Assembly (NCBI RefSeq): GCF_940807255.1
Contig: NZ_CALNWY010000027.1
Coordinates: 1 to 60,114, forward strand
Source of the DNA: Mixta sp. Marseille-Q2659
Lineage (GTDB): Bacteria > Pseudomonadota > Gammaproteobacteria > Enterobacterales > Enterobacteriaceae
Reading direction: 5' to 3'
DNA: 60,114 bases
The notes below the pieces were generated by a model that was given only the letters and a program-made list of their open reading frames with translations, did not search any database and was not told where the DNA came from. The first letter of the stretch is position 1. Every line of letters starts with the position of its first letter. The translations under genes were made by a program, and so were the position numbers. This document shows, in pieces, positions 1 through 60,114 of the stretch.

Positions 1-771
1 GTGCTGGGCCATGCCGTGATGTCGCAGTTCCCGGTAATGACCAACAGTTTTACGCTGCCTTTTGTGGAGAACGTGCAGCGTGCCCAGGCGGTAAAAGCGC
101 AAATTAATGCTATCTACCAGCAAAGCGGCCTGCGTCCTCTGGTTTTCTTTTCCATTGTGCTGCCCGATGTTCGCGACATCATTTTGCAAAGCGATGGCTT
201 TTGTCAGGATATCGTGCAGGCGCTGGTGGCGCCGCTACAGCAGGAGTTGGGCATGGCGCCCGCGCCGGTCGCGCACCGCACGCATGGATTGACCGCCAGC
301 AACCTCGGTAAATATGACGCGCGTATTGCCGCTATCGACTACACCCTGGCGCATGACGATGGCATTTCGCTGCGCGGGCTCGATGAAGCGCAGGTGATCC
401 TGCTGGGCGTCTCACGCTGCGGCAAAACGCCGACCAGTCTTTATCTGGCGATGCAGTTCGGCGTGCGGGCCGCCAACTATCCATTTATTGCCGATGATAT
501 GGATAACCTGAAGCTGCCGCCCGCGCTTAAGCCTTTCCAGCATAAACTCTTTGGCTTAACCATCGATCCCGAGCGGCTGGCGGCGATTCGCCAGGAGCGT
601 GCCGAGAATACCCGTTATGCCTCAATGCGCCAGTGCCGGCTGGAGGTGGGAGAAGTAGAAGCGCTGTTTCGCTCGCATCAGATCCGCTATCTCAACAGTA
701 CCAACTATTCGGTAGAGGAAATCGCCACCAAAATTCTCGATATTATGGGCCTTAACCGGCGCATGTATTGA
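1..771 (+). CDS. ppsR: PEP synthase regulatory protein PpsR (5' end outside window)
   Basis: Bifunctional serine/threonine kinase and Pi-dependent pyrophosphorylase that inactivates and reactivates phosphoenolpyruvate synthase by phosphorylating its active-site Thr. The fragment carries 256 residues and aligns from about residue 22 of the 277-residue E. coli protein to its end, so roughly 21 codons lie upstream of the window. The P-loop-like GVSRCGKT is at fragment residues 136-143, followed by the conserved SLYLAMQFG and [10 protein letters not shown] segments; the C-terminus SRRMY-like NRRMY is intact. The GTG at position 1 is an internal Val codon, not a start. aroH follows in the same direction, as in E. 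coli. Identification is by close sequence similarity to the known family; function is established knowledge. Confidence 0.97.
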
Positions 772-839
772 TGCGTTTTTATCGGTTATTGTGGTCTTTA
801 CCCCTTTCAGGCGGTTGAATTTGCTGCTGGTTGGTTTAT

Positions 840-855
840 TGTGATCGCCATCACT
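840..855. promoter_or_regulatory. CRP-like palindrome upstream of aroH
   Basis: TGTGATCGCCATCACT matches the CRP consensus TGTGA-N6-TCACA at 9 of 10 half-site bases and contains a perfect GTGAT/ATCAC inverted repeat. It lies 45 bp before the aroH start. No TrpR operator of the E. coli aroH type could be recognised here. The site call is by pattern only. Confidence 0.4.
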
Positions 856-899
856 TCCCGGCACTTCAGCCGCTGCGAAGAACTATTTTTGAGATCCCA

Positions 900-1946
900 A
901 TGAACAAAACTGATGAACTGCGAACCGCGCGCATCGACTCGCTGGTGACGCCCGCCGCGCTGGCGCAGCAATATCCGATAACGGAGAGTATTGTTGCCAG
1001 CGTGACGGCAGCGCGACAGCGTATCGCCCGTATTCTTGCCGGTGAGGATCCGCGCCTGCTGGTAATTATCGGCCCCTGCTCGCTGCACGATCCGCACGCC
1101 GCACTGGAATATGCCGCCAGGCTCAAAACGCTGCATGATAAGTATCACTCCCGCCTTGAAATCGTGATGCGCACCTATTTTGAAAAGCCCCGTACCGTGG
1201 TGGGCTGGAAGGGTCTGATTTCCGATCCCGGTCTTGACGGCAGCTTCCGCGTTAACGACGGTCTTGCCGTTGCACGCAAGCTGCTGCTGGATATTAATGC
1301 GCTGGGCCTGCCGACGGCGACAGAGTTTCTGGATATGGTGATCGGCCAGTTTATTGCCGATTTAATTAGCTGGGGCGCTATCGGCGCCAGAACCACGGAA
1401 AGCCAGATCCATCGCGAGATGGCCTCCGCCCTCTCCTGTCCGGTTGGCTTTAAAAACGGCACCGACGGCAATACGCGCATTGCGGTCGATGCGATTCGTG
1501 CCGCGCGCGTCAGCCATATGTTTTTGTCGCCGGATAAGCATGGACAGATGACGATTTACCAGACCAGCGGCAATCCTTCCGGCCATATCATTATGCGCGG
1601 CGGCAAAGCGCCTAATTATCATCCGCAGGATATTGCGGAAGCGGTAGCCAGTCTGCGCGCCTTTGATCTGCCGGAGCATCTGGTGGTGGATTTCAGTCAC
1701 GGCAACTGTCTGAAGCAGCATCGTCGTCAGCGTGACGTGGCCGAGTCGGTAGCGCAGCAGATCCGCGACGGCTCGCGCGCCATTGCCGGCGTGATGATTG
1801 AAAGCTTTTTGCAGGAAGGTAATCAACCGGTTGTTAACGGCCAGGCGCTCACCTATGGTCAGTCAATTACCGATCCCTGCCTGGGCTGGGAGGATAGCGA
1901 AGCGGTTCTGGCGTTACTGGCTGAGGCGGTTGACAGCCGTTTTTAA
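900..1946 (+). CDS. aroH: 3-deoxy-7-phosphoheptulonate synthase, Trp-sensitive type
   Basis: First enzyme of the shikimate pathway: condenses phosphoenolpyruvate with erythrose 4-phosphate to DAHP in the cytoplasm. 348 residues, the same length as E. coli AroH, and near-identical through IGPCSLHD, RTYFEKPRT, GWKGLISDP, GARTTESQ, GFKNGTDG and VDFSHGNC, which carry the metal and substrate ligands of class I DAHP synthases. The start at 900 (MNKTDELRTARI) matches the family N-terminus; an in-frame GTG-type start further upstream would add non-conserved residues. Neighbour order ppsR-aroH is as in E. coli. The Trp-sensitive isozyme (rather than AroF or AroG) is inferred from best resemblance and synteny. 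Confidence 0.96.
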   Translation: MNKTDELRTARIDSLVTPAALAQQYPITESIVASVTAARQRIARILAGEDPRLLVIIGPCSLHDPHAALEYAARLKTLHDKYHSRLEIVMRTYFEKPRTVVGWKGLISDPGLDGSFRVNDGLAVARKLLLDINALGLPTATEFLDMVIGQFIADLISWGAIGARTTESQIHREMASALSCPVGFKNGTDGNTRIAVDAIRAARVSHMFLSPDKHGQMTIYQTSGNPSGHIIMRGGKAPNYHPQDIAEAVASLRAFDLPEHLVVDFSHGNCLKQHRRQRDVAESVAQQIRDGSRAIAGVMIESFLQEGNQPVVNGQALTYGQSITDPCLGWEDSEAVLALLAEAVDSRF

Positions 1947-2082
1947 CCGCCGTGACGCAAAGCAAAGCGGAAACTGAAGAAAAGCTGATTAGTGAACCGG
2001 TTTCAGGTGAATCGCAGGGTGTCTGCGCGAGAAATCCAGGCCGATCGTAAAGACGCAAAAGACGCCATCCCTGGCCGCTCGG

Positions 2083-2104
2083 CCCGCGCCGTCCCTGGCG
2101 CGGG
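2083..2104. other. Strong stem-loop downstream of aroH
   Basis: CCCGCGCC and GGCGCGGG form a perfect 8-bp stem with a 6-base loop. No T-run follows directly, so it is a hairpin of unknown role in the 244-bp gap between aroH and selO. The hemP/ydiE gene found near here in E. coli is not recognisable. Confidence 0.4.
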
Positions 2105-2158
2105 ACGCTTTACTCTTCTGCCTGGGCTTCCCGCGCCTTAAGCCTGAAGACAATTTGC

Positions 2159-2181
2159 AGCCGGTTATCCGACCGGCTTTT
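2159..2181 (+). terminator. Rho-independent terminator between convergent aroH and selO
   Basis: AGCCGGT and ACCGGCT pair across a 6-base loop, followed by TTTT on the + strand. It lies just beyond the selO stop and 213 bp after aroH, so it would end aroH transcription. Confidence 0.6.
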
Positions 2182-2190
2182 ATGCGCTTT

Positions 2191-3630
2191 TTAACTGGAA
2201 CAGCTGACCACGATCTTTTTCCCTTCATCCGGCGGACGTCGGGTTAAATCGGCATATTCCGGCGCATCGCTGTAAGGTTGACAGAGTGCCTGATGCAGAT
2301 GCTTTAACACTGTAACATCATCCTTTTCCGCCGCCTCAATCGCCTGCTGCGCCAGATAATTACGCAGGATCACCGCAGGATTCGCCGCCTTCATGCGCTG
2401 CTGTCGTTCAGCATCGCTGCGTTCATCCTTTAATAAACGCTGGCGATAGCGCTGATACCAGCTATCGAAAGCCTCACGATCGATAAACTCATCGCGCAAC
2501 GGCGAACGGATTTCATCCTGCTGCGTTGCGCTTAGCATACGGAAAGTACGCGTATAGTCGCTGCCTTCCTGACTCATTAACGCCAGCAGCCCGGTCAGCA
2601 GTTCATTGTCCTCCTGCTGCGGCGTCAAAAAGCCCAGCTTCGCGCGCATTCTCTCGCCCCAGGTCGCCATCAGCGCCGGTTCATAACGGCTCAGCGCCTG
2701 CTTAAGCTGCTCGGTAGAAAGCAGATCTGACAGCGCATGGGCAAGCCGGTTAAGATTCCACAATCCGATCATCGGCTGATTATCAAAGGCGTAACGCCCC
2801 TGGTAATCGGAGTGATTACAAATAAAGCCGGGCTGGTAATCATCCAGGAACCCATATGGGCCATAGTCCAGCGTGAGGCCCAGCACCGACATATTATCGG
2901 TATTCATTACGCCATGCGCGAAGCCGACGCTCTGCCAGGCGGCAATCAGGCGCGCGGTACGTTCGACCACATCGCTAAACCAGAGCAAATAACGATCCTG
3001 CTCCTGTTCCAGCGCTGTCCAGTGATGATGAATCAGGTAATCGGCCAGCTGACGCACCTTCTCCGGCTGCCCGTTATAGAAAAAGTGTTCAAAATGACCG
3101 AAGCGCGCATGGCTTTCCGCCACGCGTAGCAACATGGCGCCGCGCTCTTTGGTTTCCCGATAAACCGGCTCATCGCTGGTCACAATGGTCAGCGCGCGGC
3201 TGGTGGGAATGCCTAAATGATGTAACGCCTCTGAAGCGAGGAATTCGCGAATGGTCGAGCGCAGCACGGCGCGACCGTCGCCCATGCGTGAATAGGGTGT
3301 CAGCCCTGCGCCTTTTAAGTGCCAGTCAAACTTTCTGCCGTCAGAGAGCTGTTGCTCGCCGAGCAGAATGCCGCGGCCATCACCTAACTGTCCGGCCCAG
3401 ACGCCAAACTGATGGCCGCTGTAAACCTGCGCCAGCGGCTGCATGCCGGGCAACAGCTCGGCGCCGCTCCAGATATCGATTTTATCAGCGCTGAACCAAC
3501 TTTCATCCAGCTCCAAATCACGAGCCAGCGCCTCGCTATGATAAAGCAGGCGGGCGTTTTTTAGCGGTGTGGGATTGAGCGCGGTATAAAATCCGCTTAA
3601 TTCGTTATGCCAGGTGTTATTAAACTCCAT
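2191..3630 (-). CDS. selO: Protein adenylyltransferase SelO (YdiU)
   Basis: Pseudokinase-fold enzyme that transfers AMP from ATP to Ser/Thr/Tyr hydroxyls of proteins (AMPylation), linked in E. coli to redox stress. 479 residues versus 478 in E. coli, with strong identity: [20 protein letters not shown] (61-86 region), [23 protein letters not shown] (nucleotide-binding Lys near 106), [12 protein letters not shown] with the metal-binding Asn/Asp, and the characteristic C-terminal Cys-Ser-Ser. The start at 3630 is chosen because GGAGG sits eight bases upstream and the protein then begins where the family does; the longer reading adds 23 unrelated residues. Convergent with aroH. Confidence 0.95.
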
Positions 3631-3706
3631 GCTGCCTCCGTTTACCGCAACAGGTATTAAGTGTAACCCTGAAGTGGTGAGGTAAACAGAAAAGCGCAAG
3701 GATTTA

Positions 3707-4459
3707 TCAGCACTGGCCGTCGGAAAAGCCGTCTGGCGTCTCGGTCAGGGTTGTCAGCTCGCTCTCCGGCACCGGCGGAAATAGCGCGCCCTGCAAACCA
3801 GAGAAAGGAAAAGGCGTGATTTTTTCCAGCATGTTGACTTCATCCATGCCCTGCGCAATGAGCTGCTGACAATGATCGCTAATCTGCGCGGTAATCGCAT
3901 TTAGCACGGCACTATAAGAAGCGCGCTTTAAGGTTTGCTGTAAAAAATATTTATCCAGTTTGATTCGAGTAAAAAGATTATCGTAAACCGCTTTCGCTGG
4001 CGCTTTGCCTGAGCCGAAATTATGTAGCGTTAATTTAAAGTTATTACTTAGCGTGCTTAATAACGCATTATCTTTACCGGATTTAAAATCTGGAAAGTTC
4101 TCACCAATTGATAATTCCAGCGCCGAAAACGAACGTAATTTATGGAGCAGAAAGTCACTGGATAGCAGCAGCTGCGCTATCTCATGGTCAATGCTCAAAA
4201 TAACTGCGATATTATTCTGCAAAAAGAAATCATGATGGCTTTCAATAACGCTGATTTGCTTTTGTAACGTTTGCAGGCGCTGTTCGCTGTCAACCTGAGC
4301 CAGCAAAATATCCTGTGGTACGGCAACATTCAGCGAACGATGCAGAAAACTGGATAATAAGTCTACGGCCAGCAGCTGGCCATTAAAGGCATAAACAGGA
4401 TTAAAGGCTGTGTGAATAAAATAATCAGCAAAAACCGGATTTTTCATTTTTTTAGCCAT
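3707..4459 (-). CDS. ydiV: Anti-FlhDC factor, degenerate EAL domain protein (YdiV/RflP)
   Basis: In enterobacteria YdiV binds FlhD and blocks the flagellar master regulator FlhDC, also delivering it to ClpXP; it does not hydrolyse c-di-GMP. This protein has about 250 residues and matches E. coli YdiV through most of its length: [23 protein letters not shown]-like [26 protein letters not shown], and a final [17 protein letters not shown]. The EAL signature and metal ligands are absent (LELSI replaces it), consistent with a non-catalytic role. Position between selO and nlpC is syntenic. Start is uncertain: ATG 4459 or ATG 4447 have poor ribosome sites, whereas an in-frame TTG at 4504 has AAGGA at good spacing but would add 15 non-homologous residues. 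Confidence 0.85.
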
Positions 4460-4826
4460 AAAAAAGTGGCAATTTGCGCATCCTATACTAAGGAAAAATG
4501 ACAATCAATAGCGTCCTTAATGAGAAAAGAGAATGCTTTTCCTTGTCACTTGCGCATTAACTCACTGAAAGTGCAGTGTATAACTCAAATTCATCTTTAT
4601 GTCTGCTAATGTTTTTTAGGCATTGCTCACATTAATAAATTAGAGTTTATGATGTTTTTCATTGATGCAGTTAATATCCGACTTAACGTTCAATTAAAAA
4701 TAACGCTTATGTAAGCGATGTTGTTATTCGGCATTACTGTGCAGCTGCAGATAATCATTTCATATTTTAAACGCTGTTTAAATGAGCATTTTCCGAATCG
4801 AATGCTGTTTTTTCAACAGGTTAAAT
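4460..4826. other. AT-rich intergenic region ydiV-nlpC
   Basis: 367 bp without a supported gene, markedly more AT-rich than its surroundings. It should hold the ydiV promoter. A TTTAAAC/GTTTAAA inverted repeat lies near 4765-4781. No terminator with a clear T-run for nlpC and no RNA gene could be recognised. Confidence 0.5.
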
Positions 4827-5288
4827 TTAAATACGGCGCGCCTGCCAGAATGTTTTTTGCCAGTAGCTGTTATCCAGCGAGGAGCGAATGACGCCCTGGC
4901 TGGTTGAGGCATGAATAAACTGATTATCGCTATCGTAAATGCCGACGTGCAGTCCATTCTCCTCACGACCGGTTTTAAAGAAGACCAAATCGCCCGGCAA
5001 CAGCTGCTCTTTGGCAATGCGCGTCCCGATATCGGTCTGAGCGCGCGTGGAGCGTGGTAGCTGCAGATTGAAGCGATCGCGGAAGGTCAGATAAACAAAT
5101 CCAGAGCAGTCAATGCCGCGGCGACTCATTCCGCCATAGCGATAAGGCGTGCCGTGCCAGCGGGTTAGCTGGTCATTCAGTTCGGCAATAACGGTGATGG
5201 AATCGGCAAGGCGGCCATTGGGCGGCGGCGCATGATGACTGCAGCCAGCAAGTAAGAGAGCAAGCAAAAATAAGAGGCCGATGCGCAT
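4827..5288 (-). CDS. nlpC: NlpC/P60 family lipoprotein peptidase
   Basis: Predicted outer- or inner-membrane lipoprotein with an NlpC/P60 papain-like domain that cleaves peptidoglycan peptide stems (gamma-D-Glu-diaminopimelate type bonds). 153 residues from the ATG at 5288. Lipobox LLAGC gives the lipidated Cys16; the catalytic triad is visible as Cys61 (DCSGF), His114 (LHVGIY) and His126 (FIHAS). The longer reading frame upstream begins before the signal peptide and is rejected. Sits 67 bp after btuD in the same direction, matching the E. coli btuCED-nlpC order. Confidence 0.93.
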   Translation of the reverse strand: MRIGLLFLLALLLAGCSHHAPPPNGRLADSITVIAELNDQLTRWHGTPYRYGGMSRRGIDCSGFVYLTFRDRFNLQLPRSTRAQTDIGTRIAKEQLLPGDLVFFKTGREENGLHVGIYDSDNQFIHASTSQGVIRSSLDNSYWQKTFWQARRI

Positions 5289-5355
5289 AACCTGAGTCCT
5301 TCCTGACGGGAGCGTAACGGGCCTCACTGTAGCGGTAAATACCCGTCGCTGGCAA

Positions 5356-6114
5356 TCACTCCAGTGATGCTCCGGCGACTAACCAGCTTTCTCCCTCAGC
5401 CTGAAGCTTACGAAAAGTCAGCCCATACACCGAATGCAATAAATCAGGATGCAACACCGCCCCGGCGCTGCCCTGCTTTATCACCTTTCCCTGCTGCATT
5501 AGCCATACGATGTGGGCGTGACGCAAGCTGTGATTGAGGTCATGGCCGCTGGCAATCACCGTACCACCGGCGCGACAAAAAGCGCCGAGTTCACCGTCCA
5601 GCGCCTGCTGCTGCGCCACATCCAGCCCCGTGTAAGGTTCATCCAGCAGCAGCAAAGCGGTCTCATCGTGCTGGCAGGGCCAAACCTGCAGCATAACGGC
5701 CATCAGCCGGACGCGCTGCCACTCACCACCTGAAAGCTGGGTTACCGGCCGCGTAAGTTTATCTTCCAGCTGGAAAGCGGAGAGCAGCCGTAGCAATAGC
5801 GCATTCTGTTGCGGGCCTGACCACTGAATATGCTGACGCAGGTAATGAAAAACGGCCATCTGCCCCGGCGGCGGCTGTTGTTGCGGCAGCCAGGCGCGTC
5901 GGCGCGCCAGCGCTGATGGCGACCACGCTTCCAGCAACTTGCCATTTAGAAGCACCTCACCCTCGCCCGGCAACAGGCCGGACAGCCGCGCCAGCAACGA
6001 GCTTTTACCCGCCCCGTTAGGGCCAAGCAGATGGATTATCTCGCCCTCTCTGACGTGGGCGCTAAAAGGATGCAGGCGACCCGGCACAGCCGCCTGCGCA
6101 ACACACAGCTGCAT
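5356..6114 (-). CDS. btuD: Vitamin B12 ABC transporter ATP-binding protein
   Basis: ATPase of the BtuCDF cobalamin importer in the inner membrane. 252 residues. Walker A GPNGAGKSS at 31-39, ABC signature LSGGEWQR at 127-134, Walker B LLLLDE at 154-159 with the D-loop TGLD, and H-loop His191. Its ATG shares one base with the btuE stop codon (TAATG), showing translational coupling. Works with BtuC encoded two genes upstream; the periplasmic partner BtuF is not in this window. Confidence 0.95.
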   Translation of the reverse strand: MQLCVAQAAVPGRLHPFSAHVREGEIIHLLGPNGAGKSSLLARLSGLLPGEGEVLLNGKLLEAWSPSALARRRAWLPQQQPPPGQMAVFHYLRQHIQWSGPQQNALLLRLLSAFQLEDKLTRPVTQLSGGEWQRVRLMAVMLQVWPCQHDETALLLLDEPYTGLDVAQQQALDGELGAFCRAGGTVIASGHDLNHSLRHAHIVWLMQQGKVIKQGSAGAVLHPDLLHSVYGLTFRKLQAEGESWLVAGASLE

Positions 6115-6659
6115 TATTTTGCCAGTGCGAGCTTGATGCTTTCCATCACGATAGGATCTTCCGGCGTCATATCCGGCGCGAAGCGCTGTATAACTTCACC
6201 GTTACGACCAACCAGGAACTTTTCAAAGTTCCACAGAATGTCGCCCTTTTGCTTCGGCGCCCGGCCTTTGCTCGCCATACGTTCATAAAAGCCGCTGTTT
6301 TCCGGCTCTACCGCTTTCGGGCAGGCATCGATAAGCTGCTGGTAAAGCGGATGACGCGACGGGCCATTTACCTCAATCTTGCTAAACATCGGGAAGGAAA
6401 CGCCATAGGTAGTGCTGCAGAATTCACGAATTTCTTCATCACTGCCGGGCTCCTGACCAAGAAAGGCATTGCAGGGAAAGCCCAGTACATTAAACCCTGA
6501 CTTATTCCAGGCGCGCTGGATATTCTCCAGCTCACTATACTGCGGCGTCAGGCCACATCGGGAGGCCACGTTGACAATCAGCAGCACATCCCCTTTCCAT
6601 TGGCCCAGCGTGGTACGTTTACCATCCAGCATAACCAATTCAGTATCGTAAATACTCAT
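6114..6659 (-). CDS. btuE: Glutathione peroxidase-like thioredoxin peroxidase BtuE
   Basis: Non-selenium glutathione-peroxidase family enzyme that reduces hydroperoxides with thioredoxin; not required for B12 uptake despite its place in the operon. 181 residues (E. coli 183). The peroxidatic Cys35 is in NVASRCGLTPQ where animal enzymes have selenocysteine; Gln in FLGQEPGSDEEI and Trp in LWNFEKFL complete the catalytic set. The start at 6659 (MSIYDTELV) matches the family; the open frame extends far upstream only because it shadows btuC in another frame. Confidence 0.95.
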   Translation of the reverse strand: MSIYDTELVMLDGKRTTLGQWKGDVLLIVNVASRCGLTPQYSELENIQRAWNKSGFNVLGFPCNAFLGQEPGSDEEIREFCSTTYGVSFPMFSKIEVNGPSRHPLYQQLIDACPKAVEPENSGFYERMASKGRAPKQKGDILWNFEKFLVGRNGEVIQRFAPDMTPEDPIVMESIKLALAK

Positions 6660-6694
6660 GCGCGTTTCCTGTTTCAGTAAGTGGTACAGCCCGA

Positions 6695-7678
6695 CTAACG
6701 GTGCTGAGTGAGTAATAACCAAATAAACAGCGGTGCGCCCAACGTGGCGGTCACCACACCAATGGGCAATTCCGCTGCGGTGAGTACCAGTCTGGCAATG
6801 ATATCGGCAGCAAGCAACACGGCGGCGCCAGCCAGCGCGCTGGCCGGCAACAGCACGCGATGATCGGTGAGCCCATTCAGGCGCAGCAGATGCGGCACCA
6901 CCAGACCGATAAAACCAATGGCGCCCGCCAACGCCACGCTGACGCCGACCAGCCAGCCGATAGCCACCACCAGCAGATTGCGCCACAGAAATAACGGTAG
7001 CCCCAGCTGACGCGCGCTGGTCTCGCCCAGCGCCAGTAGATTCAGAATTTTCGCCTGGGCACCAAGCCAGCAAAGTACCGGCAACAGCGCCAGCATCAGC
7101 CAGCGATAGCGCCAGTCGATGCCGCTAAAGCCGCCCATCATCCAGTACATCAGCTGACGAAGATCAAGGTTACTGCTGAAGTAAACAACCCAGGTCATGA
7201 TCGCGCTACAGATAATTCCCAGCGCGACGCCTGCCAGCAGCAGGCGACTGTTGGAGAGATGGCGGCGGGCAAAACGCAGCAGAATCAGCGTTACCAGCAG
7301 CGCGCCCGCTATTGCCGCCAGACTGAAAGCCCAGAAATCGCCGTTGCCCAGCAGGACGCAGAGAACCAGCCCAACGCCCGCGCCGTTCGAGACGCCCAGC
7401 AGGCCTGGCTCAGCCAGAGGGTTCTCAAACAGCGCCTGCATAACGCAGCCCGCCATCGCCAGCGACGCACCAACCAGCAGCACGCTGAGCGTACGCGGCA
7501 AACGCAGCTGCCAGACAAACAGCTGCCCGTCCGGGCTAAACCAGCGGTCTGGCAAAATCCAGATCTCGCCCGCACACAGACTGATCAGCGTCATTCCCAG
7601 TGCAACAGCGCTGAGCCAGGCCAGCCAGCGGTAAGCACGACGATCCGCCTGACGCGAAAGTTCAGTAAGCAGCGACAT
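6695..7678 (-). CDS. btuC: Vitamin B12 ABC transporter permease
   Basis: Inner-membrane permease of BtuCDF, FecCD family. 327 residues (E. coli 326), about ten hydrophobic segments, conserved [38 protein letters not shown]-type N-terminal region and [13 protein letters not shown] near 270-283. Start at 7678 ([10 protein letters not shown]) fits the family; the frame continues 34 non-homologous codons upstream. Gene order btuC-btuE-btuD-nlpC is that of E. coli. Confidence 0.95.
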
Positions 7679-7785
7679 AGCGATAGTTTTATAAGGAAAA
7701 CAGAGATTTGATTGTAGTGGCTGGGGCAAAAAAAGAAAGGGATAACGTGAGCCGGACGCCCTGCCGGGCGTCCGACGCAAAGCAA

Positions 7786-8217
7786 TTAGCCGTGCGGCTG
7801 AAAATCAGGGCGATGTCCGCCAGCGTGGTGTCCATCCCGATCGGCGGCCAGGCGGTCATTTTGATGCGGATTGCGCTGCGCCATCGGCTGATGATGCTCA
7901 GGCTCTTTGTGATGCGCCGCCTTTCCCGGTGCCGGTTTATTATGGCGAGGCGCTTCGGGACGATGAGACTGCCAGCCGTTGCCATTCCAGTAGCCGCGCG
8001 GCCCCTTTTCACCAACGTGGCGGCCATGATGTTCCTGCCACCATTTCGGCGCGCGCCAGTCATAACCATCCCAGTAATAACCTCGATGATCGCGATCGCC
8101 AATGTGAATCGTCACGCCTGCAGGCGTAAGATCAAACGAAACGGCAGCGCTGGCAACCACAGGAAGTGCCGTCATGATAGTCAGCAGCACGCCTGGAAGT
8201 AATGTTTTCATTTTCAT
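7786..8217 (-). CDS. DUF2502 periplasmic protein (YpeC-like)
   Basis: 143 residues beginning [12 protein letters not shown] with a Sec signal peptide ending near ASA. The mature part contains the DUF2502 hallmark [19 protein letters not shown] followed by [10 protein letters not shown], then an unusually His/Pro/Arg-rich tail ([19 protein letters not shown] and similar), which may bind metal (inference). GAGG eight bases upstream supports the start at 8217. It is inserted between ihfA and btuC, where E. coli has nothing. Function unknown. Confidence 0.75.
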
Positions 8218-8404
8218 CGGGGTAACCTCATATTGTTTCACCCCCTGTTTATAGCGCTGCGGAGAGCTTGTCACTATCGGCCTGAGACGATTTTCACCTT
8301 ATTTGCCGGCCACTTACAGAATCCTTACATTGTGCGGTATTTGTGAAAGCCGTTGCCTGTTTCGTCAGCAAGGCTGCGGCTGAAACGCTGGATATGGGCC
8401 ATAA

Positions 8405-8430
8405 AAAAGGCCGCTCAGGGCGGCCTTTTG
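8405..8430. terminator. Bidirectional terminator after ihfA
   Basis: AAGGCCGC/GCGGCCTT stem with a short loop, flanked by A-run and T-run so it can act on both strands; on the minus strand six T follow. It closes the thrS-to-ihfA transcription unit. Confidence 0.75.
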
Positions 8431-8443
8431 TGATGCTGACAGG

Positions 8444-8743
8444 TCAGCTGTTTTTCGGGGAGGCGTTCTCGACGCGGCTTTTCAGTTTCTGCCCGGGGCG
8501 AAACGTCACCACACGACGAGCGGTGATAGGAATATCTTCACCGGTTTTAGGATTACGCCCCGGACGCTGATTTTTATCGCGAAGATCAAAGTTGCCAAAT
8601 CCAGACAGTTTGACCTGTTCGCCGTTTTCCAAAGCTCTTCTTACCTCTTCGAAAAACAGTTCAACCAGCTCTTTGGCATCCCGTTTACTCAGCCCCAGCT
8701 TTTCAAACAGGTATTCCGACATATCAGCTTTTGTAAGCGCCAT
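8444..8743 (-). CDS. ihfA: Integration host factor subunit alpha
   Basis: DNA-bending nucleoid protein, 99 residues as in E. coli, heterodimer with IhfB. Starts [18 protein letters not shown]; the beta-arm region [36 protein letters not shown] contains the intercalating Pro and is fully conserved. Four bases after pheT, as in E. coli. Confidence 0.98.
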
Positions 8744-8747
8744 AGGT

Positions 8748-11135
8748 TCAATCCCTCAAGGTTGCCTGGAATCGCTCTTTTAATGCCGCAACGCAGTTGG
8801 CGACGGTTGCGGCAATCTCGTCTTCTTCGAGTGTCCGGCTGGTATCTTGCAAAATCAGGCTTATCGCAAGGCTCTTAAAACCTTCGTTTACACCCTTACC
8901 GCGGTACACGTCAAACAAGTTTACGCCAACTATCTGATTTGCGCCAACTTTCTTACACTCCGCAATGATATCTGCTGCCGGAACCGTTTCAGCCACGACA
9001 ACAGCGATGTCGCGACGGTTTGCCGGGAAGCGAGAAATGTCGCGCGCATCAGGCAGGACGCGGTCTGCGACCTTATTCCAAAGCAGTTCAAAGACTAAGG
9101 TGCGGCCATTGAGATCCAATTTGCGTTCCAGCTCTGGATGAACAACGCCAATAAATCCGATGCGTTCTTCACCCAAATAGATCGCTGCGCTCTGGCCCGG
9201 ATGCAAAGCCGGGTTCGCTTCGGCACGAAACGCAACGGCATCCAGCTTGCCGGTTAATTCCAGCACCGACTCTAAATCACCTTTCAAATCATAGAAGTCG
9301 ACGGCCTGACGCGCCAGGTCCCAGTGTTCTTCGAAGCGGCTGCCGGTCAACACGCCTGCCAGCATAACATCCTGACGGATGCCTAAATCCGCTTGCGTAT
9401 CCGGCACAAAGCGTAAACCGCTCTCAAACAGGCGCACGCGGCCCTGCTGACGGTTCTGGTTGTATACCACCGCGGAGAGCAGACCGGTCCACAGCGACAG
9501 GCGCATTGCTGACATATCGCTGGAGATTGGGCTTGGCAGAATCAGCGCATCGATGCCTGGATGCAGCAGCGCCTGTACCTTAGGATCCACGAAGCTGTAG
9601 GTAATCGCTTCTTGATAGCCTTTATCCACCAGCATGGTTTTTACGCGTCTCAGCGACAGATCGGCTTCACGGTGCTGCGTCATCACCAGCGATGCCTTAA
9701 CCGGCACGTCAGGGATGTTGTTATAGCCGTAAACGCGAGCGACCTCTTCCACCAGATCTTCTTCGATAGCCATATCGAAACGCCAGCTTGGCGCGACCGC
9801 ACGCCATTCACCTTCCAGCACGCTGACTTCGCAGCCCAGACGCTGCAAAATATCGGTAACCTGCTGGTCAGCGATATGATGGCCAATCAGGCGATCCAGT
9901 TTTTCACGACGCAGCGTAATGGTAGCGCGCACCGGCAGCTTATCCTGAGCGGTGTTATCCACCACCGGGCCCGCTTCACCGCCGCAAATATCGAGCAGCA
10001 GACGGGTCGCGCGCTCCATTGCCTGCTGCTGTAACGCCGGATCGACGCCGCGCTCATAGCGATGCGATGCATCAGTATGCAGACCGTGACGACGAGCGCG
10101 ACCGGTGATCGCCAGCGGCGCAAACCAGGCGCACTCCAGCAGGACGCTGGTGGTTTCTTCATTGACGCCTGAATGTTCGCCACCGAAGATGCCGCCCATT
10201 GCCAGCGGCTTATGATGATCGGCAATCACCAGCGTATCGTTGCTGAGTTTAACTTCACTGCCGTCAAGCAGCGTCAACGCTTCATCTGGCTTTGCCATAC
10301 GCACCACGATGCCGCCATCGATACGATCGAGATCGAAGGCGTGCATCGGCTGCCCCAGCTCCAGCAGCACATAGTTAGTGATGTCAACCACCGGATCGAT
10401 AGAGCGAATGCCGCAGCGACGCAGCTTCTCTTTCATCCACAGCGGCGTAGCGGCCTTCACGTTAATGTTTTTTACCACGCGGCTCAGGTAACGCGGACAG
10501 GCATCAACAGCGTCCACGCGCACCGGCAGCGTATCGCTGATGGCCGCCGGTACGGCAGCTATTTCCGGCGCGGTGAGCGGTAAACCGTTCAGCACCGCCA
10601 CGTCACGCGCGACACCGATAATGCCGAAGCAGTCGGCGCGGTTTGGCGTGATGCTGATTTCAATGCTGTTGTCGTCCAGCTTTAAATAGTCGCGAATATC
10701 GGTGCCAATCGGCGCATCGGCAGGCAGCTCGATAATGCCGCTATGGTCGTCGCTAATACCCAGCTCGGAGAAAGAGCAAAGCATGCCTTCCGACGGCTCG
10801 CCGCGCAGTTTGGCTGCTTTGATTTTAAAATCGCCCGGCAGCACCGCGCCAACGGTAGCAACGGCAACTTTCAGGCCCTGACGGCAGTTTGGCGCGCCGC
10901 AAACGATGTCCAGCAGACGGTCGCCGCCCACGTTGACCTTGGTAACGCGCAGTTTGTCGGCGTTCGGATGCTGGCCGCACTCCATCACTTCACCGACGAC
11001 CACGCCGTGAAACGCGCCAGCCACCGGCTCTACGTCGTCCACTTCCAGACCGGCCATGGTGATCTGCTCAGCCAGAGCCGCGCTGTCCAGAGCCGGGTTT
11101 ACCCATTCGCGTAACCAGAGTTCACTGAATTTCAT
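8748..11135 (-). CDS. pheT: Phenylalanine-tRNA ligase beta subunit
   Basis: 795 residues, the standard length. Beta chain of the (alpha-beta)2 enzyme that charges tRNA-Phe. N-terminal tRNA-binding OB fold (about 40-150, [15 protein letters not shown]), B3/B4 editing domain in the middle, B5 domain, and a C-terminal ferredoxin-fold anticodon-binding domain ([16 protein letters not shown]). Lies 14 bp after pheS in the same direction. Confidence 0.98.
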
Positions 11136-11149
11136 TGGATAACCTGCCC

Positions 11150-12321
<1,172 letters not shown>

Positions 12322-12443
12322 GCTTGGTTTACCTTGTCGCTTGCGTTAAACGGCTCTATTGAAATGCCAGCAGGCGGAAAAGTCAATCTTTTGCTGCGGT
12401 TACAGATAATAAAAGAGGGAGCAAGCTCCCTCTTCCATCTGAC

Positions 12444-12800
<357 letters not shown>

Positions 12801-12839
12801 TTACGCTCTCCTGTTCTCTATTCTGATTGAAAAATTAAC

Positions 12840-13037
<198 letters not shown>

Positions 13038-13092
13038 TTATAAAATATCCACTTCGCATTGTTAATAAAATGAATCAGACAGGCGAATAAAA

Positions 13093-13116
13093 CCGCACAG
13101 CGCGAAGGCTGCGCGG
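13093..13116 (-). promoter_or_regulatory. Stem-loop in the infC-rpmI spacer
   Basis: On the minus strand CCGCGCAG pairs with CTGTGCGG (one G-U) over an 8-base loop, followed by TTTTATT. It lies in the 96-bp gap where E. coli L20 autoregulation acts. It may be part of that operator or a partial terminator; the sequence alone does not decide. Confidence 0.45.
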
Positions 13117-13133
13117 CATTATTACTTGAAAGC

Positions 13134-13679
<546 letters not shown>

Positions 13680-15608
13680 TTATTCCTCCAATTGATGAAG
13701 ATTGCGGCTGCGTATTTCTTGCTGCAGCTTCTCGATCAGCACATCTACGTCCATAGACCCGAGGTCTTTACCGCGGCGGGTACGAACGGCCACTTTACCG
13801 GCCTCTACCTCTTTATCACCGCAAACCAGCATATAAGGGACGCGACGTAATGTGTGCTCGCGGATTTTAAAGCCAATCTTCTCGTTTCTCAAGTCTGCTT
13901 TTACACGAATGCCCGCATTCTGTAATTTTCGCGTTAATTCGTTGACATAATCAGACTGCCCGTCGGTGATATTCATCACCACCGCTTGTACCGGCGCCAG
14001 CCAGGTTGGATAGAACCCGGCGTATTCTTCAGTGAGAATACCGATAAAGCGTTCCATTGAACCCAGAATAGCACGGTGAATCATTACCGGCACCTGACGT
14101 TCATTATTTTCGCCTACATATGAAGCACTCAGACGGCTCGGCAATGAGAAGTCGAGCTGAACGGTACCGCACTGCCATGGACGATCCAGGCAGTCATGCA
14201 GGGTAAATTCAATTTTAGGACCATAGAAAGCGCCCTCGCCCGGCTGGTACTCGAAAGGAATGGCATTCTCTTCTAGCGCTGCAGCCAGATCCGCCTCAGC
14301 GCGATCCCACAGCTCATCGCTGCCGATACGTTTTTCTGGGCGGGTCGACAGTTTCACCACGATTTTTTCAAAACCGAAGGTGCTGTACATGTCGTAAACC
14401 ATCTTAATGCAGCTGTTAACCTCAGCGCGCACCTGCTCTTCTGTACAGAAGATGTGGGCGTCATCCTGAGTAAAGCCGCGTACGCGCATCAGGCCGTGCA
14501 ACGCGCCAGACGGCTCATTACGATGGCAGCTACCGAACTCCGCCATACGCAATGGCAGGTCGCGGTATGATTTTAGACCCTGATTGAAAATCTGCACGTG
14601 CCCCGGACAGTTCATCGGTTTAATGCAGTATTCACGGTTTTCGGAAGCGGTGGTAAACATCGCTTCTTTGTAGTTTTCCCAGTGGCCGGTTTTTTCCCAC
14701 AGCACGCGGTCCATCATGAACGGACCTTTGACTTCCTGATACTGATACTCTTTCAATTTGCTGCGTACAAAGGTTTCCAGCTCGCGGAAAATGGTCCAGC
14801 CGTCGTTGTGCCAGAACACCATGCCCGGCGCTTCTTCCTGCATATGGTAAAGATCGAGCTGCTTACCGATTTTACGATGGTCGCGCTTAGCCGCCTCTTC
14901 CAGGCGCTGCAGATAGGCATTCAGCTGCTTTTTATCTGCCCAGGCGGTGCCGTAAATACGCTGCAGCATCTTGTTATTACTGTCGCCGCGCCAGTAGGCG
15001 CCTGCGATTTTTTGCAGTTTGAAATGATGGCAGAAACGCATATTCGGCACGTGCGGCCCGCGGCACATATCAACATATTCTTCATGATGATAGAGGCCCG
15101 GACGATCGTCGTGGCTGATATTCTCATCGAGGATGGTGGTTTTATAGCTTTCGCCGCGCTCGGCAAAAACATCACGCGCTTCCTGCCAGCTAACTTTTTT
15201 CTTTACCACGTCATAATTGGTTTCGGCCAGCTCGTGCATACGCTTTTCAAGCCGCTCGATATCTTCCTGAGTCAGCGTATGGTCAAGGTCAACGTCATAG
15301 TAAAAGCCATTATCAATAACCGGACCGATAGCCATTTTCGCGTTTGGCCACAGCTGTTTCATCGCGTGACCCAGCAGGTGCGCGCAAGAGTGACGGATAA
15401 TTTCCAGTCCGGCTTCATCTTTAGCGGTAATAATGGCAACGGTAGCGTTTTCGCTAATCGGATCGACCGCATCTACCAGTTCACCGTTAACGCGACCGGC
15501 AATACAGGCTTTCGCCAGGCCTGGGCCGATATCTTGCGCAATATCCATTACGCTGACAGGACGATCGTAGCTGCGCTGACTACCGTCAGGAAGAGTAATT
15601 ACAGGCAT
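13680..15608 (-). CDS. thrS: Threonine-tRNA ligase
   Basis: 642 residues as in E. coli. Domains in order: TGS (1-62), editing domain with [13 protein letters not shown] and the zinc/substrate His motif, class II catalytic core with zinc ligands in [18 protein letters not shown] and later His, then C-terminal anticodon-binding domain ([15 protein letters not shown] onward). First gene of the thrS-infC-rpmI-rplT-pheST-ihfA series. Confidence 0.98.
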
Positions 15609-15611
15609 TTC

Positions 15612-15662
15612 ATATCCTTAATTGCAGTGGTAACCCACACGAAAGATTACGTGCAAACATTG
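15612..15662 (-). promoter_or_regulatory. thrS translational operator
   Basis: The 50 bases before thrS contain TTTCGTGTGGGTTACCACTG followed by AAGGATAT, nearly identical to the E. coli thrS leader as remembered. In E. coli this region folds into tRNA-Thr anticodon-arm mimics that ThrS binds to repress its own translation. Function here is by homology. Confidence 0.65.
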
Positions 15663-15816
15663 ATTGAGAGTGAATTTCCAGCATTTTACAGACCAAAACT
15701 GACCCACAATTGCCAATTTGGTACACAGCCCGGTACGCATTTTCTGCGCGATAAGGCCGGATAAACACTGAAGAGTGAGCATCTTACACGCACTAAGCGC
15801 TATGTTAAAGGCTGAC

Positions 15817-15846
15817 AAAAGAAAACGGCCTGCACAAGGCAGGCCG
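15817..15846 (-). terminator. Terminator after the Rz1-like gene
   Basis: CGGCCTGC/GCAGGCCG stem, 5-base loop, then TTTTCTTTT on the minus strand, 19 bp past the small lipoprotein gene. Confidence 0.75.
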
Positions 15847-15864
15847 TCAGAGCAACCGGAAAGG

Positions 15865-16095
15865 CTACTGTTTTTTATCGCTGCACAGTCGATCCCACAA
15901 TTCGTTATGGGTATTAATGGCGCGCACGGTTCGCACATCCATCACTTCCGCATCGTTGCCGTGGGTATAAATAGGCTGAAACAGCGTACAGGATGAATCG
16001 ACGCTGGCGCGGTCAATCATTGGCGTTGTATTTCGACTGGCGCAACCGCTCACGAGCAGCAGCGTCACTGAGATTAGCGTTAGACGTTTCCACAT
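15865..16095 (-). CDS. Rz1-like spanin lipoprotein (phage o-spanin type)
   Basis: 76 residues with signal peptide and lipobox LVSGC (Cys18). The mature part CTLFQPIYTHGNDAEVMDV and INTHNELWDRLC follows the pattern C..F.PI...D...T...I..HN..W..LC common in small phage lysis-associated proteins. The gene starts inside the 3' end of the next upstream frame, the nested layout typical of Rz/Rz1 pairs that fuse inner and outer membranes at lysis. A good AGGTGG ribosome site precedes ATG 16095. No holin, endolysin or other phage gene is adjacent, so this is a remnant or a domesticated pair. Family assignment is pattern-based. Confidence 0.6.
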   Translation of the reverse strand: MWKRLTLISVTLLLVSGCASRNTTPMIDRASVDSSCTLFQPIYTHGNDAEVMDVRTVRAINTHNELWDRLCSDKKQ

Positions 16096-16308
16096 TTTTA
16101 GCCACCTTAATATTTTCCGCCTGTTTTTGCGTAATCGTCTCAGCCTGTCGGGTTTGCAGCTCTGCCGCCGCTACCTCCCCGCGCGCCTTTTCTTCTGTCT
16201 TACCTATTTTTTTACCACCGAAATAGGAGCCGACCAGACCGGCAATCACTGCCAGCCCTCCCAGCACCCAACTCCAGCCCCGGACAACAATGACATTATT
16301 TCACTCAT
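16013..16308 (-). pseudogene. Rz-like inner-membrane spanin, frameshifted near its start
   Basis: A membrane-anchored coiled-coil protein: hydrophobic VLGGLAVIAGLVGSYFGG followed by KKIGKTEEKARGEVAAAELQTRQAET-type charged helix. The well-placed start is ATG 16308 with GGAGGG upstream (MSEIMSLLSGAGVG), but that frame shifts relative to the rest at a GGG run at 16267-16269; one more G would restore a continuous reading. As given, only a GTG at 16267 without its own ribosome site opens the longer part. Overlaps the Rz1-like gene by 83 bp. Either genuinely broken or a homopolymer sequencing error. Confidence 0.55.
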
Positions 16309-16533
16309 GGTCAGGCCCTCCCCGTCAGCCAGCCTTAATGTAAAGCGTAGGCAGCAACCTCAGGTGCGCAAGTCATTGAAACAGTTTTTGTCATGGGCGT
16401 TTACCGACGCATTATTTAGCCACTTTGCTTTGCTGAAACTGCCGTTCCGGACTACTTTTAATGACTTAACTTTACAAAAAAAGGGAAACAGCACAGGAAG
16501 TGGCTGCGACGCAATGTCTTTGTGAGAGTCCTT

Positions 16534-19506
16534 ATGAGCCAAAACACCTGCACCATTATTTTTAACGGCGAGGCCCTGCGCGGCGAGGCAAATCAACCGC
16601 TGATCGATTTTTTACAATCCCAGGGGAAAGTCCTGCCTCATGTCTGCTATCACCCTTCTTTGCCGCCGCTGCAGTCCTGCGATGTGTGCTGGGTTGAACA
16701 TCAGGGCGAGCTGGTACGCGGCTGTACGCTTAATACCTATGATGGGCTGGAGATCTCCAGCCGTCAGCCGCAGGCGAAAGCGGCTCAGGAAGAAGGAATG
16801 GATCGCCTGCTGGCGCGGCACGAGCTTTACTGCACGGTATGTGAACACAACAGTGGCGACTGTACATTGCATAACACCGTCGCCGATATGCATATTCCAA
16901 TTCAGTATTACCCTTATCAACGCAAGCCTTATCAAAAAGATGAGAGCAACCCCTTCTACACCTACGATCCTGACCAGTGCATTCTGTGCGGGCGCTGCGT
17001 GGAAGCCTGTCAAAATGTAGAAGTTAACGAAACGCTCTCTATTGATTACGCGGCGGAGCATCCGCGCGTGCTGTGGGACGGCGGCACGCAAATTGCGGGT
17101 TCCAGCTGCGTCAGCTGCGGCCACTGCGTGACCGTTTGTCCCTGCAACGCGCTGCTGGAAAAAACCATGCAGCCAAATGCCGGTCCCTTTACGGCGATGC
17201 CGGAAGATCTCAAGCGTCCAATGATCGATCTGGTGAAATCGCTGGAAAACACTATTGGCGCGCCGCCGATTACCGGCGTTTCGCTGATAGATATGGCGAT
17301 GCGCCAGAAAGAAATTAAAAAAACCAAAACGGTCTGCACCTACTGCGGCGTCGGCTGTAGCTTTGAGATGTGGACGCGCGATCGGCATATCCTGAAAGTG
17401 CAGCCGGTAGCCGACGCGCCGGTAAACGGGATTTCAACCTGCCTTAAAGGCAAGTTCGGCTGGGATTTTGTCAACAGCCCACAGCGCCTGACCACGCCGC
17501 TTATTCGTGAAAACGGACGCTTTCGCCCCGCCAGCTGGGATGAAGCGTTGGACCTGGTGGCTGAGCGGCTGAAAGCGATAGCGGCGCAGCACGGCGGCGA
17601 CAGCATCGGCTTTATCGGCTCCAGCAAAGGCAGCAATGAAGAAGCTTACCTGACGCAAAAGATCGCCCGTCTGATTTTGGGCACCAACAATGTCGATAAC
17701 TCCTCACGCTACTGCCAGAACCCGGCGACCGAAGGGCTGTTTCGCACCGTCGGCTACGGCGGCGACGCCGGCACGCTTGAAGATCTGCAACAAGCCGATC
17801 TGGTAGTTATAGTCGGCAGCAATCTGGCGGAAAACCATCCGGTTATCGCGTCGCGCCTGAAAGCGGCGCAAAAGCAGCATGGTCAGAAGATGCTGGTGAT
17901 CGATCCGCGTCGTCATGAAATGGCCGAGCGCGCCGATCTCTATCTGCGTATCCGCCCCGGCAGCGATGCGCTTTGGGCATCAGCCATGTCCCGCTATATG
18001 TTTGAGCATGGCTATGCCGATGACGCTTTTCTTAATGAGAAGGTTAATCAGGTTGATGAATATCGCGCTTCGCTGGCGCCTTTTACACTCAACTATGTCA
18101 GCGAGCATACCGATTTGAGCGTTGAGCAGTTGATTAGCGCGGCGGAGATGATCGGTCAGGCGCAGCGCGTCTGCATTCTCTGGGCGATGGGCATTACGCA
18201 GCACAGCCACGGCGCGGATACCAGCACTGCTCTTTCGAATTTGCTGCTGGTCACCGGCAATTATGGTCGCCCGGGCACCGGCGGTTATCCGATGCGTGGT
18301 CACAACAACGTTCAGGGCGCCAGCGACTTCGGCTGCCTGAGCAACATCTATCCTGGCTATGAAAAAGTGACCGATGCAGCCGTCCGTGAGAAATGGGCGC
18401 GCGCCTGGGGCGTAGCGCCAGAGGCGCTCTCCGATCGGGTCGGCGCCGATAACTATATGATGGTTCAGCATGCGTACGAAGGCACATTAAAAGCGATGTA
18501 TATCATCGGTGAGGAAACCGCCTTTTCTGACGCGGACTCTACCAAAGTACATGAGGCGTTCAGCAAGCTGGAATTTATGGTGGTGCAGGATATTTTTATG
18601 AGCCGCACCGCTGAATTCGCCGACGTGGTATTACCCGGCTGCCCCAGCGTGGAAAAAGAGGGAACCTACGTTAATACCGAGCGCCGTATTCAACGTTTTT
18701 ATGAGGTGATGCCGCCGCTGGGCGACAGCCTGCCTGACTGGCGCATTCTGACCGATCTTGCCGCTCGCATGGGTCACCCCTGGTACTATACACATCCGGG
18801 AGAAATCATGGCGGAAGCGGCGGGGATTGCCGATATTTTTGCCGGCGTTAATTATCAGCAGCTCAGCGGCTGGCAATCGCAGCTGTGGCCGGTGAAGCCG
18901 GACGGCGACAGCACGCCGTTGCTTTATACCGACGGCTTTAAATTTCCCGACGGCAAAGCGGTGCTGTATCCCATTAGCTGGCAGCCGCCGCAGGAGTCGC
19001 CGGACGACGAGTACGATCTCTGGTTAAACAATGGCCGCATGCTGGAACATTTCCAGTCCACCAACCAAACCGGACGCGGCGGCCGGATGCTTTCCCTGTC
19101 ACCGAACGGCTTTGTGGAAGTCAGCCCACAGCTGGCTCAAGAGCGACAGATCCAGCAGGGCGACTGGGTAAACATTGTCTCACGTCGTGGTGAGATGCAA
19201 GTGCCGGTGGTGATTACCGAACGTGTAGCGGGCAACATTCTGTTTATGCCGATTCACCACGGTAAGCCTGGCGTGAATGGTCTCACCGGCGAACATCATG
19301 ATCCTGACGTCAATACCCCGGCCTATAAAGAGATCGCGGTGAAGATGGTTAAGCTGGCCCATCCGCCGCTCTCAGAGCCGCTGCCGCAACAAAACTTCCG
19401 CCACGGCAGTCGTACCCCGCTGCCGGGCCTGCCGGTCGACATCAAGTGGCAGCAGGAAGGTTACACCCTGCCGCCTGAACACACCCAACACCCGGAGAAA
19501 TTCTAA
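16534..19506 (+). CDS. Formate dehydrogenase-family molybdoenzyme (ForE/YjgC type)
   Basis: 990-residue cytoplasmic redox enzyme. Domains: N-terminal [2Fe-2S] ferredoxin (Cys38, 49, 52, 64); His-ligated cluster H96-x3-C100-x2-C103-x6-C110; two [4Fe-4S] sites (Cys149/152/155/159 and 192/195/198/202); molybdopterin oxidoreductase core with a further [4Fe-4S] (Cys268/271/275/303), active-site SRYCQNPA with Cys394 as probable Mo ligand, MRGHNNVQGASDFG, and a C-terminal dinucleotide-binding domain. It resembles Bacillus YjgC/YrhE, described with the DUF1641 partner as the quinone-linked ForCE enzyme. The residue after the Mo-ligating Cys is Gln, not the His of classic formate dehydrogenases, so the substrate is uncertain. 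Start at 16534 chosen over an in-frame start 12 bases upstream. Stop overlaps the next gene (TAATG). Confidence 0.85.
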   Translation: MSQNTCTIIFNGEALRGEANQPLIDFLQSQGKVLPHVCYHPSLPPLQSCDVCWVEHQGELVRGCTLNTYDGLEISSRQPQAKAAQEEGMDRLLARHELYCTVCEHNSGDCTLHNTVADMHIPIQYYPYQRKPYQKDESNPFYTYDPDQCILCGRCVEACQNVEVNETLSIDYAAEHPRVLWDGGTQIAGSSCVSCGHCVTVCPCNALLEKTMQPNAGPFTAMPEDLKRPMIDLVKSLENTIGAPPITGVSLIDMAMRQKEIKKTKTVCTYCGVGCSFEMWTRDRHILKVQPVADAPVNGISTCLKGKFGWDFVNSPQRLTTPLIRENGRFRPASWDEALDLVAERLKAIAAQHGGDSIGFIGSSKGSNEEAYLTQKIARLILGTNNVDNSSRYCQNPATEGLFRTVGYGGDAGTLEDLQQADLVVIVGSNLAENHPVIASRLKAAQKQHGQKMLVIDPRRHEMAERADLYLRIRPGSDALWASAMSRYMFEHGYADDAFLNEKVNQVDEYRASLAPFTLNYVSEHTDLSVEQLISAAEMIGQAQRVCILWAMGITQHSHGADTSTALSNLLLVTGNYGRPGTGGYPMRGHNNVQGASDFGCLSNIYPGYEKVTDAAVREKWARAWGVAPEALSDRVGADNYMMVQHAYEGTLKAMYIIGEETAFSDADSTKVHEAFSKLEFMVVQDIFMSRTAEFADVVLPGCPSVEKEGTYVNTERRIQRFYEVMPPLGDSLPDWRILTDLAARMGHPWYYTHPGEIMAEAAGIADIFAGVNYQQLSGWQSQLWPVKPDGDSTPLLYTDGFKFPDGKAVLYPISWQPPQESPDDEYDLWLNNGRMLEHFQSTNQTGRGGRMLSLSPNGFVEVSPQLAQERQIQQGDWVNIVSRRGEMQVPVVITERVAGNILFMPIHHGKPGVNGLTGEHHDPDVNTPAYKEIAVKMVKLAHPPLSEPLPQQNFRHGSRTPLPGLPVDIKWQQEGYTLPPEHTQHPEKF

Positions 19507-19994
19507 TGGCTGAGCCAATCAATTATGACGTCCCGCCAACCAAAACCGAACCTGACGCGCATGATGCGCTGCATGAACTCCTGCACAGCCTGCATCACCA
19601 CGGTTTTTTACGGCTGGCTAACGATATGGTTTCTGCCAATACGCAAATCGCCAAAGTGCTGGTCGAGGGACTGAGCAAACCCGGCTCGCAAAATGCGATG
19701 CAGAATCTGTCGGTGCTGCTGATGGCGCTATCCGATATCCCGCCGGGCCAGTTTCACAAAACGGTCTTTGCCGCCAAATCGGCGCTGAACGCCGTTAACC
19801 TGCATGCCGAAACGCAACAGCATCATGACAGCGCGCCGGGCGTCAGCGGCACCTGGAAACTGCTGCACGATGAAGACCTGTGGCATGCGATCATGCCGCT
19901 GGTAGCGGGTTTAAAAGCGTTCGCCAGCGCGATGGAGCAACCGGCGCCCGACAAACCCATTAGCGCCTTTACCGGTAAAGACAGCCATGCCTGA
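19506..19994 (+). CDS. DUF1641 protein, ForC-like partner of the molybdoenzyme
   Basis: 162 residues, soluble, with LHSLHHHGFLRLANDMVSAN, LVEGLSKPGSQNAMQNLSVLLMALSDIPPGQF and a C-terminal helix GTWKLLHDEDLWHAIMPLVAGLKAFASAM. DUF1641 proteins sit next to YjgC/YrhE-type dehydrogenases; in Bacillus the equivalent (ForC) is thought to link the catalytic subunit to menaquinone at the membrane. Its ATG overlaps the upstream stop and its last eight bases overlap the oxidase gene, so dosage is tied to both. Family recognition is good; the role as electron or membrane adaptor is inference. Confidence 0.75.
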   Translation: MAEPINYDVPPTKTEPDAHDALHELLHSLHHHGFLRLANDMVSANTQIAKVLVEGLSKPGSQNAMQNLSVLLMALSDIPPGQFHKTVFAAKSALNAVNLHAETQQHHDSAPGVSGTWKLLHDEDLWHAIMPLVAGLKAFASAMEQPAPDKPISAFTGKDSHA

Positions 19995-21351
19995 CGCAGA
20001 ACTAACGCTGCTGCTTTCGCGTGCGCAGTTTGCGGTTACGATCGGCCTGCACATTATTCTTGCAGGCTTCAGCTTTGGCCTCTCCCTCTGGCTGACGGTG
20101 CTGGAGGGATTATGGCTGTGGCGCAAGCAGCGGCGTTACCTTGAGGTTTACCAGTTCTGGCTAAAAATTTTCGCCCTGAACGTGGCGGTAGGCGTGGTGT
20201 CCGGCGTGGTAATGGAGTTTCAGTTCGGCACCAACTGGGGTCCATTTATTGAACGTACCGGCGGCCTTATCGGCCCGCTGATGTTCTATGAAGTGTTGGT
20301 CGCTTTCTTTCTGGAGGCGGGCATGGTCGGCGTTATGTTATTCGGCATGGATCGCATCGGGCCGCGCCTGCATTTTATGGTAACCGTGCTGGTGGCGGTC
20401 GGCGCCTTAATTAGCGTGTTCTGGATCCTGGCCGCCAATGCCTGGATGCAAACGCCCGCCGGATTTTTTCTTGATGAACAGCAGCGCTTCCAGCCGCAGG
20501 ACTGGCTGGCGATTATCTTCACGCCCTCCTTTCCCTGGCGCTGCGCCCATATGTTGCTGGCAATGCTTGCAGGCACTGCGCTTATGGTAGCGGCCACCGG
20601 TGCCTGGCAACTGCTGCGTCAGCGCGACTGCAATCGGGCGCGCCTGATGTTGTCGCTAAGCCTCTGGTCGCTGCTGTTTCTGGCGCCGACGCAGGCGGTG
20701 ATTGGCGATCTGCATGGCGAAAACACGCTGCGCTATCAGCCGACAAAAATTGCCGCCATCGAAGGCGACTGGCAGCGCCCACCGGCGGGTAAAGGCGAAC
20801 CGCTGCGGCTGTTTGCGTTGCCCGATCAGCAGCAACAGCGTAACGCATGGGAACTGGCGATCCCGCAGCTGGGCTCGCTCTATCTGCGTCATAACCTGCA
20901 CGGCCAGATTAAAAGCCTGCGCGAGTTCCCGCCAGAAGACCTGCCGCCGGTCATGCCGGTCTTTTTCGCCTTTCGTCTGATGGTTGGGCTGGGCATATTG
21001 ATGATAGCGATCAGCCTGACGGCGCTGGTGCAACGGCTGCGCGGACGACTGTGGCAAACGCGCTGGTTGTTAAAAAGCATTGTGCTGATGGGCCCCGCCG
21101 GATTTATTGCGCTGCTCGCTGGCTGGGTAGTAGCTGAAATGGGACGGCAACCCTGGACTGTTTATGGATTAGTGCGCACGGCTGACAGCGTTTCGCCGCT
21201 CTCTTCCCGCCTGGTCATCGCCTCCGGCAGCGCTATTTTGCTGGTATATGGTCTGGTATTTACCCTTGGGCTGCGTTATTTACTGCGCTATGCGAACAAT
21301 CCCACCTGGGATGGTAAACCCGGCGCGGCCACCAGGGAGCAGACCTCATGA
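19987..21351 (+). CDS. Cytochrome bd-type quinol oxidase subunit I (cyanide-insensitive type)
   Basis: 454 residues, about nine transmembrane helices. Haem ligands can be placed: His in TIGLHIILAG (near 22), His in WRCAHMLLAML (near 187), Met in FRLMVGLG; the acidic pair of FYEVLVAFFLEAG and the hallmark GRQPW are present. The quinol loop is short, as in CioA-type enzymes rather than E. coli CydA. Inner-membrane oxidase that reduces oxygen with quinol electrons. Translationally coupled on both sides in the operon with the molybdoenzyme. Confidence 0.9.
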   Translation: MPDAELTLLLSRAQFAVTIGLHIILAGFSFGLSLWLTVLEGLWLWRKQRRYLEVYQFWLKIFALNVAVGVVSGVVMEFQFGTNWGPFIERTGGLIGPLMFYEVLVAFFLEAGMVGVMLFGMDRIGPRLHFMVTVLVAVGALISVFWILAANAWMQTPAGFFLDEQQRFQPQDWLAIIFTPSFPWRCAHMLLAMLAGTALMVAATGAWQLLRQRDCNRARLMLSLSLWSLLFLAPTQAVIGDLHGENTLRYQPTKIAAIEGDWQRPPAGKGEPLRLFALPDQQQQRNAWELAIPQLGSLYLRHNLHGQIKSLREFPPEDLPPVMPVFFAFRLMVGLGILMIAISLTALVQRLRGRLWQTRWLLKSIVLMGPAGFIALLAGWVVAEMGRQPWTVYGLVRTADSVSPLSSRLVIASGSAILLVYGLVFTLGLRYLLRYANNPTWDGKPGAATREQTS

Positions 21352-22301
21352 TGGCGCTAACGCTGGAAGATATCTCAGCCGCAACCTTAGCGGCGTCGCT
21401 GCTGATGTATCTGCTGCTGGACGGCACCGATCTGGGCGTAGGGATGCTGCTGTTTTTCTTTCGTGATGGGGATGCGCGGCGCAGGCTGACCATGACGATC
21501 CTGCCCATCTGGGATGCGAACGAAACCTGGCTGGTGCTGTTCGCCGGCGGTACGCTGGCCCTGTTTCCGGCGCTTTACAGCGCTTTATTCAGCGCAATCT
21601 ATCTGCCGCTGTTTATCATGCTGCTGGCGCTAATCGGACGCGCCGTGGCGCTGGAATATCGCAGCCATGTTAATCAATGCTGGCATCGCTATCTTGATGC
21701 GATACATATTGTCAGTTCGCTGATTGCCACCTTTTTACAGGGCGCGCTGGCTGGGCTGGTCATCAGCGGAAACGTGGATAGCGGGCCATTCGGTTGGCTC
21801 GCTCTTTATCCGGCGCTGTGCGGCTGTGGCCTGATTGCCGCCTGTCTGCTAAGCGGCTGCTGTTGGATTCAGTGGCGCGTTAAAGGCCCGGAAGTCGTGC
21901 TGGCACAATTACTGGCGTGGTTATTTTTAGTGCTTACTCTGGCATTAGTAACGGTAATCAATTTGCTGGACAGCGCCCCGCTGTTACAGGCCTGGCAACG
22001 GCTGCCAGGGAAAATTGTGCTGATGATTATGGCGCTGACGCTGGCAGCGCTGCTGCTGTCCATGTACAGGCAACGTCCCATTCTCTCGCTAATGCTGGTA
22101 TTGACCCTGTTTACCTTAAGCTGGGCATTGGTGCTGACTGGCCTTTATCCGTGGCTGTTGCCCGGCAAATTTACCATTCAGCAAGCGGCAGCGGCACCGG
22201 CGACGCAGTGGTTTCTGCTGGGCGGCTATGGCGTTATCCTGCCGATTACCCTCGCCTATAACAGTTGGGCATTCTGGGTATTTCGCGCCAGGGTCAGCTA
22301 G
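21348..22301 (+). CDS. Cytochrome bd-type quinol oxidase subunit II
   Basis: 317 residues, hydrophobic, CydB family: LLLDGTDLGVGMLLFF near 18-35, WDANETWLVLFAGGTLALFPALYSALFSAIYLPL, and GWLALYPALCGCGL. Four-base overlap with subunit I (a second ATG follows at 21351). Shorter than typical CydB (about 335-380). No DUF2474/CydX small subunit follows: the convergent lysR begins 13 bp later. Confidence 0.88.
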   Translation: MMALTLEDISAATLAASLLMYLLLDGTDLGVGMLLFFFRDGDARRRLTMTILPIWDANETWLVLFAGGTLALFPALYSALFSAIYLPLFIMLLALIGRAVALEYRSHVNQCWHRYLDAIHIVSSLIATFLQGALAGLVISGNVDSGPFGWLALYPALCGCGLIAACLLSGCCWIQWRVKGPEVVLAQLLAWLFLVLTLALVTVINLLDSAPLLQAWQRLPGKIVLMIMALTLAALLLSMYRQRPILSLMLVLTLFTLSWALVLTGLYPWLLPGKFTIQQAAAAPATQWFLLGGYGVILPITLAYNSWAFWVFRARVS

Positions 22302-22322
22302 CGCGGCAAAGCGGCTAGCTGA
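22294..22322. terminator. Symmetric inverted repeat at convergent gene ends
   Basis: TCAGCTAGC and GCTAGCTGA form a perfect 9-bp stem around 11 bases. Both flanking genes end inside it with the same codons (Val-Ser-TAG). No long T-run; a shared bidirectional terminator is likely but unproven. Confidence 0.45.
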
Positions 22323-23217
22323 CTTTCGCCTGCTTGCCGGGATAACCTTCCGCAATAATATCTAACAGCTCAGCGTCATAGGGCGTGGCGGGCGATTTCA
22401 CCAGCGCAGGATAAAAAACCTGCGGTGCCGGGAAAATATCCAGCACGCAGCAGTTACGCAGCCTGCCCGGATCGACTTCCGAAGCGGGCAGCAAGGTCGC
22501 CGCCTCCAGACCGTTTTCCAGCCAGTCGAGAATGATGCCCGGCTGCGTAATGCTCATAATGACATTCGGCGAAGCGCCGCTGCTGCGAAAATGGTCGAGC
22601 AGGCGCTCATAAATGCCGACATCGCGCGCACGATGCAACAATACCAGCGGAAAATCCGCCAGTTGCAGCCACGGAAAAGGCGTTTGAATCACGCCGGGGA
22701 GCAAATTACGGTTGACCACCGCCACCAGCTTTATCGGATCGAAAGAAATATATTCATAACCTTCGTTATTCGATGGCTTTTGAATTAGCGCAATATCAAT
22801 AATTCCGTCATTGAGTAATGATTCCAGACTGCTGGAATCAGTAACGGAAACACTTATTTTCACTTCAGGATTACGCTGATAAAACTCCAGCAGCAACGGC
22901 GTAAAGTAATTTTGATAAAGATGCGTCAGCCCGACACGTAATATTCTTCCTTCATGATTAGCGATAATACTGGTTTCACGGGCGGCAATTTCAACCTGGC
23001 GTAATATCTGGCAGGCTCGTCGGTAAAAAGATTCGCCCGCTTTCGTTAAGGTCATGCTGTTGCCGTCACGAATAAATAGTGGCACCTTCAGCTCTTCTTC
23101 CAGTTCGCGAATGCGCTTGCTCAGCGGCGGCTGCGCCATATTAAGCACCCGCGCGGCGCGGCTTACCGAGCCTTGCTCTACCACTTTGCAAAAGTATCTA
23201 AGCCGTTTCAAGTCCAT
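22315..23217 (-). CDS. LysR-type regulator of the UbiD-like decarboxylase module
   Basis: 300 residues. N-terminal winged helix MDLKRLRYFCKVVEQGSVSRAARVLNMAQPPLSKRIRELE, then a type 2 periplasmic-binding-like effector domain (about 90-295). Divergent from the ubiD-like gene across 353 bp, the usual arrangement for an activator of the divergent operon with an aromatic acid as inducer. Target and ligand are inferred from position only. Confidence 0.85.
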   Translation of the reverse strand: MDLKRLRYFCKVVEQGSVSRAARVLNMAQPPLSKRIRELEEELKVPLFIRDGNSMTLTKAGESFYRRACQILRQVEIAARETSIIANHEGRILRVGLTHLYQNYFTPLLLEFYQRNPEVKISVSVTDSSSLESLLNDGIIDIALIQKPSNNEGYEYISFDPIKLVAVVNRNLLPGVIQTPFPWLQLADFPLVLLHRARDVGIYERLLDHFRSSGASPNVIMSITQPGIILDWLENGLEAATLLPASEVDPGRLRNCCVLDIFPAPQVFYPALVKSPATPYDAELLDIIAEGYPGKQAKVS

Positions 23218-23570
23218 AATTGTTACCCGATCTGTCTGCGTATTACCGTAACCTGGCGCCCGTACTGTTTATCTGATGGCGAGATAAATTAATAATGAAA
23301 AAAATTTCTGATGAAGCTGGAAAGCACCAGACCTGTGAAATCATTGTTAATAAAAAGAGCATTGTCGCCCCTGTTAATTCAAATCCCAGCAACAATAATA
23401 AAACTTTAAATTAAATTTAAGCACCATTAATGGCAACGCGCCGGATTATTAATGATCTCATCAAACTTTTTCGATCTGCATTATATGCCCGAAATGGTAT
23501 TTGTCTGAAATAATAATTAAGGCATATATTTCCGTTAGTTTGATTAACAACATCAGGAAAGGAAATAACT
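23218..23570. promoter_or_regulatory. Divergent promoter region lysR/ubiD-like
   Basis: 353 bp, AT-rich. TATATGCC (23482-23489) and GGCATATA (23521-23528) form an 8-bp inverted repeat 31 bp apart just before the decarboxylase gene; a candidate LysR-type operator or promoter-proximal hairpin. AGGAAAGGAAATAACT precedes ATG 23571. Confidence 0.4.
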
Positions 23571-25070
23571 ATGCCTAAAAAAGAGCAGCAATCAGCCTGT
23601 CCACCGGTTACCGATCTTCGTTCCGCGCTGGCGCTATTAAAAACGTTGCCGGGTGAATATGTCGAAACCGATACTGAAGTCGATCCGCATGCCGAACTGT
23701 CCGGCGTTTACCGCTACGTTGGCGCTGGCGGCACCTGCCAACGTCCGACCCGTAAAAACGGTCCGGTCATGGTATTCAACCGCATCAAAGGCTTTGACGA
23801 TATTAGTGTGGCTATCGGGCTGAACGGTTCCCGTAAACGCGTTAGCCATTTCCTTAACTGCGAGCCTGAGAAACTGGGCCATCTGCTGAAAGATTCCGTC
23901 CAAAACCCGATCGCTCCGGTTGAAATTGAAGGCGCCTCCGCCGTTTGTCAGGAAGTGGTGCATCTGGCCAGCGATGCCGATTTCGATCTGCGCAAGCTGC
24001 TGCCCGCACCGACCAATACCGAAGAAGATGCCGGTCCTTATATTACGATGGGCCTCTGCTACGCCTCCGATCCTGAAACCGGCGAATCCGACATCACCAT
24101 TCACCGTCTGTGCGTTCAGAGCAGCGATGAACTCTCTATGTGGCTGACGCCGGGCCGTCATATTGATGCTTTCCGCATGAAAGCTGAAGCGGCCGGTAAG
24201 CCGCTGCCGATTTCCATCAGCATTGGCGTGGATCCGGCTATCGAGATTGCCGCCTGCTTTGAGCCGCCGACAACGCCGCTGGGCTTCGACGAGCTGAGCG
24301 TAGCTGGCGCACTGCGCGGACGCGCCGTTGAGATGGTGAAATGTAAAACCATTAATGAAAAAGCGATTGCCCATGCGGAAATCGTTATTGAAGGTGAACT
24401 GCTGCCAAACGTGCGCGTGCGTGAAGATCAGAACACCAATACCGGCAAAGCGATGCCGGAATTCCCGGGCTATACCGGCGAAGCCAAAGAAGCGATTCCG
24501 GTGATTAAGGTGAAAGCCGTTACCCATCGTCAGAAACCGATCTGGCGCACCACCGTCGGGCCGGGCGAAGAACATGTCAATATGGCCGGTATCCCGACCG
24601 AAGCCAGTATTCTCGATATGGTAGGCCGCGCAATGCCGGGCAAGCTGCTGAATGTTTTCGCCCACTCTGCAGGCGGCGGTAAATTGCTGGCCGTGATGCA
24701 GTTTAAAAAATCCGCGCCGGTTGATGAAGGTCGCCAGCGCCAGGCTGCCCTGCTCGCCTTCTCCGCCTTCCCGGAACTGAAGCATGTGATTCTGGTGGAT
24801 GAAGACGTTGATATTTTCGACAGCGACGATGTGATGTGGGCGATGCAAACCCGCTACCAGGGTGATGTGGATACCGTCTTTATTCCGGGCGTGCGCTGCC
24901 ATCCGCTCGATCCCAGCTAGGTGCCGGAATACAGCCCATCCATCCTTCAGCAGGGAATGTCCTGTAAAACCATTTTCGACTGCACAGTGCCTTTCCATCT
25001 GAAATCGAATTTTGAGCGTTCAAAATTCCGTGAAGTTGATGTGAAACGTTTCCTGCCCGACTTTGAGTGA
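23571..25070 (+). pseudogene. UbiD-family aromatic acid decarboxylase, in-frame TAG at 24918
   Basis: prFMN-dependent decarboxylase family (4-hydroxybenzoate, vanillate, gallate or protocatechuate type). Reads 449 residues to TAG 24918-24920, then continues in the same frame for 49 more codons (VPEYSPSILQQGMSCKTIFDCTVP) to a TGA at 25068-25070: total 499 residues, the normal UbiD length. The family has Gln at the stop position (HPLDPSQ), so a CAG-to-TAG change fits. Without the tail the enzyme lacks a conserved C-terminal helix. prFMN/metal motifs are present (ITIHRLCVQ, IEIAACFE, HAEIVIEGEL). Could be a true nonsense allele, an error, or read through by a suppressor. Followed directly by its ubiX-type partner. 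Confidence 0.8.
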
Positions 25071-25077
25071 GGCTGAT

Positions 25078-25659
25078 ATGTCGCGACAACGCATCATCCT
25101 GGGCATTAGCGGCGCCTCTGGCTTTCAGTACGGCGTCAAAGCGCTCCAGCTGCTGAAACAGCAGGATGTGGAGGTGCATTTGACGATTTCCAAAGGCGCG
25201 GTGAAAACCTGCGAACTGGAAACCGATTACCGTCTGGAAGAGATCAAGGCGCTCGCGGATGTGGTTTATCCCATCGATAACGTAGGCGCGGCGATAGCCA
25301 GCGGCTCCTTCAAAACCATGGGGATGCTGATCGCGCCCTGCTCAATGCGTACGTTGGCAGCGGTGGCCTGCGGCATCAGCGACAATCTGCTGACGCGCGC
25401 CGCCGATGTGATTCTGAAAGAGCGTCGCCGTCTGGTACTGTTAGCGCGTGAAACGCCGCTTAATGCGGCGCATATCCGCAATATGCAGGATGTCACTAAC
25501 ATGGGGGGGATTATTTTCCCCCCGGTTCCGGCGCTCTATCAGCGTCCGCAAACGGTGGATGAGATTATTACGCACAGCGTGGCGCGAGCGCTCGACCTGT
25601 TTGGCTTAGAAACCTCTATTCCCCGCTGGGGAGAAGGTGAAAACAAGCGGGTTCGCTAA
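25078..25659 (+). CDS. UbiX-type flavin prenyltransferase partner
   Basis: 193 residues, makes prenylated FMN for the neighbouring UbiD-type enzyme. [18 protein letters not shown] is the flavin-binding start; [35 protein letters not shown] and [13 protein letters not shown] with the catalytic Ser, Glu and prenyl-phosphate-binding residues are all present. Start at 25078, eight bases after the decarboxylase stop. Resembles the subunit B of non-oxidative hydroxyarylic acid decarboxylases (EcdB/KpdB/VdcB). The small subunit D of those systems is not present. Confidence 0.88.
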
Positions 25660-25679
25660 TAAAAATTAAGGAAAAAGGT

Positions 25680-26396
25680 ATGTTAATTGGTCCATACGTT
25701 AATGGCGCGGCGGTGATCATTGGCGGCCTGCTGGGCGCAGTTGCCGGTCGCCATATCCCTGAACGCGTCAAGGCGGCGCTGCCGCTGACCTTTGGACTTT
25801 GCTCTATTGGTCTGGGAATTAACCTGGTCGTTAAAGTTAAATATATGCCGGCTGTGGTGATTGCGATGGTGATCGGCGCGGTGATTGGCGAACTGTTCTT
25901 TCTGGAGAAAGGTATCGGCAAAGCCGCTGGCTCTACGCGCGGTTTAATTAACCGCGTGCTGCCGCCGGTAAAAGGCTTAACGTCCGAAGAGTTCACCGAA
26001 AAATTCGTGGCGATTCTGGTGCTGTTTTGCGCCAGCGGAACTGGTATTTTCGGAGCGATGCACGAAGGGATGACCGGCGATCCGTCAATTCTCTATATCA
26101 AGACGGTGCTGGATCTCTTTACTGCCGCCATCTTCGCTACCATGCTGGGTTATGCGGTAGTAACCATTGCGATTCCGCAGGTGCTGATTCAGGTCGGTCT
26201 GGCGATGCTGGCGGTGGTGATTTTACCGATGATTACGCCGGATATGATGGGGGATTTCTCCTGTGCGGGCGGCCTGATTATGGTGGCTACCGGTTTACGC
26301 ATCTGTAATATCAAACTTTTCCCGGTAGCGAATATGCTGCCCGGACTGTTTCTGGTAATGCCCTTCTCTTATCTGTGGGCGATGCTGGTCAGTTAA
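25680..26396 (+). CDS. DUF554 (YqgA-type) membrane protein
   Basis: 238 residues, seven or so hydrophobic segments, starting MLIGPYVNGAAVIIGGLLGA; the segments ASGTGIFGAMHEGMTGDPSILYIKTVLD and SCAGGLIMVATGLRI are DUF554 hallmarks. Twenty bases after ubiX-like gene and before a terminator, so it is the third gene of the operon. A role in moving the aromatic substrate or product, or CO2/proton balance, is inference; the family has no settled function. Confidence 0.8.
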   Translation: MLIGPYVNGAAVIIGGLLGAVAGRHIPERVKAALPLTFGLCSIGLGINLVVKVKYMPAVVIAMVIGAVIGELFFLEKGIGKAAGSTRGLINRVLPPVKGLTSEEFTEKFVAILVLFCASGTGIFGAMHEGMTGDPSILYIKTVLDLFTAAIFATMLGYAVVTIAIPQVLIQVGLAMLAVVILPMITPDMMGDFSCAGGLIMVATGLRICNIKLFPVANMLPGLFLVMPFSYLWAMLVS

Positions 26397-26413
26397 CCGC
26401 AAGAAAATGACAA

Positions 26414-26440
26414 GGGCTGCCGATGGCAGCCCTTTTTTTT
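26414..26440 (+). terminator. Terminator of the decarboxylase operon
   Basis: GGGCTGC-CGAT-GGCAGCCC followed by eight T. The T-run reaches the 3' end of the convergent ydiY gene. Confidence 0.9.
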
Positions 26441-27200
26441 ACATGGCGTAGGACAGCAGAACCTGCGTTTTGGTATCGGTATGTTCCGGCGCAGATTCAG
26501 GTGGATTGTTATTCCAGGTGACGTTGTAGGTTACCTTCAGCGCGAAGTGCGCGTTAATCGCCACCTGAAGCCCGGTTTCCGAGTTCACGGTGGTGTTATC
26601 GTTAAAGCTGCTCAGCACCGAGGCGCCCTGAATAAATTTCGTGGTGTCGGTCATCTGCCACTGATAGCTCAGCGCGCCGTAACCCAGCCCCTGCGTTTCT
26701 GAGCCGCCGTCGTGGAAATCGTCATAGCGCACGCCCGGACCAAATTCTATACGCAGCGAATGCACCGAACCGTTCAGGATCTGGCGACCATAACCCATGG
26801 CCAGAATATCGCGCGAATCGTAACCGTTGAAACGATCGCTCAGCCAGCTCGCCTGACCAAACAGATAATCGTTATCAGTCATGTTGTAGCGGGTACGCGC
26901 GCCGACCTGATAGGTTTCTGAAGAACGCTCATCGTCAGAAGAGGTGTTCGCCGCGTTACCCCACAGGCTGTAGGCCGTGTTCGGCTGATACCAGGTCATA
27001 TTGGTTTGCGCGGTTAACGAAGAGCTTTTGGTGTTGCCGGTCTGGGCCAGATAGCCCGCCGCCGCGTTGCCTTCAAAAGGTTTCTTGGCGGTGGAAGGAT
27101 CGTCCATAACGGTAAAAACATTGTTATCAGCCATGGCCTGATGACAAAAAGCGCCCGCAGAAAGCAGCAGCGCAACAGAGAGCTTGTTAAGCGATTTCAT
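26439..27200 (-). CDS. ydiY: YdiY, DUF481 outer-membrane beta-barrel
   Basis: 253 residues; signal peptide MKSLNKLSVALLLSAGAFCHQAMA, then a DUF481 salt/acid-inducible barrel with alternating strands (AAAGYLAQTGNTKSSSLTAQTN, YQVGARTRYNMTDNDYLFGQASW, YGALSYQWQMTD). Ends LLSYAM rather than in Phe. In E. coli ydiY is acid-inducible and lies beside pfkB-ydiZ; here ydiZ is 1.6 kb away and pfkB is absent. Function beyond the barrel is unknown. Confidence 0.85.
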   Translation of the reverse strand: MKSLNKLSVALLLSAGAFCHQAMADNNVFTVMDDPSTAKKPFEGNAAAGYLAQTGNTKSSSLTAQTNMTWYQPNTAYSLWGNAANTSSDDERSSETYQVGARTRYNMTDNDYLFGQASWLSDRFNGYDSRDILAMGYGRQILNGSVHSLRIEFGPGVRYDDFHDGGSETQGLGYGALSYQWQMTDTTKFIQGASVLSSFNDNTTVNSETGLQVAINAHFALKVTYNVTWNNNPPESAPEHTDTKTQVLLSYAM

Positions 27201-27429
27201 TTATTGTGATCCGTACGACAGTTTAAAAAAGGGAGAGTCTGAAGGGTTTTCCACGTCAGGCAACGTCATTTAGCGTAAATTTTGTAAATAGACGTTAAAT
27301 AGCGCGAATGCCTAAGCATCTTGTCAAAAAAATGCTAAGACCGGGATTTTTCTTATTAACGGCGCGGATTATAAAGGGTATTCAGGCGAAACGCAGCACG
27401 GCGCAAAAAATATTTATTTATTATAAAAA

Positions 27430-27460
27430 TCAATAAATAAGCACGCCTGACGGCGTGCTG
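27430..27460 (-). terminator. Terminator of the iron-binding protein gene
   Basis: AGCACGCC-TGAC-GGCGTGCT stem (27440-27459) followed on the minus strand by TTATTTATTG, 10 bp past the stop codon. Confidence 0.75.
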
Positions 27461-27469
27461 TGAAGTGAC

Positions 27470-28600
27470 TCAGGCGCGCGGTGCCTGCGAACCCAAAACG
27501 CCTTTACCTTCTGGAATGGTGGTAAAACGCGTCACGATTTCATGCCAGCTTTCGGCGGGATCGAGTTGAGCAAACTGCTGCGGATAAATAAATTTCGCCA
27601 GGTATTCGATACCCACGATGTTCCACGGATGGTTGTAGAAATTGTGGTAAACACCGTAAAAGCGCCCTGCTTTTACCGGCTGAAGCTCGGCGAAGCCCGG
27701 ACGCTGCTTCATATTATTAAACGCAACGTTAACCTGCTGCGGCGTGACACCGTAACCGAAAGGAACGGCGGCATTATTTTTACTCGCCCACTGCGAGCCG
27801 GAAACAATATAAGCGTCCGGCTTCATGGCGATCACCTTCTCCAGCGAGACATCGCCGGTTGCGCCCGGCAGCAGCCCGGAGCCGATATTCGTCGCCCCCA
27901 CCGCTTCTACCATCGCCCCCCAGCCCACATGGCCATGAGTAAAGCAACAGGACTCCAGTCCGGCGAGGCCGGCTTTCGCCTCAATAAAGACGCGCGGCTT
28001 TGGTGAAACGCTGCGCACCTTATCCTGAATCGCCTGGTAATGTTGCTGATAGAACGCAGTATACTGCTGCGCTTCCTGCTCACGGTTAAGCGCCGTTCCG
28101 AGCAAGGTTACACTGGCTGGCGCATCCTTTACCGGATCTTTAAAGGTATCGATAAACATGACCGGAATGTTGAGCTGAGCCAGCTTTGCCAGCACGCCGG
28201 TTTGCGTTAAGGAGGGCTTTGAGCGGAGCTGGGCAATCATTAAATCAGGTTGCTGCGCAATCACGCTCTCCAGATTCACTTCGCCTTTATCGCTGAAGCC
28301 CATATCGATAATGCGTGCGGCTTGCGGCCATTTGCTCGTCATCAGCTTCCAGGTTTCGCCATCGCTTTTCTTCAACAAATTGTTCCAGGCGACCACACGC
28401 TGAAAAGGATTCGCCCGATCGAGCAGCGCCAGCGCCAGAATATCGCGTCCGTCCTGCACCACGATGCGCGTCGGCTCTTTCCTGAGCGTAATTTTCTGCC
28501 CGTCAAAATCGGTTAGCGTCACCGGATATGTGGTCGCGGCGGCGGTGGCAGAGATCGCCAACATCACCATCGAAGCAGAAAATTTAATCGCGCAGTACAC
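27470..28600 (-). CDS. Fur-regulated ABC transporter substrate-binding protein (iron/siderophore type)
   Basis: 376 residues; Sec signal MYCAIKFSASMVMLAISATAAA, then a class III periplasmic-binding fold with LRKEPTRIVVQDGRDILALALL, the N-lobe GEVNLESVIAQQPDLMIAQL, helical linker, and C-lobe VSLEKVIAMKPDAYIVSGSQW. The GTG start at 28600 has AAGGAG at good spacing. A Fur box lies 62 bp upstream, so it is likely iron-repressed. No permease or ATPase gene is adjacent, so it must work with a transporter encoded elsewhere. It occupies the slot of pfkB in E. coli. Substrate (ferric ion, haem or siderophore) cannot be told from sequence. Confidence 0.8.
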   Translation of the reverse strand: MYCAIKFSASMVMLAISATAAATTYPVTLTDFDGQKITLRKEPTRIVVQDGRDILALALLDRANPFQRVVAWNNLLKKSDGETWKLMTSKWPQAARIIDMGFSDKGEVNLESVIAQQPDLMIAQLRSKPSLTQTGVLAKLAQLNIPVMFIDTFKDPVKDAPASVTLLGTALNREQEAQQYTAFYQQHYQAIQDKVRSVSPKPRVFIEAKAGLAGLESCCFTHGHVGWGAMVEAVGATNIGSGLLPGATGDVSLEKVIAMKPDAYIVSGSQWASKNNAAVPFGYGVTPQQVNVAFNNMKQRPGFAELQPVKAGRFYGVYHNFYNHPWNIVGIEYLAKFIYPQQFAQLDPAESWHEIVTRFTTIPEGKGVLGSQAPRA

Positions 28601-28661
28601 ATCCGTCTCCTTGTCTCAGGCCAGGCCTGTTCAGTTATTAATCAAAACGTTAGCGCATAAT

Positions 28662-28680
28662 AGTAATGATAATTAATTGC
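28662..28680 (-). promoter_or_regulatory. Fur box
   Basis: AGTAATGATAATTAATTGC matches the 19-bp consensus GATAATGATAATCATTATC at 13 positions, including the central TAATGATAAT. Located upstream of the iron-binding protein gene. Confidence 0.65.
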
Positions 28681-28765
28681 ATTGGCAAACCCGTTTTGTT
28701 AACGGCTCGCCCCCTGCCCGACAATGGTCTAAGCTGAAAATTCTTTCGGGAACAATGAGGTGAAT

Positions 28766-29059
28766 ATGAGTCCATCAGCTTTGACCCGTTATGTTGTTAC
28801 CTTTCGTTACGCCGACAAAGGGCTGGCTGCCGGTCTGGAGCTGAACAGCGTCATGACCAACAGCGGTTTCACCACCACGCTGCATGATGATCAAGGCCAT
28901 ACGCACGAACTGGGCACTAACAGTTTCGGCATTATCAGTGGGAAGAGCGCTGAGGAGATCCGCGATCAGGCCGCTGGCATTGGCGAAACCGCGCTGGAAG
29001 GCAGGCCGGAGGTAGATGTACAAACGCTGGCAGATTTTATTCAGCAAAATCATGCCTGA
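28766..29059 (+). CDS. ydiZ: YdiZ, GhoS-like protein
   Basis: 97 residues. RYVVTFRYADKGLAAGLELNSVMTNSGFTTTLHDDQGHTHELGTNSFGIISGKSAEEI aligns along its length with the type V antitoxin endoribonuclease GhoS (family formerly DUF2622), which is a Cas2-like ferredoxin-fold RNase. YdiZ is the paralogue found before yniA in E. coli. No GhoT-like small hydrophobic toxin is encoded next to it. ATG 28766 is preceded by GAGGTG. RNase activity is not established for YdiZ. Confidence 0.8.
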   Translation: MSPSALTRYVVTFRYADKGLAAGLELNSVMTNSGFTTTLHDDQGHTHELGTNSFGIISGKSAEEIRDQAAGIGETALEGRPEVDVQTLADFIQQNHA

Positions 29060-29144
29060 GTCATACTATCCAGCCGTGCTATCGCGCTAATATTGCCTAA
29101 ACTTTGCGCAACGATCATTACACAGCGAAAATGAGGATAGCCCC

Positions 29145-30029
29145 ATGTGGTCAGCCATAAGTCGTCTGTTGAGTGAGCAGTTTGGGAATGCCGAAATAAC
29201 CCAACGTACAGAATTGCCAGCCGGTGAAGTTCATGCCGCCTGGCGGCTCTGTTATGGCGAACATCAGGTATTTGTGAAATGCAACGGTCTGGAGATGCTG
29301 GACGTTTTCACTGCCGAAGCGGATCAGCTGGCGCTGCTGGCACGCAGCCAGACGGTGCGCGTGCCGAAAGTTTACGGCATCGGCGGCGACCGCGATTACA
29401 GCTTTCTGCTGCTGGAATATATTCCGCCGCGGCCGCTGGATGAACAAAGCGCCTTTTTACTCGGCCAGCAGCTGGCCAGGCTGCATCAGTGGAGCGAACA
29501 GCCCCATTTCGGTCTCGATTTCGATAACAATATTACCGCTATGCCGCAGCCCAACGGCTGGGTACGCCGCTGGTCGCGCTCCTTTTCGGAACAGCGCATC
29601 GGCTGGCAGCTCCAGCTGGCGGCAGAAAAAGGCATTCAGTATGGCAACACCGATTTAATTATCGACTGCGTACAGCGCGCGCTGGCCACTCATCACCCGC
29701 AGCCATCGCTGCTGCACGGTGATTTATGGCCGACGAACTGCGCCGGCAGTGAAAACGGCCCCTGGCTTTACGATCCCGCCTGCTACTGGGGCGATCGCGA
29801 ATGCGATCTGGCAATGCTGCCGCACTTGCCCGCGTTGTCGGAAAAAATTCTGGCTGGCTATCAGTCGGTCTGGCCGTTGCCAACAGACTTTGCGCTGCGC
29901 CAGTCGGTTTATCAGCTTTATTATCTGCTAAATCGCGCCAATGTGTTTGGCGGCAGCTGGCTGGCTGAAGCGCAACGTGCGGTGGGCAACCTGCTTGAGC
30001 TGGACGAGCAGGAAAAAAATCGGGCCTGA
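29145..30029 (+). CDS. yniA: Fructosamine kinase family protein YniA
   Basis: 294 residues. Phosphorylates protein- or sugar-bound ketosamines, or ribulosamine, for removal of glycation adducts (family knowledge). Protein-kinase-like fold with HAAWRL, VKCNG, catalytic loop LLHGDLWPTN (Asp near 190) and YDPACYWGDRECDLAML. Near-colinear with E. coli YniA. Its last codons form one arm of the yniB terminator. Confidence 0.92.
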   Translation: MWSAISRLLSEQFGNAEITQRTELPAGEVHAAWRLCYGEHQVFVKCNGLEMLDVFTAEADQLALLARSQTVRVPKVYGIGGDRDYSFLLLEYIPPRPLDEQSAFLLGQQLARLHQWSEQPHFGLDFDNNITAMPQPNGWVRRWSRSFSEQRIGWQLQLAAEKGIQYGNTDLIIDCVQRALATHHPQPSLLHGDLWPTNCAGSENGPWLYDPACYWGDRECDLAMLPHLPALSEKILAGYQSVWPLPTDFALRQSVYQLYYLLNRANVFGGSWLAEAQRAVGNLLELDEQEKNRA

Positions 30030-30048
30030 CGGTAAGGTCAGGCCCGAT
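30013..30048 (-). terminator. Terminator of yniB overlapping the yniA stop
   Basis: ATCGGGCCTGAC/GTCAGGCCCGAT, a 12-bp perfect stem with a 6-base loop, followed on the minus strand by seven T. The left arm covers the yniA TGA. Confidence 0.85.
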
Positions 30049-30055
30049 GCGGGGT

Positions 30056-30592
30056 TCAGATTAAGCCAAGCAGCGACAGAATAAAATAGCCCGCCACGGC
30101 GATAATCACCGGCAGAATATAGAGCGGGAAGATTTGCAGGAAGATAGTATGGCGCGGCACCACAATCTTCTCTTCAAGCTGCTGTCGGCTACGTCCTTCT
30201 TCTCCCTTCGCCCGCTCCAGGATCAGCATATCTTCAATACCTTCCTTGATATGGCGCGACTGGCGCCACATCCGCGCGCCCGAAGCCTGCAGCGCCAGGC
30301 CGACAAAAATCAGAATATAAATCAGCCAGAAGCCGATATTACCGCCACCATTAAAATCGGGCACTGGCGAATTGCGCCAGAAAAAACCGAGAAACGGTGT
30401 ATTAAAGCGGATCATATCGATCATGACATGGACGAAATCAAGCAGCACCGCATCAATGCCAGGCCGCTTTTCGCTGTGTTTAAACATGAAGTTCAGTAGT
30501 GAAACCAGCGTGGAAAGCAGCGCCGGTATAAAAATAATCCAGCCAGCCACGCGTTTGATAATGGCGACACGGCCAGCCTGTTGATAAGTCAT
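30056..30592 (-). CDS. yniB: YniB inner-membrane protein
   Basis: 178 residues starting MTYQQAGRVAIIKRVAGW as in E. coli. Four predicted membrane helices (about 15-38, 55-75, 90-110, 150-175) with a charged cytoplasmic stretch LILERAKGEEGRSRQQLEEKIVVPRHTIFLQ. Function unknown. Convergent with yniA and divergent from hxpB. Confidence 0.9.
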   Translation of the reverse strand: MTYQQAGRVAIIKRVAGWIIFIPALLSTLVSLLNFMFKHSEKRPGIDAVLLDFVHVMIDMIRFNTPFLGFFWRNSPVPDFNGGGNIGFWLIYILIFVGLALQASGARMWRQSRHIKEGIEDMLILERAKGEEGRSRQQLEEKIVVPRHTIFLQIFPLYILPVIIAVAGYFILSLLGLI

Positions 30593-30750
30593 GGTTTCTC
30601 CTTGCACCTGTTGTACGGCAGTAAGTCTACCTGCTGTCAGGAAAAAGCGCCTGAAAAAAGCGGCAACAAAATATTTTATCCTGCAAAGTCAGTCATGCCT
30701 GCTGAAAACCTTCATGCTATGGTAAGACAAAATGTAAAACGGAGCGTTGT

Positions 30751-31422
30751 ATGACTTATACCCGACCTGTACTGGCCGCGATATTTGATATGGATGGCCT
30801 GCTGATTGACTCTGAACCGCTGTGGGATCAGGCTGAACTGGATATTTTCGCCACGCTGAATGTGGATTTGTCGCGCCGGAGCGAACTGCCGGATACGCTG
30901 GGGTTGCGTATCGATCAGGTGGTGCGCATGTGGTATGAAACGCTGCCGTGGAACGGCCCAAGCCAGCAGGAAGTGACCGATCGTATCATCGCTCGCGCTA
31001 TCAACCTGGTGGAAGAAAAAAAACCGCTGCTGCCGGGCGTCGAGCAGGCGCTGCAGCTGTGTCAGGCGCAGGGATTGAAAATCGGCCTGGCCTCCGCTTC
31101 GCCGCTGCATATGCTGGAAAAAGTGATGGCGCTGTTTAACCTGCGCGACTATTTCGATGTGCTGGTTTCGGCAGAAGCGCTGCCCTACAGCAAACCGCAT
31201 CCGCAGGTTTATCTCGATGCGGCGGCGCGCCTGGGTATCGATCCACTTAACTGCGTGACGCTGGAAGACTCCTTTAACGGCATGATTGCCACCAAAGCGG
31301 CGCGTATGCGCTCAATCGTGGTGCCAGCGCCAGAATACCGCGACGATGCGCGCTGGTCGCTGGCGGACGTTAAGCTCGATTCGCTGCTGCAGTTAACGCC
31401 TCAGCATCTGAAAGGTTACTAA
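30751..31422 (+). CDS. hxpB: Hexitol phosphatase B / 2-deoxyglucose-6-phosphatase (YniC)
   Basis: HAD-superfamily hydrolase, 223 residues. Motif I DMDGLLIDSE (nucleophile Asp13, Asp15), cap domain, motif II ASASP, motif III Lys in YSKPHP, motif IV LEDSFNG. In E. coli it dephosphorylates sorbitol-6-P, mannitol-related and 2-deoxyglucose-6-P. Standard length and synteny yniA-yniB-yniC. Confidence 0.93.
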   Translation: MTYTRPVLAAIFDMDGLLIDSEPLWDQAELDIFATLNVDLSRRSELPDTLGLRIDQVVRMWYETLPWNGPSQQEVTDRIIARAINLVEEKKPLLPGVEQALQLCQAQGLKIGLASASPLHMLEKVMALFNLRDYFDVLVSAEALPYSKPHPQVYLDAAARLGIDPLNCVTLEDSFNGMIATKAARMRSIVVPAPEYRDDARWSLADVKLDSLLQLTPQHLKGY

Positions 31423-31429
31423 GGCCGTC

Positions 31430-31465
31430 TCTCCTGCCGTTGCCCGATCGGCAGGAGATGTTTTT
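31430..31465 (+). terminator. Terminator after hxpB
   Basis: TCTCCTGCCG/CGGCAGGAGA 10-bp stem, 9-base loop, then ATG-TTTTT. Confidence 0.8.
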
Positions 31466-31579
31466 CCTTCAGCCATTTCCGTTCGCTTCCTGCTTCTGTT
31501 ACCACGCCCGCGCTTTTGACAAAACGCGCGCTTTTCAGCGCCCTTTTTTCTGCAAATATGATCCGGCATGCAAAATAAA

Positions 31580-31594
31580 TAAAACAGCATTTCA
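31580..31594. promoter_or_regulatory. Possible KdgR-like operator before kduI
   Basis: TAAAACAGCATTTCA resembles the TGAAA-N5/6-TTTCA core of KdgR sites with one mismatch, 94 bp before kduI. KdgR governs kdu genes in pectin-degrading relatives. Weak pattern evidence only. Confidence 0.3.
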
Positions 31595-31687
31595 TTTTTA
31601 TTGAATTCGTATGCCGTCCTGCCTATCATCCTGTAAACGATAAGCGCACCCTACCTTAACCGGTCTTAACATCAGAGAGGCAAAGAT

Positions 31688-32522
31688 ATGCAGGTCCGTC
31701 AAAGCATTCACAGCGACCATGCCCGTCAGCTGGATACGGCTGGCTTACGCCGCGAGTTCCTTATTGAACAGATTTTTACCGCTGACAACTACACCATGAC
31801 CTACAGCCATATTGACCGCATTATCATCGGCGGCGTGATGCCTGTGAGCCAGAGCGTGACCATCGGCAGCGAAGTGGGCAAACAGCTCGGCGTTAGCTAC
31901 TTTCTGGAGCGACGCGAGCTGGGCTTAATTAATATCGGCGGTCCGGGCGTGATTGAAGTGGATGGCAAATCTTGGGAAATCGGCAACGAGCAGGCGCTTT
32001 ACGTCGGCATGGGCGCGCAGTCGGTGGTGTTTAGCAGCGTCGACGCCAGCCGGCGCGCCAAGTTTTATTACAACAGCGCCCCGGCGCATACGCGCTACCC
32101 TGATAAAAAAATCACCCTGGAAGAGGCTTCGCCTACCACGCTGGGCGATGCGGCCACCAGCATTCGCCGCACCATTAATAAATTTATCGTGCCGGACGTG
32201 CTGCCGACCTGTCAGCTCACGATGGGCTTAACAAGCTGGAAGCGGGCAGCCTGTGGAACACCATGCCCCGCCATACGCATGAACGTCGGATGGAAGTCTA
32301 TTTTACTTCGATATGGATGATGAAACCGCTGTGTTTCATATGATGGGCCAGCCGCAGGAGACACGTCACCTGCTGGTTCATAACGAGCAGGCGGTGATTT
32401 CGCCAAGCTGGTCGATTCACGCTGGCGTTGGCACCAAACGCTATACCTTTATCTGGGGTATGGTTGGCGAAAACCAGGTCTTCGACGATATGGATCATGT
32501 CAAGGTCAGTGAACTGCGTTAA
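31688..32522 (+). pseudogene. kduI: 4-deoxy-L-threo-5-hexosulose-uronate ketol-isomerase, two frameshifts
   Basis: Isomerises 5-keto-4-deoxyuronate from pectin or hexuronate breakdown. Reads well to residue about 180 ([36 protein letters not shown]), then shifts at about 32231 (TTAAC|AAGCTGG) and again at about 32307 (TATTTT|AC); single-base losses explain both. The third frame continues [36 protein letters not shown] with the zinc-ligand His/Glu residues to the normal end. With two bases restored the product has 278 residues, exactly the E. coli length. As given it is broken; sequencing error is plausible. kduD follows by 22 bp. Confidence 0.9.
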
Positions 32523-32544
32523 CGGCGAAAACAGGAAGCAAACA

Positions 32545-33306
32545 ATGATACTCAATACGTTTAATCTCGAAGGTAAAGTGGCGCTGATCACCGGTTGCAA
32601 TACCGGCCTGGGCCAAGGAATGGCGGTCGGTCTGGCGCAGGCGGGCTGCGATATTGTCGGCGTCAACCACGCTGGTGCGGATGAGACGCCGTCGCTGGTC
32701 GAAGCGACGGGCCGCCGTTTTACCAACATTAACGCCGATCTGATGGACAGCAGCTGCATCCCGCATGTGGTGGAACAGGCCGTCGCCGCCTATGGCCGTA
32801 TCGATATTCTGGTGAATAACGCCGGGATCATTCGTCGCCAGGATGCAATTGAATTCAGCGAGCAGAACTGGGACGACGTGATGAATATCAACAGCAAGAC
32901 GGTATTCTTCCTGTCGCAGGCGGTGGCGCGCCAGTTTATTAGCCAGGGCAGCGGCGGCAAAATTATCAATATCGCCTCCATGCTCTCTTTCCAGGGCGGC
33001 ATTCGCGTGCCTTCTTATACCGCATCGAAAAGCGCGGTGATGGGCCTGACGCGCCTGATGGCTAATGAGTGGGCGGCGCACAATATCAATGTTAACGCCA
33101 TCGCGCCGGGCTACATGGCGACCAACAATACCGAACAGCTCAGAAATGATGAAGGCCGCAGTCAGGAGATCCTGGGCCGCATTCCGGCCGGACGCTGGGG
33201 CAAACCGGACGATATGATGGGGCCCGTCGTGTTCCTGGCATCAGCCGCTTCTGATTATGTTAACGGCTATACGCTGGCCGTTGACGGCGGCTGGCTGGCC
33301 CGCTAA
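32545..33306 (+). CDS. kduD: 2-dehydro-3-deoxy-D-gluconate 5-dehydrogenase
   Basis: Short-chain dehydrogenase, 253 residues. NAD-binding TGCNTGLGQG near 16-25, NNAG near 92, catalytic Ser in IASMLSFQGG and YTASK near 155. Interconverts 2,5-diketo-3-deoxygluconate and KDG after KduI, feeding pectin/hexuronate carbon to the KDG pathway. Inserted with kduI between hxpB and ydjM relative to E. coli, suggesting a plant-carbohydrate adaptation. Confidence 0.92.
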   Translation: MILNTFNLEGKVALITGCNTGLGQGMAVGLAQAGCDIVGVNHAGADETPSLVEATGRRFTNINADLMDSSCIPHVVEQAVAAYGRIDILVNNAGIIRRQDAIEFSEQNWDDVMNINSKTVFFLSQAVARQFISQGSGGKIINIASMLSFQGGIRVPSYTASKSAVMGLTRLMANEWAAHNINVNAIAPGYMATNNTEQLRNDEGRSQEILGRIPAGRWGKPDDMMGPVVFLASAASDYVNGYTLAVDGGWLAR

Positions 33307-33312
33307 GCCTGA

Positions 33313-33337
33313 CCGGACGGGGCCAGGCTCCGTCCGG
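33313..33337 (+). terminator. Stem-loop after kduD
   Basis: CCGGACGG/CCGTCCGG 8-bp stem 6 bp past the stop codon. Only a weak T-rich stretch follows, so termination is probable rather than certain. Confidence 0.5.
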
Positions 33338-33393
33338 CATTCACTTTTGGTTACAGCGTCACAACTTCCATTCTACTGGATAAATCCCCTATA

Positions 33394-33409
33394 CTGGATA
33401 CATTGACAG
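33394..33409 (+). promoter_or_regulatory. LexA box before ydjM
   Basis: CTGGATACATTGACAG matches CTGT-N8-ACAG with one mismatch. A second, weaker LexA-like element CTGGATAAATCCCCTA lies 18 bp upstream (33376-33391). E. coli ydjM is a known SOS gene with tandem boxes. Confidence 0.65.
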
Positions 33410-33430
33410 TTATGTACCCAGGTTATCTCC

Positions 33431-34006
33431 ATGACGGCCGAAGGCCACGTTATTTTCGCCATTGCCAGCGCTATTTTTGCCAAGCGCGCTGAGCTGACGC
33501 CAGAGCTGGCTAACGGCGACTGGTGGCATATTATTCCGGCGGTGCTGCTGACCTGCCTGCTGCCCGATATTGACCATCCACGCTCCACGCTCGGCCAGCG
33601 TTTTCGCTGGATTTCGCAGCCCATTGCGCGCGCCTTCGGCCATCGCGGTTTTACGCATAGCCTGCTGGCGGTGCTGGGCGGCATCGCGCTGCTTAAGTTC
33701 AACCTGCCGCACGACTGGCCTGTACCCGGCGATGCGCTGCATGGCATGGTGCTGGGTTACCTGAGCCATATCGCCGCCGATATGTTAACGCCTGCGGGCG
33801 TGCCGCTGCTCTGGCCGTGTCGCTGGCGCTTTCGCTTGCCGCTTCTGACACCACGGGCGGGAAACCAGCTGGAACGGCTGTTTTGCCTCGCTTTGGTGGC
33901 GGGCGCACTGTGGTTTCCGCCAGATATGCCCCATTTTGGTGCCGACGGCTGGCCAGCCAAACTGATAAACAACGTGCAATTTGGCATAAGTCGCCTAATA
34001 AACTAG
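33431..34006 (+). CDS. ydjM: YdjM, SOS-induced inner-membrane metal-dependent hydrolase
   Basis: 191 residues, DUF457 family. Four or so membrane segments with the conserved metal-ligand motifs HVIFA near the N-terminus, LPDIDHPRS, HRGFTHSLLAV and HIAADML. Similar proteins include E. coli YdjM and archaeal or bacterial LexA-regulated hydrolases. Reaction unknown. Preceded by LexA-like boxes. Confidence 0.88.
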   Translation: MTAEGHVIFAIASAIFAKRAELTPELANGDWWHIIPAVLLTCLLPDIDHPRSTLGQRFRWISQPIARAFGHRGFTHSLLAVLGGIALLKFNLPHDWPVPGDALHGMVLGYLSHIAADMLTPAGVPLLWPCRWRFRLPLLTPRAGNQLERLFCLALVAGALWFPPDMPHFGADGWPAKLINNVQFGISRLIN

Positions 34007-34105
34007 CAAAATGCGCTATTTTCAGGCGAAAATCGGCAAAAAGTTATAATCCATTCCATTTGGTTCTAATAACGCACTTCTCTGTCCTGATACCATGCCG
34101 CTAGT

Positions 34106-34124
34106 AGCGCAGCCTTGCTGCGCT
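34106..34124 (+). other. Hairpin in the tcyP leader
   Basis: AGCGCAG-CCTTG-CTGCGCT forms a perfect 7-bp stem between ydjM and tcyP. A related motif, TGTAGCGCAACCT, recurs near 34169. It could end ydjM transcription (no T-run) or act in tcyP control; unresolved. Confidence 0.35.
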
Positions 34125-34196
34125 GATAAAAACTCTTCTTCCTGCCCTACAGCCAGAAATTTCCTCTGCTGTAGCGCAACCTCATGGAGAAAAAAA

Positions 34197-35588
34197 ATGA
34201 CGGTCCCACTTATTCTTAATATTTTGACGTTTATCGTCCTGCTGGTGGTGTTATCCAGGCTTGGCCGCAACGGCTGGAGCCTGTCGAAAAAGGTACTGGT
34301 TGGTCTGGTTATGGGCGTGCTGTTCGGTCTGGCACTCCAGCTTATTTATGGTGACAGCGCGCCGGTGCTGAAAGAATCGATCGGCTGGTTCAATGTGGTG
34401 GGCAACGGTTACGTTCAGCTGCTGCAGATGATTGTTATGCCGCTGGTCTTCGTCTCCATTCTCAGCGCGGTCGCCCGTCTGCATAACGCCTCCTCCCTCG
34501 GAAAAATCAGCGTTCTGACCATTGGCGTACTGCTGTTTACCACGGCGATTGCCGCGCTGGTTGGCGTGTTTGTTACCACGTTGTTCGGCCTGACGGCGGA
34601 AGGTCTGGTGCAGGGCGCACAGGAAACCGCACGCCTGTCGGCGATTCAGTCAAACTACGCCGGTAAGGTTGCCGACCTCAGCGCGCCGCAGATGCTGCTG
34701 TCGTTTATTCCGAAAAATCCGTTTGCTGACCTGGCAGGCGCTAACCCGACTTCCATCATCAGCGTGGTCATTTTTGCCGCTTTCCTCGGCGTCGCGGCGC
34801 TGCATTTGCTGAAAGATGATAAAGAGAAAGGCGAACGCGTTCTGAAAGCGATCGACATCTTACAGCTGTGGGTTATGAAGCTGGTGCGCCTGATTATGAA
34901 ACTGACGCCGTATGGCGTGCTGGCGCTGATGACCAAGGTGGTCGCCGGTTCCAACCTGCAGGACATCATCAAGCTCGGCGGCTTTGTGGTAGCTTCTTAT
35001 CTGGGCCTGGCGATTATGTTCGGCGTCCATGCGCTGCTGCTGTCGGTCAACGGCATCAATCCGCTGCGCTTTTTCCGCAAAGTCTGGCCGGTGATTACCT
35101 TTGCCTTCACCAGCCGTTCCAGCGCCGCCAGCATTCCGCTAAACGTGGAAGCGCAGACGCAGCGCCTGGGCGTACCGGAATCTATCGCCAGCTTCTCCGC
35201 CTCGTTCGGTGCGACTATTGGTCAGAACGGCTGCGCCGGTCTCTATCCGACGATGCTGGCGGTTATGGTCGCCCCTACACTGGGCATTAACCCGCTCGAT
35301 CCGGTATGGATTGCTACGCTGGTCGGTATTGTGACCCTCAGCTCTGCCGGTGTGGCAGGCGTTGGCGGCGGCGCAACCTTTGCCGCGCTGATCGTGCTGC
35401 CTGCTATGGGTCTGCCGGTAACGCTGGTTGCCCTGCTTATCTCAATCGAACCGCTGATTGATATGGGCCGCACCGCGCTGAACGTAAACGGCGCGATGAC
35501 CGCCGGTTCGCTGACCAGCCACTGGCTGAGACAGACGGACAAAACGCTGTTCAACAGCGATGAGCCGCAGGAGTTGGTACATCGTTAA
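34197..35588 (+). CDS. tcyP: L-cystine transporter TcyP (YdjN)
   Basis: Sodium/dicarboxylate-symporter (DAACS) family carrier of cystine in the inner membrane, 463 residues as in E. coli. Multiple membrane helices; re-entrant loop signatures [13 protein letters not shown] and [14 protein letters not shown], and [19 protein letters not shown] near the end. Start at 34197 (MTVPLILNI) with GGAGA upstream. CysB dependence is known in E. coli but no site was identified here. Confidence 0.95.
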
Positions 35589-35596
35589 TCCATTAA

Positions 35597-35620
35597 GGGC
35601 TGGATATTCCAGCCCTTTTT
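35597..35620 (+). terminator. Terminator after tcyP
   Basis: GGGCTGG-ATATT-CCAGCCC followed by TTTTTATTTT. Confidence 0.9.
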
Positions 35621-35721
35621 ATTTTGCTTCCTGCCCGCCCTGCTAATCCTCTCTGCTTCTTCCTCGCCTGCGCGATATAACACAAATCCCTGTAAAATCC
35701 AGGCGTACCTAAAGTGCTGTT

Positions 35722-35728
35722 CTATAGT
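35722..35728 (+). promoter_or_regulatory. Possible sigma-S type -10 element of katE
   Basis: CTATAGT differs by one base from the CTATACT preferred by RpoS and lies 38 bp before the katE start. katE is RpoS-dependent in E. coli. Weak evidence. Confidence 0.35.
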
Positions 35729-35766
35729 TAATGGAGACTTGAACGACATCAACAGGAGCAATGCTA

Positions 35767-38031
35767 ATGTCGAAAGAAACTGATAATAAGGAACTGAGCC
35801 ACAGCGCACCGGCTACAGGGCCTGAATCCGCTAAACCTGGTCTGGACTCTTTGGCCCCTGAGGATGGATCCCATAAGCCTTCCCCTGAACCGACGCCGCC
35901 GGGCAAACAGCCGACCGCGCCGGGCAGCCTGAAGTCTCCCGATACGCGTAACGCGAAAATCGATCAGCTGGACGCGCACCGTAAAGGCGGCGAAAACTTT
36001 CCGCTGACCACCAATCAGGGTACGCGCATTGCTAACGATCAGAACTCACTGAAGGCAGGCACGCGCGGCCCAACGCTGCTGGAAGATTTTATTATGCGTG
36101 AAAAAATCACGCATTTTGACCACGAGCGTATCCCGGAACGTATCGTTCACGCACGTGGCTCCGCAGCACACGGCTACTTCCAGCCCTATCGCTCTATGAG
36201 CGAAATTACCAAAGCGGATTTCCTGCGCGATCCCGATCAGATTACGCCGGTCTTTGTACGTTTCTCTACGGTTCAGGGCGGCGCGGGCTCCGCCGACACC
36301 GTGCGCGACATTCGCGGCTTCGCCACCAAATTTTATACCCAGGAAGGCGTCTTCGACCTGGTTGGCAACAATACACCAGTCTTCTTTATTCAGGACGCGC
36401 ATAAGTTTCCTGACTTTGTCCATGCGGTAAAACCGGAGCCGCATAATGAGATACCGCAGGGACAAAGCGCGCATGATACCTTCTGGGACTACGTCTCCCT
36501 GCAGCCGGAAACGCTGCATAACGTCATCTGGGCGATGTCCGATCGCGGTATTCCTCGTAGCTATCGCACGATGGAAGGTTTCGGCATCCATACCTTCCGC
36601 ATGATTAATGCCGAAGGGAAAGCGACCTTTGTGCGTTTCCACTGGAAGCCGGTTGCAGGCAAAGCGTCGCTGCTGTGGGATGAAGCGCAGAAGCTGACCG
36701 GACGCGATCCTGACTTCCACCGTCGTGACTTATGGGAGGCGATCGAAGCGGGTGACTATCCGGAATATGAACTGGGCGTGCAGCTGATCCCGGAAGCCGA
36801 CGAATTTAAGTTTGATTTTGACCTGCTGGACGCCACCAAGCTGATCCCGGAAGAGCTGGTGCCGGTCGAGCTGATCGGCAAAATGGTGCTGAACCGCAAC
36901 CCAGACAACTTCTTTGCGGAAACCGAACAGGTGGCTTTCCATCCGGGCCATATTGTTCCCGGACTGGATTTCACTAACGATCCGCTGCTGCAGGGCCGCC
37001 TGTTCTCCTATACCGACACGCAGATCAGCCGTCTCGGCGGCCCTAACTTCCATGAAATTCCCATTAACCGCCCTGTCTGCCCTTACCACAACTTCCAGCG
37101 CCAGGGCATGCACCGGATGGATATCGATACCAATCCGGCGAACTACGAGCCGAACTCCATTAACGATAACTGGCCGCGCGAAACGCCGCCGCAACCGCGA
37201 CGCGGCGGTTTTGAAAGCTATCAGGAGCGTATCGAAGGGCATAAAGTACGCGAACGCAGCCCCTCTTTCGGCGAATACTATTCGCAGCCGCGCCTGTTCT
37301 GGCTAAGCCAGACGCCGGTTGAACAGCAGCATATTATCGAGGCTTTCTCGTTTGAGCTGGGCAAGGTGGCGCGCGCCTATATTCGCGAACGTGTGGTCGA
37401 TCACCTGCTGCATATCGATGTGTCGCTGGCTCACGGCGTCGCGCAAAACTTAGGTATCGCGCTCTCCGATGAGAAGCTACATACCGCGCCGCCTAAAGAT
37501 GTCAACGGTCTGAGAAAAGACGCCAGCCTGAGCCTTTACGCTGTCTCCAACGGCAATATCAAAGGACGCCAGGTGGCGCTGCTGCTCAGCGACGGCGTAA
37601 AAGCGGCCGATGTGCTGGCGATTCTGCAAGAGCTGAAAGCCCACGGCGTTCACGGCAAGCTGCTGGCGGCGCATATGGGCCAGGTGCGCGCCGACGACGG
37701 CTCCAGCCTGCCGATTGACGGCACCTTCAGCGGTCTGCCATCGGTCACGGTCGATGCGGTCATCGTGCCGGACGGCAATATCGATGCGCTGCTGCTGAGC
37801 GGCGACGCCCGTTATTATCTGCTGGAAGCCTATAAGCATCTGAAGGTTATCGGTCTGAGCGGCGACGCGCGTCGCTTTAAGGCGCAGTTTGGCCTCGGCG
37901 ACGATGAGCCGGAAGAGGGCCTGATTGAGGATGTGAAGGCGGAAGGCGTGCTGATGAGCGAATTTATCTCGGCGCTCGGTGCCCATCGCATCTGGTCGCG
38001 CAGCCAGAAAGCGCTGAGCGTACCCGCCTGA
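35767..38031 (+). CDS. katE: Catalase HPII
   Basis: Large-subunit clade 2 catalase with a C-terminal flavodoxin-like domain, 754 residues (E. coli 753). Catalytic His128 in [12 protein letters not shown], Asn in [10 protein letters not shown], proximal Tyr in [14 protein letters not shown]; the extended N-terminal arm [15 protein letters not shown] and the C-terminal domain from about 590 are typical. ATG 35767 is preferred to the ATG six bases upstream because AGGAG is then eight bases away. Between tcyP and osmE as in E. coli, minus the chb operon. Confidence 0.97.
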
Positions 38032-38040
38032 TAAGTCTGA

Positions 38041-38067
38041 GGCGGGCCGTTCGGTCCGCCCTTTTTC
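38041..38067 (+). terminator. Terminator after katE
   Basis: GGCGGGCC/GGTCCGCC stem followed by CTTTTTC, seven bases after the stop region. Confidence 0.85.
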
Positions 38068-38194
38068 TTCATAATTCCCCCGCCGCGTTAAGAAAACGTT
38101 AAGCCTGGTAAGTAAGCGCAAAACCTGCGCGATCCTGCTTGTTTTTTCCCGTGTTCAGGTCAATCCTGCTGTCAGTTAATGCAGGAGAATTACC

Positions 38195-38596
38195 ATGAAA
38201 AAGGTTATCGCATCGCTACTTGCCCTGACGCTGGCCGCGCCGTTAATGGCTTTTGCCCATCCGGGCGGCGGACCGGGGCCAGGATGGCATCACGGCGGCC
38301 CTGACCGCGGCGGACACGGCTGGGGACGCCCTGCGCCTTTCCGCGTTTTGCCGGAAGCAGCAACGGCCGTACTGATTGGCGGCCTGACCTACTATCTGCT
38401 GAACGGCAACTATTATCAGCGCCAGGGGGACACTTACGTGGTGGCGCAGCCGCCGGTTGAACATGTGGTAAGGGTAGATAGCGCCATGCGCGCGCTCGAC
38501 TACAACGGACGGCGCTACTATGTGCAGGATGGGCATTACTACGAACGAAATATTGACGGCGAATATCTCGAAGTGCCGCGTCCGCCGGGTCTGTAA
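38195..38596 (+). CDS. Exported DUF6515-like protein
   Basis: 133 residues. Signal peptide MKKVIASLLALTLAAPLMAFA, a Gly/His/Pro-rich stretch (HPGGGPGPGWHHGGPDRGGHGWG), then a hydrophobic segment TAVLIGGLTYYLLNG and a Tyr-rich repeat region (YYQRQGDTYVVAQPP, RRYYVQDGHYYERNIDGEYLEVP) of the RcnB/DUF6515 kind. Probably cell-envelope located; function unknown. GGAGAATTACC precedes the ATG. Confidence 0.65.
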   Translation: MKKVIASLLALTLAAPLMAFAHPGGGPGPGWHHGGPDRGGHGWGRPAPFRVLPEAATAVLIGGLTYYLLNGNYYQRQGDTYVVAQPPVEHVVRVDSAMRALDYNGRRYYVQDGHYYERNIDGEYLEVPRPPGL

Positions 38597-38621
38597 AAGG
38601 TGTACGGCGCGTTAAAACAGC

Positions 38622-38647
38622 GGAGGCGGCCTGAAAAGGCCGCCTCC
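38622..38647. terminator. Terminator between DUF6515-like gene and osmE
   Basis: GGAGGCGGCC/GGCCGCCTCC perfect 10-bp stem, 6-base loop, between convergent genes; T-rich on both sides only weakly. Confidence 0.7.
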
Positions 38648-38665
38648 GTTAATTCTCATCAGGCC

Positions 38666-39001
38666 TTACTGATTGGCCTGCGGGTCGGTATCGTACTCTT
38701 TACAGCTCTGGAAGCCGTAATTCATTACGCGGCCGGTATCGTTATAGCTGACAAAGTAAGTCTGTGGCTTGCCATCACGCTCGCCCAGCACATAGGTCTG
38801 GCAGGTGCCGCGCGCATGTACCATGGTAATTTCAGTAGACGCCGGACCAGCTACCTGACGAACCTGATCGCGGGTCATGCCTTTTTTCACATCCTTAACA
38901 ACCGGCTGTGTAACATAGCTTTCCGCGCGATCGTAGGCGGTACAGCCAGACAACACCGCCAAAGCCACTGCCGCACCAATAAATCCTGTGAATTTTTTCA
39001 T
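38666..39001 (-). CDS. osmE: Osmotically inducible lipoprotein OsmE
   Basis: 111 residues, SmpA/OmlA (BamE-like) fold. Lipobox LSGC with Cys20; mature region [46 protein letters not shown], and EYDTDPQA, nearly colinear with E. coli OsmE. GAGGAA eight bases before ATG 39001 selects this start over the in-frame ATG at 39016. Confidence 0.95.
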
Positions 39002-39282
39002 CTTTATGTTCCTCATTTATTGTCCATGTCGAATAAGCCTGGAACATAACTGCTGTTTTATCAAATTTATGGCGCACATTTATCCGCTTTCAGCCGACGC
39101 CGTTTTAACGACGCGCGACGGCCGTTGCCAGAGGGAACTATTACAGACAAAAACCATAGGGCGACGGGGTTCTGGTCCGTATAATCGCGCCGCCTGCGAG
39201 CTGCAGGGGCGACGCAGATCGAAGAAACCTGCGCACTTTACGCTTCACGCCATTTAATTCCTGACAGGGAGAAAAGACATTC

Positions 39283-40471
39283 ATGAAAACTGCCCATCAT
39301 AACCGTATCGGTTATGCGATTAGCCTTGGTTTACTGGCGGCACTGGGGCCGCTCTGCATCGATCTCTATTTACCGGCGCTGCCTGAACTGGCGACGGATT
39401 TAAATACGCCTACTTCTACCGCTCAGCTGAGCCTGACCGCCGGTCTGCTTGGCCTTGGCTTCGGCCAGCTTCTTTTTGGTCCGCTCAGCGATAAGATGGG
39501 CCGTCTGCGCCCGCTTACGCTGTCGCTGGTTATGTTAATTATCGCTTCCGTCGGCTGCGCCTGGTCGCAGACGATCCACCAGCTGCTGCTGGCGCGCCTG
39601 TTTGAGTCTGGCGGGCGCTGGCGGCGCCGTGCTGTCGCGTGCCATCGCCCGCGATATGTACAGCGGGCACGATCTGACGCGCTTTTTCGCCATGCTGATG
39701 CTGGTGAACGGTCTGGCACCGATTGTCGCGCCGGTGATGGGTGGTGCGCTGATGGCCTTCCTTGACTGGCGCGGACTGTTTATGGTGCTGGCGTTGATCC
39801 CGTTGCTGCTGCTGATTATGGTGCGCACGCAGCTACACGAAACCTTACCGCCTGAGCATCGCAGCCAGGGTTCGCTGTTCTCCGCCTGGGCCGCGCTGGG
39901 CAGCGTCGTCACCCACCGTGCGTTTATGGGCTTTTGCCTGACGCAGGGCTTTATGATGTCGGGAATGTTCGCCTATATCGGCGCCTCGCCTTTTGTTCTG
40001 CAACAGATTTATGGCCTGTCGCCGCAGGCGTTCAGCCTCTGCTTCGCCCTGAACGGGCTGGGCCTGATTATTGCCTCGCAGACCAGCGCCCGCCTTTGCC
40101 CGCTGTGGGGCGAATATCGCGTACTGAAAGGCGGCCTGACGCTGGCCTTCATCGCCTCCGGCTCTCTGGTACTGACCGGCCTGTCCGGCGCGGCGCTGCC
40201 GCTGGTGCTGGTCGCGCTGTTCTTTACCGTCGCCAGCAACGGCGTCATTTCCGTTACCGCCTCGTCGCTGGCGATGCAGAGCCAGGGCAAACGGGCCGGT
40301 AGCGCATCGGCGGTGATTGGCGTCACGATGTTTACCCTTGGCGCCATCAGCGTGCTGGTGACCGGCCTCGGCGGTACCTCGGTCTTAACCATGACCCTGA
40401 CCATCTTTGGCTGCTATCTGCTGGCCATCATGATGTTTCTTTTGCTGGCCAGAAAAACGCATACTGTCTGA
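39283..40471 (+). pseudogene. MFS multidrug efflux transporter (Bcr/CflA type), frameshifted
   Basis: Drug:H+ antiporter of the DHA1 Bcr/CflA group. First frame gives helices 1-4 (ISLGLLAALGPLCIDLYLPALPELA, GQLLFGPLSDKMGRLRP, motif A); at about 39600 (CGCCTGTTT|GAGTCTGG) the reading moves to another frame that continues GAGGAVLSRAIARDMYSGHDLTRFF through helix 12 to the normal end at 40471. A two-base loss or one-base gain explains it. As given it is broken, though each half is well conserved, which suggests a recent event or an error. Inserted between osmE and nadE relative to E. coli. Confidence 0.85.
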
Positions 40472-40594
40472 AATCAGCGCGCCTGAGGGTTTCTCAGGCG
40501 CAACGCGCTTGTCGTTTTGCCTGATGCACGTTAGCTTTAACAGGTTACGCATTCGCAACGAGCCATATCAGACTACTGATTTAAGGAGAGGTTT

Positions 40595-41422
40595 ATGTCA
40601 TTGCAGCAGGAAATTATTGAGGCGCTGGGCGTCAAACCCACCATCGATGCCAAACAGGAAATCCGTACCAGCGTTGAGTTTCTGAAATCCTATCTGAAAG
40701 CCAATCCCTTTATAAAATCTCTGGTGCTGGGCATCAGCGGCGGTCAGGACTCAACCCTGTGCGGCAAGCTGAGCCAGCTGGCTATCAGCGAACTGCGTGA
40801 AGAGACCGGCGATCGGGAGTATCAGTTTATTGCCGTGCGTTTACCTTATGGTGTGCAGGCAGATGAGAAAGATTGTCAGGACGCGCTCGATTTTATTCAG
40901 CCCGACCGCACGCTGGTGGTGAATATTAAAGAGGCGGTGCTGGCCAGCGAGCGCGCGCTGAAAGATGCGGGTATTGAACTCAGCGACTTTGTGCGCGGCA
41001 ACGAGAAAGCACGCGAGCGCATGAAAGCGCAGTACAGCGTTGCCGGAATGACCAAAGGCCTGGTGGTCGGCACCGATCATGCGGCGGAAGCGGTAACCGG
41101 CTTTTTCACCAAGTATGGCGACGGCGGCACTGACATCAACCCGATTCATCGCCTGAATAAAGGCCAGGGCAAAATGCTGCTCAAAGAGCTGGGCTGTCCG
41201 CAGCATCTCTATTTAAAACATCCGACGGCGGATCTGGAGGACGATCGTCCGGGCCTGCAGGATGAAGTGGCGCTCGGCGTAACCTACGGTTTGATTGATG
41301 CCTATCTGGAAGGTCAGCAGATTGATGAATCAGCGGCGAAAACCATCGAAGGCTGGTATCGCAAAACCGAGCATAAGCGTCGTCTGCCGGTCACAGTGTT
41401 TGACGATTACTGGAAAAAATAA
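40595..41422 (+). CDS. nadE: NH3-dependent NAD synthetase
   Basis: 275 residues as in E. coli. Amidates deamido-NAD to NAD with ammonia. P-loop of ATP pyrophosphatases GISGGQDST near 46-54, [23 protein letters not shown] and [14 protein letters not shown]. Strong GGAGAGG ribosome site. Confidence 0.97.
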
Positions 41423-41432
41423 GCGTTGCTTT

Positions 41433-41465
41433 GCAGGCTGATTGTTCAGCCTGCTTTCCTTTTTG
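41433..41465 (+). terminator. Terminator after nadE
   Basis: GCAGGCTG/CAGCCTGC stem followed by TTTCCTTTTT. Confidence 0.85.
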
Positions 41466-41478
41466 TTAAAACAGTACT

Positions 41479-41525
41479 CTTCCGTCTTCCGTCTTCCGTC
41501 TTCCGTCTTCCGTCTTCCGTCTTCC
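41479..41525. repeat. Heptanucleotide tandem repeat (CTTCCGT)6
   Basis: Six perfect head-to-tail copies of CTTCCGT plus a six-base partial seventh, in the nadE-cho spacer, immediately after the nadE terminator. No start codon or CRISPR-like spacer pattern is associated. Confidence 0.97.
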
Positions 41526-41717
41526 AGAAAGTTATCCCCACTCGCGGCCAATACAGAAATTTCGCAAAAACTGACCATCCCGCTGACAGGGCAAAAATAC
41601 CCAAATAAAACCGCCGGTTAATCGCTACAGAGCGCTGCAGCGCCTGTTGGATGACCACATTCGCCCTGCCGTTGCGCTGTTTTTTTGCACTGTTCAACTT
41701 CCGCTCCGGCTGATAGA

Positions 41718-41733
41718 CTGGATATGCAACCAG
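41718..41733 (+). promoter_or_regulatory. LexA box before cho
   Basis: CTGGATATGCAACCAG is a perfect palindrome at the outer four bases and fits CTGT-N8-ACAG with one change in each half. It lies 16 bp before the cho start; cho is an SOS gene in E. coli. Confidence 0.6.
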
Positions 41734-41748
41734 TAGATGGAGTCACCT

Positions 41749-42612
41749 GTGGTAAGACGTGCTGCCAGCCACCGCCTTGAATTTGAAGCGGCGGCCATTT
41801 ATGAATATCCCGATCATTTGCGCTCGTTCCTGGACGAGATACCGAAACTGCCCGGCGTCTATATTTTTCACGGCGAAAGCGATGTGATGCCGCTCTATAT
41901 CGGCAAAAGTATTAACCTGCGCACGCGGGTGATGTCGCACTTCCGCACGCCGGACGAGGCGAAAATGCTGCGCCTGACGCAACGTATCAGCTGGATTACC
42001 ACCGCTGGCGAGCTGGGCGCGTTGCTGCTGGAAGCGCAAATGATTAAAAACCAACAGCCGCTGTTTAATAAGCGACTGCGGCGCAATCGCCAGCTCTGCT
42101 CCCTCCAGTGGGACGGCGTATCACGGCCAGAAATTGTCTATGCGCGCGATCTCGATTTCTCCTCCTCACCGAACCTGTTCGGCCTCTTCTCCAGCCGCCG
42201 CGCCGTACTGGAAACCCTGAAGAATATCGCCGATGAGCGCCAGCTCTGTTATGGCCTTCTGGGGCTGGAGAGCGCCACTAAAAATCGCGCCTGCTTTCGT
42301 GCCAGCCTCAGACGCTGCGCCGGTGCCTGCTGCGGCAAAGAGCCGGTTGCCGATCACCACCAGCGTTTACTGGAGGCGCTGGAGAAAGTGCGCGTGGTGT
42401 GCTGGCCCTGGCCGGGCGCCGTCGCGCTGGTGGAAGAAGGCCCGCTGGAAACCCAGATGCACATTATTCATAACTGGTTTTACCTGGGCTCTGTCAGCGA
42501 TCTGAGCGAGGCGAAAAATCTGACCAGCCCACCGAAGGGCTTTGATAACGATGGCTACAAATATCTTTGCCGTCCGATGCTGAGCGGTCAGTACCCGATT
42601 ATTCCGCTGTAA
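41749..42612 (+). CDS. cho: Excinuclease Cho (UvrC homologue)
   Basis: Nucleotide excision repair endonuclease that makes the 3' incision at bulky lesions after UvrAB. 287 residues. GIY-YIG domain (VYIFHGESDVMPLYIGKSINLRTRV, GALLLEAQMIKNQQPLFNKRLRRNRQLC) and a Cys-rich RCAGACCGKE segment. The GTG start at 41749 (MVRRAASHRLEFEAA) has GGAG at proper spacing and matches the E. coli N-terminus; an ATG 12 bases upstream lacks a ribosome site. Confidence 0.93.
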   Translation: MVRRAASHRLEFEAAAIYEYPDHLRSFLDEIPKLPGVYIFHGESDVMPLYIGKSINLRTRVMSHFRTPDEAKMLRLTQRISWITTAGELGALLLEAQMIKNQQPLFNKRLRRNRQLCSLQWDGVSRPEIVYARDLDFSSSPNLFGLFSSRRAVLETLKNIADERQLCYGLLGLESATKNRACFRASLRRCAGACCGKEPVADHHQRLLEALEKVRVVCWPWPGAVALVEEGPLETQMHIIHNWFYLGSVSDLSEAKNLTSPPKGFDNDGYKYLCRPMLSGQYPIIPL

Positions 42613-42713
42613 GCGCGCTGCCGCTTCGCTTCGCGCGAACTGTGATTGAGGTCTACCTTTGGATCAGTTGTGTCGCCGTTTGTTGGGCACTTTACTGATG
42701 AAAAGGAGAACGC

Positions 42714-43736
42714 ATGTCTCAACATGATCACAGTAAGTTTTCGCGTCGCCAGGTCGTGGGCGGCTTAATGGGCAGCATGGCGGTTGCCGGTATGGTGAGC
42801 GGCGCCAGCGCAGCGGAAGGCAGCGCCAGCAGCGCGCCAAACGCCGCGCCGCCGCTGACCGGCAAAAACCCGCTCGACGCCTTTCCTAAACCCCCTTTCG
42901 AACGTCAACCGCAGGATCCGCCCGGCCTGGCCAGTAAAATGGTGCCGCGTCCCGATCACGGTGAAAAGAGCTACCGCGGCAGTGGTCGCTTAACCGGACG
43001 CAAAGCGCTGATTACCGGCGGTGATTCCGGTATTGGCCGCGCGGTGGCGATCGCTTACGCACGCGAAGGCGCCGATGTGGCGATTAACTATTTGCCGGAA
43101 GAGGAATCTGACGCCAAAGAAGTGATCGATCTGATCAAGGCGGCAGGCCGCAAAGCGGTGGCGATTCCAGGTGATATTACCGATGAAGCGTTCTGCCAGA
43201 AACTGGTCAACGAGGCGGCTACGCAGCTCGGCGGGCTGGATATTCTGGTTAACAATGCCGGTCGCCAGCAGTATGTGGAATCGATTACCGAACTGACCAC
43301 TGAATCCTTCGATAAAACCTTTAAAACCAATGTCTACGCGATGTTCTGGATCACCAAAGCGGCGATGGCGCATCTGAAGCCCGGTTCGGCCATTGTGAAT
43401 ACCAGTTCGGTACAGGCGGGCAAGCCGAGCCCGATCCTGCTCGACTATGCGCAGACCAAAGCGGCGATCGTCGCCTTTACCAAAGGTCTGGCTAAGCAGG
43501 TAGCGGAAAAAGGGATCCGCGTCAACGCGGTCGCGCCGGGCCCTTACTGGACGCCGTTACAGTCCAGCGGCGGTCAGCCCATGGAAAAAGTGATGAAGTT
43601 TGGCGAAGAAGCGCCGTTTGGCCGACCGGGCCAGCCGGTGGAAATCGCTCCGCTTTACGTCACGCTGGCGTCGGCGGAGAGCAGCTTTACCTCCGGTCAG
43701 GTCTGGTGTTCTGACGGCGGCACCGGCACCTTCTGA
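42714..43736 (+). CDS. Tat-exported short-chain dehydrogenase (YghA-like)
   Basis: 340 residues. Twin-arginine signal SRRQVVGG at 10-17 followed by a hydrophobic Ala/Gly/Met stretch and ASAA cleavage region; linker rich in Pro; SDR core with TGGDSGIGRA at 101-110, NNAGRQ, Ser in TSSVQAG and YAQTK. Similar to E. coli YghA, an NADP-dependent aldehyde reductase, but with a clear export signal, which means cofactor is bound before export or function is periplasmic. Inserted between cho and spy. Confidence 0.82.
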   Translation: MSQHDHSKFSRRQVVGGLMGSMAVAGMVSGASAAEGSASSAPNAAPPLTGKNPLDAFPKPPFERQPQDPPGLASKMVPRPDHGEKSYRGSGRLTGRKALITGGDSGIGRAVAIAYAREGADVAINYLPEEESDAKEVIDLIKAAGRKAVAIPGDITDEAFCQKLVNEAATQLGGLDILVNNAGRQQYVESITELTTESFDKTFKTNVYAMFWITKAAMAHLKPGSAIVNTSSVQAGKPSPILLDYAQTKAAIVAFTKGLAKQVAEKGIRVNAVAPGPYWTPLQSSGGQPMEKVMKFGEEAPFGRPGQPVEIAPLYVTLASAESSFTSGQVWCSDGGTGTF

Positions 43737-43742
43737 TAAAAA

Positions 43743-43797
43743 AGACCGCCGACGCTGACCACGGCCATTCAGGCAATGTGGGCAACGTCGGCGGTCT
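43743..43797. terminator. Terminator between SDR gene and spy
   Basis: AGACCGCCGACG/CGTCGGCGGTCT, a 12-bp perfect stem with a 31-base loop, between convergent genes. A-rich on the left, TC-rich on the right. Confidence 0.6.
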
Positions 43798-43819
43798 CAA
43801 CATTTATCCCGCGCGACGA

Positions 43820-44311
43820 TTATTCGTCAGCTGGCGGAGGCGTCATTTTACCGTCATGCTGCGGCTTTTCAGTCAGACGTTTCTCAAAGTTAGCGTTGTA
43901 CTGCTTCTTCTGCTCCGGCGTCAGCACGTTATAGAGTTTGTTCTGGGTTTCCATCATGGCCAGCGCGTTCTCTTTGGCGTTCGCGGTCATTTTTTCCGCC
44001 TGCGCTTCCGCTTTGGTACGGTCGAAGCTGTCGGCCGCGATGATAGCGTGGTTAGCGCGACGCTCTTCCAGCGACGGACGTTTCATATCTTTGCGGGCAT
44101 CTTTCATGATGTCGCGCATCTGCTGTTTCTGCGCATCGGTCAGGTTCAGATTTTTAAACATGCCCATCGGGCCATGCTGCATCGGACCTTTATGGTGCAT
44201 CGGTTTTTCGCTGCCCGCTGGCGGCGGCGTCAGGGTATCTGCTGCGTGGGCGATACTTGCCGCGCCAAAAGCCAGAGAAGTTGCTACAAAAAGGGAAGTC
44301 AATTTACGCAT
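43820..44311 (-). CDS. spy: Periplasmic chaperone Spy
   Basis: ATP-independent chaperone induced by envelope stress through CpxR and BaeR; cradle-shaped dimer. 163 residues: signal peptide ending AHA, then MFKNLNLTDAQKQQMRDIMKDARKDMKRPSLEERRA and NVLTPEQKKQYNANFEKRLTE with the two LTxxQ motifs. Length as in E. coli (161). Confidence 0.95.
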   Translation of the reverse strand: MRKLTSLFVATSLAFGAASIAHAADTLTPPPAGSEKPMHHKGPMQHGPMGMFKNLNLTDAQKQQMRDIMKDARKDMKRPSLEERRANHAIIAADSFDRTKAEAQAEKMTANAKENALAMMETQNKLYNVLTPEQKKQYNANFEKRLTEKPQHDGKMTPPPADE

Positions 44312-44794
44312 TATATTGTCCTTACTTATCAGTTTTATGACGTCAGCCTGTGTCGCTGCTACGGAAATAAGTCTACGACACCAAACGTCAAGTACTCAGT
44401 GGGTGAGTAAAGCCCTGAAAGCATAGAAGATAAAAATGCAGCAATCCTGGAGAGAATAAGAAGATTAGGGTGAGGAATTGCAAAAAAATATGAATGTATG
44501 CGGAAAATGGTGGAAATCGTGGAGAAGTGTAACCCTGCAGACAGGATAGAGGAAAGAAAAAGTTAACGCGCTACTGTAAAGCGCCACCCTGCGCCTTTAT
44601 CTGTGATCTGTCCCACTGTCGCCTGTTCAAATGCCAAAATCTGACACCATTCCGCCCGTTATCCTTATGCGGCTGAATGATGCTTCCCCGCCGACCCGCT
44701 TTCTATACTGGTAATGGTTACGCTTTTGTAACGGCCAGAATACTTATCAAAAACAATTCCTTCTTCTGACCTCCCTACTTTTAAGGTTTATGGC
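44312..44794. promoter_or_regulatory. Divergent region spy / enolase-superfamily gene
   Basis: 483 bp without a gene. GTAAAGCCCTGAAAG at 44407-44421 is half of a CpxR box (GTAAA-N5-GTAAA) about 100 bp before spy. GTTAC-N6-GTAAC at 44717-44732 is an inverted repeat 63 bp before the enolase-superfamily gene and looks like an operator for a sugar-acid regulator. Nothing else is recognisable. Confidence 0.4.
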
Positions 44795-45946
44795 ATGAAA
44801 ATAAAAAGCATTGAGGCGATACGCCTCAGCATTCCGTTTGACAGCGATCGCCCGGCGGCGACACAGGAAACCGCCTGGAATGCCGCTTCACCGGCGCTCA
44901 GGCAGATGGAAACCCTGCTGGTACGCGTAGAAACCGATAGCGGGCTGGTAGGCTGGGGCGAGGCCTTCGGCCATCTGTCCAATCCCGTTACCGTTGAGGC
45001 GCTGCGACAGCTGGTCATCCCCTGCTTTCTGCATAAAACGGCGCCATCAAACCGGGAAGCGCTGGCGGCAATGATGGCGGAGGCCGAAAAAGCGCTGCAT
45101 GCCTTTGGGCGCGGCGGGCCGGTCTGTTTCGCACTCTCCGCCATCGATATTGCCCTGTGGGATTTGCTGGGCCAGCAGCACGGGCAGCCGCTGTGGCAGT
45201 TGCTTGGCGCGCGCCGTCGTCAGATTGGCCTTTATGCCAGCCTGGTAAGCTATAACAACCAGCCGGAAGAGGTCGCCCGCCAGGTGAAGCGCGCCTGGCA
45301 GGCGGGTTTCCATATGCTGAAGCTGCATGAAACAGATTATGCCGCCATTGCGGCGGCACGTGCCGCGCTGCCGGAACAGGCGACGCTGATGGTGGACGTC
45401 AACTGCCCGTGGCCAGCAGATGAAGCCAGCCGTCGGGCACGTCAGCTGGCGGAACTGAAGCTGGGCTGGCTGGAAGAACCGGTCTGGCCGCCAGATGACG
45501 TGGCCGGACTGGCGGCAGTACGCCGCGCGGGCACGCCGATTGCCTCCGGTGAAAACGCCTGCGGCGTGGCGGGTTTTACTGCCTTATTCGAAGGCAACGC
45601 CATTAATGTGGCGCAGCCCAGCGTGGCGAAAGTGGGCGGCATTACGGCGCTGCTGGCGGTGATTGCGCAGGCGCAGGCGCACGGCGTCAAAGTGGTTCCC
45701 CACTGTTTTTATTACGGTGCCGGACTGCTGGCAACGGCGCATATTGTGGCTTCCCTGCCTGACGACATCAGGCTGGAAGTGCCGTTTATCCGCTTTACGC
45801 CGCTGCTTTATCCTCAGCTGGATTTTGCCCCAACGCTCACCCTGCCCGATACGCCGGGACTAGGTTTCGCGCCCGATCCGGCGGTGATGCAAACTTACAC
45901 CGTCAGCCATCTGCGGGTCGATGCGGAGGGCACGTATTATGTTTAA
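44795..45946 (+). CDS. Enolase-superfamily sugar-acid dehydratase or racemase (mandelate racemase group)
   Basis: 383 residues. N-terminal capping domain (1-125) and C-terminal barrel with the usual acid/base and metal positions: K176-x-H178 in LKLHE, metal ligands Asp201 (DVN), Glu227 (LEEP) and Glu253 (SGENA), and His303 in PHCFYYG. The Lys-x-His rather than Lys-x-Lys on strand 2 points away from mandelate racemase itself. The next gene, an ACS-family symporter, overlaps by 8 bp, so the pair probably imports and dehydrates an acid sugar or related carboxylate. Exact substrate cannot be stated. Confidence 0.82.
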   Translation: MKIKSIEAIRLSIPFDSDRPAATQETAWNAASPALRQMETLLVRVETDSGLVGWGEAFGHLSNPVTVEALRQLVIPCFLHKTAPSNREALAAMMAEAEKALHAFGRGGPVCFALSAIDIALWDLLGQQHGQPLWQLLGARRRQIGLYASLVSYNNQPEEVARQVKRAWQAGFHMLKLHETDYAAIAAARAALPEQATLMVDVNCPWPADEASRRARQLAELKLGWLEEPVWPPDDVAGLAAVRRAGTPIASGENACGVAGFTALFEGNAINVAQPSVAKVGGITALLAVIAQAQAHGVKVVPHCFYYGAGLLATAHIVASLPDDIRLEVPFIRFTPLLYPQLDFAPTLTLPDTPGLGFAPDPAVMQTYTVSHLRVDAEGTYYV

Positions 45947-47216
45947 AAATTACCGTAGCGTGATCGCCCTGCTGCTGTTTTTCGCCGGCGTGCTGAACTA
46001 TCTCGATCGTGCGGCGCTCTCCGTGATGGCGCCGCTGGTAAAACAAGATCTGCATATTGACGATGCGCAGATGGGCATCCTCTTCAGCTGCTTTTTTATC
46101 GGCTACTGCCTCTTTTGCTTTCTTGGCGGCTGGGGCGCCGATCGCTTTGGCCCGCGCCGCGTCTTTGGCTGGGCGGCAGCCATCTGGTCGCTGTTCTGCG
46201 GCGCCACCGCGCTGGCGGGTAATTTTGCTCACCTGCTGATCGTACGCGTGCTGTTTGGGATCGGCGAAGGTCCGATGGGCACCACCACCAACAAATCGAT
46301 CGCCAACTGGTTTCCACGCAAAGAGACCGGGCGCGCTGTCGGCTTTACCAACGCCGGACAGCCGCTGGGCGCGGCGGTAGCGGCGCCGATCGTCGGGTTA
46401 GTCGGGCTGCATTTCGGCTGGCGCATCTCGTTTGTGGTTATTGCGCTGCTGGGGTTTGTCTGGCTGGGCTTCTGGTTATGGCTGTTTCGCGATAAGCCGG
46501 AAACGCATCCGCGCGTTACCGAACAGGAGCGTCTCCTGATTAAAACCCAGCGCCCCGCCACGCGCGTCACCGCGCCCGGCAAACACCCTACCGGACTGTG
46601 GCGCTACGTGCTGTCGCTGCCGGTTTTAGGCGTGGCGGCAGCCTTTTTCTGCTTCAACTATATCCAATTCTTTTTTCTCTCCTGGCTGCCGAGCTACCTT
46701 ACCGATTATCAGCATCTGGATATTAAAAGCATGAGCCTGATCGGCATTCTGCCGTGGCTGGGCGCCACGGCAGGCTTTATCGGCGGCGGGCTGGTTTCGG
46801 ATGCAATCTACCGCCGCACCGATAATTTCCTGCTGTCGCGCAAGCTGGTGATCTTTTTCGGTCTGGCGGTCGCGGCGGTCAGCGTTATGCTTACCGCTTT
46901 TGCGACGAACGTTACGGCAGCGGTGGCGCTGATCACGGTCGCCAGCGTATTTGCCTACATGACGCCGCAGGCGTGCTGGTCGCTGCTACAGGATATCGTT
47001 CCGGCGGAACGTATTGGCACGGCGGGCGGTTTCGTTCATCTGCTGGCGAATCTGGCGGGCATTCTCTCACCGGCGATTACCGGTTTTTTGATCCAGTACG
47101 GCGGCGGCTACGCATCAGCATTTTTGCTGGCCAGCATTCTGGCGCTTACTGGCATCGTGCTGCTGGCGCTGTTTGTCCGTCAGCGCAATGTGAACCGGCT
47201 GCGCGCGCTGGCGTAG
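45939..47216 (+). CDS. MFS transporter, anion:cation symporter family
   Basis: 425 residues, twelve membrane helices. NYLDRAALSVMAPLVKQDL, GWGADRFGPRRVFG (motif A) and GIGEGPMGTTTNKSIANWFPRKETGRAVG are typical of hexuronate/galactonate symporters (ExuT/GudP/DgoT group). ATG 45939 has GGAGGG upstream and lies inside the end of the enolase-superfamily gene. Substrate is presumed to be the substrate of that enzyme. Confidence 0.85.
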   Translation: MFKNYRSVIALLLFFAGVLNYLDRAALSVMAPLVKQDLHIDDAQMGILFSCFFIGYCLFCFLGGWGADRFGPRRVFGWAAAIWSLFCGATALAGNFAHLLIVRVLFGIGEGPMGTTTNKSIANWFPRKETGRAVGFTNAGQPLGAAVAAPIVGLVGLHFGWRISFVVIALLGFVWLGFWLWLFRDKPETHPRVTEQERLLIKTQRPATRVTAPGKHPTGLWRYVLSLPVLGVAAAFFCFNYIQFFFLSWLPSYLTDYQHLDIKSMSLIGILPWLGATAGFIGGGLVSDAIYRRTDNFLLSRKLVIFFGLAVAAVSVMLTAFATNVTAAVALITVASVFAYMTPQACWSLLQDIVPAERIGTAGGFVHLLANLAGILSPAITGFLIQYGGGYASAFLLASILALTGIVLLALFVRQRNVNRLRALA

Positions 47217-47230
47217 CGGCCGATCTTCCC

Positions 47231-47258
47231 GGCCCGCGCAAGCGCGGGCCTTCTCTTC
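47231..47258 (+). terminator. Terminator after the MFS gene
   Basis: GGCCCGCG-CAAG-CGCGGGCC followed by TTCTCTTC; convergent with astE. Confidence 0.75.
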
Positions 47259-47271
47259 ACACGCGCACGGC

Positions 47272-48273
47272 TTACCGCTCGCCGCTCAGCGCCGCGTTAT
47301 GCGCATTATCTTCTACCAGCATTAATCCCGCACGCAGTCCGGGAGCCACATTGGGATTGGGAAACAGCACATATTCCCGCGCCTGCTGCACGAAATAGCG
47401 CGTTTCGCCATCCTCCGCCAGCAATGTGCCCTGTGGAAAGGCGGTAAAATTCAGCGTCTCGGGGCTCATATGCAGCTGGAAACGCTCGCTGTTGCGGGTG
47501 ATCTGCTGGGCGACACGATAGCGGCGCGGCGCGGCGCTGATTTCCGGCAGCGTCTCGCCGGAGAGCAGCGCGGCCAGTGCCCGCCGTGTCGCCTCAAACT
47601 GCGTCAGGTCGTTCTGACCAAACGGCAGCGCCTTGCCCAGCTCCAGCGTACAGCTGGCAGCCTGAAAATGTTCACAGCTGTAATGTGTAAAGGTGCCGCC
47701 CGGCGCGCGATGGAACACCAGCGCCTCCATGCCCGCTGCCGTCAGCCACTGCATAAAATCATCAGGCCAAGGGCGCGAGCTGAACGGCATCACGCCGAAA
47801 CGGGTATGGTACGAGCCGCGAATGGCGGTATGCAGATCGAGATGCCAGCGCGTCTCCTGATGCGCACCGACCTGCCAGAAAGTTTCCAGCGCCTGCTCCA
47901 GCCGTAACGCGCGCTGCGCCTCCGGACAATTCTCAAACTGCTGCCAGCGTCCGCCGAACAGCCGGTTTAAATCGCAGCGCAGATAGCGCTTTCCGGCACG
48001 TAGCGCGGGCGGATTGCCCAGCAGTACCAGCAGCCGCACCGCCAGCGAACGTGCGCCCTGCAACAGCTCGGTAATCAGCTGATTAACGATTTCTACCGGT
48101 GCGGTTTCATTACCGTGAATACCGGCGGAGATCGCCACGGCATGCTGCACTGGCGCCAACGGCGTCAGTTCAAGGATCCCTTCATCCAGCCACTGCCAGC
48201 GCAGCTGCGGCAGCGTGCCGTGGGTATCGGTCGGCGCGGTGCCGGAAAGCGTTTGCTGTAACAAATCCTGCAT
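47272..48273 (-). CDS. astE: Succinylglutamate desuccinylase
   Basis: Last step of the arginine succinyltransferase pathway: hydrolyses N2-succinylglutamate to glutamate and succinate. Zinc carboxypeptidase-like, 333 residues; zinc ligands in GIHGNETAP and LDLHT, with RCDLNRLFGG. ATG 48273 has AGGAG five bases upstream. Last gene of astCADBE. Confidence 0.95.
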   Translation of the reverse strand: MQDLLQQTLSGTAPTDTHGTLPQLRWQWLDEGILELTPLAPVQHAVAISAGIHGNETAPVEIVNQLITELLQGARSLAVRLLVLLGNPPALRAGKRYLRCDLNRLFGGRWQQFENCPEAQRALRLEQALETFWQVGAHQETRWHLDLHTAIRGSYHTRFGVMPFSSRPWPDDFMQWLTAAGMEALVFHRAPGGTFTHYSCEHFQAASCTLELGKALPFGQNDLTQFEATRRALAALLSGETLPEISAAPRRYRVAQQITRNSERFQLHMSPETLNFTAFPQGTLLAEDGETRYFVQQAREYVLFPNPNVAPGLRAGLMLVEDNAHNAALSGER

Positions 48274-48330
48274 GACATCTCCTGTGACGCGGAAAACCGG
48301 CGGCGTACAGTAACACATGCCGCCGTGATG

Positions 48331-49660
48331 TTATTCCTGCTGGAATGGATAAACACTTCCTAAGTCTAGCAAACGCGTCAATTCGTCCAGCGCCTCACGT
48401 CCTTCGGTCAGCAATTGCGGATCGGCCAGGTCGCTCTGGGTAAGGCGATCGCGATAGTGGCGATCGACCCACTGATTCAGCGTGGCGAACAGCCGATCGT
48501 TCATCATTACCGCCGGATTCACCGCCTGCTGCTCGATCGCGCTCAGCGCCACGCGCAAACGCAGGCAGGCTGGCCCGCCGCCGTTGTTCATGCTTTCGCG
48601 CAGATCAAATACCATCAGTTCGCGGATCGGCCCGCCGCTTTCGACCAGCTCCGACAGATAGCGCCAGACGCCTTCATGCTGACGCGCCTCCTGCGGCAGC
48701 ACCAGCAGCATATCGCCATTGTCGCGGCTCAGCAGCTGGCTGTTAAACAGATAGGTCGCCACCGCGTCGCCTACCGATACGCGCGCGTCGGGCACCACAA
48801 CCGGCGTAAAACCCGGCACCCTTTCCCGCAGATCCGCCAGCAGCCGCTCCTGATGCAGAAACGCCAGCTGATGACAGAACAGCACCTGCTGGTTGCTGAC
48901 GGCAATGACGTCATTATGAAATACGCCCTGATCGATTACCGCCGGGTTCTGCTGCACAAACAGCGTGCGCGCGGCGTCAAGCTGATGCAATCGAGCCACC
49001 GCCTCACTCGCCTCGCGCGTTTGCCGTGCCGGATAGCGTGCGGGAACCAGCCCGCCGTGCCCCTCTTCGCGGCCATAAACAAACAGCTGCACGCCCGGCT
49101 CGCCATAGTCGCCGCCAAAGCGGTTATGGTTGGCCGCGCCTTCATCGCCAAACATCGCCACCTGCGGCAGCGCGTGATGATGAACGAAATAGCGTTCGTC
49201 GCGGAAAATCGCACGCAGCAGCGCGCCGGTAGTCGGCGCCTCCATGGCGCGATGGAATTTATTGTTCAGGTTGGCGACGGTAAAGTGCGTTTTGCCGTCG
49301 GCGCTGTCGGCGGAGGGCGAAACCGTTGCGGCATTCGCTACCCACATCGCCGACGCGGAGCTGACGGCGGAGAGCAGCTGCGGCGCCTGACGCGCCGCCT
49401 TCGCCAGTATCTGGGCGTCGCTGCCGTCAAAGCCGAGCTGACGCAACAGCGGCAGATTGGGACGCTCGTGCGGCGGGATCACGCCCTGGGCGAAACCGGC
49501 ATCCGCCAGCGCCTTCATTTTCAGCAGCCCTGCTTTGCCGCCAGCTTTGGATTCGACAGCTGGTGCTGATGGCGCGTCGACGCCTCATTACCAAACGACA
49601 GTCCGGCATAGTGATGCGTTAAGCCCACCAGACCATCAAAGTTCACTTCTCTGGCTTTCA

Positions 49661-49661
<1 letters not shown>
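48331..49661 (-). pseudogene. astB: N-succinylarginine dihydrolase, frameshifted after codon 45
   Basis: Converts succinylarginine to succinylornithine, CO2 and ammonia; guanidino-modifying fold. The N-terminus [28 protein letters not shown] through NPKLAAKQG is intact, then the frame ends at a TGA; the rest ([29 protein letters not shown] and on, with [10 protein letters not shown] and the catalytic Cys near [12 protein letters not shown]) is in another frame. One additional C in GGGC|TGCTG near 49524 would join them as QGLLKMKAL, exactly the family sequence. Start ATG 49661 shares a base with the astD stop. Probably a sequencing error or a very recent mutation. Confidence 0.92.
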
Positions 49662-52156
<2,495 letters not shown>

Positions 52157-52157
<1 letters not shown>

Positions 52158-53374
52158 CACGAGCCTCCTTTAATCACCGACTCGCAGGCGCGTGCAAAGC
52201 GCGCCAGGCCTTCCTGCACATCCTGCTCGCTGATAATCAACGCGGGCGCAAAACGCACCACGTTGGCGCCCGCAATCAGCACCATCACACCCTCTTCCGC
52301 CGCCGCCAGGCTGAACTGCTTCGCCTTGCCGCTGAAGTCCTCATTTAATACGCAGCCAATCAGCAGACCGAGACCGCGAATCTCTTTAAACAGATGCAGA
52401 CGCTGGTTAATTTCGTTCAGGCCGTCGGTGAACCAGCGATGACGCAGCTGCACGCCCTCCAGCACGTCGGGACGATTAATCAGTTCCATCACTTTGCCGC
52501 CCACCGCGCCTGCCAGCGGATTGCCGCCATAGGTGGTGCCGTGGCTACCGACATTCAGTACCGCGCCCAGCTTTTCAGTGGTCAGCATAGCGCCGATTGG
52601 GAAGCCGCCGCCGAGCGCCTTAGCGGTCGAGAGAACATCCGGCGTCACGCCGTAGTGCATATAGGCGTAGAGCGAACCGGTACGCCCAACGCCGCTTTGC
52701 ACTTCATCAAAAATCAGCAGTGCGTTATGACGGTCGCAGAGTTCGCGCAGGCCGCACAGGAAAGCGGGTTCGGCAGGCATTACGCCGCCCTCGCCCTGGA
52801 TCGGCTCGACGATAACCGCCGCGGTCTGATCATTGATCAGCGCGGCGACCGAATCGAGATCGTTAAAAACGGCATGTTCAATTCCGCCCGGCAGCGGCGC
52901 AAAATCTTTTGAATAGGCAGGCTGGCCCCCCGCCGAAACGGTCAACAGCGTGCGGCCGGGAAAAGCGGTTTTAAAGGCGATGATGCCGCTTTTTTCCGGT
53001 CCGAAAATGTCATGGGCATATTTGCGCGCCAGCTTCAGCGCCGCTTCGTTCGCTTCGGCGCCGGAGTTACAGAAAAAGACGCGCTCGGCAAAGGTGGCGT
53101 CAATCAGCTGCTTCGCCAGGCGCAGGATCGGCGCATTGGTGTAGCCGTTGCCGGTGTGCCAGAGTTTCGCCGCCTGCTGCATGAGCGCCTGCTGAAGTTC
53201 AGGATGCGCATGGCCCAGCGCATTCACGGCAATGCCGCCAGCAAAGTCGATATATTCCTTGCCGTTCTGATCCCATAAGCGAGAGCCTTCCGCGCGATCG
53301 GGCACGAAGCTGGCAGGCGAATAAGCGGGAACCATCCAGCGATCAAAATCCTGACGTGAAACTGACTGTTGCAT
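52157..53374 (-). CDS. astC: Succinylornithine transaminase
   Basis: Class III PLP aminotransferase, 405 residues (E. coli 406); also able to act on acetylornithine. [18 protein letters not shown] for cofactor phosphate binding, [14 protein letters not shown] Lys in [11 protein letters not shown], and [10 protein letters not shown]. First gene of astCADBE, GAGGCCGCT before ATG 53374. Confidence 0.96.
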
Positions 53375-53423
53375 AGCGGCCTCGTATCTCACCCGTAGGT
53401 GAATCAAAAGTTTAAATAATGTT

Positions 53424-53439
53424 AATGAAATGATTCATT
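53424..53439. promoter_or_regulatory. Palindrome in the astC leader, ArgR-like
   Basis: AATGAAATGATTCATT is a perfect inverted repeat (AATGAA/TTCATT around ATGA). It recalls ArgR half sites but the spacing is two bases shorter than the ArgR consensus. Lies between the sigma-54 element and astC. Confidence 0.3.
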
Positions 53440-53456
53440 GCAGCTCTACTCTAGAG

Positions 53457-53472
53457 TGCATGCTTTGTGCCA
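53457..53472 (-). promoter_or_regulatory. Sigma-54 promoter of astC
   Basis: TGGCACAAAGCATGCA on the minus strand matches TGGCAC-N5-TTGCA with correct GG-to-GC spacing and one mismatch, about 85 bp before astC. In E. coli astC is driven by sigma-54 with NtrC under nitrogen limitation. Confidence 0.7.
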
Positions 53473-53689
53473 GCCAGTGGTAAAAGTGCATAAAACGAGG
53501 TTGGCAACACAAAATCAATAACTTAAAACATAGCGCTATTCATATTAACTGCATATATAGTGAATAAATATCTGAGGCGCAGCCGTTGGTGGCAGATCAA
53601 ACAGCGGAATTATGCAGAAAGAAGATAAAATATTGCTTTTGTGATCGGGAATAACATTTGCTGTTAAAAAGGGGCAAAATGCGCCCGAT

Positions 53690-53724
53690 AAAAAGGCGGA
53701 CTGCATCAAAAAAGTGCATCCGCC
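53690..53724 (-). terminator. Orphan minus-strand terminator
   Basis: GGCGGATGCA/TGCAGTCCGCC with one bulged base, then TTTTTATC on the minus strand. No minus-strand gene lies upstream of it before the cyd region. Confidence 0.5.
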
Positions 53725-53870
53725 GCTGCGTCTGTTATAGCTGCTTATTAAAATTCTGTTGCTGTTATAGCCATCATTTCTGTGTTTCACTCATCCTCTT
53801 CTACACTTGTTGTGTTGTCAGCAAGGAAGTCTCTTTTTGGAAGCTTAATCATGTACATCTCGAGGTGGCT

Positions 53871-55304
53871 ATGTTCGGTTTAGACGCATTCGAACTGGCA
53901 AGGATACAATTTGCGTTCACGGTCTCTTTTCACATAATTTTTCCTGCGATTACCATTGGCCTCGCCAGTTTTTTGATGGTGCTGGAAGCGTTATGGTTGA
54001 AAACCCGCAATGACACCTGGCGCGATCTGTATCATTTCTGGTTGAAAATTTTTGCAGTGAATTTTGGTATGGGCGTGGTATCGGGCCTGGTCATGGCTTA
54101 TCAGTTCGGTACCAACTGGAGCGGCTTCTCTGCGTTTGCAGGAAGTATCACCGGCCCGCTGTTGACCTATGAAGTGTTGACCGCCTTCTTCCTGGAAGCA
54201 GGTTTTCTCGGCGTTATGATGTTTGGCTGGAACCGCGTCGGTCCGGGCCTGCATTTCTTCTCCACCTGTATGGTGGCGTTGGGTACGCTGATGTCCACTT
54301 TCTGGATCCTCGCGTCCAACAGCTTTATGCATACGCCGCAGGGCTATGAAATTGTGAACGGTCAGCTGATCCCGGCGGAGTGGTTTAAAGTGGTGTTCAA
54401 CCCTTCATTCCCTTATCGCCTGTTGCATATGGCGACCGCCTCCTTCCTGTCCACCGCCTTTTTTGTCGGTGCGTCCGGCGCCGCATCTGCTGCGCGGCAA
54501 TAAAGCCCGGCGATTAAGCGTATGTTCTCGATGGCAATGTGGATGGCGCTGATCGTCGCGCCGATTCAGGCGGGCATTGGTGATGCGCACGGTCTGAATA
54601 CGCTGGAGCATCAGCCAGCCAAGATTGCGGCGATTGAAGGCCACTGGGAAAACAAACCCGGCGAGCCAACGCCGCTGATTCTGTTTGGTCTGCCCGATAT
54701 GCAGGCGGAAGAGACCAAATATGCGCTGGAGATTCCGGTGTTAGGCAGCGTGATCCTGACGCACAGCCTGACTAAGCAAATCCCGGCGCTGAAGAGCTTC
54801 CCGCCGGAGGATCGCCCGAACTCCACTATCGTCTTCTGGTCGTTCCGCATTATGGTCGGGCTGGGCATGCTGATGATTCTGGCGGGCGTCTGGAGCCTGG
54901 TGCTGCGTCTGCGTAAGCGGCTGTATGACCAACGTCTGTTCCATCGCTTTGTGCTGATTATGGGGCCGTCGGGCCTGCTGGCGATTCTGGCGGGCTGGTT
55001 TACCACTGAAATTGGGCGTCAGCCGTGGGTGGTGTATGGCCTGTTGCGTACCCGCGATGCGGTGTCCAATCACGGCACGCTGCATATGTCGATAAGCCTG
55101 CTGGCCTTTATTGTGGTTTACGCCTCTGTCTTCGGCGTGGGTCTGGTTTACCTGCTGAAGCTGGTGGGACGCGGCCCGCAGCCGTTTGTCGATCATCCGC
55201 CAAAAGGTGGCCCAGGCACGCCGCGCACGCCGGCGCGTCCGCTCTCTGCCGCCGATGAGTCGATGGATGAGCATAAGAAAGATGAGCTTGGGGGAATTAA
55301 ATAA
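53871..55304 (+). pseudogene. Cytochrome bd-type quinol oxidase subunit I, disrupted in the middle
   Basis: CioA/CydA family, second bd oxidase in the window. ATG 53871 with GAGGTGGCT upstream (MFGLDAFELARIQFAFTVSFH). Haem ligands in VSFHIIFPA, RLLHMATAS and FRIMVGLG, acidic YEVLTAFFLEAG, and GRQPWVVYG are present. Between about 54477 and 54512 the reading is disturbed: GASGA then ASAARQ-stop, where the family has GAWHLLRGNKAP; a two-base loss (TGG to G) and a one-base loss (CCCC to CCC) explain it, and the original frame resumes at AIKRMFSMAMW. Otherwise about 478 residues. Stop overlaps cydB (TAATG). Confidence 0.9.
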
Positions 55305-56314
55305 TGGGTATCGATCTTCCGCTGATTTGGTTCGTCATTATTGTGTTCAGCATCCTGATGTATGTGGTGATGGATGGTTTTGACCTCGGTATCGGCCTGC
55401 TTTATCCGATGGTGCGCGAGACCAAAGATCGCGACGTGATGATGAATACCGTCGCGCCGGTCTGGGACGGCAACGAGACCTGGCTGGTAATGGGGGGCGC
55501 CGGGCTGTTCGGCGCTTTCCCACTCGCCTATTCGGTGATTCTGGACGCGCTGGCGGTACCGCTGACGATTATGCTGATCGGGCTGATTTTCCGCGGCGTC
55601 GCCTTTGAGTTCCGCTTTAAGGCGACGGTGTCGCATCGCGCCTTTTGGGATAAGTCGTTTATCGCCGGTTCTTTTATCGCCACCTTTGCGCAGGGCGTGG
55701 TGCTGGGCGCGTTCCTGAACGGTTTTCCGGTGCAGGGCCGCGAATGGGCGGGCAGCGTTTTCGACTGGATCACGCCGTTCAGCCTGTTCTGTGGACTGGG
55801 GCTGGTCGTGGCTTATGCGCTGCTGGGCGCCAGCTGGCTGATTATTAAAACCGAAGGCCATCTGCTGCAAACCATGCGTAAGCTGGCGCGTCCGTTGCTG
55901 TTGGCGTTGCTGGTAGTGATGGCGATTGTCAGTATCTGGACGCCGCTGTCGCATCAGGCAATTGCCGACCGTTGGTTTACCACGCCGAATCTGTACTTTT
56001 TCCTGCCGGTGCCGATTCTGGTGCTGCTGGTCTCCTGGGCGCTGTGGCGTAACGCCTGGTTGCCGGATGCGCACTACGCGCCTTTTATTCTGACGCTGGC
56101 GTTGGTGTTCCTCGGCTTTAGCGGGTTGGGGATCAGTATCTGGCCGAATCTGATACCGCCGGAGATTACGTTCCGTGAAGCGTCGTCTCCGCCGGAGAGC
56201 CAGGGCTTTATGCTGGTCGGCGCGCTGTTTATCATCCCGCTGATTCTGGTTTACACCTTCTGGAGCTATTACGTGTTCCGCGGCAAAATCGACCCGGAAC
56301 AGGGCTATCACTGA
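55304..56314 (+). CDS. Cytochrome bd-type quinol oxidase subunit II
   Basis: 336 residues, CydB family: YVVMDGFDLGIGLLYP near 14-29, WDGNETWLVMGGAGLFGAFPLAYS, RGVAFEFRFKA and LTLALVFLGFSGLGISIWPNLIPPEI. Membrane partner of the preceding subunit, which it overlaps. Both this and the DUF2474 gene behind it point to the cyanide-insensitive (CioAB) branch. Confidence 0.95.
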   Translation: MGIDLPLIWFVIIVFSILMYVVMDGFDLGIGLLYPMVRETKDRDVMMNTVAPVWDGNETWLVMGGAGLFGAFPLAYSVILDALAVPLTIMLIGLIFRGVAFEFRFKATVSHRAFWDKSFIAGSFIATFAQGVVLGAFLNGFPVQGREWAGSVFDWITPFSLFCGLGLVVAYALLGASWLIIKTEGHLLQTMRKLARPLLLALLVVMAIVSIWTPLSHQAIADRWFTTPNLYFFLPVPILVLLVSWALWRNAWLPDAHYAPFILTLALVFLGFSGLGISIWPNLIPPEITFREASSPPESQGFMLVGALFIIPLILVYTFWSYYVFRGKIDPEQGYH

Positions 56315-56326
56315 CAGGAGGCGAAG

Positions 56327-56485
56327 ATGGAACTGCAGCGTATGACGGAGAAAAGCACAAAGCAGCCGCTGTGGCGGCGGCTGATGTGGATGGTGATTAT
56401 TTGGGGCGGCAGCGTGCTGGCGCTGTTTGTAGTCGCCAGTCTGTTCCGCCTGTTGATGTCCGCAGCCGGTTTGAGGACGCATTAA
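56327..56485 (+). CDS. DUF2474 small subunit of the bd oxidase
   Basis: 52 residues (MELQRMTEKSTKQPLWRRL then one membrane helix WMVIIWGGSVLALFVVASLF). DUF2474 proteins follow CioAB genes and are thought to play the CydX/AppX role, stabilising the haems. AGGAGGCGAAG ribosome site, 12 bp after cydB. Confidence 0.82.
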   Translation: MELQRMTEKSTKQPLWRRLMWMVIIWGGSVLALFVVASLFRLLMSAAGLRTH

Positions 56486-56514
56486 CCCTGTTTCGCTACA
56501 GATGAATAATCAGG

Positions 56515-56543
56515 AGCCGCCTTCAATGAAGGCGGCTTTCATT
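56515..56543 (+). terminator. Terminator of the second bd oxidase operon
   Basis: AGCCGCCTT/AAGGCGGCT stem followed by TTCATTTTT. Confidence 0.85.
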
Positions 56544-56669
56544 TTTCCCCGCCTTTCCACGCCAGCTCTTATTGAGCCTCCAGACATAAAAGCCTGAAAA
56601 ATCAGCAATAGCATTTTCTTTATCGTTCAGCAATGTGAGAAGCACCCTCCCAGCATAAGGACAGGGATC

Positions 56670-57032
56670 ATGAGCTTCAGCCTGCCCGGAACGCATCTTT
56701 ATTATCTGCCGTGGTTACGCAGGAAGTTCCAAAGCGTAAAACCTGCGTTTTATAAAATGTTGGCTGAACATCCGGCAGCGAAAAAACGCTTTAATCAGGA
56801 TGAGCTGAATAAAATGGCCAGGGGAATATGTCCTCACGAAAAGTGGGAAATACATCATAAGTTTCCTCTGGACGATAGCGGCGAGAATGATTTCAGTAAC
56901 CTTATGCTTATTCAGCGTGATTATGAGCATTACATTTTAAATTCAGCGCAGAGAAGCATCACTCGTCAGATGATGCCAGGCGAAATAAAAGAAGTGTTAT
57001 GGGTAGTTCCTGTTGGCGTAGTTTATCCCTGA
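56670..57032 (+). CDS. HNH nuclease toxin domain (orphan)
   Basis: 120 residues. WEIHHKFPLDDSGENDFSNLMLIQRDYEH carries an HNH beta-beta-alpha metal site (His62, His63, Asn77, His87), followed by SITRQMMPGEIKEVLWVVPVGVVYP. This arrangement is typical of the C-terminal DNase tips of pyocin/colicin-like, CdiA, Rhs and T6SS toxins. No delivery domain is attached and ATG 56670 has AGGACAGGGATC upstream, so it is either a free-standing cargo-type toxin or a displaced tip. Followed 11 bp later by a probable immunity gene. Lower GC than the neighbours suggests transfer. Confidence 0.75.
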   Translation: MSFSLPGTHLYYLPWLRRKFQSVKPAFYKMLAEHPAAKKRFNQDELNKMARGICPHEKWEIHHKFPLDDSGENDFSNLMLIQRDYEHYILNSAQRSITRQMMPGEIKEVLWVVPVGVVYP

Positions 57033-57043
57033 AGGTCAATAAT

Positions 57044-57530
57044 ATGTCTATAAACAAAAATATAATTAACCAGTTTAAACAGCTTGTTCTGGAAAATGAC
57101 GAAAAACTGGCGCCAGCGGTCGTTTTCCCCGCATGCCCTCTATAAATATGATTTTGGGCGTAAGATTGGTAAGGCGCCGCGTACGCTTTGGCATCAATAT
57201 AAAAATTTCGTTGAACACATAGACGGCATCAATATTGATGATTGCACCATTTACGGTATAGAAAACCACTTTCATTATGAAAATGATCTTTTTACCTTCA
57301 ATGGTTTCCTGACAAAGATTGCTCGTGAAGCACCCAATTTGATGATTGAAGAGGATTTGTACTGCATTGAAATTGGGGGTTCTTCGCTGGATGGCTATGC
57401 CTATGACGTAAGAATCAATAAATGGGAATCCCGCGACAAACAGCAGTACCAGAACCTTTTTATCTCCTGCGATACGCTGGCAGAATTTCTGCAGGCGGTA
57501 CTGGATGATATTCATCAGCAAGTATACTAA
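57044..57530 (+). pseudogene. Putative immunity gene for the HNH toxin, frameshifted
   Basis: AAGG and ATG 57044 open MSINKNIINQFKQLVLENDEK, which ends early at a TAA; the longer frame (SFSPHALYKYDFGRKIGKAPRTLWHQYKNFVEHIDGINIDDCTIYG to IHQQVY) is shifted. Removing one A from GAAAAAC at 57100 would fuse them as LENDENWRQRSF. Acidic, no membrane segment or signal, with an SMI1/SUKH-like flavour (family not certain). Role as the antidote is inferred from position and size. Confidence 0.55.
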
Positions 57531-57537
57531 ATGAGCA

Positions 57538-57572
57538 TGAAAAGGCCGCCAGAAATTGGCGGCCTTTTCATG
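57538..57572 (+). terminator. Terminator of the toxin-immunity unit
   Basis: GAAAAGGCCGCC/GGCGGCCTTTTC, 12-bp stem with a 7-base loop and T-run. Confidence 0.85.
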
Positions 57573-57682
57573 GGCAATAATATCTTGCCTGCCCGCCAGG
57601 CATGGTTCCGGTCAGGCGTCAGTCAAACCGCAAAATCAGGGTTGCATCACGTCAAAGCGATCCGTGGCGGGCGACTGCAGCG

Positions 57683-59071
57683 TCATCGCTGGGGTAACTG
57701 GAGCGTTATCCAGTTCGAGGGGACGCGGTGCTGTTTCTCATCCTCCAGCGTGACGGAGAGACGATACTGAGTGCTGGCACCAGGCGTGCTGTCCCACTGC
57801 GGTATAATAATTGTCCAGCCATGAGGATCGGTGTTGTTCGCGGGCGGCGTCAGGCTCAGCGCTTGCGTATCGCCCTGCCAGCTGACGGCGGTAATCCGGT
57901 TGGCGGCGCGGATTTGCAGTTTCAACGTCAGCGTTTCGCCAGCGGTGAGCTGCCACGGCGGCGTCGCCAGAAAGACCGACAGGGTTTTACGCTGGCGGAA
58001 CTCCAGCACCGGCGTGGTATTGCGTTCGACCAGATCGTAACGGCTGCCGCGCAGCGACCGCGTCTGTGCCACGTTATCCGCGGAGAGCTGTTTGCTCAGC
58101 GCTACGCCGGGGCGCCAGGTAACGCGCATACCGAGCTGATCCTGCGACTGCCCGTTTTCGCCCTCTTTGTGCGAGGCGGTAAAGGTCAGCAGCGGCACCG
58201 GCGTATAGTTAACGCCGACTTTTACCGCCACCGGATTTTTCTCCAGGCTGCCGTTATTAAACAAATCGACCTCATCGCCCAGATATTGCTCCCAGGTTAC
58301 CGAAACGCCCAGCTGACGATAAAACGGCAGATAGCCCTGAGTGGTGATGTCGTAACCGCGCGCCATGCGGTTTTGCTGGCTGCTGCTGCTGTTACGCCAG
58401 CCGCCCAGCGGCGCGTAGTAGTTGGCGGAGAGGCGCAGAAAATCGCTCCAGGCCTCGGTGCCGAGCGAAGCGCGCTGAAGACCGGAATCAAACTGGCGAT
58501 CGACCAGCGCGTTATAGCCCAGCAGCCAGTTGCCGGCGACCCAGCGCTGGCCCAGCCCGGCATTGCCCACCAGCCCGTCATCGGTTTGCGTTACGCCAAG
58601 CTGGGAAAAGGTCAGGTATTGGTAATTATCCTGCCAGGGCGTCAATAACTGGCCGCCGCTGCCGACAAAATTGCCGTCCATATCCACCTGCAGCGCCAGC
58701 TGCGCCGTGCCATAGGGCGAAAGCAGCGACTGCCCTTCATCAATCAGCCGATCGGCGACCTCATCGCGAAAATGGTTAAACGCCCAAACGCCTGCCTGCT
58801 GACCAAAAGAAGCGTCGCTGTCGCTATTGCTCGCCTCACCAATGCTTTTAGCCATTTGCGCCAGCCGGGTGGAAAAGGCGTTTTCCTGTGAATCCTCTAT
58901 TCCCAGGCTGGGAAGCTGCTGTTCCATTGCGCTGAAACGCGCCGGATCCTCAAAAGGCGCGGCGGGCACGTGATTTTCCGTCTGGAAAGCGTGGACGTCA
59001 GGGATCAGAAGCGGGCTGCTGAATAACAGCAGTGAAAAGGCGGATAAGGTGAGTCGATGCATTAATACCAT
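57683..59071 (-). CDS. YchO-like inverse autotransporter (intimin/invasin family)
   Basis: 462 residues. Signal peptide ending VHA, periplasmic linker, then a 12-stranded inverse-autotransporter barrel (about 90-360: FNHFRDEVADRLIDEGQSLLSPYGTA, GLGQRWVAGNWLLGYNALVDRQF, RLSANYYAPLGGW, VGVNYTPVPLLTFTASHKEGENGQSQDQLGMRVTWRPG) and a single C-terminal Ig-like domain (about 370-462). The barrel exports the C-terminal part to the cell surface. Size fits the short YchO group, not full adhesins. Start 59071 chosen; ATG 59062 is an alternative. Confidence 0.85.
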   Translation of the reverse strand: MVLMHRLTLSAFSLLLFSSPLLIPDVHAFQTENHVPAAPFEDPARFSAMEQQLPSLGIEDSQENAFSTRLAQMAKSIGEASNSDSDASFGQQAGVWAFNHFRDEVADRLIDEGQSLLSPYGTAQLALQVDMDGNFVGSGGQLLTPWQDNYQYLTFSQLGVTQTDDGLVGNAGLGQRWVAGNWLLGYNALVDRQFDSGLQRASLGTEAWSDFLRLSANYYAPLGGWRNSSSSQQNRMARGYDITTQGYLPFYRQLGVSVTWEQYLGDEVDLFNNGSLEKNPVAVKVGVNYTPVPLLTFTASHKEGENGQSQDQLGMRVTWRPGVALSKQLSADNVAQTRSLRGSRYDLVERNTTPVLEFRQRKTLSVFLATPPWQLTAGETLTLKLQIRAANRITAVSWQGDTQALSLTPPANNTDPHGWTIIIPQWDSTPGASTQYRLSVTLEDEKQHRVPSNWITLQLPQR

Positions 59072-59430
59072 AGCTGCGTCAGGGTTAGTTTAGCCTGTCA
59101 TAACCGGCGGTCCGGAAAGGAAAAGTAACCCTGATCTTAGCATAAATGTGATACGGATCATGCTTATCCCACTACCGAAGCAGGCGCATCGCTATTTCGA
59201 TAAGGTACACATGCTGGCTGTTGCTGATATAAAGCGCCAACGATGGATGTGATCGGCGCCTGCGATCGCTGCGGCTTAACGCGACGGAAGTCCCGCTTAT
59301 ACGGTCATCAAGCGCCCGCTTTTTCGGTAGTCATCGTCGGCAATCACAGCGGCCTAACGCGACGAATGCGCTGCTTAAGCGGTCATAAGCGCCAACTTTT
59401 TCGGTAGTGAGCGTCGGCAATCGCCGTGGC
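59072..59430. other. Intergenic region with degenerate 77-bp repeats
   Basis: 359 bp with no supported gene. The proximal 150 bp should hold the promoter of the inverse autotransporter gene. The rest is a repeat array described separately. Confidence 0.7.
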
Positions 59431-59453
59431 TTAGCGCGACGAATGCGCTGCTT
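59263..59453. repeat. Imperfect tandem repeats of about 77 bp reaching into cobA
   Basis: Copy 1 (59263-59340) and copy 2 (59341-59417) share most of their length, including AACGCGACG, CTTTTTCGGTAGT and CGTCGG. Copy 3 (59418-59453) is partial and covers the last codons and stop of the cobA-type gene. A further fragment AAGCGCCAAC lies at 59232-59241. Confidence 0.85.
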
Positions 59454-60114
59454 GCATGTTCGGCGTGCTGTACGCCTGCGGGCGATAAAGCCTCACCACC
59501 TCGCCAACGATAATCAGCGACGGCGACTGCGGCTGGTGGCGCGCAATTGTCGCCTCCAGCGTCGCCAGCGTGGCGATCAGCACGCGCTGATCGCGGCGCG
59601 TACCGCGCTCCACAATCGCCACCGGCGTCGCAGCGTCGCGTCCGTGTTGGCAAAGCTGGCGGCTCAGTTCAGCGCTCCAGGTCAGCCCCATATAAAACAC
59701 CAGCGTCTGGCTGGCGTCGCGCAGGCTTTCCCACGCCAGCTGCGGCTTGCCCTCTTTGCCATGGCCGGTAATAAAGCGCACTGACTGCGCCATCTCCCGA
59801 TGGGTTAGCGGAATGCCGCAGGCAGCCGCGCAGCCGGTGGCGGCGGTAATGCCGGGCACGATATGGCAATCGATGCCGGCGGCCTGCAGTTGCTGCATCT
59901 CCTCGCCGCCGCGCCCGAAAATAAAGGGATCGCCCCCCTTCAGCCGCACCACCTGCCGTCCGCTGCGCGCCAGATCCACCAGCAGCTGGCTTATCTGATT
60001 CTGCTTCATGCCGTGAAAGCCGGGCGTTTTGCCGACGTCCAGCGCCAGCGTCGCGGCGGGGATCAGTGCCAGCACCGCTTCGCTGACCAGCCGATCGTAA
60101 ACCACCACGTCCGC
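59431..60114 (-). CDS. cobA: Uroporphyrinogen-III C-methyltransferase (5' end outside window)
   Basis: SAM-dependent methylase making precorrin-2 for sirohaem (nitrite/sulfite reductases) or cobalamin. About 227 residues lie inside the window, open to its edge. VVRLKGGDPFIFGRGGEE, VPGITAATGCAAACGIPLTHR and a conserved SVRFITGH are diagnostic and match the C-terminal domain of CysG, but here without the CysG N-terminal part visible. Free-standing copies often accompany nitrate/nitrite assimilation genes (inference). The C-terminal tail STPNMQAAHSSR overlaps the repeat array. Confidence 0.88.
   Translation of the reverse strand, partial: ADVVVYDRLVSEAVLALIPAATLALDVGKTPGFHGMKQNQISQLLVDLARSGRQVVRLKGGDPFIFGRGGEEMQQLQAAGIDCHIVPGITAATGCAAACGIPLTHREMAQSVRFITGHGKEGKPQLAWESLRDASQTLVFYMGLTWSAELSRQLCQHGRDAATPVAIVERGTRRDQRVLIATLATLEATIARHQPQSPSLIIVGEVVRLYRPQAYSTPNMQAAHSSR

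Follow-up and report, generated by a model that had tools for sequence, protein, structure and literature searches.

A four-gene operon joining a ForCE-type dehydrogenase and a cytochrome bd oxidase is co-inherited in Mixta and other genera

The closest described relatives of the dehydrogenase are the ForCE1 and ForCE2 enzymes of Bacillus subtilis (YjgC-YjgD and YrhE-YrhD; PDB 8rqz/8rr0/9gzq). As described in PMC8808070, YjgCD and YrhED oxidize formate, each pair is encoded by two genes (yjgCD, yrhED) and menaquinone is the acceptor; the accessible portion of that paper mentions no bd oxidase partner. The same overall reaction, from formate to quinone to bd oxidase to O2, is that of the E. coli formate:oxygen oxidoreductase supercomplex of FDH-O, bo3 and bd-I (Sousa 2013, as cited in PMC7005000), so that a supercomplex of this kind is no new proposal. 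CIO-type bd oxidases (CioAB) have a short Q loop and no cydX gene directly behind, and neither formate nor molybdopterin was found in the main text of PMC5322542, which covers them. We found in the literature no description of a ForCE-bd oxidase pairing as one inherited unit and no activity report for any Gram-negative ForCE. The formate dehydrogenase of the E. coli supercomplex differs from ForCE: FDH-O is membrane-anchored with a periplasmic active site. The supercomplex genes are unlinked. The parts are known, ForCE on one side and the bd oxidase on the other; their pairing as an inherited unit appears to be the new element.

The enterobacterium Mixta carries four co-directional genes in the order forC-forE-cydA-cydB at 16534-22301 (+) of the window, the whole stretch of 60,114 nucleotides that was analysed. 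The features are as follows.

16452..16475, + strand: promoter-like block identified by alignment, CTACTTT then an AT-rich stretch; CTACTTT begins 82 bp before the forC ATG
16534..19506, + strand: forC-like gene, 990 aa; predicted Mo-bisPGD formate dehydrogenase with a NuoG-like Fe-S N-terminus; Cys394-Gln395, Arg588-Gly-His590
19506..19994, + strand: forE-like gene, 162 aa; partner protein, distant homologue of B. subtilis ForE1
19987..21351, + strand: cydA-like gene, 454 aa; subunit I of a short-Q-loop (CIO-type) cytochrome bd oxidase
21348..22301, + strand: cydB-like gene, 317 aa; subunit II of the same bd oxidase

Every junction overlaps, by 1 bp between forC and forE (TAATG), 8 bp between forE and cydA and 4 bp between cydA and cydB. 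The coordinates and the family matches confirm the overlapping four-gene operon of the preliminary description. An alternative, longer GTG start for forC lies at 16522. This gene set, identically ordered, is present in 7/7 other Mixta genomes, which places the adjacency beyond chance; the forE-cydA offset in these seven loci is identical to that of the window, and the 8-bp overlap is also seen in five annotated four-gene plasmid loci. The LysR, UbiD and UbiX genes that follow (22315-25659) were rejected as parts of the system, as none of them occurs in the stretches of the seven other Mixta genomes. Beyond them in the window lies a DUF481 gene, found near cydB in all seven of those genomes; a DUF554 gene is found there in two.

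ForC aligns with B. subtilis YjgC (PDB 8rqz) over residues 7-982 with 1245 bits, and the Cys-Gln (C394-Q395) and Arg-Gly-His (R588-G-H590) motifs are common to both. It scores 800.8 bits against TIGR01591 (formate dehydrogenase alpha; cut-off 666.25) and contains the Pfam domains Fer2_4, NADH-G_4Fe-4S_3, Fer4, Molybdop_Fe4S4, Molybdopterin and Molydop_binding. The gene fdhD was found in the window's genome. A ForE/ForC-type dehydrogenase had been proposed from the start, and this identity stands with the two names exchanged: catalysis resides in ForC, and ForE is its small partner (PMC8808070). Formate is the probable substrate in the Mixta host, judging from these sequence matches.

The assignment of ForE is less direct. 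The window protein does not match Pfam DUF1641 (PF07849), the family to which it had been attributed, and as a single query it fails to retrieve ForE1 from the PDB; its best single-sequence match there is an unrelated NAD nucleotidase (E=0.0023). Only 4/13 members of the ForE family match DUF1641 at E<=1 (best E=0.0013). A profile of the family, however, retrieves ForE1/YjgD (8rqz_A) at E=3.3e-7 as the sole PDB match under 0.01. The homology of ForE therefore rests on the family profile, and we assign the pair to ForCE from this match together with ForC; the DUF1641 domain was rejected as proof of the label. Mixta ForE is thus far diverged from its B. subtilis counterpart, with a likeness visible only with the family profile, but the two systems share both proteins, the CQ/RGH residues and the lack of any predicted transmembrane segment (no stretch of transmembrane hydrophobicity was found in the window ForE). 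A single-protein structure model of ForE (mean pLDDT 51.7, pTM 0.22) was too poor to use.

CydA matches PF01654 (E=9.6e-150) and CydB PF02322 (E=1.1e-66). Residues His22, His188, Met332, Glu102, Glu110, Lys254 and Glu259 of CydA align with H19, H186, M393, E99, E107, K252 and E257 of E. coli, so that the haem-ligand and quinol-site residues are conserved. The Q loop is short, with E. coli CydA residues ~305-370 unmatched in the alignment, and there is no space for cydX directly behind cydB because a convergent LysR gene lies only 13 bp away. The earlier label of a CioAB-like oxidase is therefore sound, and Mixta CydAB resembles CioAB (PMC5322542) in both traits. Unlike CioAB at large, the operon oxidase belongs in our CydA tree to a clade of its own (36 sequences, support 100/100), which holds 28 of the 29 ForCE-linked CydA sequences. 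The stricter statement that this clade contains only ForCE-linked oxidases was weakened by its eight unlinked members. Certain CydA residues are fixed in 26-27/27 sequences of the linked set but uncommon among 32 others. The first CydA set excluded L028, L110 (a copy of the window) and the window's own second, broken CydA (pieces too short, and L013); later trees also excluded the long-branch sequence L012.

In K. sinocarnis, forE is followed by a bd oxidase of a different lineage and then by the gene family found behind forE in its two relatives. The clade oxidase of Chimaeribacter lies in a plasmid island with a Mn catalase, on a plasmid without forC. A Mn catalase gene also lies near a bd oxidase of Burkholderia that is more distantly related. 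The basal member of the clade, from Paraburkholderia caribensis, has an FDH-like enzyme of the YdeP family and a formate/nitrite transporter as neighbours.

In one genome scan, cydAB was found directly behind forC-forE in 15/63 loci. The four genes occur together in Mixta, Pantoea, Rahnella, Phytobacter, Erwinia, Pseudomonas and Kushneria, and the same order is present in genome G557. The remaining 48/63 loci lack a bd oxidase directly behind (among them L071, where too little sequence is available to decide), which suggests that ForCE can function without this neighbour. The ForC tree was built on 75 loci with a ForC match of >=700 aligned residues and >45% identity plus a ForE match; loci whose ForC was broken or truncated were omitted, as was L028, which shares a contig with L158, and the L071 row was left unscored. 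One set of relatives comprised the best 80 of 92, and one scoring step took in two candidates per genome. Across the 75 loci no other neighbour of forCE is as frequent as cydAB (CydB cluster in 27, the next cluster in 17); other recurring families are SDR, substrate-binding protein, Zn-alcohol dehydrogenase and FdhD. The nearby Zn-alcohol dehydrogenases were considered as formaldehyde dehydrogenases supplying formate, which is unsupported, as four of them scored 76-188 bits against TIGR02819 (cut-off 636.95). Among the 60 of 242 plasmid records listed by tblastn with ForC, the two distant ones inspected carry forC-forE without cydAB. The ForC tree had suggested that the Pantoea agglomerans clade lost cydAB; this was overturned, since the oxidase is elsewhere in the genome in 6/7 genomes searched and absent in one. 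Dehydrogenase and oxidase are thus neighbours in several genera, and the 15 loci and the CydA clade show that forCE and cydAB are co-inherited.

The word CTAnn[CT]T is, by our reading, present 76-95 bp upstream in 33/36 enteric loci, a count made without a control on loci that share ancestry. A longer block is found in 15/36 enteric loci (shuffled mean 0.02) and 0/39 non-enterics, the window itself being without a match. We regard the CTACTTT block as a putative promoter element, offered as a lead.

Menaquinone, the carrier known for the Bacillus pairs, does not generalize here: the window's genome has menD, but the gene was over the cut-off in only 2/12 ForCE hosts scored. Two of the ten others are four-gene carriers, in which ubiquinone probably serves, and we infer that ubiquinone would be the carrier under aerobic conditions.

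The reading that we favour, and hold to be fairly probable, is that the operon encodes a co-inherited formate to quinone to O2 chain working via the quinone pool, perhaps for acid or general-stress use. ForC would oxidize formate in the cytoplasm at its Mo-bisPGD centre and pass the electrons along its Fe-S clusters, ForE would help it to reach the membrane and reduce quinone, and the co-expressed CydAB would oxidize the quinol and reduce O2 to water. In the usual scheme three cytoplasmic protons would be consumed and two released outside per formate, so the chain could serve both energy conservation and acid removal, in line with a stress-type use. Co-expression of forCE and cydAB, a preferred flow of electrons into this oxidase and a role in stress are likewise inferred. 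In favour of the reading count the recurrence of the four genes, the CydA clade, the second oxidase lineage behind forE in K. sinocarnis, the oxidase retained in six of seven P. agglomerans-group genomes and the YdeP neighbour in P. caribensis; against it count the loci without an adjacent oxidase, the one P. agglomerans genome lacking it, the Chimaeribacter island and the other recurring neighbour families. The window's genome also encodes other FDH-type and bd oxidase genes, and electrons could therefore mix through the quinone pool. Of the complete short respiratory chain first proposed, the dehydrogenase and the oxidase in one co-inherited operon are retained and their exclusive coupling is not.

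Alternatively, the link may be co-regulation alone: one promoter would drive two enzymes that both act in general or acid stress, with no preferred electron transfer between them, a possibility that we consider real but rather unlikely. It would agree with the finding that acid and benzoate induce yjgCD and yrhEFG in B. subtilis (PMC2788229), the place of forCE1 in the SigB regulon (PMC8808070), the Mn catalase genes near the Chimaeribacter and Burkholderia oxidases, the genes adjoining two of the operons (a ClcA gene at one, a CLC-family gene at the other) and the CTAnn[CT]T word. Co-regulation does not, however, predict that formate-type Mo enzymes should pair with CydA three times over: in the main ForCE-linked clade, in K. 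sinocarnis and, with YdeP as the enzyme, in P. caribensis.

Somewhat less likely still is a special case of the favoured reading, overlapping with it in odds, in which ForE docks ForC onto CydAB in a physical formate:O2 supercomplex with direct quinol hand-over. The conserved 8-bp forE-cydA overlap and the CydA residues fixed in linked sequences point this way, as does the supercomplex of other proteins reported for E. coli, although imaging cited in PMC7005000 did not support E. coli supercomplexes (FDH-O was not imaged). As we see it, the separated genes that persist in the P. agglomerans group and the 48/63 loci without an adjacent bd oxidase do not support the exclusive coupling or supercomplex of the preliminary description, and the ForE model (pLDDT 51.7) could not help. 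Moreover, bd oxidases oxidize quinol near the outer side of the membrane, whereas ForCE is cytoplasmic, which makes direct hand-over awkward. About as unlikely is a specialized formate-oxidase machine in which ForE would bring the soluble dehydrogenase to a dedicated bd subfamily, with ubiquinol barely mixing into the pool, as an emergency chain removing acid and formate.

That the Mo enzyme uses some other substrate instead of formate is quite improbable. The Gln in place of the usual active-site His could be read so, and formate could be covered by the genome's other FDH; YjgC and YrhE nevertheless oxidize formate with the same Gln (PMC8808070), and ForC scores above the TIGR01591 cut-off. 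Chance or hitch-hiking adjacency, to which the minority of ForCE loci with cydAB might point, is hardly credible for an arrangement kept across Enterobacterales families and with two CydA lineages.

If the quinone-pool chain is correct, ForCE would be extended from menaquinone-linked Bacillus enzymes to Proteobacteria probably using ubiquinone, ForE would gain a genetically linked membrane partner, and the operon would be a compact natural formate:O2 chain. The separated genes and the second oxidase lineage at the same position would then be natural experiments on quinone channelling from a soluble dehydrogenase to an oxidase.

The four genes lie in the order forC-forE-cydA-cydB on a 60-kb contig (C27) of a 4.3-Mb genome and overlap at every junction, as the preliminary description had it. 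The features of the window considered here are the following.

16534-22301, forward strand: the four-gene operon, with junction overlaps of 1 bp (TAATG), 8 bp and 4 bp
22315-26396: genes for LysR, UbiD and UbiX, between cydB and the DUF554/DUF481 genes; UbiD/UbiX are of the hydroxyarylic acid decarboxylase type
53658-55304, forward strand: a second CIO-like cydA, with an in-frame TAA at 54501-54503 and a cydB-like gene at 55304-56314

The dehydrogenase, ForC, is a 990-residue protein with 2Fe-2S, NuoG-type, 4Fe-4S and molybdopterin domains. It passes the cut-off of TIGR01591 (NCBIfam) and its residues 7 to 982 align with Bacillus subtilis YjgC (ForC1, PDB 8rqz), in agreement with the Fe-S/molybdopterin enzyme first proposed. 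Excerpts of PMC8808070 describe a Cys-Gln and Arg-Gly-His motif for ForC enzymes, and the window ForC shares this likeness with B. subtilis ForCE (C394-Q395, R588-G-H590). According to the same excerpts, ForC is the catalytic and ForE the essential partner subunit in B. subtilis, the reverse of the names originally used, and formate:menadione activity is reported for the B. subtilis ForCE enzymes.

The DUF1641 label given to the small protein, ForE, was not confirmed directly: no Pfam or NCBIfam family was matched at E<=0.001, and Pfam at E<=10 gave two unrelated families and nothing else. As a single query against PDB it retrieved no ForE, the best match being an NAD nucleotidase (E=0.0023). 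A profile of 13 relatives matched ForE1 (8rqz_A; E=3.3e-7), with the second-best PDB match at E=2, and 4 of these relatives weakly reached DUF1641 (best E 0.0013). No segment of transmembrane hydrophobicity was found in a scan of the window ForE, and its AlphaFold2 model (43 sequences) has helices only, at low confidence (pLDDT 51.7).

Seven PDB sequences match the window CydA, among them chains of E. coli bd-II and bd-I and one bd menaquinol oxidase. It keeps the E. coli positions that we take to be haem ligands, proton-path glutamates and the quinol-site Lys/Glu and, in the alignment with E. coli, lacks the long Q-loop part. The conserved residues and the missing long part of the Q loop identify the oxidase, by its sequence, as a CIO-type bd oxidase, which upholds the CioAB-like assignment. 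As for the quinone, 12 ForCE hosts were tested for menD, which exceeded the cut-off in 2 (Phytobacter and the window's genome); the other ten, including K. sinocarnis and P. duriflava, gave only below-cut-off matches, which we take for paralogues. The futalosine route (PF02621) exceeded the cut-off in one of the 12, Billgrantia, with a partial match (26.1 bits vs 26), and fell below it in one more. Judged from this gene absence in draft genomes, ubiquinone probably serves most of the tested ForCE hosts.

The locus was also found in another genome of the genus (G004) and on a Mixta tenebrionis contig, and the quartet is present in 7/7 other same-genus genomes. In genome contigs, a single scan for the ForE family yielded 92 relatives; the 80 best were retained. 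Among these 80, ForC adjoins ForE at 63 loci, one locus is cut by a contig end, and at 16, all Burkholderia, ForC was not found in the fetched stretch around the ForE-like gene (L041, L081, L093-L103, L105-L107). In B. multivorans (L017), a ForE-like gene has cydAB and genes for Mn catalase and ferritin-like proteins a few genes away. The four genes are neighbours elsewhere: cydAB directly follows forE in 15 of the 63 loci (among the best 80 of 92 relatives); the other 48 show no adjacent bd oxidase, though at one of them (L071) the sequence is too short to tell. The 15 carriers are Mixta (2), Pantoea (7), [Erwinia] mediterraneensis, Phytobacter, an Enterobacteriaceae MAG, Rahnella, Pseudomonas duriflava and Kushneria sinocarnis. 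In Pantoea stewartii (L050), forC is in pieces and no cydAB lies behind forE within about 10 kb. Of 398 genomes drawn from the phylum, five, host genome included, have ForC at E<=1e-200, and one of the other four (G557) has the four-gene order.

ForE is encoded in 77 of 72,556 plasmid records, 67 of them named Pantoea. Twelve were examined. All four genes stand on five of them (Pantoea ananatis, dispersa and piersonii, Rahnella, and one recorded as Acinetobacter), and forC-forE alone on three (P. agglomerans, P. vagans, Halomonas); three from Burkholderia have no forC, and in one from Vreelandella it is in pieces. Over this region plasmid CP060162.1 (L022), whose record gives Acinetobacter venetianus as the host, is almost the same as Pantoea eucrina, and that label may be wrong.

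The most frequent neighbour of forCE is cydAB, the CydB cluster occurring at 27/75 loci. Rarer and at varying positions are an SDR family (17 loci), a substrate-binding protein (11), Zn-alcohol dehydrogenases (7) and FdhD (6); none of five neighbours tested against NCBIfam exceeded a cut-off naming a formate or formaldehyde enzyme. In P. duriflava (L039) and G557 (L166), forC is preceded upstream by genes for DUF2254 membrane proteins. In the window, the LysR gene converges on the operon 13 bp from cydB, and no LysR, UbiD or UbiX was found in the corresponding stretches of seven other Mixta genomes. Other routes are encoded in the host genome: a longer CydA, fdhD adjoining a TGA-containing FDH-N-type alpha gene, and the interrupted second cydA of the window. 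This last gene has no stop in 7/7 other same-genus genomes, and its TAA is either a real nonsense change or a sequencing error.

On the ForC tree (75 rows: 28 with cydA, 46 without, one unscored), 4 changes suffice to explain the cydA label, compared with a mean of 22.5 after shuffling. The final CydA tree has 72 rows; 28 of the 29 CydA encoded at forCE loci belong to a single clade of 36 members (100/100). The 29th, from K. sinocarnis, groups with a different CydA (100/99), and in an earlier 61-row tree a single clade uniting every linked row had p-AU 0.034. In K. sinocarnis an IalB-like gene follows the cydAB that stands behind forE; in K. pakistanensis and K. indalinina, forCE without cydAB is flanked by members of the same families. 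This tree position and these flanks indicate, at the level of sequence, that forCE gained a bd oxidase on two occasions or more, or on one with later replacement in K. sinocarnis.

The operon had been read as a joint chain from a reduced C1 (or similar) donor to O2. Co-inheritance of the quartet favours this, but 8 of the 36 clade members are not linked to forCE, which counters tight coupling. Six of the eight come from P. agglomerans-group genomes and branch within the linked Pantoea sequences; of the 7 genomes searched from this group (10 rows), 6 carry the oxidase elsewhere, and the seventh has no CydA at this similarity. The Chimaeribacter arupi oxidase lies near Mn catalase and ferritin-like genes, with no forC on that plasmid, the one replicon searched. 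In the basal member, Paraburkholderia caribensis, cydAB is divergent from an FdhF/YdeP-family Mo oxidoreductase gene, with a formate/nitrite transporter alongside (L168, 2684-9426); here this oxidase lineage is paired a second time with a Mo enzyme of the formate type. Among 29 other CydA loci, the nearest in 274 class genomes, none showed ForC within 1.5 kb.

The preliminary description knew of no system of this composition. Searches in the open PMC library brought up no account of the operon (a paper on quinone channelling, Broc et al. 2025, may say more). NCBI/PLSDB annotation already names all four genes in Pantoea. Parts of PMC7005000 report a formate:O2 supercomplex in E. coli, of enzymes other than those of this operon, and imaging without FDH-O that gave no support for such complexes. 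Given that report and the Pantoea annotation, the operon is not of a wholly new kind.

The B. subtilis homologues are acid- and benzoate-induced, with acid consumption suggested (PMC2788229 and PMC3788345, in part), and forCE1 is a SigB regulon member (PMC8808070, in part). A longer conserved block upstream of forC is found at 15/36 enteric loci and is absent from the window itself. A CTAnn[CT]T word, read by eye, stands 76-95 bp before forC at 33 of the 36 and presumably resembles the sigma-S type -10 consensus. The usual stoichiometry is formate + 1/2 O2 + H+ -> CO2 + H2O, a bd oxidase releasing two protons outside. A role of ForCE-CydAB as a stress-time formate oxidase is coherent, if unproven.
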